Below, piece after piece: positions 1 through 37,259 of a DNA stretch of 37,259 bases. The position numbers and the translations under genes were made by a program. This stretch comes from an uncultured Lentisphaerota bacterium (lineage in GTDB: Bacteria; Verrucomicrobiota; Kiritimatiellia; CAIQIC01), in contig CAISWQ010000100.1 in assembly GCA_903889245.1 (NCBI GenBank), positions 1-37,259 on the forward strand, read 5' to 3'. The notes beneath the pieces were generated by a model. That model made no database searches. It was not told where the DNA came from and worked only from the letters and a program-made list of their open reading frames with translations. Position 1 is the first letter of the stretch; each line of letters begins with the position of its first letter.

Positions 1-289
1 GCGGGAAGGTTCCGGTCCCGCCACCAATCCCACCACACCCACCCGGTGACATGACCACCCTCTTCCAACCATCCACCCGACCCCCCAAGTGGTGCACTTG
101 GTCCTTGCGCCCGCGGGCCTGGAAAAGGTTCCGGCGGTGGCGGCGTTTTATCGGCGGCACGCGCGGATTTTGGTTTGACATCCGGCGCGGCGGGGGAAAT
201 TCTCCCGCCTGCTCGCGGCGGGCCGGGTCCCGCGCGGGCAGTGCGCTGAAAAAACTGAACCGTAATAATCCTAACCAAGAGGAGCATGC
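1..289. other. Upstream flank without a confirmed gene
   Basis: No convincing gene is visible here. A plus-strand frame runs from the window edge to a TGA at 47-49 and could be the last 15 codons of a gene outside the window, but the peptide is low complexity. A TTGACA at 175-180 could be a -35 element for the downstream oxidoreductase, with only a weak -10 (AATTCT, 198-203). Confidence 0.3.
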
Positions 290-1684
290 ATGCAACGACG
301 GGAATTCATCAGGAACGCGGCAGTGGCTGGGGCGGGTTTGCTGATCGCGCCCAAGGGCATCTTCGGCGCGGATGCGCCGAGTAACAAGCTGAACATCGCG
401 CTGATCGGCTCGTGGGGCCGTGGCGAGGCGCACTTCAGCTCCATCGCCACCGAGAACGTCGTCGCGCTCTGCGACATCAACGAGGAACACCTTGCGTTCG
501 GCGCGAAGCGCTTCCCGAAGGCCAAGACCTATGCGGACTGGCGGAAGATGCTCGAGCAAAAGGATATCAACGCCGTGGTCTGCTGCACGGCCGATCACAC
601 CCACGCGCACATCGCCAACTGGTGCCTGAACCGCGACCTGCACTGCTACATGGAAAAGCCGCTGGCAATCACGGTCGAGGAAGCGCGCACGGTCCGCGCG
701 AACTGGCTCAAGCGGAAAGCCAAGCTCGCCACGCAGGTCGGCATGCAACGCCACGCGGGTGCGAACTTCAACCGTCTGCGCGAGTTGATCCTCGATGGCG
801 CGATCGGCGAGCTCAAGAGCGCCTCCGCGTGGGGCAACCGCCAGGTCCGACCGGAAGGCTGCGAGTACGACCAGGAGAAGGGCATCGTGTATTTCAAGGA
901 CGATGCCTCGAAGTCCCATGCCGGCTATCTGCCCGAAGCCGGTGCGCCGCCGAAGCACATCAACTACGATCTGTGGATCGGCCCCTCGCCGCGGCACGCC
1001 TATAATCCCGGCTACTTCTGCAAAGGCCCGGGCGCAAACTGCCTTTCTTGGAACATGTTTTGGGATTTCGGTGCCGGCCAGATCGGCGACATGGGCAGCC
1101 ACACGATGGACCTGCTCTGGAACTGCGTGGACGCCAAGCTGCCGACGAGCGCGGAAGCCAAGGGCGACCCATTCAATCCGGCCATCACGCCCATCAACTG
1201 CACCTCGATCTTCGAGCACCCGGCCAATGACTGGCGCGGCCCGATCACCGTCAGTTGGTATCAGGGCGGCGCGATGCCGAAGCCGCCGAAGGACTTCATT
1301 GACCTGAAGAAAATCGGCCACGGCGCGATGTTCAAGGGTTCGCAGGGCTTCCTCGTCGCCGACTTCGAGAACCGGCTCCTGTTCCCCTACGGCAAGGAAG
1401 CGGACATGAGCTATTACAAGCCGCGCGCGAAGGACAAACTCCTGCCGCCGCTCGGCCACTTCCAGCAGCAGTGGCTTGACGCCTGCAAGAACCCGAGCCT
1501 CAAGACCGCGTGCGACTTCGAGTACAGCGGCAACATGATCGAGCAGCTCCTGCTCGGCCTGGTTGCCTATCGCGTGGGCAAGAAGCTCGCCTATGACGGC
1601 GCCACGGGCAAGGTCACCAACGTGCCCGAGGCCAACGCGCTCTTGAGCCGTCCGTATCGCGAGGGCTGGGCGCTCAACGGCTGA
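290..1684 (+). CDS. Gfo/Idh/MocA family oxidoreductase, Tat-exported
   Basis: Predicted NAD(P)-dependent sugar or inositol dehydrogenase of 464 residues. Residues 1-29 form a twin-arginine signal (RREFIRNAA, then a hydrophobic stretch ending near GADA), so the enzyme is probably exported folded with its cofactor. A Rossmann region follows (LNIALIGSWGRGEAH, near residues 34-48), and the family EKP motif is present in CYMEKPLAITVEEA. A C-terminal GFO_IDH_MocA-type region with WDFGAGQIGDMGSH follows. The start at 290 has an AGAGGAG ribosome-binding site a few bases upstream; an ATG at 286 is in another frame. Exported members are abundant in Planctomycetes and Verrucomicrobia, usually with unknown sugar substrates. 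It stands alone, convergent with the kinase operon. The substrate cannot be told from sequence. Confidence 0.9.
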   Translation: MQRREFIRNAAVAGAGLLIAPKGIFGADAPSNKLNIALIGSWGRGEAHFSSIATENVVALCDINEEHLAFGAKRFPKAKTYADWRKMLEQKDINAVVCCTADHTHAHIANWCLNRDLHCYMEKPLAITVEEARTVRANWLKRKAKLATQVGMQRHAGANFNRLRELILDGAIGELKSASAWGNRQVRPEGCEYDQEKGIVYFKDDASKSHAGYLPEAGAPPKHINYDLWIGPSPRHAYNPGYFCKGPGANCLSWNMFWDFGAGQIGDMGSHTMDLLWNCVDAKLPTSAEAKGDPFNPAITPINCTSIFEHPANDWRGPITVSWYQGGAMPKPPKDFIDLKKIGHGAMFKGSQGFLVADFENRLLFPYGKEADMSYYKPRAKDKLLPPLGHFQQQWLDACKNPSLKTACDFEYSGNMIEQLLLGLVAYRVGKKLAYDGATGKVTNVPEANALLSRPYREGWALNG

Positions 1685-1703
1685 CCCAGGGCAACCGGAC
1701 GCG

Positions 1704-1748
1704 TTTTCACCCGCCCGCCGCCAACCGGCGCGGCGGGTGAAACTTTTT
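1704..1748 (+). terminator. Stem-loop terminator between convergent genes
   Basis: A perfect 11-bp inverted repeat (TTTCACCCGCC at 1705-1715 pairing with 1732-1742) with additional G/C pairing inside is followed by CTTTTT. It lies 20 bp after the oxidoreductase stop. The A-rich side also lets it serve the minus-strand kinase gene, so it is probably bidirectional. Confidence 0.65.
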
Positions 1749-1792
1749 CCATGGCTTGGAAAAACCGGGCGGCTGGTTTCCAATCCACGGAA
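1747..1792. repeat. Pair of 15-bp palindromes (TTCCAAGCCTTGGAA family)
   Basis: TTCCATGGCTTGGAA (1747-1761) and a degenerate TTCCAATCCACGGAA (1778-1792) start 31 bp apart. They lie between the 3' ends of two convergent genes. This is one of seven loci in the window with the same unit. Confidence 0.8.
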
Positions 1793-1817
1793 AGATCAGC
1801 GGCAGCCACAGCCATCC

Positions 1818-2873
1818 TCACCGCCGTTCGGCGGGTCGGGTTTGGGGCAGAGCGATGAGGAAGGTCGCGCCCTGGCCGGGGTCGCTCTCGCACCAGACGC
1901 GGCCGCGCATGGCCTCCACAAGCAGTTTCACGATGGAGAGGCCGAGCCCGGTGGAGTTTTCGCCGCCGGTGGGCCGCGCGGAGAGGCGCGCGAATTTTTG
2001 GAACAGCCGGGCCTTGTCTTCCGCGCTCAAGCCGGGGCCTTGGTCCTGTACCAACCACAAGACGCTGTCACCCTCGACGCGACTGCGGATGAAAATGCTT
2101 TTGCCGGGCGACGAAAATTTGATCGCGTTGGAAAGCAGGTTGTCCATGACCTGCTCGGTCAGCGACTGATCGGCCCACGCCGGGGTCGCGTCCTTGATTT
2201 CGTTACACAGCGTGAGTTGTTTCTGGGCGGCCCGCGCCTGGTTTTGCTCCAGCAGCCGCGCGGTGAGCGCCGCGAGGTCAAACCCGGCCGGATTGAGGTG
2301 GATCTGGCCGTTCTCATACTTGGAAATGTCGAGCAGATTGCGGATGAGGTAGAGCATGCGATGGGCGGAGTGGTTGATGAGGGTCGCCAGCTCGGGCACC
2401 TCGGTGGGTTTCTGCGCGATGTCGGGTTGGGCGAGCAGTTCGGAAAAGCCGAGCACCCCGCTCAAGGGATTTTTCAGATCGTGTGCGGCGATGTTCAGGA
2501 ACTCGGTCTTCAGGCGCAAGGCTTCCTGCAACTGGAGGAGCGAGGCCTTCAGGCGCGTCAGGAAGAAGACCAGCAGGGCGAGGATGAGGCCGTCTTCCGC
2601 GAGGTTCCAGTAGAAGAAGACCGGGAACATATAGACCGGGCTGCTCAACCGGTCAGCGACGGCATGGCCCAGCAGGCCCACCGCAATGCAACCATAGGCG
2701 ACCCAGCCGCCCCAGCGCCACGCGACCATAAGCAGCGGCAGCAGATAGAAGATCAGGTAATCGAAATCGGTGCCGGTGACGTAGTCCGCGACCATCGCGC
2801 CGCCGGTCAGCACGGCTACGAGCGCCACCAGCCAGGGATCCGATAGTTGAATGAAACGCGGTTGAACGGTCAT
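1818..2873 (-). CDS. Membrane-bound sensor histidine kinase
   Basis: 351-residue histidine kinase. The N-terminal 110 residues are hydrophobic, with about four membrane segments (roughly 13-30, 39-55, 57-74 and 80-108) and no large periplasmic sensor. A short linker leads to the dimerisation helix with the phospho-accepting histidine in NIAAHDLKNPLSG (H131). The ATPase domain has an N box (LLSNAIKFSSPG), G1 (VQDQGPGL) and G2 (NSTGLGLSIVKLLV). The start at 2873 (MTVQPRF) was chosen because the open frame upstream runs into the neighbouring gene. It lies 8 bp after the stop of the outer-membrane gene, so the two are probably one operon. No response regulator is adjacent. The signal is unknown. 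Confidence 0.88.
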   Translation of the reverse strand: MTVQPRFIQLSDPWLVALVAVLTGGAMVADYVTGTDFDYLIFYLLPLLMVAWRWGGWVAYGCIAVGLLGHAVADRLSSPVYMFPVFFYWNLAEDGLILALLVFFLTRLKASLLQLQEALRLKTEFLNIAAHDLKNPLSGVLGFSELLAQPDIAQKPTEVPELATLINHSAHRMLYLIRNLLDISKYENGQIHLNPAGFDLAALTARLLEQNQARAAQKQLTLCNEIKDATPAWADQSLTEQVMDNLLSNAIKFSSPGKSIFIRSRVEGDSVLWLVQDQGPGLSAEDKARLFQKFARLSARPTGGENSTGLGLSIVKLLVEAMRGRVWCESDPGQGATFLIALPQTRPAERR

Positions 2874-2881
2874 GCAAGCCT

Positions 2882-3673
2882 CTATTCCGGGAACAGGAAG
2901 GCGACGCCCAGCTTCACACCCCAGTCCGGGCCGCCGGCGGGCGTGACCACATAGGTATGCCAGCCGAGCGTCAGGCTGATTTTTTGCCCGCCCAGCTTGA
3001 CCAACTGGCTGATGGTGCAGTTCACCGGCACGAGCCAGGTGTCCGCCGTCCAGTCGCGGGTGGCCTCCCCGCTGACGCCGAAGGTGGCACCCCGGGGCGT
3101 GGTGTAGGAGAGGAAGGGGTTCACATAGGTCTGGTTGAAGGTGGGCCGGTCGCCGGCCGCCGCGAACGACCACAAGTGCCAGGCCAGCGCGCCCACGGTC
3201 CAGCCGTGTTCCTGCTTGAGGATGGCCGCGGTCGGGCCGGCGCACCACTGCCCCGCGCCGAGCGTCCGGTCGGTGGCGGTGGGCAGTTGCAGGAACGGGC
3301 CGAAGCCCCAGATGGCCGCGCCCTTGGGCACCCAGAAGAAGCTCTGCTGCACATCGCCCAGGCCGGCGTGGTCGCCGCCGCCCGCCGTCAGCGACTGCGC
3401 GTAGATCAGCGGCAGCGTGGTGCGCGAGACGATGTAATGATCGGGCGAAATTCTGAACGGCAGCAGCGGCTGGACATTGACCGTATAGTTCGCGGCACGG
3501 TCGGGACCGAGGCCGAAGTCCAGCGTGGAGCTGAACGGCAGGCAGGTCAACTCCGCCACCGGATTATGGGTCTTCAGGGCCAGAGCGTGCAACGTATCGT
3601 TCGTCCCTTCACCCACCACCCGGCCACACACCAGCATCCATCCGAGTATCACGGGAACCCAGCGCGTTTGCAT
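2882..3673 (-). CDS. Putative outer-membrane beta-barrel protein (neuromedin-U-like annotation family)
   Basis: 263 residues with a signal peptide (MQTRWVPVILGWMLVCGRVVG). The body has alternating hydrophobic strands and the pattern of a conserved exported family often labelled neuromedin U or transporter: FGLGPDRAANYTVNVQPLLPF, then GLGDVQQSFFW, then WGFGPFLQLPTATD, ending in an aromatic-terminated strand (VKLGVAFLFPE) typical of barrels. It is first in an operon with the histidine kinase, so it may supply or respond to the kinase signal. That link rests on context only, and the function is unknown. Confidence 0.75.
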   Translation of the reverse strand: MQTRWVPVILGWMLVCGRVVGEGTNDTLHALALKTHNPVAELTCLPFSSTLDFGLGPDRAANYTVNVQPLLPFRISPDHYIVSRTTLPLIYAQSLTAGGGDHAGLGDVQQSFFWVPKGAAIWGFGPFLQLPTATDRTLGAGQWCAGPTAAILKQEHGWTVGALAWHLWSFAAAGDRPTFNQTYVNPFLSYTTPRGATFGVSGEATRDWTADTWLVPVNCTISQLVKLGGQKISLTLGWHTYVVTPAGGPDWGVKLGVAFLFPE

Positions 3674-3730
3674 GGCAGCACCTTCCTTTCTTCCACCGCC
3701 CTGATGGACAGGGTTTTCCCTTCGCGGGCG

Positions 3731-3759
3731 ATAGTGTCACCGCCGCGCCAAGGGGTCAA
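3731..3759 (-). promoter_or_regulatory. Sigma-70-type promoter of the kinase operon
   Basis: On the minus strand, TTGACC (3754-3759) and CACTAT (3731-3736) are separated by 17 bp, about 60 bp upstream of the first gene's start at 3673. Confidence 0.5.
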
Positions 3760-3783
3760 GGTTGTGCTGCCGCGCCCGCCGGG

Positions 3784-4566
3784 TCAGAACGATAAACCGG
3801 CGATCAGACGCGTGACGTAATCCGGCTCGTCGTCCCGGCTGGTGAGCTGGAAGGTCGGCGTCACGGAAAACCACCAACTGGCCTGGCTCCGGCCCACGTT
3901 GCCGCCGTGATAGCTGATCGCCGGACCGGCGTAGGCGGTCGTGTGTTCATAGCGCCGCCAATCCGCCAACACCGTTTCGACCACGGCCTCGCCGCCGAGC
4001 CGCCAGCCGCCGGTGAGCGCCACGGAAAGACCGAGGGCGTGACCCAGCACGCCTTCCACGTCGTGATCGCCGGAGCGCCCGACGTTCTCCACCTCGGTCT
4101 CGGCGATCAGGTTATAGGCCAGCGTCAGCGGGCCGACATCCTTGTGCAGCAGCAGCTTGACCTCGCCTTCCACCGTGCCGCGCTCGCCCACGCCCACCTC
4201 GCCGTAGAAGCCCACGCCGAGCGCGTCGGTCACGGGATTCGAGAGCAGGTAAACGCCTTCGAGGCTGACCTGATCGAACTGCGCGCCGTTGCGCTCGCGC
4301 GAATCCTCGATCCGCCACTTCGGCAGATAGAGCGCGAGTTGAAAATTTTCGGTCACGGCGTACTCGATTTCCTCGCGGAAATCCCAGCGCGCATAACCGG
4401 AATCCTCGCGCGTGTGGTGCTTGAACGTCACCCATTGCTCCAGTTCCCAGTTGCCCTGGCCCATGGGATAGGTGTCATAGGTGTAGGTGAACGGCCGGTA
4501 GCCCGCCTGCGCGCCCAGCGCGCAGGCGAACAGGGCCACGACGATACTGCCGGGCATTTTTTTCAT
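3784..4566 (-). CDS. Exported protein, possible DUF6662-like beta-barrel
   Basis: 260 residues with a signal peptide (MKKMPGSIVVALFACALGAQA). The mature start GYRPFTYTYDTYPMGQGNWELEQW, then WDFREEIEYAVTENFQLALYL, resembles exported proteins that I associate with DUF6662 (recalled, not searched). Many alternating strands and a final LIAGLSF suggest an outer-membrane barrel. The start at 4566 gives the signal peptide directly; the open frame upstream is a GC-rich artefact overlapping argC on the other strand. It is transcribed divergently from argC and separately from the kinase operon. No function can be assigned. Confidence 0.75.
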   Translation of the reverse strand: MKKMPGSIVVALFACALGAQAGYRPFTYTYDTYPMGQGNWELEQWVTFKHHTREDSGYARWDFREEIEYAVTENFQLALYLPKWRIEDSRERNGAQFDQVSLEGVYLLSNPVTDALGVGFYGEVGVGERGTVEGEVKLLLHKDVGPLTLAYNLIAETEVENVGRSGDHDVEGVLGHALGLSVALTGGWRLGGEAVVETVLADWRRYEHTTAYAGPAISYHGGNVGRSQASWWFSVTPTFQLTSRDDEPDYVTRLIAGLSF

Positions 4567-4632
4567 GTGTGCTTGCCTTTCTGGTTGTCGGCGACCGTAC
4601 CCCAGTTGCGCCGGCTTGCAAGGGGGCGGCGC

Positions 4633-4661
4633 TTGACGGGCGCGGCGGCCCTCGGCATAGT
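4633..4661 (+). promoter_or_regulatory. Probable argC promoter
   Basis: TTGACG (4633-4638), a 17-bp spacer and CATAGT (4656-4661) lie 28 bp upstream of the argC start. A ribosome-binding site GAAAGGA precedes the ATG. Confidence 0.5.
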
Positions 4662-4689
4662 CCGCGCGCCAACCGAAAGGAATCTCTAC

Positions 4690-5748
4690 ATGATCAAGGC
4701 GAAAATTGTCGGCGCGGGCGGCTACGGCGGCGTGGGCATCACGGAGCTGCTGCTGCGGCATCCGCACGCGCGGATTGGCTGTCTCGTGGACACGGAAAAC
4801 GTCGGGCTGCCGTTCAGTGATCTCTATCCGCACCTGAAGGGCTTCTGCGATGAGAAAATCATCGCGCCGAACGATCCCAAGGCGCTCGAACCGCACGACG
4901 TGGTGTTCTTCTCCACGCCCGACGGCGTCGGCATGCAGTTCGCGCGGCCGGAGCTGGAGAAGGGCGCGAAGGTCATTGATTACAGCGGCGACTTCCGCTT
5001 CAACGACCTGAACGAGTATGCCGAGTATGCGCGCCGCATCGGCCGCGACCCGCAGCACAAGTCGCCGGACCTGGTCAAGGACACGGTCTATGGCGTCGCC
5101 GAACTGCACCGCGGCGAGATCAACCAGCAGCGACGGCTCGTCGGTAACCCCGGCTGCTTCGCCATCAGTTGCCTGCTCGGCCTCTCGCCGGCGATGAAGT
5201 TCAAGCTCGTGGACCTTGGCAGCCTGATCTGCGACTGCAAAACCGCGGTCAGCGGCGCGGGCAAGAAACCCAGCCCGGTGTTCCACTATCCGGCGCGCTA
5301 CGACTACATGAACGCCTACAAGCTCTCCGGCCACCAGCACGTGATGGAGGTCGAGCGCGAACTCGGCCTGCTCGCGGGCCAGAAGATTTGCGTCACGTTC
5401 ACGACGCAGGTCGTCCCGATGTGCCGCGGCATCCTCTCGTGCTGCTACGGCACGCTCGCCGCCAGCATCAAGCCGGAGCAGGTGATGGAAGCCTACCAGG
5501 CATTCCACCAGGGCAACGCGTTCGTCCGCCTCTTTGACCGCAACGCCGCCATCGGCACGGTGCACGTCCGCGGCACGAACTACTGCAACCTGATCGTGGA
5601 CGTGGATGCGCGCACCAACCGGCTGCGCGTGATCTCGCACATTGATAACCTGATGAAGGGCCAGGCCGGCAACGCGCTGCAGAACATGAACCTGCTCTTC
5701 GGCTTCCCGGAAACCACCGGCCTCGACCGCCCGGCGCAATATCCATGA
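4690..5748 (+). CDS. argC: N-acetyl-gamma-glutamyl-phosphate reductase
   Basis: 352-residue cytoplasmic enzyme of arginine synthesis that reduces N-acetyl-glutamyl phosphate with NADPH to the semialdehyde. The N-terminal Rossmann motif is GAGGYGGVGITELLLRHP (residues 8-25). The catalytic cysteine lies in GNPGCFA, and DYSGDFRF and SGAGKKPS are family motifs. Length matches the long ArgC type. The start at 4690 has an AAAGGA Shine-Dalgarno; the long open frame upstream is antisense to the exported protein and is not part of the gene. No other arg genes are in the window. A heptamer repeat array starts 6 bp after the stop and leads into the next gene. Confidence 0.93.
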   Translation: MIKAKIVGAGGYGGVGITELLLRHPHARIGCLVDTENVGLPFSDLYPHLKGFCDEKIIAPNDPKALEPHDVVFFSTPDGVGMQFARPELEKGAKVIDYSGDFRFNDLNEYAEYARRIGRDPQHKSPDLVKDTVYGVAELHRGEINQQRRLVGNPGCFAISCLLGLSPAMKFKLVDLGSLICDCKTAVSGAGKKPSPVFHYPARYDYMNAYKLSGHQHVMEVERELGLLAGQKICVTFTTQVVPMCRGILSCCYGTLAASIKPEQVMEAYQAFHQGNAFVRLFDRNAAIGTVHVRGTNYCNLIVDVDARTNRLRVISHIDNLMKGQAGNALQNMNLLFGFPETTGLDRPAQYP

Positions 5749-5753
5749 TGAAG

Positions 5754-5874
5754 GGTTGATGGAGAATGGCTGATGGTTGATGGAAAGAAAAATTTATCTT
5801 TGCCCCATCCGCCATCCGCCATCAACCATCTGCCATCAACCATCTGCCATCCGCCATCCTCTATCCGCTATCAT
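5754..5874. repeat. Inverted array of 7-bp units (CCATCNN / GGNTGAT)
   Basis: The left arm 5754-5781 is four units (GGTTGAT, GGAGAAT, GGCTGAT, GGTTGAT). After an A/T-rich loop, the right arm 5805-5874 is ten units of complementary type, mostly CCATCCG, CCATCAA and CCATCTG. The arms can pair into a long hairpin. The array spans the argC-murC junction and includes the first 34 codons of the ligase gene. It resembles the heptanucleotide STRR repeats known from cyanobacteria in period but not in sequence. Confidence 0.85.
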
Positions 5875-7146
5875 CTGGTGGGCATAGCCGGTGTCGGCAT
5901 GAGCGCGCTCGCGCAGGCGCTCCTCAACGCCGGCCAGGCCGTCACCGGTTCCGACCGCTTCCTCGACCAAGGCCGCGAGAACCTCGCTGTGCTCGAGACG
6001 CTGCGCCGCGCGGGCGCGAAACTATTCCCGCAGGACGGCTCCGGTCTTGACGCGCAGACGACCGCCGTCGTGGTCAGCACCGCGATCGAGCCCGATAATC
6101 CTGACCTCGCTGCCGCAAAAAAGTTTGGTGTGCCGGTGCGCCATCGCGCCGAACTGCTCGCGGAACTGGTCGCCGGGCAACAGCTCATCGCCATCGCCGG
6201 CACCGCCGGCAAGACGACGACGACCGCGCTCGTCGGCCACCTGCTCGCCGAGCTCGGCACCGACCCTAGCGTGGTCAACGGCGGCGTGGTGCTCGGCTGG
6301 CAAAAGCCCGACGCACTCGGCAGCGCACGCAAGGGCCGCTCCGCTTGCTGGGTTCTGGAAACCGACGAAAGCGACCGCTCGCTCCTGCGCTTCACGCCCG
6401 ACTGGGCGATCATCACCAACATCTCCAAGGATCACTTCGAGCTGGACGAGGTCGTCGGACTGTTCCGCCAGTTTGCCGCACAAGTGAAAACCGGCATCGT
6501 CTGCGGCCCCGGCGTCGCCGGGCTCCTCCGCGGCCACACCGCCGCCGCCCTCCATCAGCCATCAGCCATCAACCATTATCCCGTGCCCCTCCCCGGTCGC
6601 CACAACGCCGAGAACGCCCTGCTCGCGGCGACGCTGTGCGAACAGCTCGGCCATGCGCCGGAAAAAATCCGCGCGGCGCTGGCGACCTTCCAAGGCGTAC
6701 AGCGCCGGCTGGAAAAAGTCGGCGCGCGCGACGGCGTGACCATTTTCGACGACTACGCGCACAACCCGGCGAAGATCGCCGCCGCGTGCGCCGCCGTGCA
6801 GCCGGAGCGCGGTCGCCTGCTCGCCGTCTGGCGTCCGCACGGCTTCGGCCCGCTCAAGCTGATGCTGAACGAGCTGACCGAGGCGCTCGCCGGCGTGCTG
6901 CGCCCGCGGGACGGCGTGTGGTTGCTGCCGGTGTTCTACGCCGGCGGCACGACCAGTTCCGCGCTGAATTCCGAGGCGCTCGTCGCGGCGCTGACCGCGC
7001 GCGGCGTTGCCGCGCGGCTCGCGCCGGACTACGCCACGCTGGAAGCCCGGCTGCGCGCGGAGGTGCGGCCCGGCGATGTCGTGCTCGTCATGGGCGCGCG
7101 CGATCCCGACCTGCCGCTCTGCGCCCGCCGGCTGGCCCGTGGTTGA
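5773..7146 (+). CDS. murC: UDP-N-acetylmuramate-L-alanine ligase (MurC type)
   Basis: 457-residue Mur ligase, which joins L-alanine to UDP-MurNAc using ATP at the start of peptidoglycan peptide synthesis. The domains are a Rossmann-like N-terminal domain (YHLVGIAGVGMSALAQ from residue 33), the ATP loop GTAGKTTTT (143-151), the ETDESDRSLLRF and ITNISKDHFE region, PLPGRHNAENAL, and the C-terminal domain with FDDYAHNPAKI. The start at 5773 has a GGAG site 8 bp upstream, but the first 34 residues are encoded by a heptamer repeat array and have no counterpart in usual MurC. A second repeat insertion lies near residues 260-268. No other mur genes are adjacent. The related Mpl recycling ligase cannot be fully excluded. 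Confidence 0.8.
   Translation: MVDGKKNLSLPHPPSAINHLPSTICHPPSSIRYHLVGIAGVGMSALAQALLNAGQAVTGSDRFLDQGRENLAVLETLRRAGAKLFPQDGSGLDAQTTAVVVSTAIEPDNPDLAAAKKFGVPVRHRAELLAELVAGQQLIAIAGTAGKTTTTALVGHLLAELGTDPSVVNGGVVLGWQKPDALGSARKGRSACWVLETDESDRSLLRFTPDWAIITNISKDHFELDEVVGLFRQFAAQVKTGIVCGPGVAGLLRGHTAAALHQPSAINHYPVPLPGRHNAENALLAATLCEQLGHAPEKIRAALATFQGVQRRLEKVGARDGVTIFDDYAHNPAKIAAACAAVQPERGRLLAVWRPHGFGPLKLMLNELTEALAGVLRPRDGVWLLPVFYAGGTTSSALNSEALVAALTARGVAARLAPDYATLEARLRAEVRPGDVVLVMGARDPDLPLCARRLARG
6552..6576. repeat. In-frame heptamer insertion in murC
   Basis: Three perfect heptamers (CCATCAG, CCATCAG, CCATCAA) plus CCAT encode LHQPSAINH. They are of the same family as the array at the start of the gene, 680 bp upstream, and lie just before the conserved GRHN motif. 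Confidence 0.8.
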
Positions 7147-7184
7147 TGGCGCACAATAATCCCGCCCGGCAGCCCGTTTTCCCC

Positions 7185-7212
7185 TTGCATATCAAAAGGC
7201 GCTGCGTAGGAT
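7185..7212 (+). promoter_or_regulatory. Possible promoter of the small exported protein
   Basis: TTGCAT (7185-7190), a 16-bp spacer and TAGGAT (7207-7212) lie about 25 bp upstream of the start at 7237. Confidence 0.35.
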
Positions 7213-7236
7213 GCCGCGCCGTGTGAGAGGTGAACC

Positions 7237-7941
7237 ATGAATAGCAAACTGATGGTGGGCTTGATTGTCGGGTTCGCGTTGTTGATCGGTTTTGCCGCCG
7301 GCCGCTTTACGGCCTCGACAGAACCAGTGGCCAAGGAGTCCAACGGCGAGAAAGCGCCGGGCAAATCCAAGCTGGCGACCAAGCGCACCGCGTACAAAAT
7401 GCCCAACGCACCGTTGGCGGCCAACACTCCCGCGGGCGAGGACCGGCCCGAGGACCGCGGCGGCGATACCAACCGCTTCGGCCGCGGTCGCGGCAACTTC
7501 GATCCGGCCGCCTATACCGCGATGGTGAAGGAGCGCGCAGTGACCGAACGGCAGGCGCTATTCACCAACGCCGGCCTGTCTCCCGCACAGCAGCAGGACT
7601 TCGATGACCTCGTCACCGCGATGAACAGCTCTCTCAAGCAGCGTTCCGAGGCTTTCACGGCCATGATGAAGGATGGCCGGCCGCCTTCCCCGGAAATGGG
7701 CTATCGCATGTTGCACGATTATGCCAACACCATGACGCGCGCCTATGAGATGATGGATCGCACCATGCCGGCCGGTTGGCGCGAGAAGGCCGGTGAAAAC
7801 TTTAACATGCGGAACTTCGTGGACCCCGCGATCCGCGAGGCCACGCGCGGGTTCAGTGGCCGTGGCGGTCCCCCGGGTGGCGGCTTCGGTGGTGGCCCGG
7901 GCGGCGACCGCGGCCGCGGCGGTCCCCCGCCGCCGCCATAA
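7237..7941 (+). CDS. Membrane-anchored or exported protein with Gly-rich tail
   Basis: 234 residues, not assigned to a family. One N-terminal hydrophobic segment (residues 5-24, MVGLIVGFALLIGFAAG) is an anchor or uncleaved signal. A charged, disordered linker follows (about 30-90). Residues 95-190 are helical, with a periplasmic-chaperone-like look (LFTNAGLSPAQQQDFDDLVTAMNSSLKQRSEAF). The last 35 residues are almost all Gly, Pro and Arg. An AGAGGTGA ribosome-binding site precedes the ATG. The layout recalls heavy-metal-resistance/Spy-like periplasmic proteins, but no diagnostic motif was found. A palindrome array follows 30 bp after its stop. Confidence 0.75.
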   Translation: MNSKLMVGLIVGFALLIGFAAGRFTASTEPVAKESNGEKAPGKSKLATKRTAYKMPNAPLAANTPAGEDRPEDRGGDTNRFGRGRGNFDPAAYTAMVKERAVTERQALFTNAGLSPAQQQDFDDLVTAMNSSLKQRSEAFTAMMKDGRPPSPEMGYRMLHDYANTMTRAYEMMDRTMPAGWREKAGENFNMRNFVDPAIREATRGFSGRGGPPGGGFGGGPGGDRGRGGPPPPP

Positions 7942-7971
7942 CGGTGGCCCCGCACAGCAGCACGGCCGTTT

Positions 7972-8080
7972 TTCCAAGCCTTGGGAAAACGGCCGCTGTG
8001 TTTTCCAGGGCTTGGAAATAGTTCCGCGAAATTTTCCAAGCCTTGGAAAAACCGGGCCGTTGGATTTCCATCCTTCGCTT
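7972..8080. repeat. Array of three palindromes plus a half copy, 31-bp period
   Basis: Copies begin at 7972 (TTCCAAGCCTTGGGAA), 8003 (TTCCAGGGCTTGGAA) and 8034 (TTCCAAGCCTTGGAA), exactly 31 bp apart. A half copy TTCCATCC follows at 8066. The array separates the chromosomal gene at 7237 from the integrative element. Confidence 0.85.
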
Positions 8081-8123
8081 TTGCCTGCTTTTATCTTTTG
8101 TAAATACATTGCAAATAAATTAC

Positions 8124-8151
8124 TTGCATTATTTATCCGTGCTGCTAAAAT
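8124..8151 (+). promoter_or_regulatory. Possible recombinase promoter
   Basis: TTGCAT (8124-8129) and TAAAAT (8146-8151) with a 16-bp spacer lie in a distinctly A/T-rich stretch (about 8080-8200) upstream of the recombinase. Confidence 0.35.
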
Positions 8152-8237
8152 CCTCAATGCTGCTATTATTGCCCTTTTTTGAAAGCATGATATAGAAACT
8201 TTCTGGAACCGTATTGAACAACCGAACAGGGGAAATT

Positions 8238-9425
8238 ATGCCGAAAGTTTTCAAGCGTGGAAAGATTTACTGGTACCGCCTCTCGCGGAACGGGCGACAA
8301 GCTTGGGTCAGCACCGGCGCAACTGACCGAACCGCCGCGCAGGAGGTCGCCAACGCAGCCAAGGCCGCCGCACGTGGTGAAGGCACGATCATCAAGCAGT
8401 TCATCGTGCTGCAAGAATGCATCGGCCGCCTGCCAACCAAGGAGCAGATCGAGATGCGACTGCGCCTGTCGCGCCAGCTTAGCGCAATGGCGCTGACGCC
8501 CATCACGCTCGATGATACTTGGAAAGAATGGCTCGCCTCGCCGCAGAAGGGCAACCCCTGTGCGACCACCATCGCCGGCTACCGCGCCACATGGCAGCGG
8601 TTCATTGACTGGGCGAAGCTCCATAACATCCAACATCTGCATGATGTCAGTGACGCCCACGCCGAAGATTACGCGCGGGATCTCTGGCGCGGCAAGTTCT
8701 CGCCACGATCTTTCAACGGTCACATTCAGTTCCTGCGCTCGGTGTTCACCACCCTGCGCGTGAAGGCCGGGCTCTTGGACAATCCCTGGCTGCACATCCG
8801 CAAACTGGAAAAGGAAACGCAAGGGCGCCTGAACTTCACACCCGACGAGTTGGCGACACTCTGTCGCAAAGCGCGGGAAACCATGCGTTACATGCTCGCC
8901 ATCGGTCTCTACACCGGCCTGCGCCTGGGTGACGTCCTCACGCTGCGCTGGTCCGCCATCAAGCCCGGCCGGATTGAGCTGACGCCGCGCAAGACCCGCC
9001 GCAAGGGCAAAACCGTGACGATCCCCTTGCATCCGGTTCTGGCCGCGCTGTTGGAAGAACGCCGCCGCCAAGTCGCGCAGAGTGAGGACTATGTCTTCCC
9101 CGAGGAGGCCGCCGAATATATCCGCGAGGTGTCGGCGTTCTCCAAGCGCTTCCAGAACTTCCTGCGCGAGTGCGCTATTGCCACCTTTGAGCAGGCGACC
9201 GGGCATCGCCAGCGCGCCATCGTCCGCAAAGGGTTCCACAGCCTGCGTCATTCCTTCGTCAGCTTGTGCGCGGTCAATCGCGTCCCGCAGGTGGCCATCC
9301 AAGACCTGGTCGGCCACGGCAGCCCGGCGATGACCGCGCTCTACAGTCACGCCGACTTCGACCAGAAGCGCGCCGCGATTGCAGCGCTACCGGAGATCAC
9401 GTTTGCGCCGGCGGCCCTCGGCTGA
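8238..9425 (+). CDS. Tyrosine recombinase / integrase
   Basis: 395-residue site-specific recombinase that would integrate and excise the element. Residues 1-80 are an arm-binding-like region (YWYRLSRNGRQAWVSTGATD). A SAM-like core-binding domain lies at about 95-195. The catalytic domain has R229 in TGLRLGD, HSLRH with H334 and R337, H360 in LVGHGS and the nucleophile Y369 in TALYSHAD, so the active site is intact. The ATG at 8238 has an AGGGGA ribosome-binding site 5-6 bp upstream and is preferred over an in-frame TTG at 8214. It is the first gene of the element, next to the presumed left attachment site. Confidence 0.93.
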   Translation: MPKVFKRGKIYWYRLSRNGRQAWVSTGATDRTAAQEVANAAKAAARGEGTIIKQFIVLQECIGRLPTKEQIEMRLRLSRQLSAMALTPITLDDTWKEWLASPQKGNPCATTIAGYRATWQRFIDWAKLHNIQHLHDVSDAHAEDYARDLWRGKFSPRSFNGHIQFLRSVFTTLRVKAGLLDNPWLHIRKLEKETQGRLNFTPDELATLCRKARETMRYMLAIGLYTGLRLGDVLTLRWSAIKPGRIELTPRKTRRKGKTVTIPLHPVLAALLEERRRQVAQSEDYVFPEEAAEYIREVSAFSKRFQNFLRECAIATFEQATGHRQRAIVRKGFHSLRHSFVSLCAVNRVPQVAIQDLVGHGSPAMTALYSHADFDQKRAAIAALPEITFAPAALG

Positions 9426-9504
9426 AAATTCTAGCGCGACAACACGAGTTACTCTTTGGAACGTGTCCGTTTTTCCCCCTTATTGCTGCCAATGTCTGCA
9501 TGTG

Positions 9505-9531
9505 TTGACATCCGTAGAAGTCCGCTAAAAT
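9505..9531 (+). promoter_or_regulatory. Possible promoter of the early gene cluster
   Basis: TTGACA (9505-9510) and TAAAAT (9526-9531) with a short 15-bp spacer lie upstream of the HTH gene. A small inverted repeat (ATGTC / GACAT) overlaps the -35 and might be an operator. Confidence 0.4.
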
Positions 9532-9573
9532 TTTTCTGCGTCGCGACAGGCGCACAAGAAATTGAGGCACGCT

Positions 9574-9894
9574 ATGGAACTTATGCAGAAGATGACAGAC
9601 ATCAGCCTGACGCCCGAACAGGCGATTCGCGAGTTGTTGACCGCGCCGGTTGCGAAGCGCACGACTATGCTGGCCGCTCTGGAAAATGTCCGCACCCAAC
9701 GGCCGGCGACGCTGCTATTGACGCCGACCGAGGCCGCGCGGGAATTGCGGCTCTCCCGCCAGACCATCTGGCGGTTGACGCGCCAGGGCGCGCTCAAGTC
9801 CATCATCATCGGCGGCAGTACTCGCTATCGCCGTACCGAGATCGAACAGTTCGCCACCCAAGGCCTGGAGAAGATCACTGGCGGTGTCCAATGA
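9574..9894 (+). CDS. Excisionase-like helix-turn-helix protein
   Basis: 106 residues. The C-terminal half is a MerR/Xis-type winged helix of the HTH_17 kind: LLTPTEAARELRLSRQTIWRLTRQGALKSIIIGGSTRYRRTEIEQF (quoted in parts as TPTEAARELRLSRQTIWRLT and IGGSTRYRRTEIEQF). The N-terminal 45 residues are helical and unassigned. Xis-type proteins bend DNA at attachment sites and steer recombinases toward excision, and this role fits its place after the integrase. The start at 9574 has a GAGG site 6 bp upstream. Its stop overlaps the next start as ATGA. Confidence 0.8.
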   Translation: MELMQKMTDISLTPEQAIRELLTAPVAKRTTMLAALENVRTQRPATLLLTPTEAARELRLSRQTIWRLTRQGALKSIIIGGSTRYRRTEIEQFATQGLEKITGGVQ

Positions 9895-10442
9895 CCCCGC
9901 TGCAATTCGTGAAGGCGGAATGCGCCAACCATCAAGCGGACGGTTCCTGTTTGGGCGCCACGTTCGATGATCAATTGTGTCACACTGGATGCCAGCCTAA
10001 GCCGCGCTGTTTGATTGCCGAAGGTAGGGGGTGCCTCTATTTCGAGGAATGCGTGATGCCGATGGCGCAGATCGTCACCGACGCCAAACGCGTCGCTGAG
10101 TTACACGAGGCGGTCTTGGAGTACCGGCGCATGACCCAAACAGCGCAACCGACCAAGCCGTGCCGCCTGTGCCAGCAGCCCCGGCTACCCGGCAAGAGCT
10201 TCTGTCCCGCTTGCGCCCAACGTCAGCGCCAAGCCTCCAACCGCAAGGCACAGCGCCGCCGCCGGCAACCTGCGGTCGGCCTGTCAGCATTCCTTGAAAA
10301 AAACACCCCTGATTCCTTAGGAATTTCGGGCGCTTTTTCGGCCTTGACGCAAAATCCATATCAGGATAGCCACCACCCTCAAAACGGGGTTTTGATTACT
10401 CACACGGCACCGCCAGCGCTTCCCCAAGAAATCTTTTCGTGA
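9891..10442 (+). CDS. Cys-rich zinc-ribbon-like protein of unknown function
   Basis: 183 residues. The N-terminal 60 residues contain a cluster of about eight cysteines (ECANHQADGSC, then QLCHTGC, then PRCLIAEGRGC, then EEC). A second zinc-ribbon-like pair of CxxC knuckles lies near residues 88-105 (CRLCQQP, then FCPAC), followed by an Arg-rich basic stretch. Together these suggest metal binding and nucleic-acid contact. It begins inside the stop of the HTH gene (ATGA) and ends inside the start of the next gene (GTGA), so the three are translationally coupled. The last about 35 codons lie in a region that has a degenerate second copy at 15321-15415. Confidence 0.75.
   Translation: MTPLQFVKAECANHQADGSCLGATFDDQLCHTGCQPKPRCLIAEGRGCLYFEECVMPMAQIVTDAKRVAELHEAVLEYRRMTQTAQPTKPCRLCQQPRLPGKSFCPACAQRQRQASNRKAQRRRRQPAVGLSAFLEKNTPDSLGISGAFSALTQNPYQDSHHPQNGVLITHTAPPALPQEIFS
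10281..10385. repeat. First copy of a diverged about 100-bp direct repeat
   Basis: Matches 15321-15415 with gaps: an identical 15-bp start (CTGTCAGCATTCCTT), a shared CTTAG and a shared TGACGCAAA near the end. Here it encodes the C-terminus of the Cys-rich protein (LSAFLEK). Confidence 0.6.
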
Positions 10443-10918
10443 AACTCTCGCCCCAGCGCGGTTGGTTCCCGATCTGGCGACAGGACTTGGCCGTGATCAA
10501 CGAGCAACTGGGCACCACCGCCAAGAGCGCCTCCGCCAAGGCGGTCTTGCTCGCACTCTGCCAACTGGCCAACGACCGCAGGTCCGCCACCATTGAAGCA
10601 AGGATCACGCTCATCGCCAGCTTGGCCGGCGTGAGCTATCGCACCGCGAGCGCCCGCCTGCGCGACCTGCGCCAACTGGAGTTGATCAGCCTTGAGTACC
10701 AAATCTCTCCGGGCCGTGGCCGGCCCGACGCCCCCAGCCGCTACACAGTGAGGGGGTATGCAAAATTTGCCTACCCGTCGGCAAATGACAGCGTCTCTCA
10801 TTTGCCGACAGGCTTGAATACTTCTGCTCCTAAAGGAGCAGAAGAGAAAAAAGGCACCCCAGACGACGGGGCGGCTACACCGCCCCGGTCGTCCGGGTGC
10901 CAACAATGGCGTTGGTAA
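10439..10918 (+). CDS. Winged-helix replication-type protein
   Basis: 159 residues. Residues 5-100 form a helix-turn-helix domain of the kind found in phage and plasmid replication initiators (WFPIWRQDLAVINEQLG, KAVLLALCQLANDR, LIASLAGVSYRTASARLRDL). The C-terminal 50 residues are low complexity. It starts with GTG at 10439, overlapping the preceding stop as GTGA. It directly precedes a DnaC-like ATPase, the usual order for an initiator and its helicase loader. An initiator role is inferred; a transcription regulator is the alternative. Confidence 0.65.
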   Translation: MKLSPQRGWFPIWRQDLAVINEQLGTTAKSASAKAVLLALCQLANDRRSATIEARITLIASLAGVSYRTASARLRDLRQLELISLEYQISPGRGRPDAPSRYTVRGYAKFAYPSANDSVSHLPTGLNTSAPKGAEEKKGTPDDGAATPPRSSGCQQWRW

Positions 10919-10932
10919 CTAGGAGCACTGCG

Positions 10933-11889
10933 ATGGATCTTGAGCCCAGCGTATTTGTCATCCCGGATTGGTTATGCCATCCCTACAGCCATTTTGTATT
11001 GGAGCGTTATCGCGAAAGCTTGACGGAACAACTCCAGCAAGGCGCCGAAACTGCCCTCCTCCAAAAAGAATGGAAGACTGAAATCGAACAACTGCGCATC
11101 CAAGAAGATGGCGAAATCTGGCCGAAAATCCCCGTGCTCTATCGCCGGACAGATCCACGGCGTATGCCAGACCCACAGGCGCATGCCGCGGTACTGCGTT
11201 GGACCTCGCGTGTCGAAAAAGAACCCGATTGGTTTGTGGGCAATCCACGCGGGCTGATTTGCTATGGCCCGACCGGTAGCGGGAAAACCCGCGCGGTCTA
11301 CGACCTGCTCGCCCGTGAAACCCTGATGGGAAATGCGGATTTCAGTTTCTGCGCCATCAGCGCTAGCGAGTTGTCAGCTTTCATCCGCGACCTGTCAGTG
11401 ATCAAACCACGCCGCTTGGCCCGTATCATCCGGCTATTGGCCGGCGAGCCAAGCAACGAGGATTTCGAGCGCGAGGACGACGAGGACATAAAGCGCTTCT
11501 TTGGCTTGCACGCGCTTTTCATTGACGATTTGAGCCAGACCAAGTTCACGCCGCGCTATGCCGAGGACTTGCTGCATATCATCGAGGCCCGCACCGCCCA
11601 TGGAAACCCGCTGTTTGTGACTTGCCAGACGACGGGCGACCGCTTACTAGAGAAACTGGCTCGCGACAATCCCGACCTGCGCGAGACGGCGGAGGCGATC
11701 ATCCGGCGGTTACGCGAGTTTTGCGAATCGGTTGGTTTCTCCCAAGGAAAGGATAGCCACCAACTAATTGACACGGATCCCACAACCCGGCCACTGATAC
11801 CCCGTCCCTGCAAGCCCATATCAAGCGAGGGCAATGAGTGTTATTTCCGCTCTTCTGTGCAGCGCAAGGATGGCGTAGCATGTGTGTAA
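10933..11889 (+). CDS. DnaC-like AAA+ ATPase (helicase loader type)
   Basis: 318 residues. Walker A is GPTGSGKT (residues 112-119) and Walker B is LFIDDLSQ (195-202). A sensor-like TCQTT stretch follows (FVTCQTTGDRL), then a C-terminal region rich in Arg. The pattern fits DnaC/IstB-type ATPases that load replicative helicase onto DNA. The start at 10933 has an AGGAG site 8 bp upstream and avoids a longer frame overlapping the preceding gene. It is last in the early gene run; a set of three direct repeats follows at once. Confidence 0.8.
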   Translation: MDLEPSVFVIPDWLCHPYSHFVLERYRESLTEQLQQGAETALLQKEWKTEIEQLRIQEDGEIWPKIPVLYRRTDPRRMPDPQAHAAVLRWTSRVEKEPDWFVGNPRGLICYGPTGSGKTRAVYDLLARETLMGNADFSFCAISASELSAFIRDLSVIKPRRLARIIRLLAGEPSNEDFEREDDEDIKRFFGLHALFIDDLSQTKFTPRYAEDLLHIIEARTAHGNPLFVTCQTTGDRLLEKLARDNPDLRETAEAIIRRLREFCESVGFSQGKDSHQLIDTDPTTRPLIPRPCKPISSEGNECYFRSSVQRKDGVACV

Positions 11890-11915
11890 TGGTGTTGCTG
11901 CACCCTAACCGGGGT

Positions 11916-11981
11916 ATAATTGATTTGCGCGCCACCTCTGCCTGTGTAATCATTTTGCGCGTCTGGTAATCATTTTGCGCG
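11916..11981 (+). promoter_or_regulatory. Three direct repeats upstream of fic (operator or iteron-like)
   Basis: GTAATCATTTTGCGCG occurs perfectly at 11946-11961 and 11966-11981, 20 bp apart. A third copy with three changes (ATAATTGATTTGCGCG) lies at 11916-11931, 30 bp upstream. The spacings are close to whole helical turns. The last copy ends 12 bp before the Fic start. They could be operators for Fic autoregulation or binding sites for the element's replication protein. Confidence 0.7.
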
Positions 11982-11993
11982 GAGTGTAAGAAT

Positions 11994-13505
11994 ATGAAAC
12001 TGCTCGGCTATGCAGAACTGATCCGCCGCTTCAGCTTGGATGTGCTGAAGCCGACCGGCACCTCCTACCTCTTAGAACGGGGGCATCGCCGTTCGCAGAT
12101 CACGGAAGGGCGGCGGGAGGAATTTTATCCCTCACGCGACAATCCCGGTCCTGCTTGGACCGACCATCTGCTGTTCGCCCTTCGGCAGGAAGGCGTCAAT
12201 CTGGAAGTTTTGGCGGCCGTATTTCGCGTAGCACCTAAAGCAGAACTCACGGCCTGGATACGCTCCATACCGACCAGTCGTTATGCTCGGCTGGCGTGGT
12301 TCCTCTATGAGTGGTTGCTGGACAGCAAACTCCGGCTGCCCGATCTTACCCAAGGCAACTACGTGCCCGTGCTCGATGAAGATGAGTACTATGTGCTGCC
12401 ACAAGCCGGAACAGCGCGGCATGTGCGGCGTCAGCGCGTGATCAACAACCTTCCCGGCACGCGTGACTATTGCCCGCTGGTTCGGCGTACGGCGGAACTA
12501 AAAATCTGCGAGGCGCTCAAACTCGACGAGCAAGCGACAGCACAAGTAAACCGGTTCCCGGCGGAGCTTGTATACCGGGCCACGCAATATCTCTATCTCA
12601 AGGAAACCAAGTCCTCCTATGCCATCGAGCATTTATCGGTGGATCAGCGGCGCACCGCTCGGTTTGTGGCCTTGTTACAACAGGCGGGTGGTTTGGAATG
12701 TTTCGCCAAGGCGGAGCTGATACGCTTGCAGAATGCCATCGTCGAGGAACGGTATGCGGCGCGTGCTTTCCGTGATTTTCAAAATTATGTTGGGCAGAGT
12801 TTGGGGCCGGCGCGGGAGTTGGTTCACTATGTGCCGCCTAAGGCAGAGGATTTGCCCGCGTTGATGGATGGGTGGCTGACTTGCTGCCGGAACATGCAGA
12901 ATGGCGGTGTGCATCCGGTCGTTACCGCCACCGTGGCAGGCTTCGGCTTCGTTTTTCTTCATCCCTTCGAAGATGGCAACGGACGGCTACATCGGTTTTT
13001 GGTTCACCATGTGTTGGCGGCTGGAAAATTTGGCCCAGCGGGTGTGGTGTTTCCCGTGTCGGCCACGATGCTCAAACAGATGCCTCGTTACGACACAGCG
13101 CTGGAGGTTTATTCCAAGGGAATCGGCCGCCATGTCGAATACCAGATGGACGACCACGGTAATATGCAGGTAACTAATCCCACTGTGACCTTCTACCGTT
13201 ATCCTGATTTAACGGCCCAAGCCGAAGCTCTCTTTGGCTTCATCCGCGAAACGATCCAGACCGAGATGGTCGCGGAACTGGAATATTTGTCGGCCTTCGA
13301 CACAGCTCGGCAACAAATGCGCGAAGTAGTGGATATGCCGGATCAACGGCTGAATCTTTTCTTGCGTGTCTGCCTGCAAGGCAAGGGGCACCTGTCGAAG
13401 GGCAAGCGCGAGTTGTTTGCGGAACTGACCTCGAGCGAATGCAAGCGGATGGAGCGCATCGTTCAGCAGGCTATCAAGCATCTACCGCCGCTGACGAAGG
13501 CTTAG
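11994..13505 (+). CDS. Fic family protein (AMP-transferase type)
   Basis: 503 residues, a large Fic protein. The active-site motif HPFEDGNGRLHR (residues 323-334) matches HPFxDGNGRxxR completely, so nucleotide transfer to a target hydroxyl, usually AMP, is expected. Upstream, SSYAIEH (207-213) matches the class II inhibitory helix pattern S-x-x-x-E but has His where Gly or Asn is usual. The N-terminal 180 residues are unassigned. The C-terminal 110 residues are helical and end with a basic helix. The likely role is a toxin-like or regulatory cargo gene of the element. No separate antitoxin gene is seen, consistent with the built-in inhibitory motif. Three direct repeats precede it. Confidence 0.85.
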   Translation: MKLLGYAELIRRFSLDVLKPTGTSYLLERGHRRSQITEGRREEFYPSRDNPGPAWTDHLLFALRQEGVNLEVLAAVFRVAPKAELTAWIRSIPTSRYARLAWFLYEWLLDSKLRLPDLTQGNYVPVLDEDEYYVLPQAGTARHVRRQRVINNLPGTRDYCPLVRRTAELKICEALKLDEQATAQVNRFPAELVYRATQYLYLKETKSSYAIEHLSVDQRRTARFVALLQQAGGLECFAKAELIRLQNAIVEERYAARAFRDFQNYVGQSLGPARELVHYVPPKAEDLPALMDGWLTCCRNMQNGGVHPVVTATVAGFGFVFLHPFEDGNGRLHRFLVHHVLAAGKFGPAGVVFPVSATMLKQMPRYDTALEVYSKGIGRHVEYQMDDHGNMQVTNPTVTFYRYPDLTAQAEALFGFIRETIQTEMVAELEYLSAFDTARQQMREVVDMPDQRLNLFLRVCLQGKGHLSKGKRELFAELTSSECKRMERIVQQAIKHLPPLTKA

Positions 13506-13555
13506 GTCGCATCGCTTAACCTTTTCATATTGACTCCGCGCCATGGCTGTACGAG

Positions 13556-14098
13556 GTGCAGGCTGATCAGCTGCCACTACTCGCGAGCGGTGGGGAAATT
13601 TCCGCGAGCTTCCCGACGTACCAGAACACCGCCCGCCAGTGGCATTTCCACGCCGGTACGGTGAACGTCGGGGGCGCCGGCAAAGTGAGCCTCTACAACT
13701 ACCGCCACGGCGACGAGCAGACACCCCGCGCCAACATCGCCGCGAGCAAGCTCCCCGCGCAGATCACCGCCGACCTCGTGCGCCGCGTGTTGCCGTTCAC
13801 GGATGAACTCATCGCCCGCGCGATCAAGAGCGACGCCGAAACGACCTTGCGCGAAGCGTGGACCAACAAGACAGAGCGCGAGCTGATGCGCGCTTGCCCG
13901 TTGACATTGGAACCGCCGCGCCATGAACGCCGCGAACGTGGCGCGCCCTTGGAAATCCGGCACTGGGGCGCGCCCTACATCACCGCCAAGCTGTCGAGCT
14001 ATTCGCAAAACGTCAGCCTTGCGCTTGACGACCTCCAGCCGGAGCTCGCCGTGCGCATCCTGGCCTTGATGCCGAAAGCGAAACCGAAGGAGGACTGA
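13556..14098 (+). CDS. Unassigned protein, perhaps 5'-truncated
   Basis: 180 residues from a GTG at 13556. I do not recognise the family. The peptide looks coding (QWHFHAGTVNVGGAGKVSLYNYRHGDEQTP, seen in parts as RQWHFHAGTVNV and KVSLYNYRHGDE) and ends in a lysine-rich tail. The frame is already open and protein-like for about 10 codons before the GTG (APWLYEVQAD), with no Shine-Dalgarno, which suggests a truncated gene remnant. An overlapping frame just after it (from CTG 14095, TDTAAARELEERDKQIP) may be a second small gene, but it runs into a palindrome array. Confidence 0.45.
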   Translation: MQADQLPLLASGGEISASFPTYQNTARQWHFHAGTVNVGGAGKVSLYNYRHGDEQTPRANIAASKLPAQITADLVRRVLPFTDELIARAIKSDAETTLREAWTNKTERELMRACPLTLEPPRHERRERGAPLEIRHWGAPYITAKLSSYSQNVSLALDDLQPELAVRILALMPKAKPKED

Positions 14099-14255
14099 CC
14101 GACACCGCCGCCGCCCGCGAGTTAGAAGAACGGGACAAGCAAATCCCAGCGGCTCGCGAGCGGCGGAAAAATTTGGCCGGCGCGCCCTCTCCCGACCTGC
14201 CGCAGACGGCAGCGTCGGGATTCACGCCACGCCCGCGCCCGCGCCGGTCTTGTTT

Positions 14256-14314
14256 TTCCAAGCCTTGGAAATTTTCCCGCTGCATTTTCCAAAATCAATT
14301 TCCAATCTTTGGAA
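14256..14314. repeat. Palindrome array inside the integrative element
   Basis: A perfect TTCCAAGCCTTGGAA at 14256-14270, a degenerate half (TTCCAAAATC) starting 31 bp later at 14287, and TTCCAATCTTTGGAA at 14300-14314. Confidence 0.75.
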
Positions 14315-14360
14315 AAACGCTCTCACAGGTCGGGTCCACTGCGTTCCCCGCTTTGTTGCG

Positions 14361-14592
14361 GCGGACGGACGGCGGGGGCCAAGGCCACGCCAGAACCCGC
14401 AACGGAACCTGTCCTGCCCTTGGCACAGCACTGCACTTCGTTTCGTTGCGGAGCTTCGGGACTGCGCCTTGACGGAAGAGAGTTTTATGCGACGAGACGC
14501 CACGGCTACGCCGCTGCCTTGCAGCCCTGCGGGTGGCTTCATCGCATAAAATCGTCTTCCGCCAACTCCGCCGTTCCCCGCCGTCCGTCCGC
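14361..14592. repeat. Nested long inverted repeats
   Basis: Outer arms are 17 bp and perfect (GCGGACGGACGGCGGGG at 14361-14377 against 14576-14592). Nested inside, 14474-14492 pairs with 14542-14560 in 16 of 19 positions around TTTTATGCGA. No good reading frame covers the region. Confidence 0.7.
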
Positions 14593-15059
14593 GCGCCTTC
14601 CGCTACGCTCCAGGCTTACCCCCTTGCGCCTGTCGTCCCCGGGGACGGGCGCCAGTGACGGCCTCCACCGCTGGCCGCGCCGTTCCTTTGGAACTCTCCC
14701 ACGGCTGCGCGGACGGCCACGCTTGTGCCGCTGCTACGCCGTGAAGCTGGCTGTTTCCCCGTCGGAAACAGACACGCTTCACGGCTGGGCGCGGCACCGT
14801 GCGGGAGTCGGCCGTTTGGCGGCTGGGCTGGCTCCGCTCTGCACGTTCCGGCCCACCGCCTGTGACCCGCCGCCGCTTCCCGCCGCCGCCGCAGACTGCC
14901 GCGTCACTCCGTTTCCTTGCAGACTGCTTTACCAGCGGCGATTCAAGGGACAACCCCACGCCCGTTTTCCCCTCGGCTCCGCCTCACCTCATTCCCCAAT
15001 AGCTGGCAGGTCGCCTGCATCCGCACGCACCCCGCCAGCCCCTATTTCAGATCATCCGC
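14593..15059. other. Noncoding, highly structured stretch
   Basis: No supported gene. It contains a two-step stem-loop at 14738-14785: outer 9 bp (GCCGTGAAG / CTTCACGGC), inner 8 bp (CTGTTTCC / GGAAACAG), loop of 5 nt. Other short G/C palindromes are present. It could be a structured RNA or a decayed repeat cluster. Confidence 0.45.
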
Positions 15060-15270
15060 GGTACGCTTGGGACGGGTAAAAGTCACTCGTTCCAAAAATG
15101 CTTATGGCCCCAAGCATTTTTCAACCGAGTCGTTTTGAGGCGTCCCAAACGTACCAAAATAAGATTTTGGAAAAAGTTGGTACGCTTGGGACGGGTTCCG
15201 CCTTCCCTTACGTATGGTGATAAATCTCCTTCTATATATAAAGAGTCTCTTCCACCCGTCCCAAGCGTCC
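15060..15270. repeat. Four-copy repeat set around GGTACGCTTGGGACGGGT with a hairpin
   Basis: Perfect 18-bp direct copies lie at 15060-15077 and 15179-15196. Inverted partial copies lie at 15141-15155 (CGTCCCAAACGTACC) and 15254-15270 (ACCCGTCCCAAGCGTCC). Between the first two, a hairpin at 15085-15130 has a 10-bp perfect stem (AAAAATGCTT / AAGCATTTTT). The layout recalls plasmid or satellite origins, or a regulatory array. No gene is supported here. Confidence 0.65.
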
Positions 15271-15320
15271 CGCGGAATTTTCTGGACGATCTGGAGTATC
15301 GCCACGGCCTAGCCATAGAC

Positions 15321-15415
15321 CTGTCAGCATTCCTTCAAAAACTTGCTTCGATTTTCTTAGGGAAATGAGTACCTTTTCAACCCCTGACGCAAATCCATAA
15401 AGGCCACCACAACGG
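15321..15415. repeat. Second, degenerate copy of the 10281-10385 repeat
   Basis: Shares the CTGTCAGCATTCCTT start, CTTAG and TGACGCAAATCCATA segments with the first copy, 5040 bp upstream. In frame it would encode LSAFLQK, then a stop, like the LSAFLEK end of the Cys-rich protein. This suggests the tail of a lost second copy of that gene. Confidence 0.6.
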
Positions 15416-15736
15416 CGCGCCGCTGGTGGGGCAGCCAGGGGCCTTGCCGGGGCATATAGCGTTCAGAACGCCTGCCAGATTACTCTTTTGCCAACCGCAT
15501 TGATTGTGGCGCGCAAGCGACGGACTGCGATCAGTCGCCGCACTCACGTTGAGACTTTGGCAGTTGCCAATGTCCGCTGCCAAAGTCACCAAAGTCCCGA
15601 CAGGAGACACACACCCGCGCGCCTATATGGGTATAGGCGCGGGTGTGTCTGTCTCGTTGCCAACGTCGCTGCCGCAGTCTCATTGCTTGTGTCATGGCCA
15701 AAGTCCCCACTTGTTCCGCTTATTCACGCGGTTTGT
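15416..15736. other. Noncoding stretch with two hairpins
   Basis: No gene is supported. An 11-bp perfect inverted repeat lies at 15553-15588 (GACTTTGGCAG / CTGCCAAAGTC). A strong long hairpin lies at 15606-15653, around GCGCCTATA / TATAGGCGC with a loop of about 4 nt. Either could act as a terminator-like or operator element before the next promoter. Confidence 0.5.
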
Positions 15737-15763
15737 TTGACAATAAAAAATCTGTGCGATAAT
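15737..15763 (+). promoter_or_regulatory. Promoter of the phage-type gene
   Basis: TTGACA (15737-15742) and GATAAT (15758-15763) are separated by an A-rich 15-bp spacer, 7 bp before the ATG at 15770. The transcript would have almost no leader. Confidence 0.45.
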
Positions 15764-15769
15764 CCACGC

Positions 15770-16363
15770 ATGGAACGCACAATTGGCAGACCATTTGAGC
15801 CCGGCAATCCTGGACGCCCCAAAGGGACAGTGGGCGGCCGCGCTCGTGCCTTGATGTTGCTCGACTCCATCCTGGCCGAGGAAGAGAACCAGAAACTTCT
15901 TGGTGACGCCATCCGCGCCAGCATCCGGAAAAACCCGATGCTGTTTTTCCGTCAGATCATCATGCCGCTGATGCCGCGTGATCTCACGCTGCGCTTCAAC
16001 GATGGAGGCGTTGTGAAATGGGTTTCGCTGTTGGACTCAATTCCGCGACCGCCATCTCTTACAGCGCCAAGCAAACAGTTGCCGCCCTCCGAAAATCCTC
16101 CGCCGGCGGACCAGCTTACGTGGGAAAAATTGCTACCATTTTTGCTGCTTGCCGGTATTCTCCAGCACGTTCCACGCTGTCACAACACATTGAAAATAAA
16201 GAAATATCAAGTGCACCGTCAGATTTCCAATCTCTGGAAAACACGGCGCGGGATCACGGCAGGAATTTGTTTTTTTTCAGCTTGTCCGGCAGGTAGGTGT
16301 CGAGGACGAAGTTCAGGCCGTGCTTGGCGAACGCCTGTTGTTCAACACGGACGCCGAGCTTGA
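15770..16363 (+). CDS. DUF5681-like phage-associated protein, probably truncated
   Basis: The first about 70 residues look like the DUF5681 type found beside phage terminase genes: RPFEPGNPGRPKGTVGGRAR, then a helical region (LLDSILAEEENQKLLGDAIRASIRKNP, seen in part). After about residue 85 the sequence becomes Pro-rich and unlike a folded protein. The frame then runs through a palindrome (16225-16239) and 110 bp into the convergent topoisomerase gene. I infer that the original 3' end was lost at the element boundary and that the present C-terminus is accidental. The function is unknown; a DNA-binding, terminase-linked role is only an inference. Confidence 0.55.
   Translation: MERTIGRPFEPGNPGRPKGTVGGRARALMLLDSILAEEENQKLLGDAIRASIRKNPMLFFRQIIMPLMPRDLTLRFNDGGVVKWVSLLDSIPRPPSLTAPSKQLPPSENPPPADQLTWEKLLPFLLLAGILQHVPRCHNTLKIKKYQVHRQISNLWKTRRGITAGICFFSACPAGRCRGRSSGRAWRTPVVQHGRRA
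16225..16239. repeat. Single palindrome TTCCAATCTCTGGAA
   Basis: A lone copy of the 15-bp palindrome family, 15 bp from the 3' end of the topoisomerase VI subunit A gene, at the presumed right border of the integrative element. Confidence 0.7.
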
Positions 16364-17387
16364 GCATGTGCTCCAGCGCCTGCTGCCATTCCTTGTGATG
16401 CTGGATGAACGGGTCGTTCTTCAGCGCATCCTTCGCGCGCTTGATGTCGGCCTCCTCGAGCGGATGCGTGGCATCTTCCAGGTCGTAGTCGGCGATGTCC
16501 TGCGGCGTGACGCCGAGGTAGTGCGCCTGCGGCACGCAGAAGAAGCGGTTGATGTGCGCCGCCTGCCCGGAGCCGACCTTGAGCGTGCGGTAGATGTTGC
16601 AGTAGCCGTAGGGGTCGCCATCGGTGAAGGCGAGCACGGGCAGCTTCTGGTCGTCGGCGAGCCGGCGGATAAAGCGGCGGCACGCGCGCGTCGGCACGCC
16701 GCTCATCGAGATCAGGATGCAATGCGCCTTCTCGTAGTAGCGGTGATGCACGAGACGCTGGAAGAGCGACGCGGTCTCGATCACGAGGATGAACCTGGCC
16801 TTGCCGGCGTCGAAGCGCAGGTGCTCGACGCGCGAGGGGATGCTCCACGCACCGGTGCCGAGTTTCGTGCAGTCAATGCGGATGTCCTTGCCCGTGCCGG
16901 GGTCCTGGTCCACGACCACGAGCGGGCCGGTGACGTCGCCGCCGCGCTCCTCCGGGATGTAACCGAGCTGCTCGCGGTTGATGGCGAGCATGGCCTCGAT
17001 ATCGTCGAGGAGCGTGTCGGATTCCGGCTGCTCGTCGAAGCGGCACTCGCCCCAGCTCTTGCTGTTGTAATAGACCTCGCGCTTGCCGGCGATGTCGTCC
17101 TTGTCGAGCAGGTCGTTCTTGGTCGTCGCCAGCAGGCGCATGGACTGCGCGAAGGTCTTGACCGTGTTATAGGAGAGCGTGCGCGTCGCGGTCTTGCCGA
17201 GGATCTCGAAGTGGCCGCGCTTCACGTCGTAGCGGACGTTTTGCAGCGAGCGGATCGGGAAGACCATCTCCGGCTTGCGGTGCTTCTTGACGATATCCTC
17301 GTGGATTTCGCCCGCGACGGTGACGATCTTGTTCGCCGCGGCTTTCTTGGAGATGACTTCGGGAGCGTTGGGAATTGCTTTAGCCAT
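16254..17387 (-). CDS. top6A: DNA topoisomerase VI subunit A (Spo11-like)
   Basis: 377 residues. Catalytic subunit of a type IIB topoisomerase that cuts both DNA strands through tyrosine links. A winged-helix part precedes the catalytic tyrosine in GKREVYYNSK (Y106 or Y107). The Toprim domain carries E204 in FILVIETASLF and the acidic pair D256 and D258 in VLAFTDGDPYG. Length matches archaeal subunit A. The start at 17387 (MAKAIPNAPE) is the first good ATG after the heptamer array. It lies 80 bp downstream of subunit B on the same strand. The enzyme is normal in archaea and plants but sporadic in bacteria, so ancient transfer is likely. Confidence 0.92.
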   Translation of the reverse strand: MAKAIPNAPEVISKKAAANKIVTVAGEIHEDIVKKHRKPEMVFPIRSLQNVRYDVKRGHFEILGKTATRTLSYNTVKTFAQSMRLLATTKNDLLDKDDIAGKREVYYNSKSWGECRFDEQPESDTLLDDIEAMLAINREQLGYIPEERGGDVTGPLVVVDQDPGTGKDIRIDCTKLGTGAWSIPSRVEHLRFDAGKARFILVIETASLFQRLVHHRYYEKAHCILISMSGVPTRACRRFIRRLADDQKLPVLAFTDGDPYGYCNIYRTLKVGSGQAAHINRFFCVPQAHYLGVTPQDIADYDLEDATHPLEEADIKRAKDALKNDPFIQHHKEWQQALEHMLKLGVRVEQQAFAKHGLNFVLDTYLPDKLKKNKFLP

Positions 17388-17397
17388 GGTGTTCCTT

Positions 17398-17464
17398 GTC
17401 AGTGGTCAGTTGTTAGTTGTCAGTGGCTGGATGGACAACTGACCACCCACCACTGACAACTGAC
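17398..17464. repeat. Inverted heptamer array between top6B and top6A
   Basis: The left arm 17398-17425 is four units (GTCAGTG, GTCAGTT, GTTAGTT, GTCAGTG). The right arm 17436-17463 is CAACTGA, CCACCCA, CCACTGA, CAACTGA. The arms are complementary in type and can form a hairpin with a 10-nt loop. The array fills almost the whole 79-bp gap between the two subunit genes. Confidence 0.85.
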
Positions 17465-17466
17465 GT

Positions 17467-19230
17467 TCACAGGTCCAGGTGGGTTTTCTCCAGCATCTTC
17501 TTCAGGTTGCCGACGATCTTGTCCTCTTCCTTGTTGTTCAGCTTGAGGATGTCTTTCAGGCCGAGGGCGAGGTGGGGGATATAGAGTTCGATGTAGCTGC
17601 GCTTACGGGCGGCTTCCAGCTCGCGGTGGCGCTTGTGCAGGAAGACCGAGAGCCGCCGGCCGCACTCCTGCAGGCCGAGCGTCAGCTCGTCAATGATCTC
17701 GCCGTAGCCGGCGATGGCGTCCTTGCTCTCGCTCGTGAACGGCACCCACACGCTCGCCATGTGGACGAGAATGACGACCGGGCCGAGCGGCAGCGCGTCC
17801 TTCGGCTGGCTCAAGCCGTAGCTCTTCCAGTTGACGCCGATGACGCCCTTGGTCATCGCGCACGCGCCGGGCTGGTAGAGCAGCGGCACGCGGTTGGCAA
17901 AGCGCATCACGCGCACCGGCTCCTCGCTGCCGAGGCCCTCGTTCTCCTGCGGGCGTGCGTAGGCGAGGCCGATCTCGATCTGGAACGGATTGCCGCGGTA
18001 AACCGCCGGCTCGCGCGTGACGGCCGTGAAGAAGTCGGCCTTCAGTTCCTTCTGCAACCCCGCGAGAATCTGCGCCTCGCCGATGGGCGAGAGGCAGTCG
18101 GTCGGCGGCCGCATCAGTTTCGTCTCCTGGATCGCCTTATAGAGCGCCTCGCTCTCGTGGTGCGCGATGCGCGTCGGGTTCGTCTTCGGCTCGATGCCGG
18201 CGCGCGTACAGATGTCCAGCGCGGCCTGCGCGCTGACGCGCGAGAAGTCGCCGGCAAGCGCCGAGCGGACCGTCCGGCTTTCCGTGTCCTTGAGCATCTG
18301 CATCAGCATGCCCAGTTCGACGCCGTGGGGGTGCGGCAGAATCTCGTCGGGAATCTTCGGCATCGCCTTCACTGCGCGGTGATAGGTCACGGCGGAAACT
18401 TGAGACTTGAGACCTGAAACCTGAAATTCGGAGGGCTTGGGTTCAGCTTCTGCTTTCAGGTTTCCGGTTTCAGGTTTCAGGTTTCCGCCGCCGCGGTTTC
18501 CGGTTTCCGGTTTCGATTGGAGCTTCAGGCTATAGTGCAGCGTCAGGTGCGGGTTGACGATCGCGCACTGTTTGACGAACTCATCCACCGACTGCTTGCC
18601 GCGCTGGTAGGCGGCCTCCATCTCGATACTGACCGAGGTGCCGTGCTTGGAGGGCTGCGGCTCGCCGTCCGGCTGCCCCTCGGCGTTGACGGGCTGGAAC
18701 GTCGGGAACCAGTCCTGCTCGGTGTCGCTCAAAATCGCGGGCTTGTTCTGGCGTGTATCAATCTGTACGGCGAGCGCGTGCGCGCACTTGGCGTGCTTGA
18801 TCCGCGAGAGGATGCGCGTCGCCGAGCCGGTGGTGAGCTGGCCGTACATGCCCGCCGCGCTGATGCCGATGCCCTGCTGGCCGCGACTCATCCGCAGCCG
18901 GTGAAACTTCGAGCCATAGAGCAGCTTCGCGAAGATTTTCGGAATCTGGTTGCGCACGATGCCCGGCCCGTTGTCGGTCACGGTGACGCGGAACCGCGTC
19001 TCGGCGATCTGCTCCAGCTCGACGGCGATTTCCGGCAGGACGCCCGCCTCCTCGCACGCGTCGAGCGAGTTATCCACCGCCTCCTTGACCGCGGTCAGCA
19101 GCGCGCGCCGCGGGCTGTCGAAGCCCAGCAGGTGCCGGTTCTTCAGGAAGAATTCCGAGACCGCGATCTCGCGCTGTTTGCTCGCCATGCTCTCGGCCGT
19201 CGCCGGAGCGCCGCCATTGCGTTTAGCCAT
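17467..19230 (-). CDS. top6B: DNA topoisomerase VI subunit B (GHKL ATPase)
   Basis: 587 residues. ATPase subunit that closes on DNA and drives strand passage. The Bergerat fold is complete: N box EAVDNSLDACEEAG (N54), G1 DNGPGI (86-91) and G2 RGQQGIGISAAG (116-127). An H2TH-like and transducer region follows (PHPHGVELGMLMQML, GLAYARPQENEG). Residues about 239-279 are an extra linker encoded by heptamer repeats, at a place where archaeal proteins pass directly to the PHPHG motif. The start at 19230 (MAKRNGG) has a GAGGGGAA ribosome-binding site. It is the first gene of the top6B-top6A pair. Confidence 0.92.
   Translation of the reverse strand: MAKRNGGAPATAESMASKQREIAVSEFFLKNRHLLGFDSPRRALLTAVKEAVDNSLDACEEAGVLPEIAVELEQIAETRFRVTVTDNGPGIVRNQIPKIFAKLLYGSKFHRLRMSRGQQGIGISAAGMYGQLTTGSATRILSRIKHAKCAHALAVQIDTRQNKPAILSDTEQDWFPTFQPVNAEGQPDGEPQPSKHGTSVSIEMEAAYQRGKQSVDEFVKQCAIVNPHLTLHYSLKLQSKPETGNRGGGNLKPETGNLKAEAEPKPSEFQVSGLKSQVSAVTYHRAVKAMPKIPDEILPHPHGVELGMLMQMLKDTESRTVRSALAGDFSRVSAQAALDICTRAGIEPKTNPTRIAHHESEALYKAIQETKLMRPPTDCLSPIGEAQILAGLQKELKADFFTAVTREPAVYRGNPFQIEIGLAYARPQENEGLGSEEPVRVMRFANRVPLLYQPGACAMTKGVIGVNWKSYGLSQPKDALPLGPVVILVHMASVWVPFTSESKDAIAGYGEIIDELTLGLQECGRRLSVFLHKRHRELEAARKRSYIELYIPHLALGLKDILKLNNKEEDKIVGNLKKMLEKTHLDL
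18395..18517. repeat. In-frame inverted heptamer array in top6B
   Basis: 18395-18429 holds five units (GAAACTT, GAGACTT, GAGACCT, GAAACCT, GAAATTC). 18454-18517 holds inverted-type units (TTTCAGG and TTTCCGG, eight in all, with one 8-bp G/C interruption). The segment keeps the frame and encodes KPETGN-type and FQVSGL-type peptides in subunit B. Confidence 0.85.
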
Positions 19231-19315
19231 AAGTTCCCCTCGCCAAAAAGTTCGCGGGACGTTAGCGAAAACCGGCACGCATTCCAAGCGCCGTGCAACC
19301 GCCTAAAAATTTTTT

Positions 19316-19401
19316 AACGCAAAGACGCCAAGGTGGGCAGAAGCCGCAAAGAGTCTGCTCCGCCTCTGCGCCTTCCGTTTTTTCTTTGCGCCTTGGCGTT
19401 G
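19316..19401. repeat. Inverted repeat of CGCAAAG / CGCCAAGG type
   Basis: 19316-19333 (AACGCAAAGACGCCAAGG) opposes 19384-19401 (CTTTGCGCCTTGGCGTTG), with the two sub-blocks in swapped order, as expected for inverted stretches of a tandem unit. It starts the 630-bp gene-free interval between top6B and rdgC. Confidence 0.65.
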
Positions 19402-19406
19402 CCTGT

Positions 19407-19453
19407 TTCCGAGGATTGGAAAGGGGGGCAAGCGGTTTTTCCAGGCATTGGAA
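19407..19453. repeat. Pair of 15-bp palindromes, 32 bp apart
   Basis: TTCCGAGGATTGGAA (19407-19421) and TTCCAGGCATTGGAA (19439-19453), of the family seen at six other loci. Confidence 0.75.
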
Positions 19454-19564
19454 AAGGTCGGGTACTCGCGCCGCGAGCGCCGCAGCATGCGTCCACCGCG
19501 TTGGATGATGAACGGCGGGCGGGGCCTGTCTTGCGGTAACGGGGCTGGATTTTTCGGCCCTGTT

Positions 19565-19606
19565 GTTACCATACAGCCGCACAAAAGAGGCGTTGTGTAT
19601 GGTAAC
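19565..19606. repeat. Inverted repeat GTTACCATAC / GTATGGTAAC
   Basis: 10-bp perfect arms at 19565-19574 and 19597-19606 enclose a 22-nt loop in the top6B-rdgC gap. Confidence 0.65.
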
Positions 19607-19711
19607 GGCGGCCCGTCATGGCCTTTAAGGAAGTCATGCGGTCTTCTTGCTCGGTACAACACCGGAACAAAGTTTGGAAAATCGTCCTCTCCGTAGAAAA
19701 AATCAGCCGTT

Positions 19712-19782
19712 TTGTGGGCGGGGTTTGCAACCCCGCGCCAGCAACCGCAACACAGCCGCGGGGTTGCAAACCCCGCCCACAA
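19712..19782. repeat. 26-bp perfect inverted repeat, REP-like hairpin
   Basis: Arms 19712-19737 and 19757-19782 are exact reverse complements over 26 bp, centred on GGGGTTTGCAACCCC, with a 19-nt spacer. Total footprint 71 bp. It lies 80 bp from the 3' end of rdgC. Confidence 0.85.
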
Positions 19783-19863
19783 GAAAGGCAGCCGCCGGGT
19801 CGCGGGGGTCTATTGAGTTCGCCAACACTCCGGTACTCCACCACTCCATCGCCTCATTCCTCT

Positions 19864-20961
19864 TCAGTGCCGGCTATAGCGGCCGGCGATCCACTTGCGG
19901 ATGTCCTTGAGCGTGGCGGGCCAGCGCGCGGCGTCGTTGCGCTCTTGCGCAAACTGGTCGAACAGGCCGTAGAAGACATCGCAGAAGGTTTCCAGCAGGC
20001 GCATGCGGTCCTGAAAGCGGCTGACGGCGTCGAGCTGCTCGGTCTGCGGCAGCTTGAGGCCGCGGAAGGCGAAGCTATCGGCGTCGAGGGCGCAGCTCCA
20101 GACGTCGTCGCCGCGGGCGAAGGCGATCTTCGCGCGCTTCAGCTTCTTGCCGGCGAGCAGCGCGGCCTTGGCCTCGGCGCTGACGCGCGGCTCGCCCTTG
20201 CGCAGCACAATCTCGTGCGCGCCGCCGCCTTCCATCACAAAGGTCAGCGGGCCTTCGAGCAGCAAACCAAACTCGCCGAGGTCGGGGATTGTGACCAGCC
20301 CGCGCCGCGCCTCGGCAACGAACCAGAACCACGTCAGGAAGTCGTGGCCGACGCGGTCGCTGACGGGCTCGCCCTCGGCCTCCGGCGAGAAGACGGCGAG
20401 GTCCCACTGGCGCACGTCAATCTTCCGGCGCGCGGCGGCGGCTTCCGGCGTCAGCGGAATCGGGGTGATACCGGCGGCCTGGCCGAAGTGCTGGCAGAAA
20501 TCCTCGGCCTGGCCATCGGAGAGCGCGGTCGCCCAGAGCCGCTCGCCCTCGGCCTCGGCGATGAACGGCATCGCCTTGAGCTGCGGCGGCATCGTCGGCA
20601 GCAGGCGCGAGGTCACCGACTGGCGGATATCGCTGCGCGCCCGCGCGCTCAAGCGCTCGTTGCCGCTCGCGGCGAGCTGGGCGAGTTCCTCCATCTTGCA
20701 CTCGGCGCGAAAGAGCGCGGTGGGAATCTTGCGCTCGGCGCCGACGAGCGTCAGGCGCAGGTAGCCGCCGTAGTGCGCGGTGTCGGCGGTCACGTGGCGG
20801 TCGAGCAGGTGGCGGCCGGTGACCCAGCCGGCGACCTTGCCCTCGCCGAGGCTGTCGAGCGGCGGCAGTGCGTGTTTGGCAAAGCGCTTCACCGCCTCCT
20901 CCGCCACCGGCTGCGCGAGCAGGAACAGACGAAAACTGACCGAGCCGCTTTCAAACGCCAT
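19864..20961 (-). CDS. rdgC: Recombination-associated protein RdgC
   Basis: 365 residues, longer than the 303 residues of E. coli RdgC. Family features are the N-terminal GSVSFRLFLLAQPV, LTLVGAERKIPTALFRAECKMEELAQLAASG, and the central DFLTWFWFVAEARRG region (each seen in part). RdgC forms a ring around double-stranded DNA and restrains RecA. The start at 20961 has a strong GGAAAGGA ribosome-binding site. The gene is on the same strand as top6B and top6A but is separated by 630 bp of repeats. Having a recombination modulator beside topoisomerase VI is suggestive, but a shared function is not shown. Confidence 0.88.
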   Translation of the reverse strand: MAFESGSVSFRLFLLAQPVAEEAVKRFAKHALPPLDSLGEGKVAGWVTGRHLLDRHVTADTAHYGGYLRLTLVGAERKIPTALFRAECKMEELAQLAASGNERLSARARSDIRQSVTSRLLPTMPPQLKAMPFIAEAEGERLWATALSDGQAEDFCQHFGQAAGITPIPLTPEAAAARRKIDVRQWDLAVFSPEAEGEPVSDRVGHDFLTWFWFVAEARRGLVTIPDLGEFGLLLEGPLTFVMEGGGAHEIVLRKGEPRVSAEAKAALLAGKKLKRAKIAFARGDDVWSCALDADSFAFRGLKLPQTEQLDAVSRFQDRMRLLETFCDVFYGLFDQFAQERNDAARWPATLKDIRKWIAGRYSRH

Positions 20962-21031
20962 AAAAAATTCCTTTCCGAAAAAAGCGCGCGGAGCATAGCG
21001 CATGGCCGCGCCCGCCGGTAGCGAAATTCAA

Positions 21032-21102
21032 CGGCCGCGACGGAGCGCGGCCCTCCACGGTTGTCGTTAGGAACCTTGGAGGGCCACGCTCCGTCGTGGC
21101 CG
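21032..21102. repeat. Long REP-like hairpin
   Basis: Arms 21032-21057 and 21077-21102 pair at 24 of 26 positions; GGTT / AACC further inward adds 4 bp. Total footprint 71 bp, the same as the unrelated hairpin at 19712. It lies between the divergent rdgC and lipoprotein genes. Confidence 0.8.
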
Positions 21103-21169
21103 CAGTCTGTGCCCATGGCCGCATCAAGAATGGCGTTGCATCGCGGCGGAAAACGCGGAAGATGCCGCC

Positions 21170-21607
21170 ATGAAAATTTCGCCTGTCCTCCTGTGGCTGG
21201 GTGCGTTGCTGGTCGCCGCCGGCTGCGCGACACCGGAGAAGCGCATCCGCCAGAACCCGGCGCTGTTCGCCAGCTTTGCGCCGGAGGTGCAGGCCAAGGT
21301 GCGGCAGGGTCACATCGCCCTCGGCTTCCCGCGCGCCGCCGTGCGTATGGCGCTGGGTGAACCCGACCGCATCTATCACCGCATCACGACCAACGGCACC
21401 GGCGAGGTCTGGGCCTATACTTCCTATGACTATCGCACCGATCCGCAATTCGTCACCGTGCTCTCGCCGGTCTCCGATCCGCGCGTCTTCGGCGCGGTGA
21501 CACCCGGTCTTGTCATGGTGGATGTGCAACAGCGCACGGAATACGAAGCGCTGCGCATAGAGTTCGAGGACGAGGCGGTCAAGACCATCGAGGCCATGAA
21601 ACGGTGA
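21170..21607 (+). CDS. Small outer-membrane lipoprotein, BamE/SmpA-like
   Basis: 145 residues. The signal peptide ends in a lipobox, LVAAGC, with the lipidated cysteine near residue 20. The mature part contains the pattern RQGHIALGFPRAAVRMALGEPDRI, typical of BamE/SmpA-fold lipoproteins (helix, then G-x-P). It then has a strand-rich half with GEVWAYTSYDY. Such proteins often assist outer-membrane assembly, but the fold is also used elsewhere, so the role is uncertain. It stands 84 bp before the Sel1 gene, which has its own promoter. Confidence 0.7.
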   Translation: MKISPVLLWLGALLVAAGCATPEKRIRQNPALFASFAPEVQAKVRQGHIALGFPRAAVRMALGEPDRIYHRITTNGTGEVWAYTSYDYRTDPQFVTVLSPVSDPRVFGAVTPGLVMVDVQQRTEYEALRIEFEDEAVKTIEAMKR

Positions 21608-21630
21608 ACCCCTGCCTTGCCTACACACTT

Positions 21631-21667
21631 GCAAACGTTTGCCAGCCCGGCGGGCCTCGCCTATGAT
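21631..21667 (+). promoter_or_regulatory. Promoter with overlapping LacI-type operator
   Basis: TTGCCA (21639-21644), a 17-bp spacer and TATGAT (21662-21667) form a good sigma-70 promoter 24 bp before the Sel1 start. A perfect 12-bp palindrome, GCAAACGTTTGC (21631-21642), overlaps the -35. It matches the general LacI/PurR-family operator core with a central CG. Confidence 0.6.
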
Positions 21668-21691
21668 GCGCCGCGTTTTCGGAGCGCCACC

Positions 21692-22816
21692 ATGAAAACT
21701 GTCTGGTTCTGTCTCGCGGTCGGGCTGGGCCTCGCGGTCGCGCCGGTGCCGGCGGAGACCCGGCCGCCGCTCCCGGGCTCACGCGAACTGTCGGCAGAGA
21801 TGGTGCGCAAGCTGGCCGAGGCCGGCGACGCCGCTTCACAATACAACCTTGGCTACAGTTACTACCGCGGCGGGGGCCGGCCGCAGGACTATGCCGCCGC
21901 CGCGCTGTGGTTCCGCAAGGCCGCCGAGCAGGGCGTTTTCCAGGCGCAGTTCGCGCTCGCCATCTGCTACCGCGAGGGCCACGGCGTCACGCGCGACGAG
22001 GTCGAGGCCGGCCGCTGGCTGCGCAAAGCCGCCGACCAGGGCGACGCCAAGGCGCAACTGCTGCTCGCCACCTGCCACCAGACCGGCCGCGGCGTGCCGC
22101 AGAGCGTGAGCGAGGCGGCGCAGTGGTTCCAAAAAGCCGCCGAGCAGGGCGTGGCGCGCGCGCAATATGAACTCGCCGTCTGCCTCCGCGAAGGCCGTGG
22201 CGTGCCGAAGGATCCCGCCGCCGCCGCCCAATGGCTGCAACGCGCGGCGGAACAGAACGACGCGCGGGCGCAGTTCCTCCTCGGCGTCCACTGCGAGGCC
22301 GGCGACGGCGTGCCGCAGAACTATCCCGACGCGGTCAAGCACTTCCGCGCCGCGGCCGCGCAGGGCCTCGCCGCCGCGCAGTACAACCTCGGCGTCCTCT
22401 GCGCCCACGGCCGTGGTGTGCCGCAGGATCACGCCGAGGCCGTCCAATGGTTCCGGCTCGCCGCCGAGCAAGGCGACGCGCAGGCCCAGTTCAACCTCGG
22501 CCTCTGCTGCGAGAAGGGCCAAGGCCTCAAGCCCGACCTCGCCGCCGCCGTGCAATGGTATCGCCGCGCCGCCGAACAGGGCGACGTCCGCTCGCAGCTC
22601 AACCTTGGCGCCTGCCTCGCCAAGGGCCAGGGCCTCGCGCGCGATCCCGTCGAGGCCTATGCCTGGTTCAACCTCGCCGCCGCCGCCGGCGACGCGAACG
22701 CCCTCGCCGCGCGCGACTCGCTTCAGAAACTGATGACGCCCGAACAACTCGCCGAGGGCCAGCGCCGCGCCACGGCCCTCGCCGCCAAGGTCACTCCGCC
22801 GGCCCCACCGCGCTGA
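21692..22816 (+). CDS. Exported Sel1-repeat (TPR-like) protein
   Basis: 374 residues with a signal peptide (MKTVWFCLAVGLGLAVAPVPAE). About nine 36-residue Sel1 repeats run from residue 35 to 345, each with the pattern A-x-x-G-x-x-x-A-Q-x-x-L-G-x-x-x-x-x-G-x-G-V and a following A-x-x-W-x-x-x-A-A-E-Q-G. Such solenoids act as protein-binding scaffolds. The start at 21692 gives the signal peptide and has GGAG 7 bp upstream; the open frame before it is not needed. A palindromic operator overlaps its promoter, so the gene is probably regulated by a LacI-family protein. The partner is unknown. Confidence 0.88.
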   Translation: MKTVWFCLAVGLGLAVAPVPAETRPPLPGSRELSAEMVRKLAEAGDAASQYNLGYSYYRGGGRPQDYAAAALWFRKAAEQGVFQAQFALAICYREGHGVTRDEVEAGRWLRKAADQGDAKAQLLLATCHQTGRGVPQSVSEAAQWFQKAAEQGVARAQYELAVCLREGRGVPKDPAAAAQWLQRAAEQNDARAQFLLGVHCEAGDGVPQNYPDAVKHFRAAAAQGLAAAQYNLGVLCAHGRGVPQDHAEAVQWFRLAAEQGDAQAQFNLGLCCEKGQGLKPDLAAAVQWYRRAAEQGDVRSQLNLGACLAKGQGLARDPVEAYAWFNLAAAAGDANALAARDSLQKLMTPEQLAEGQRRATALAAKVTPPAPPR

Positions 22817-22818
22817 AA

Positions 22819-22864
22819 TTCCCAGCCTTGGAACTTTTCACGCGGTTTTTTCCAAGGCCTGGAA
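22819..22864. repeat. Pair of 15-bp palindromes, 31 bp apart
   Basis: TTCCCAGCCTTGGAA (22819-22833) and TTCCAAGGCCTGGAA (22850-22864), in the gap between convergent genes. The first begins 3 bp after the Sel1 stop codon. Confidence 0.8.
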
Positions 22865-22927
22865 AGGTGGAAAGAAAAACAGGACAAGCCGCACGGGACT
22901 CTCTACTCTGCCTTTTTCTGTCCACGC

Positions 22928-24505
22928 TTATCCGGTCGGCGGTGCTTCCGCTGGCGTGGCAGGTTTCGCCCGGTCGTTTTTGAGTTTGTCGAGCAGGTCG
23001 CAGGCTTCCTTATAGAGGCCGTGGCCAGTGCGGATTTCGTCGCCGAATTCGAGGTGCTCATCGGTCGCCGCCTTGTAGGCGGGCCATGTGGGCAGGTTGG
23101 CGCCGTTCGGGTTGCCGGTCTTCGCAAACTGAATCCAGCAGCCGCGCATCGTGTTGCCCAGCTCGCGGTCCTTGGCCGCGGGCGCGCGCTGCGTGCCGAA
23201 CACATAGGCGATTTCCGCGCCGTGCGTCGCACCCAGGCCCAGGAGTCTGGCGTTCGGCGAGACGCGGGTGAAGTGATAGAGGAACGCGGGCGATTTTTTC
23301 TGTTCCATCGCCCGCGCCAGCATCCGCGCCGGCGCGACGAACGCGGTGACGGTGCTGAAGCGCGCGAACGCCGCCTTGACGTCGCCATCGTCGCACGGCA
23401 GCAGCCGGAGCGCTTCCTCGGCGTGGCGGCCGGCGAGCGCGCGGACCATCAGCTTGTAAGCGTTGGCGTTTTGCACGGGTATCTGCCGGAGGAACAGCGT
23501 GCCTTCGTCGGCGTTGGAGCCCATCATGAAAGGCACGTCGTGCTGCCGGCCCTGCTCGAACAGCAGGCCGGGGTCGGCGGGAATCGTCCAGCCATCCACG
23601 ATGGGTCCATACTTCAGGCCTTTGCCGTAGAGCCCCTGCGCGGGGTTGGCCGCGGCGAGGATGTCCTCCGCGCTCTTGGCGCGCAGCGCGGCGAGCGGGT
23701 TCGCCGCCGCGTCGCAGCCGAGCGCCTGCGCCAGCTTTTCGCCCTCGGCTTCCATCGGCGCGAGCAAGAGCTGCCGCTCGCGCAGGTGCCGGTTCCGCCC
23801 GAACGCGCCGCCGCTCTCGGCGATCGCGCGGTGGAAAAGTCCGGCGGCGTGCGGCGAGATCATCAGGCGGCAGACGCTCATCGCGCCGGCCGACTCGCCG
23901 AAGATCGTCACGCACCGCGGGTCGCCGCCGAACGCGGCGATATTTTTCTGGACCCATTGCAATGCGGCGAGCTGGTCGAGGTGGCCGTAGTTGCCGGAGA
24001 CGTTGTGCGGCGATTCCTTCGAGAGCAGCGGATGCGCGAGATAGCCGAATGGGCCGAGCCGGTAGTTGATCGTCACCAGCACCACGCCCGCCTGCGCGAA
24101 GGTCGTGCCGTCGTAGGAGGGCTGCGAACCAGCGCCGGTCGTGCAGCCGCCGCCGTGGATCCAGACCATCACCGGCAGCTTCGCCTCCGCATTGGTCGCC
24201 GCGGTCCAGACGTTGAGGAACAGGCAGTCCTCGCCCGCCTGTTCCTGCTTCTGGCCGAGCATGGACTTGGGCTGCGGGCAGATCGCGCCGAACTTTTCGC
24301 AGTCGCGGACGCCGTCCCACGGCTTGACCGGTTGCGGCGGCTTCCAGCGCAGGTCGCCGACCGGCGGCGCGGCGAACGGGATGCCCTTGAAGCTGCGTAC
24401 GCCGCTGTGCTCCTCGCCGGCGATCCGGCCGCCGGAGATCGTCACCAGCGGCGCGGCACTGGCCGTCGCGGCCAGCATGGAAATTATGGCAAGGGTCGTC
24501 TTCAT
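22928..24505 (-). CDS. Exported type B carboxylesterase
   Basis: 525 residues with a signal peptide ([17 protein letters not shown]). Alpha/beta hydrolase of the COesterase family, hydrolysing ester bonds of an unknown substrate. Motifs: GIPFAAPPVGDLRW, EDCLFLNVW (92-100), oxyanion hole HGGG (117-120), nucleophile GESAG (S205), an acidic residue in NADEGTLFL and the histidine in ATHGAEIAYVFG. Length is usual for the family. The start overlaps the stop of the upstream hydrolase by 4 bp (ATGA), so the pair is co-translated. Related exported enzymes in polysaccharide-degrading bacteria remove acyl groups, a possible but unproved role here. Confidence 0.88.
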   Translation of the reverse strand: MKTTLAIISMLAATASAAPLVTISGGRIAGEEHSGVRSFKGIPFAAPPVGDLRWKPPQPVKPWDGVRDCEKFGAICPQPKSMLGQKQEQAGEDCLFLNVWTAATNAEAKLPVMVWIHGGGCTTGAGSQPSYDGTTFAQAGVVLVTINYRLGPFGYLAHPLLSKESPHNVSGNYGHLDQLAALQWVQKNIAAFGGDPRCVTIFGESAGAMSVCRLMISPHAAGLFHRAIAESGGAFGRNRHLRERQLLLAPMEAEGEKLAQALGCDAAANPLAALRAKSAEDILAAANPAQGLYGKGLKYGPIVDGWTIPADPGLLFEQGRQHDVPFMMGSNADEGTLFLRQIPVQNANAYKLMVRALAGRHAEEALRLLPCDDGDVKAAFARFSTVTAFVAPARMLARAMEQKKSPAFLYHFTRVSPNARLLGLGATHGAEIAYVFGTQRAPAAKDRELGNTMRGCWIQFAKTGNPNGANLPTWPAYKAATDEHLEFGDEIRTGHGLYKEACDLLDKLKNDRAKPATPAEAPPTG

Positions 24506-25476
24506 GGTTTGCTGTTCTTGAGATGCTGGGTGAACCAATCCAGTTCGAGGCGCGTGGCTTCCTCGAACCCGGCGCGATAGATGTCGTAGTGCGTGATGCC
24601 TTTCAGGACGTGATAGGCCACCGGCACGTTGCGCTGCTTCAGGATTTCGGCAACCCGTTCGCCGTTCTGGTGGCGGTCGATCAGCTCGTCGTTCTCGGCG
24701 TCGATGATGATCATCGGCACGCGGATTTTTTCCGCCGCTTCGATGGCGCTATAGCCGATGCTCTTGGCCGGATTGACCCGCATGTTTTCGTAGCGCGCCA
24801 TCTTCCCACCCATCTTGCCGGTCTCGAACGGCACCGGCTCGGTCTCGGCGCGCGCCTGCTTGGTCGCCAGCGCATAGGCGTTGCGTTCCGCCGCCGGGCC
24901 GCGCCCGCCGCCCATGCCTCCGACCTGCGCGGCGACGCACTTCACACGCGGATCGTTACCGGCGGTCCACGTCACCAGCCCGCCGCCATAGCTGCTGCCC
25001 ATGATGCCGATGCGCTGCGCGTCCACGTGCGGCTCGCCCGCAAGGAAGCTGATCGCCGCGCGGATATCCATCGCCTGGTCGGCAAAATCCATCTGCCAGC
25101 GCAGCGCGCGAGTCCGGATGGTGACCTCGCCCTTGGCGTCGGGCGCGGGCTGCTTCTCCAGCGACATCAACCGGCTATCGCTCTCGCCCCAGCCCCGGTA
25201 ATCGAACGCGAGAAAAACAAACCCCGCCTGCACGAACCGCGGCGCGAGTTTCTGGGGCGTGCCCTTTTTCGTGCCGCCGGTGCCGGCGCAGAACAATACC
25301 GCCGGCAGCTTCTCGTCCGGCTTCAACCCCTTCGGTAGATACAAATCGCCGACCATCCGCACGCCATCGCTCCAGATGAGCACCTCGCGCTGCTCGACCT
25401 CGGCGGGCAGTGGCGCAGCCCCAGCCAGCACGACAACACAGCCAACGACAACAGCCGGCCATAATAATTTCTTCAT
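24502..25476 (-). CDS. Exported alpha/beta hydrolase
   Basis: 324 residues with an N-terminal signal ([20 protein letters not shown]). Motifs of the dienelactone-hydrolase/peptidase-like alpha/beta hydrolases: [27 protein letters not shown], nucleophile GSSYGG (S162), an acid in DAENDELID and a histidine in GITHYDIY. The substrate is unknown. It is the first gene of the pair with the carboxylesterase. The AGGAAAAGA sequence upstream of 25476 can serve as ribosome-binding site. The restriction operon starts 240 bp away in the opposite direction. Confidence 0.85.
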
Positions 25477-25716
25477 AGCGTCTTTTCCTGTTCAGCCTAC
25501 TGGCGACGGGCACCACCCACCACCGCATCCTGCGTCAGCTTGGCGGATAGATTAAGCCGGCGGCGTTCTTGCTTCTACTACGCCTCGCCGGCGCTTTTGG
25601 TTACGTGTATTCCCGGCTTCGCCGCCGCGCGGCAGAGGCAAAGCCCCGCCCGTCTTTGCAAGCTTGCTGCATCCCGCCCTCCACCCTACACTCCGCCGCA
25701 ACAGGAGTTCCGTCCC

Positions 25717-27276
25717 ATGGCCACGAAGCCGAACAACGCGAATAGCACCGGAGGGCCGCTCGGCTTCGAGGCCAAGCTCTGGCTCACCGCCGACAAGTTG
25801 CGCAACAACATGGATGCGGCGGAATACAAGCACGTCGTTCTCGGCCTGATCTTCCTGAAGTACATTTCCGATTCCTTTGAGGAGCACCGAGCCAAGCTCG
25901 TCGCCGGCAAGGGCGACTATGCCGGCTCGAACCCGGAAGATCAGGATGAGTACCGCGCCGAGAATGTTTTCTGGGTACCGCCTGCGGCCCGCTGGGGCTA
26001 CTTGCAGAACAGCGCCAAGCAGCCCACCATCGGCAAGATCGTCGATGATGCCATGGTCGCGGTCGAGCGCGACAACCCGCGCCTCAAGGGCGTGCTCCCC
26101 AAAGACTACGCCCGTCCCGGCCTCGATAAGCACCGCCTCGGCGAACTCATTGACGTCATCGGCACCATCGGGCTGGGCGACAAGGAGAACCGCGCCAAGG
26201 ACATCTTGGGGCGCGTCTATGAATATTTCCTGACGCAGTTCGCCAGCGCCGAGGGCAAGAACGGCGGCCAGTTCTATACGCCGTCGTGCGTCGTGCGCCT
26301 TCTCGTCGAGATGCTCGCGCCCTATAAGGGCCGCATCTATGACCCCTGCTGCGGCTCCGGCGGCATGTTCGTCCAGTCGGAGAAGTTCGTCGAGGCCCAC
26401 GGCGGCAAGCTCGGCGATATCAGCATCTACGGGCAGGAGAGCAACGCCACCACCCGCCGCCTCGCGGTGATGAACCTCGCCATCCGCGGCATCGAAGCCG
26501 ACTTCGGCCCCGAGCACGCCGACACCTTCCGCCGCGACCTCCATCCCGATCTGCGCGCCGACTATGTCCTGGCCAACCCGCCCTTCAACGATTCCGACTG
26601 GTTCCGCAAGGATGACGATGTGCGCTGGCAGTACGGCGTCCCGCCCAAGGGCAACGCCAACTTTGCGTGGGTCCAGCATTTCATCCATCACCTCGCACCC
26701 AGCGGCATGACCGGCTTTGTCCTCGCCAACGGCAGCATGTCCTCCAACCAGTCCGGCGAGGGCGAGATTCGCAAAGCCATTGTCGAGGCCGACCTCGTGG
26801 ACTGCATGGTCGCCATGCCCGGCCAGCTCTTCTACAGCACGCAGATCCCCGTCTGCCTCTGGTTTCTGACCCGCAGCAAGGCGGCGGTGAAGGGCTTCCG
26901 CGAACGCCGCAAACAAACCCTCTTCATTGACGCCCGCAAAATGGGCACGCTGATTGACCGCGTCCACCGCGAGCTGACCGATGCTGACCTCCAGAAAATC
27001 GTCGGCACCTATCACGCCTGGCGTGGCGGGAAAGGCGCGGGCCAGTACGCGGACATCGCCGGTTTCTGTAAGTCCACGACCACGGCCGAGATCGCCACGC
27101 ATGGGCATGTGCTCACGCCCGGCCGTTATGTCGGCGCCGCGGAAGTCGCCGATGACGGCGAACCCTTCGAGGAGAAGATGCCGCGCCTCGTCGCCGAATT
27201 GAACACCCAGTTCGCCGAGTCCGCGAAACTGGAGCAGGCCATCAAAGCCAACCTGAAGGGGCTTGGCTATGCCTGA
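25717..27276 (+). CDS. hsdM: Type I restriction-modification DNA methyltransferase subunit
   Basis: 519 residues. Adenine methyltransferase subunit that modifies the sites chosen by HsdS. The N-terminal HsdM_N helical domain has [29 protein letters not shown] (in parts). The N6_Mtase domain has the SAM site [10 protein letters not shown] (about 209-218) and catalytic NPPF (about 287-290). The start at 25717 follows AGGAG at a 10-bp spacing; a long open frame upstream lacks HsdM similarity. Its last codons overlap the next gene as ATGCCTGA. The last 66 bp of the gene recur at 28009-28074 before hsdS. Confidence 0.93.
27206..27271 (+). repeat. hsdM 3'-end duplication, copy 1
   Basis: 66 bp beginning CCCAGTTCGCCGAGTCCGCG and ending in the ATG of the following gene. 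They match 28009-28074 with four mismatches. This copy is the true end of hsdM. Confidence 0.9.
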
Positions 27277-27922
27277 GCCGAAGGACCATAGGACGAACAA
27301 GACCAAGACGACCGCCGCGAATCAGCCGTCGTGTGAGTCCTCTCCGTCCCATGCTTCGTTCATCCCGGCCCATGGCGGCTATGAACAACTCCTCTCCTTC
27401 CAGAAAGCCCGCATCGTCTATGACGGCACCGTGAAATTCTGCGACCGCTTCGTGAATCCGCGCTCCCGCACTCACGACCAGATGGTGCAGGCGGCCCGCT
27501 CCGGGAAACAAAATATCCTCGAAGGCAGCCAGGCCAGCGGCACCTCCAAGGAAACCGAAATCAAGCTCACCAACGTGGCCCGGGCCAGCCTGGAGGAACT
27601 CCTCGAAGACTATCGCGACTACCTCCGCGTCCACGATCATGCGCTCTGGGACAAAGATTCCAAGGAAGCGCTTTTTGTGCGCAAGCTGGGTGCGCAGAAA
27701 ACGGCGACCCATGAGTCCTATAGGACCTACTTTGAAACCCGCCCGCCGGAGATCGTCGCCAATATCCTGATTTGTCTCATTCACCAGACCAACTACCTGC
27801 TCGACCAGCAACTCCGCCGCCTCGAACAGGATTTCCTGAAAGAAGGCGGCCTGCGCGAGCGCATGACCCGCGCCCGCCTCGCCGCCCGCGCCCGGCAACA
27901 GAGGGGAGGCCCGCATGAGTGA
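27269..27922 (+). CDS. Four-helix-bundle protein with suffix domain
   Basis: 217 residues from ATG 27269 (a TTG two codons earlier is also possible). Residues about 35-110 match the S23/four-helix-bundle family: [19 protein letters not shown] and [18 protein letters not shown], then [14 protein letters not shown]. The C-terminal part, with [30 protein letters not shown], fits the four-helix-bundle suffix domain, followed by a basic tail. Relatives include the diversity-generating retroelement Avd proteins and 23S rRNA intervening-sequence proteins. Its role in restriction systems is not established. It overlaps hsdM by 8 bp and the next small ORF by 8 bp. A duplicated hsdM end flanks it, suggesting it was inserted between hsdM and hsdS. 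Confidence 0.85.
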
Positions 27923-28082
27923 AGCGACTCAAAAGACGTTGGGGACACCCAGCCGCGAACCACTGCTGTCGCCTGCGTCCCTTTCGTCTCTTCCCACCAA
28001 CGCGCCCGCCCAGTTCGCCGAGTCCGCGAAACTGGAGCCGGCTATCAAAGCCAACCTGAAGGGGCTGGGATATGGCGGGTGA
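27915..28082 (+). CDS. 55-residue ORF ending with a copy of the HsdM tail
   Basis: Runs from ATG 27915 (inside the previous stop, ATGAGTGA) to TGA 28080-28082, just past the hsdS start at 28072. The first about 31 residues ([16 protein letters not shown]...) are low complexity. The last 24 ([20 protein letters not shown]...) repeat the HsdM C-terminus. Its likely value is to keep ribosomes moving from the inserted gene into hsdS. Whether the peptide itself does anything is unknown. Confidence 0.6.
   Translation: MSEATQKTLGTPSREPLLSPASLSSLPTNAPAQFAESAKLEPAIKANLKGLGYGG
28009..28074 (+). repeat. hsdM 3'-end duplication, copy 2
   Basis: Matches 27206-27271 at 62 of 66 positions, offset by 803 bp. 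It restores the junction in which the HsdM tail runs into the hsdS start codon (TATGGCGGGTGA). Confidence 0.9.
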
Positions 28083-29544
28083 ATGGCCAGAAGTGCGACT
28101 CGGCGATTTGTCCGAGGTGATTACAAAGGGAACGACACCAACGTCGCTCGGTTTTCGTTTTACCGATACGGGGATCAACTTTGTGAAATCGGAGTCGGTC
28201 ACTTTCGATGGATGGATCGATCGTTCAAAGTTCGCTCGAATCGACACGGGAACCCATGAGGCACTCAAGCGATCCCAACTCAAAGAAGGAGATGTTCTCT
28301 TTTCGATGGCGGGCGTTTATATCGGAAAAACGGCCGTAGTTCCCAAAGACATTCTTCCCGCCAACACCAATCAAGCGGTCGGAATCGTCCGCCTCGACCA
28401 AACGCGTGCTCACCCCCGATTCATCGACTACTTCCTTCGCAACCCGACCTATAACCTTTTCCTCAACAACTTGATTTCACAGTCAGCGCAGCCGAATCTG
28501 AATCTCGCGGAGATACGAAACCTGCCTATCGCGCTTCCACCCCTCGCCGAGCAAAAAGCCATCGCGCACATCCTCGGGACGCTGGACGACAAGATCGAGT
28601 TGAACCGGCGGATGAACGCGACGCTGGAGGCGATGGCGCGGGCGCTGTTCCAGAGCTGGTTTATTGATTTTGACCCCGTTCGGCGCAACGCCGACCGGCC
28701 TCAAAATCAACCCTCACCCGCCGCTGCGCGGCACCCTCTCCCAGTGGGAGAGGGCCGGGATGAGGGGCGCTCCGCGCTACTTCCAAGCCTTGGAAAAACA
28801 CCTGCCGCCGCCTTCCAAGCCTTGGAAAATACCGCCGCCCAACCTTCCAATGCTTGGAAAAACCCGGCGCAAACTTTCCAATCCTTGGAACTCGACACCC
28901 TCTTCCCCGCCGCCTTCCAAGATTCGGAACTCGGACACATCCCGAAAGGGTGGACGACTGGGAAACTCGGCGACATCGGCACCAACTCCCGGCGCGGCGT
29001 CCAACCCAGCGAGATTGCGCCGAACACGCCTTACATCGCCTTGGAGCACATGCCGCGCCGTTGCATCGCGCTCGGTGATTGGGAAGAATCAGCCGATATT
29101 GCCAGCGGCAAGTCCGCCTTTAAGAAAGGGGAAATCCTCTTCGGTAAGCTGCGCCCCTACTTTCACAAAGTTGGCGTCGCTCCGTTCGATGGGGTCTGCT
29201 CCACTGACATCCTCGTCCTCGCGCCGAAAAGCCCCGAGTGGTTCGGCTTCCTCCTCGGCCATGCGAGCAGCGACGCCCTGATTCAATTCACCGACCTCGC
29301 ATCGACCGGCACCAAGATGCCGCGCACCAATTGGAGCGACATCAACTCCTTCAAAGTTGCCGTGCCGCCCAAGCCCATCGCCGCAGCCTTCACGAAACTC
29401 GTTCAGCCGAAACTCGACTGCATCCACGCCAACCTCCACCAATCCCGCACCCTCGCGACGCTGCGCGACACGCTGCTGCCGAAGCTGCTGGGCGGGGAGT
29501 TGAAAGTGGAAGGAGCTTCCAACAACACCGGGGCTAACGCATGA
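28072..29544 (+). CDS. hsdS: Type I restriction-modification specificity subunit
   Basis: 490 residues. Sets the DNA target of the complex with two target-recognition domains. TRD1 spans about residues 3-150 (EWPEVRLGDLSEVITKG) and the first conserved helix about 160-205 (PPLAEQKAIAHILGTLDDKIELNR, LFQSWFIDFDPVR). TRD2 begins at about 285 (DSELGHIPKGWTTGKLGDI), and a second helix ends the protein. Between DFDPVRRNADRPQNQ and LDTLFPAAFQDSELG about 60 residues (214-273) are encoded by two repeat families and have no place in ordinary HsdS. TRD1 is visibly lower in GC than hsdM, as expected for exchanged domains. The start overlaps the small ORF; the stop overlaps the next start (ATGA). Confidence 0.92.
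   Translation: MAGEWPEVRLGDLSEVITKGTTPTSLGFRFTDTGINFVKSESVTFDGWIDRSKFARIDTGTHEALKRSQLKEGDVLFSMAGVYIGKTAVVPKDILPANTNQAVGIVRLDQTRAHPRFIDYFLRNPTYNLFLNNLISQSAQPNLNLAEIRNLPIALPPLAEQKAIAHILGTLDDKIELNRRMNATLEAMARALFQSWFIDFDPVRRNADRPQNQPSPAAARHPLPVGEGRDEGRSALLPSLGKTPAAAFQALENTAAQPSNAWKNPAQTFQSLELDTLFPAAFQDSELGHIPKGWTTGKLGDIGTNSRRGVQPSEIAPNTPYIALEHMPRRCIALGDWEESADIASGKSAFKKGEILFGKLRPYFHKVGVAPFDGVCSTDILVLAPKSPEWFGFLLGHASSDALIQFTDLASTGTKMPRTNWSDINSFKVAVPPKPIAAAFTKLVQPKLDCIHANLHQSRTLATLRDTLLPKLLGGELKVEGASNNTGANA
28711..28766. repeat. G/C-rich nested palindrome inside hsdS
   Basis: The inner stem CCCTCTCCC-AGT-GGGAGAGGG (28734-28754) is perfect. Outer arms CCCTCACCC and GGGATGAGGG extend it to 56 bp. It is the same element type that flanks the DUF559 insertion in hsdR. 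In frame it encodes PSPAAARHPLPVGEGRDEG. Confidence 0.85.
28781..28890. repeat. In-frame array of four 15-bp palindromes in hsdS
   Basis: Copies start at 28781, 28813, 28845 and 28876 (TTCCAAGCCTTGGAA twice, TTCCAATGCTTGGAA, TTCCAATCCTTGGAA), spaced 32, 32 and 31 bp. They encode LPSLGK, FQALEN, SNAWKN and FQSLEL. The native HsdS motif that follows (FQDSELG, 28915-28929, TTCCAAGATTCGGAA) happens to look like a degenerate copy. Confidence 0.9.
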
Positions 29545-31480
29545 TAGATATTCACTCAATTACGGATATTAAGTTGCTCCGCGAGTCAGTGGACTTGGAA
29601 TGTAAATTGGCTGTAGGACGTGAGGGTCAAGGTGCGCTACCAGAAGATTTCTGGCCCACTTACAGTTCCTTCAGCAACACACAAGGCGGTATCGTTCTTC
29701 TCGGGATACGCGAGAAACAGGATCGCTTCACAGTTGAGGGCGTGCTCAACGTGGCCAAGGTGCGCAGGGAGTTGTTCGACGGACTGAACAATCGCACGAA
29801 GGTGAGTGTAAATCTACTCACGGACGCGGAGGTGCGGGAAGTCGTGTTGGAGGGCAGAACCATCCTTGTGATCGAGGTCCCTCGGGCGAAGCGTAAACAA
29901 CGTCCAGTCTATCTGACCACTAATCCGTTGGCCGGCCATACTTACCGCCGGATGAACGAAGGCGATCACGCGCTGCCGGATGAAGAAGTGAAACGGATGT
30001 TGGCGGAACAAGTGGAAGACAGTCGGGACGACCGCATCCTGCGCGGCTACGATCTGGATGATCTCGATATGGGTACATTTCTTGCCTATCGGCAAGTATT
30101 CGCCAACCGAGATCCGGCGCATCCGTGGAACGCGGCAGAGCCCCGCGAATTCCTGCGACAGATCGGTGGCTGGCGCAAAGACAGGGAAACCGGCGAGAGC
30201 GGGCTGACACTGGCCGGCCTGTTGATGTTTGGACAGATGGTAACCATTCAGGAGGAGTTGCCGAACTACATGCTCGACTATCAAGAGCGTCCAGAGGCGA
30301 AAACGGAAAAACGATGGATTGACCGTATTACGCTCGACGGGAAATGGTCAGGCAATCTTTTTGACTTTTACCGCCGAGTCTATTTGAAGCTGACAGCGGA
30401 CTTAAAGGTACCTTTCCGCTTGGAAAGGGGCGAACGAAAGGATGAGACGCCAGTACACGAGGCGCTGCGTGAAGCGCTGGCTAATGTGATTGTCCACGCG
30501 GATTACTCCGACCGAGCGTCGGTGCTGGTTGTAAAACGTCCAGACATGTTCGGCTTCCGTAATCCAGGGTTGATGCGTATTCCGGTTGAGGTGGCGTTGC
30601 AGGGTGGTGAACCGGACTGCCGGAACCGGACACTGCACAAGATGTTTCGCCTTGTCGGCGTAGGGGAACAGGCAGGAACCGGAATCCCGAAGATTTTGCA
30701 CGGCTGGCAGTCCCAGCACTGGAATCCACCCAAACTTTATGACACGTCGCTACCCTACAATCAAACCTTGCTTGAGTTGCGGATGATTGATCTGTTCCCT
30801 GAGCATGTGATGGCAGGGTTGAAGGCCGGATTCGGCGAGCGTTTCGAAAAGTTGAGCCATGTGGAACGGGTGGCGCTCGCCCTAGCGGCTAGCGAGGGTA
30901 CGGTAAATCACGCACGATTGCGCACGGTGACCGCGGAACACCCGGTGGATTTATCAAATTCGCTCCAGCATCTCACCCAAGCCGGTATGTTGGAGTCTAC
31001 TGGCGGGCGAGGGGCGATTTATCACCTTCCTGGAGAGGCTATTCCGACACCGGAGGACGTATTCGGGCCACCTACCCGAATTCCGGTCACTAGCTCCCCG
31101 AATTTGACGGCTAGCTCCCAGAATTTGGCGGAAATACGGGATTCGGAGGGCTGCCTGCTTTCTGATCAACTAACTTTGCCAGTCATCGACAACCTGAAGG
31201 CCTTGTCTCAACGCTTGCTCGCGACTTTGGAAACTGCTGCAGCGGAACCCCGCGCAAAGAAAAAGGTAGACCGAGAGATTATAATCGGCGTTGTTCTGAA
31301 AATCTGTATGGGCCGCTTCGTCACGCTGCGTTGTCTCGCCGAACTGGTTCAGAGAAAACCCGAAACCTTGCGTGACCAGTACCTCACCAAGCTGGTTCGT
31401 GATCGCATGCTCACCTTGGCGTTCCCCACAGCGCCAACGCATGAGCGGCAAGCCTACGGTACTACAACTTCCATCCCAGT

Positions 31481-31484
<4 letters not shown>
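29541..31484 (+). CDS. AlbA_2 / divergent ATPase protein of the restriction operon
   Basis: 647 residues. Residues about 12-125 form an AlbA_2 (Schlafen-like) domain: [25 protein letters not shown], then [13 protein letters not shown]-type strands. Residues about 295-395 match the HATPase_c_4 type: [18 protein letters not shown], then [13 protein letters not shown] and [14 protein letters not shown]. The C-terminal part is predicted to have winged-helix segments ([20 protein letters not shown]). Such proteins often accompany type I restriction genes, but the mechanism is unclear; they may regulate the operon or act in defence. GC content is lower than in hsdM and hsdR, which suggests separate acquisition. 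It overlaps hsdS and hsdR by ATGA on both sides. Confidence 0.85.
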
Positions 31485-35068
<3,584 letters not shown>

Positions 35069-35100
35069 TATGGGGGTGCAGCGTGGTTGCCGCAGGGCGT

Positions 35101-35485
35101 TCAAGGCGGGTGCGGGGTGTGCAGACCCGCGTCCGCAACCTGCTCGTCGCCGTTCCCATCCAGTTGCTTGAATCGCTCCACGAGACCGCCGCTGGCAGGA
35201 CGCGGAGATTCCTGCGGCGAGAAGGCGGCCGGGTGGGTTCTTAGTTTGTTTCCTTGGCTGGCGCGGGGTGGGGTTTGAAGAAGTTCCAGATGTAGTCGGT
35301 GGCGTTGAGTTTGTCGGTGCGTTTGCCGACCCAGCTTTCCGGCAGCAGGCTCTGGCCACCGGCCCACGTGTGGCCTTGATCGGCGACGGTCACAAAAACA
35401 ATTTCCGCCTTGTCGCGGCCGGGCCCGAAGGTTTCGATGCGGACGCCGTTGGTCTCGTTGGTCTGCGCCGCCACCGCGACGGGGG
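35101..35485 (-). pseudogene. Decayed fragment of an LpqC/PHB-depolymerase-like esterase with EF-hand tail
   Basis: 35241-35485 on the minus strand encodes the C-terminal end of this esterase family: VFVTVADQGHTWAGGQSLLPE with the catalytic-His region GHTW, then NATDYIWNFFKPHP. After a frame change, 35101-35240 encodes a degenerate EF-hand (LVERFKQLDGNGDEQV). The catalytic serine half is absent: upstream sequence becomes A/T-rich and belongs to the hip promoter. The gene was probably cut when the defence genes arrived. The exact break is near 35485. Confidence 0.6.
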
Positions 35486-35583
35486 AACGCTTATTTTTTC
35501 TGGCTATACTATAACTCGTCTAATACGGCGAATAATGCTCTTTTCGGCCTGTTTCTCGCCACAAATGGCTACTCAACGCAAAT

Positions 35584-35637
35584 CGTCAGATATGGCGAAT
35601 AGAATTGACTTAAGGACTTATTTCGCCATATTTGACG
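35584..35637 (+). promoter_or_regulatory. hipBA operator and promoter
   Basis: Arms CGTCAGATATGGCGAA (35584-35599) and TTCGCCATATTTGACG (35622-35637) are inverted with one mismatch and a 22-bp centre. This is a likely HipB-type operator. TTGACT (35605-35610), a 17-bp spacer and ATATTT (35628-35633) form a promoter inside it. The ATG at 35642 would lie almost at the transcript start, with no Shine-Dalgarno. A half site (ACGGCGAATAA) lies near 35525. Confidence 0.6.
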
Positions 35638-35641
35638 TGTT

Positions 35642-35995
35642 ATGAAAATACATCAGCAGCTTACCGATGAGGCCATTCTGCGTGAATTGGGCGGGCGTCT
35701 GGCAGGTGCGCGCCTCGAGCGCAACCTGACCCAGGCGGCGTTGGCGGAACAGGCGGGGCTGTCCAAGCGGACCGTCGAGCGGTTGGAAGCAGGGGCCGTG
35801 GCGACGCAGCTCTCGGGGTTCCTGCGGGTCTGTCGCGTACTGGGTTTGGTGGAACATTTCGAAATGCTGATCCCTGAACCGGTGGCCAGCCCTATGGCAC
35901 AGTTGCAGCGGCAGGGCCGGAGGCGTCAGCGCGCGGCAGGCAAAAAGGCCACGCCGGGCACGGCGAAGGAATGGACGTGGGGTAAATCGACATGA
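35642..35995 (+). CDS. hipB: HipB-like antitoxin, XRE-family HTH
   Basis: 117 residues. Residues about 15-75 are an XRE/Cro helix-turn-helix: LGGRLAGARLERNLTQAALAEQAGLSKRTVERLEAG (in parts). The C-terminal 40 residues are basic and probably disordered. As in other hip pairs, it should bind the upstream inverted repeat and neutralise the kinase. The stop overlaps the HipA start as ATGA. Confidence 0.85.
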   Translation: MKIHQQLTDEAILRELGGRLAGARLERNLTQAALAEQAGLSKRTVERLEAGAVATQLSGFLRVCRVLGLVEHFEMLIPEPVASPMAQLQRQGRRRQRAAGKKATPGTAKEWTWGKST

Positions 35996-37259
35996 TCGCG
36001 AAGGTGCAGCTTTGGGGGCGGACCATCGGGGCCGTCTCGCTTGACGAGGGACGGGATGTGGCGGCGTTTCAGTACGCCCCAGCCTTTGCCGGCAGTGGCA
36101 TCGAACTCTCACCGCTGACGATGCCGTTGCGTACGCAGCAGTATACGTTTCCAACGTTGTCGCGGACTACGTTCCATGGGTTGCCGGGCTTGCTGGCCGA
36201 TGCACTCCCGGACACATTCGGTAACGCCTTGATCGACGCCTGGCTGGCCACCCAAGGCCGGACCCCGGAGAGTTTCAGTGCGGTGGAGCGTCTCTGTTAC
36301 ACCGGCACACGCGGGATGGGCGCGCTGGAGTTTGCCCCGGTGCTGGGGCCGAAGCCGCGCACGACAACGAAAATCGAGGTGGCGGCGCTGGTGCAACTGG
36401 CCGGTGAGGTGCTGACGCATCGCAGCAATCTACAGGGATATTTTCATGCCGCCGGGAAGGAGAGAGCACTGCGCGATATCCTGCAAGTGGGCACGTCCGC
36501 TGGCGGCGCGCGGGCCAAGGCGGTGATCGCATGGAATCGCAAAACCAACGAGGTCCGTTCCGGCCAAATGGCAGCGGGCCAGGACTTCGAGTACTGGCTG
36601 CTGAAATTCGACGGGGTCGCGGGCAACAAGGACAAAGAGCTTGAAGATCCGCAGGGCTACGGCGCCATTGAATATGCCTATCACCTGATGGCGCAGGCGG
36701 CGGGCATCACGATGAGCGAGTGCCGGTTGCTGGAGGAAAAGGGGCGGCGGCATTTCATGACCAAACGGTTCGACCGGCTGGCTGGCGGCGAAAAGTTGCA
36801 CATGCAGTCGCTCTGCGCGCTGGCGCATTTCGATTTCAACCAAGCCGGTGCCTATGCCTACGAGCAGGCCCTGCTGACGATCCGCCAACTCAAGTTGCCG
36901 ATGGCCGCGATCGAGGAGCAGTTTCGCCGGATGGTCTTCAATATCGTGGCCCGGAATCAGGACGATCATGTGAAGAATATCGCCTTCCTGATGAACCAGA
37001 CGGGTGCCTGGTCGCTCGCGCCGGCGTTCGATGTCACCTACAGCTACAATCTATCCGGTGCGTGGACGGCCACGCACCAGATGACACTGAATGCGAAACG
37101 GGACGGCTTTACGTTGGAAGATTTCAAGGCGTGTGCGAGAGCTGCGCTGATGAAGCGCGGCCGCGCCGAGACGATTATGGAGGAAGTGTTGGCGGCCGTG
37201 AAGCGCTGGCCGGAATTTGCGGAGGAGGCACGGCTCGCTGACGATCGGCGCGATAAGCT
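35992..37259 (+). CDS. hipA: HipA-like serine/threonine kinase toxin, 3' end outside window
   Basis: 422 codons are visible, close to full length; no stop before the edge. HipA kinases phosphorylate translation targets (glutamyl-tRNA synthetase in E. coli) and cause growth arrest. Motifs: N-terminal couple_hipA-like domain (LWGRTIGAVSLDEG; LPGLLADALPD), the gate/ATP loop GTSAGGARAKA (about 167-177), YWLLKFDG with the ATP-binding Lys, catalytic NQDDHVKN (D324-N329), and the magnesium-binding PAFDVTYS. All core residues are present, so the kinase is probably active. It is co-translated with hipB. Confidence 0.9.
   Translation, partial: MIAKVQLWGRTIGAVSLDEGRDVAAFQYAPAFAGSGIELSPLTMPLRTQQYTFPTLSRTTFHGLPGLLADALPDTFGNALIDAWLATQGRTPESFSAVERLCYTGTRGMGALEFAPVLGPKPRTTTKIEVAALVQLAGEVLTHRSNLQGYFHAAGKERALRDILQVGTSAGGARAKAVIAWNRKTNEVRSGQMAAGQDFEYWLLKFDGVAGNKDKELEDPQGYGAIEYAYHLMAQAAGITMSECRLLEEKGRRHFMTKRFDRLAGGEKLHMQSLCALAHFDFNQAGAYAYEQALLTIRQLKLPMAAIEEQFRRMVFNIVARNQDDHVKNIAFLMNQTGAWSLAPAFDVTYSYNLSGAWTATHQMTLNAKRDGFTLEDFKACARAALMKRGRAETIMEEVLAAVKRWPEFAEEARLADDRRDK

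Follow-up and report, generated by a model that had tools for sequence, protein, structure and literature searches.

The hairpin at 17398-17464 of the window (the whole 37,259-nucleotide stretch of DNA analysed) probably derives from a small selfish element of the intervening sequence (IVS) type but lacks the gene of such an element, and by analogy it is best read as an mRNA counterpart of the 23S rRNA IVS of Coxiella, which is likewise armed with heptamers. The full element is about 450-550 bp long and comprises an upstream array of about four to five heptamers (G-rich strand first), one four-helix-bundle gene (S23p/IVP) and the array inverted, seated in sense orientation between co-directional genes. 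PF05635 genes are linked to inverted period-7 arrays that are nearly absent from controls, the link recurs in other phyla, and unit and period go with the protein subfamily. Empty, bare and gene-bearing states turn over at one junction. The hairpin lies between the genes for the two subunits of topoisomerase VI, and the following features of the window bear on it.

5754-5876: third hairpin, with units GATGGTT / CCATCNN, located at the murC 5' end; the same arms occur on a full element in a congener (L186, genome G003)
6552-6581: one-armed CCATCAG array inside murC
16254-17387, minus strand: topVIA, topoisomerase VI subunit A (PF21180, E 7e-58), the downstream host gene
17398-17425: left arm, four heptamers, GTCAGTG, GTCAGTT, GTTAGTT and GTCAGTG (TRF period 7)
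17426-17435: loop, 10 nt, GCTGGATGGA
17436-17464: right arm, CAACTGA, CCACCCA, CCACTGA, CAACTGA and a final C (TRF period 7)
17467-19287, minus strand: topVIB, topoisomerase VI subunit B (PF09239, E 1e-54), the upstream host gene
18390-18514: second hairpin, with units GAAACCT / AGGTTTC, in frame within a variable topVIB linker; its unit is that of a full element of the same genome (L195)

The original prediction, made from the sequence of the window, that GTCAGTK units face CAACTGA units across a 10-nt loop was confirmed by the sequence, by TRF and by RNA folding, in which 17398-17464 reached -34.5 kcal/mol (z -3.3, with none of 200 shuffles equally stable). The arms are not complementary unit for unit and, because paired units are unlike at the K position, both appear to be drawn from one degenerate unit. 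The two further arrays noted then, at 5754 and 18395, are both real (z -3.6 for 5754-5876 and z -6.2 for 18390-18514), with the correction that the latter lies in frame inside topVIB and is not intergenic. An Rfam search of the window returned zero matches. The left-arm unit of 17398-17464 matches that of a full element in the same genome (L184, GTCAGTT), so that with GAAACCT on L195 and the CCATC type on L186 the units of the window all occur as arms of full elements. Inverted ends held in common with a fuller element of the same genome, as in a MITE, are found by way of L184 and L195, both assumed to be autonomous; to our knowledge, PF05635 proteins have no transposase activity. The inverted terminal stem of an IVS is present in the hairpin and in the full elements, an S23p/four-helix-bundle ORF between the arms is present in L184 and L195 and absent from the 10-nt loop of the hairpin, and the location is between topVIB and topVIA and not in 23S rRNA. 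As the loop holds no gene, membership of the hairpin in this class rests on its unit, polarity, position and neighbours.

Other repeats were observed in and around the window. The palindrome TTTTCCAAGCCTTGGAAAA is present in tandem copies at 7970-8052 and 28780-28890, and TTTTCCA..TGGAAAA palindromes resembling it are found upstream of topVIA in relatives including L035, L038 and L043. About two copies of a 108-bp tandem repeat at 22432-22636 lie in an ORF and possibly encode a Sel1-like protein repeat. A weak PF05635-like match (24 bits, below the cut-off) at 27389-27604 (L200) falls in an ORF of about 220 aa, and similar long ORFs are also present in congeners. At the murC junction of one congener (G002:C135, L317) a different inverted array, of the AATTCGAA type, replaces the CCATC units.

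The topVIB-topVIA junction varies among relatives. Where it holds no insert the gap is 2-31 bp (L028, L030, L047), and bare heptamer hairpins are found in the genome of the window and in L022, L023, L026 and L031. The first three of these hairpins are homologous, CCAGC being common to their loops (topVI coding strand), with GTCAGTK as the unit in the window versus GTCAYTK in L022 and L023, a change that affects both arms. The hairpin of L031 is built of GAAACTT units. That of L026 has discordant arms, so the arms do not strictly co-evolve, and strictly concerted change was rejected. A four-helix-bundle gene with an AGCACCC heptamer array occupies the junction in L032; L046 appears similar from a reading of the sequence with topVIB not placed upstream; L034 has a four-helix-bundle gene flanked by inverted period-6 arrays; and L024, L025 and L027 carry a GxxExxY gene with period-8 arrays at the junction. 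These gene-bearing inserts suggested that the elements are built around their genes. The hairpin inside topVIB is present in L022, L024, L026, L032 and L040 and absent from L025, L027 and L034. In L042, the space between topVIB and topVIA contains an ORF similar to REP-associated Y1 transposases, and the site therefore accepts several kinds of insert. At the leuC-leuD junction, a full CCATC element is present in G003, the site is empty in G001, and one-armed remnants of different types remain in G000 and G002; no clear target-site duplication was found there.

The turnover at these junctions bears on an explanation by function, under which selection keeps the arrays as regulatory binding sites (acting in translation, in termination or for a global regulator), with the four-helix-bundle protein as the regulator that uses them. 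Earlier authors read the Geobacter repeats in this way (PMC2700814), TAACTGA repeats stand upstream of start codons (PMC4679880), and the intergenic hairpin of the window is stable (z -3.3) and retained in several species with its units altered in both arms. We nevertheless consider a regulatory origin unlikely, since the site is empty in close relatives, an insertion lies within the coding sequence of topVIB, the neighbouring genes have no common function, and gene and arms are present or absent as one.

The reading as a shell of a one-gene element draws on the genomic setting of the protein family. Of the 28 PF05635 loci in the genus (four genomes), 25 have inverted repeat flanks, the period being 7 in most. 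Phylum-wide, strict inverted period-7 flanks were found at 54 of 94 four-helix-bundle (PF05635) loci and an inverted flank of any kind at 76 of the 94, as against none of 1500 random segments and one of 1153 control ORFs under the strict definition; the single positive ORF is an artefact of the murC hairpin of the window and the array at 6552. The random segments also gave 138 inverted hits that lacked period 7, perhaps from runs of N in scaffolds, and only the period-7 count was used. Some four-helix-bundle subfamilies have arrays of period 8 or 6. Among plasmid loci taken as a non-exhaustive sample of BLAST hits from six other phyla (Cyanobacteria, Pseudomonadota, Bacillota, Bacteroidota, Spirochaetota and Chloroflexota), inverted arrays of period 7 or 8 were present at 20 of 22, comprising 13 of 15 in a first set (Cyanobacteria, Azospirillum) and all seven in a second (Bacillota, Bacteroidota, Spirochaetota, Chloroflexota, Cyanobacteria). 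Among these loci are four-helix-bundle genes with inverted arrays in CRISPR-Cas operons of cyanobacterial plasmids (cas6-cas4, cas10-cmr3 and cas1-cas2; L307, L311, L313 and L342), where such inserts could be mistaken for Cas accessory genes.

PF13366 (GxxExxY nuclease-like) genes have inverted repeats at 21 of 22 loci, with a spacing of 8-11; their arrays are of period 8-10, and genes and repeats are a parallel class of one-gene elements. At L148-L170 and L230-L258, short repeats (CACAGAG, GCCAAG, CACGGAT, ACAGGATT) spaced 8-10 bp apart flank these genes in inverted sets, each of about three.

Of the four-helix-bundle elements of the genus, 16 had both flanks called; 15 of these stand between two genes co-directional with the element gene, and none of the 16 is antisense within a same-strand gene pair. 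G-first polarity is seen in 65 of 76 elements and, by left-arm composition, in all ten hairpins; as the first arm of an inverted array is identical on both strands, the host-strand orientation of bare hairpins is uninformative and the G-first polarity alone counts. Unit similarity tracks protein identity (r 0.31, Mantel p 0.0005), with no trend for the reversed unit, and stands at 0.64 above 60% protein identity versus 0.41 below 20%; under 40% it is only weakly tied to the protein (r 0.07). This correlation may be explained as well by common descent of gene and arms as by recognition. The arms mostly have 4-5 units, and five chains are present in each of the entries 2rld and 2gsc (XCC0516), the two solved relatives, the Xanthomonas S23-like protein being a reported homopentamer (PMC4990558).

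These features suggest how the elements might work. By analogy with the Coxiella 23S rRNA IVS, the arms would pair in the transcript and then be cut by RNase III, the paired arms serving as its substrate and so limiting harm to the host transcript. The four-helix-bundle protein, a pentamer in the solved relatives, may bind the arrays, each subunit contacting about one unit. Loss of the gene would leave bare hairpins such as that of the window, which may be moved in trans.

The arrays were counted in 1.02 Mb (about a fifth) of the 5.26-Mb draft metagenome-assembled genome, with thresholds set by shuffling and cross-pairing controls. The search bore out the abundance of arrays, with 59 of period 7 at a score of 12, and 24 when the score is raised to 16, against none in block-shuffled sequence, and seven is clearly the leading array period in this sample. 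The inverted form fared differently. It had been put forward as a shared design, and proved to be that of a minority: 33 of 42 period-7 arrays have no inverted partner and seven have a clear one, and among inverted periodic hairpins period 8 (n=6) is as frequent as period 7 (n=6), with others at 6, 9 and 12. Inverted geometry as a rule and seven as the sole inverted period were accordingly both rejected. The two outcomes named beforehand as refuting the idea, rarity of the arrays and equal commonness of other periods, thus hold in part for inverted hairpins but do not hold for arrays as such. Five bare period-8 hairpins of the GGAGTGNT family were observed in the same genome (L011:7045, L107:9890, L109:18324, L111:2659, L116:4877) with G-first polarity, and no gene-bearing version of this family was identified.

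The units themselves are diverse, numbering dozens in all (GTCAGTT, GTTTCAG, CCATCNN, TCAGAGG, TCGAACA, CCCTCGY and AAATCAT among them), and some arrays switch unit midway with the phase kept. One dispersed sequence family was rejected, the units being too many. The three unrelated units of the original prediction have thus become dozens of distinct ones, which are not wholly unrelated, since they follow the protein subfamily and the common-profile alignment of arrays scored 2.64 versus 2.05 +/- 0.08 after column permutation, a weak common core of TC/GA in a score that related arrays inflate. For about half of the 42 sampled arrays, some full element of the genus gives a match equal to or better than that of the best among 20 permutations, and the CCCTCGY and CGCGCGC units have no matching full element among those of the genus. 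The proposal of a common generating process in place of one spreading sequence was upheld, in that many 7-bp units are ends of one kind of small element, with a period that goes with the protein family. The predominance of one-armed arrays and the units without a full element count against the shell reading.

The same predominance agrees with replication slippage, whereby a polymerase favouring 7 bp would create heptamer arrays de novo, template switching would turn them into hairpins and the protein genes would be incidental; many bacteria have an excess of heptamers, for which slippage has been proposed (PMC4692102). It seems improbable here, as it predicts neither one protein family flanked by arrays in seven phyla, nor a period that differs between protein families, nor a fixed G-first polarity, and it is further weakened by the near absence of strict inverted arrays from random segments and control ORFs. 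Mobilisation by a host reverse transcriptase that an Avd-like protein assists, or by a Y1/REP transposase with the hairpin as its substrate, is very improbable: PF05635 is related to Avd of diversity-generating retroelements (PMC10053308) and Y1 genes are commoner in genomes carrying PF05635, but the genome of the window has zero RVT_1 matches, 24 of 41 carrier genomes also have none, and nine of the 41 are without Y1_Tnp, so that neither is an obligate mover and an obligate partnership is largely refuted, even if a divergent reverse transcriptase could have been missed by the model.

An element-based origin would matter beyond this genome. Reports of heptamer repeats go back decades for cyanobacteria, with Xanthomonas, Geobacter and Beggiatoa following later, and we know of no accepted origin for them. 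A one-gene element with array ends would explain where these widespread bacterial repeats come from, and a gene family at their centre makes the question testable through binding, RNA cutting and movement. It would also give a role to a large family annotated merely as "four helix bundle protein", connect free genomic repeats to rRNA intervening sequences, and suggest a route by which bacterial operons and proteins gain hairpins and repeat-coded linkers. In open-access full text no link of free heptamer arrays to four-helix-bundle genes was found, a scope that leaves priority uncertain. We give an even chance to the wider proposal that most bacterial heptamer arrays (STRR, GGGAATC, TAACTGA and others) belong to a single pan-bacterial class of IVS-like elements with one gene, as their ends, shells or lone arms. 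Under it, a four-helix-bundle protein in oligomeric form would read the tandem units, and the protein would set unit length, with 7 nt usual among four-helix-bundle proteins, 6 or 8 nt in some of their subfamilies and 8-10 nt in the parallel class with GxxExxY proteins.

The elements differ from REP/REPIN sequences, which depend on Y1 (TnpA_REP), in occurring in genomes without Y1_Tnp, and from diversity-generating retroelements in the lack of RVT_1 matches in the genome of the window. They resemble the IVSs of Coxiella and Leptospira in having one ORF of the same family within inverted arms. The Coxiella 23S rRNA IVS has an S23p ORF, a 28-bp inverted terminal stem and 2-3 tandem GACAGAT heptamers upstream of the ORF, whose number depends on the strain, and RNase III cuts at the first repeat (PMC4990558). 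Unlike these, the elements described here sit in protein-coding operons and linkers and not in rRNA; a genome has many different units, with plentiful bare hairpins and one-armed arrays, and cutting by RNase III would be expected by analogy. Xanthomonas also has inverted heptamer pairs, 70-75 convergent pairs of GGGAATC per genome (PMC4692102), and encodes the solved S23-like XCC0516, but has one dominant unit. Class 1-3 sites of Geobacter metallireducens are tandem octa- and heptanucleotide repeats paired on opposite strands (PMC2700814), though read as global regulator sites with no linked protein family. The TAACTGA heptamer of Beggiatoaceae is intergenic, has a TCAGTT core and is shared with cyanobacteria and Bacteroidetes, but forms direct repeats nearly always, with 1 of 170 inverted (PMC4679880). 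Cyanobacterial STRR, including GGGGAYT of Nostoc, are likewise dispersed intergenic tandem heptamers in many copies and unit families; they differ in being, in the open-access literature, free repeats without an associated gene, and in their host, which here is not cyanobacterial and has its relatives in Kiritimatiellota. The parallel with STRR drawn at the outset is nonetheless apt, because heptamer arrays on cyanobacterial plasmids flank genes of the same protein family, PF05635.
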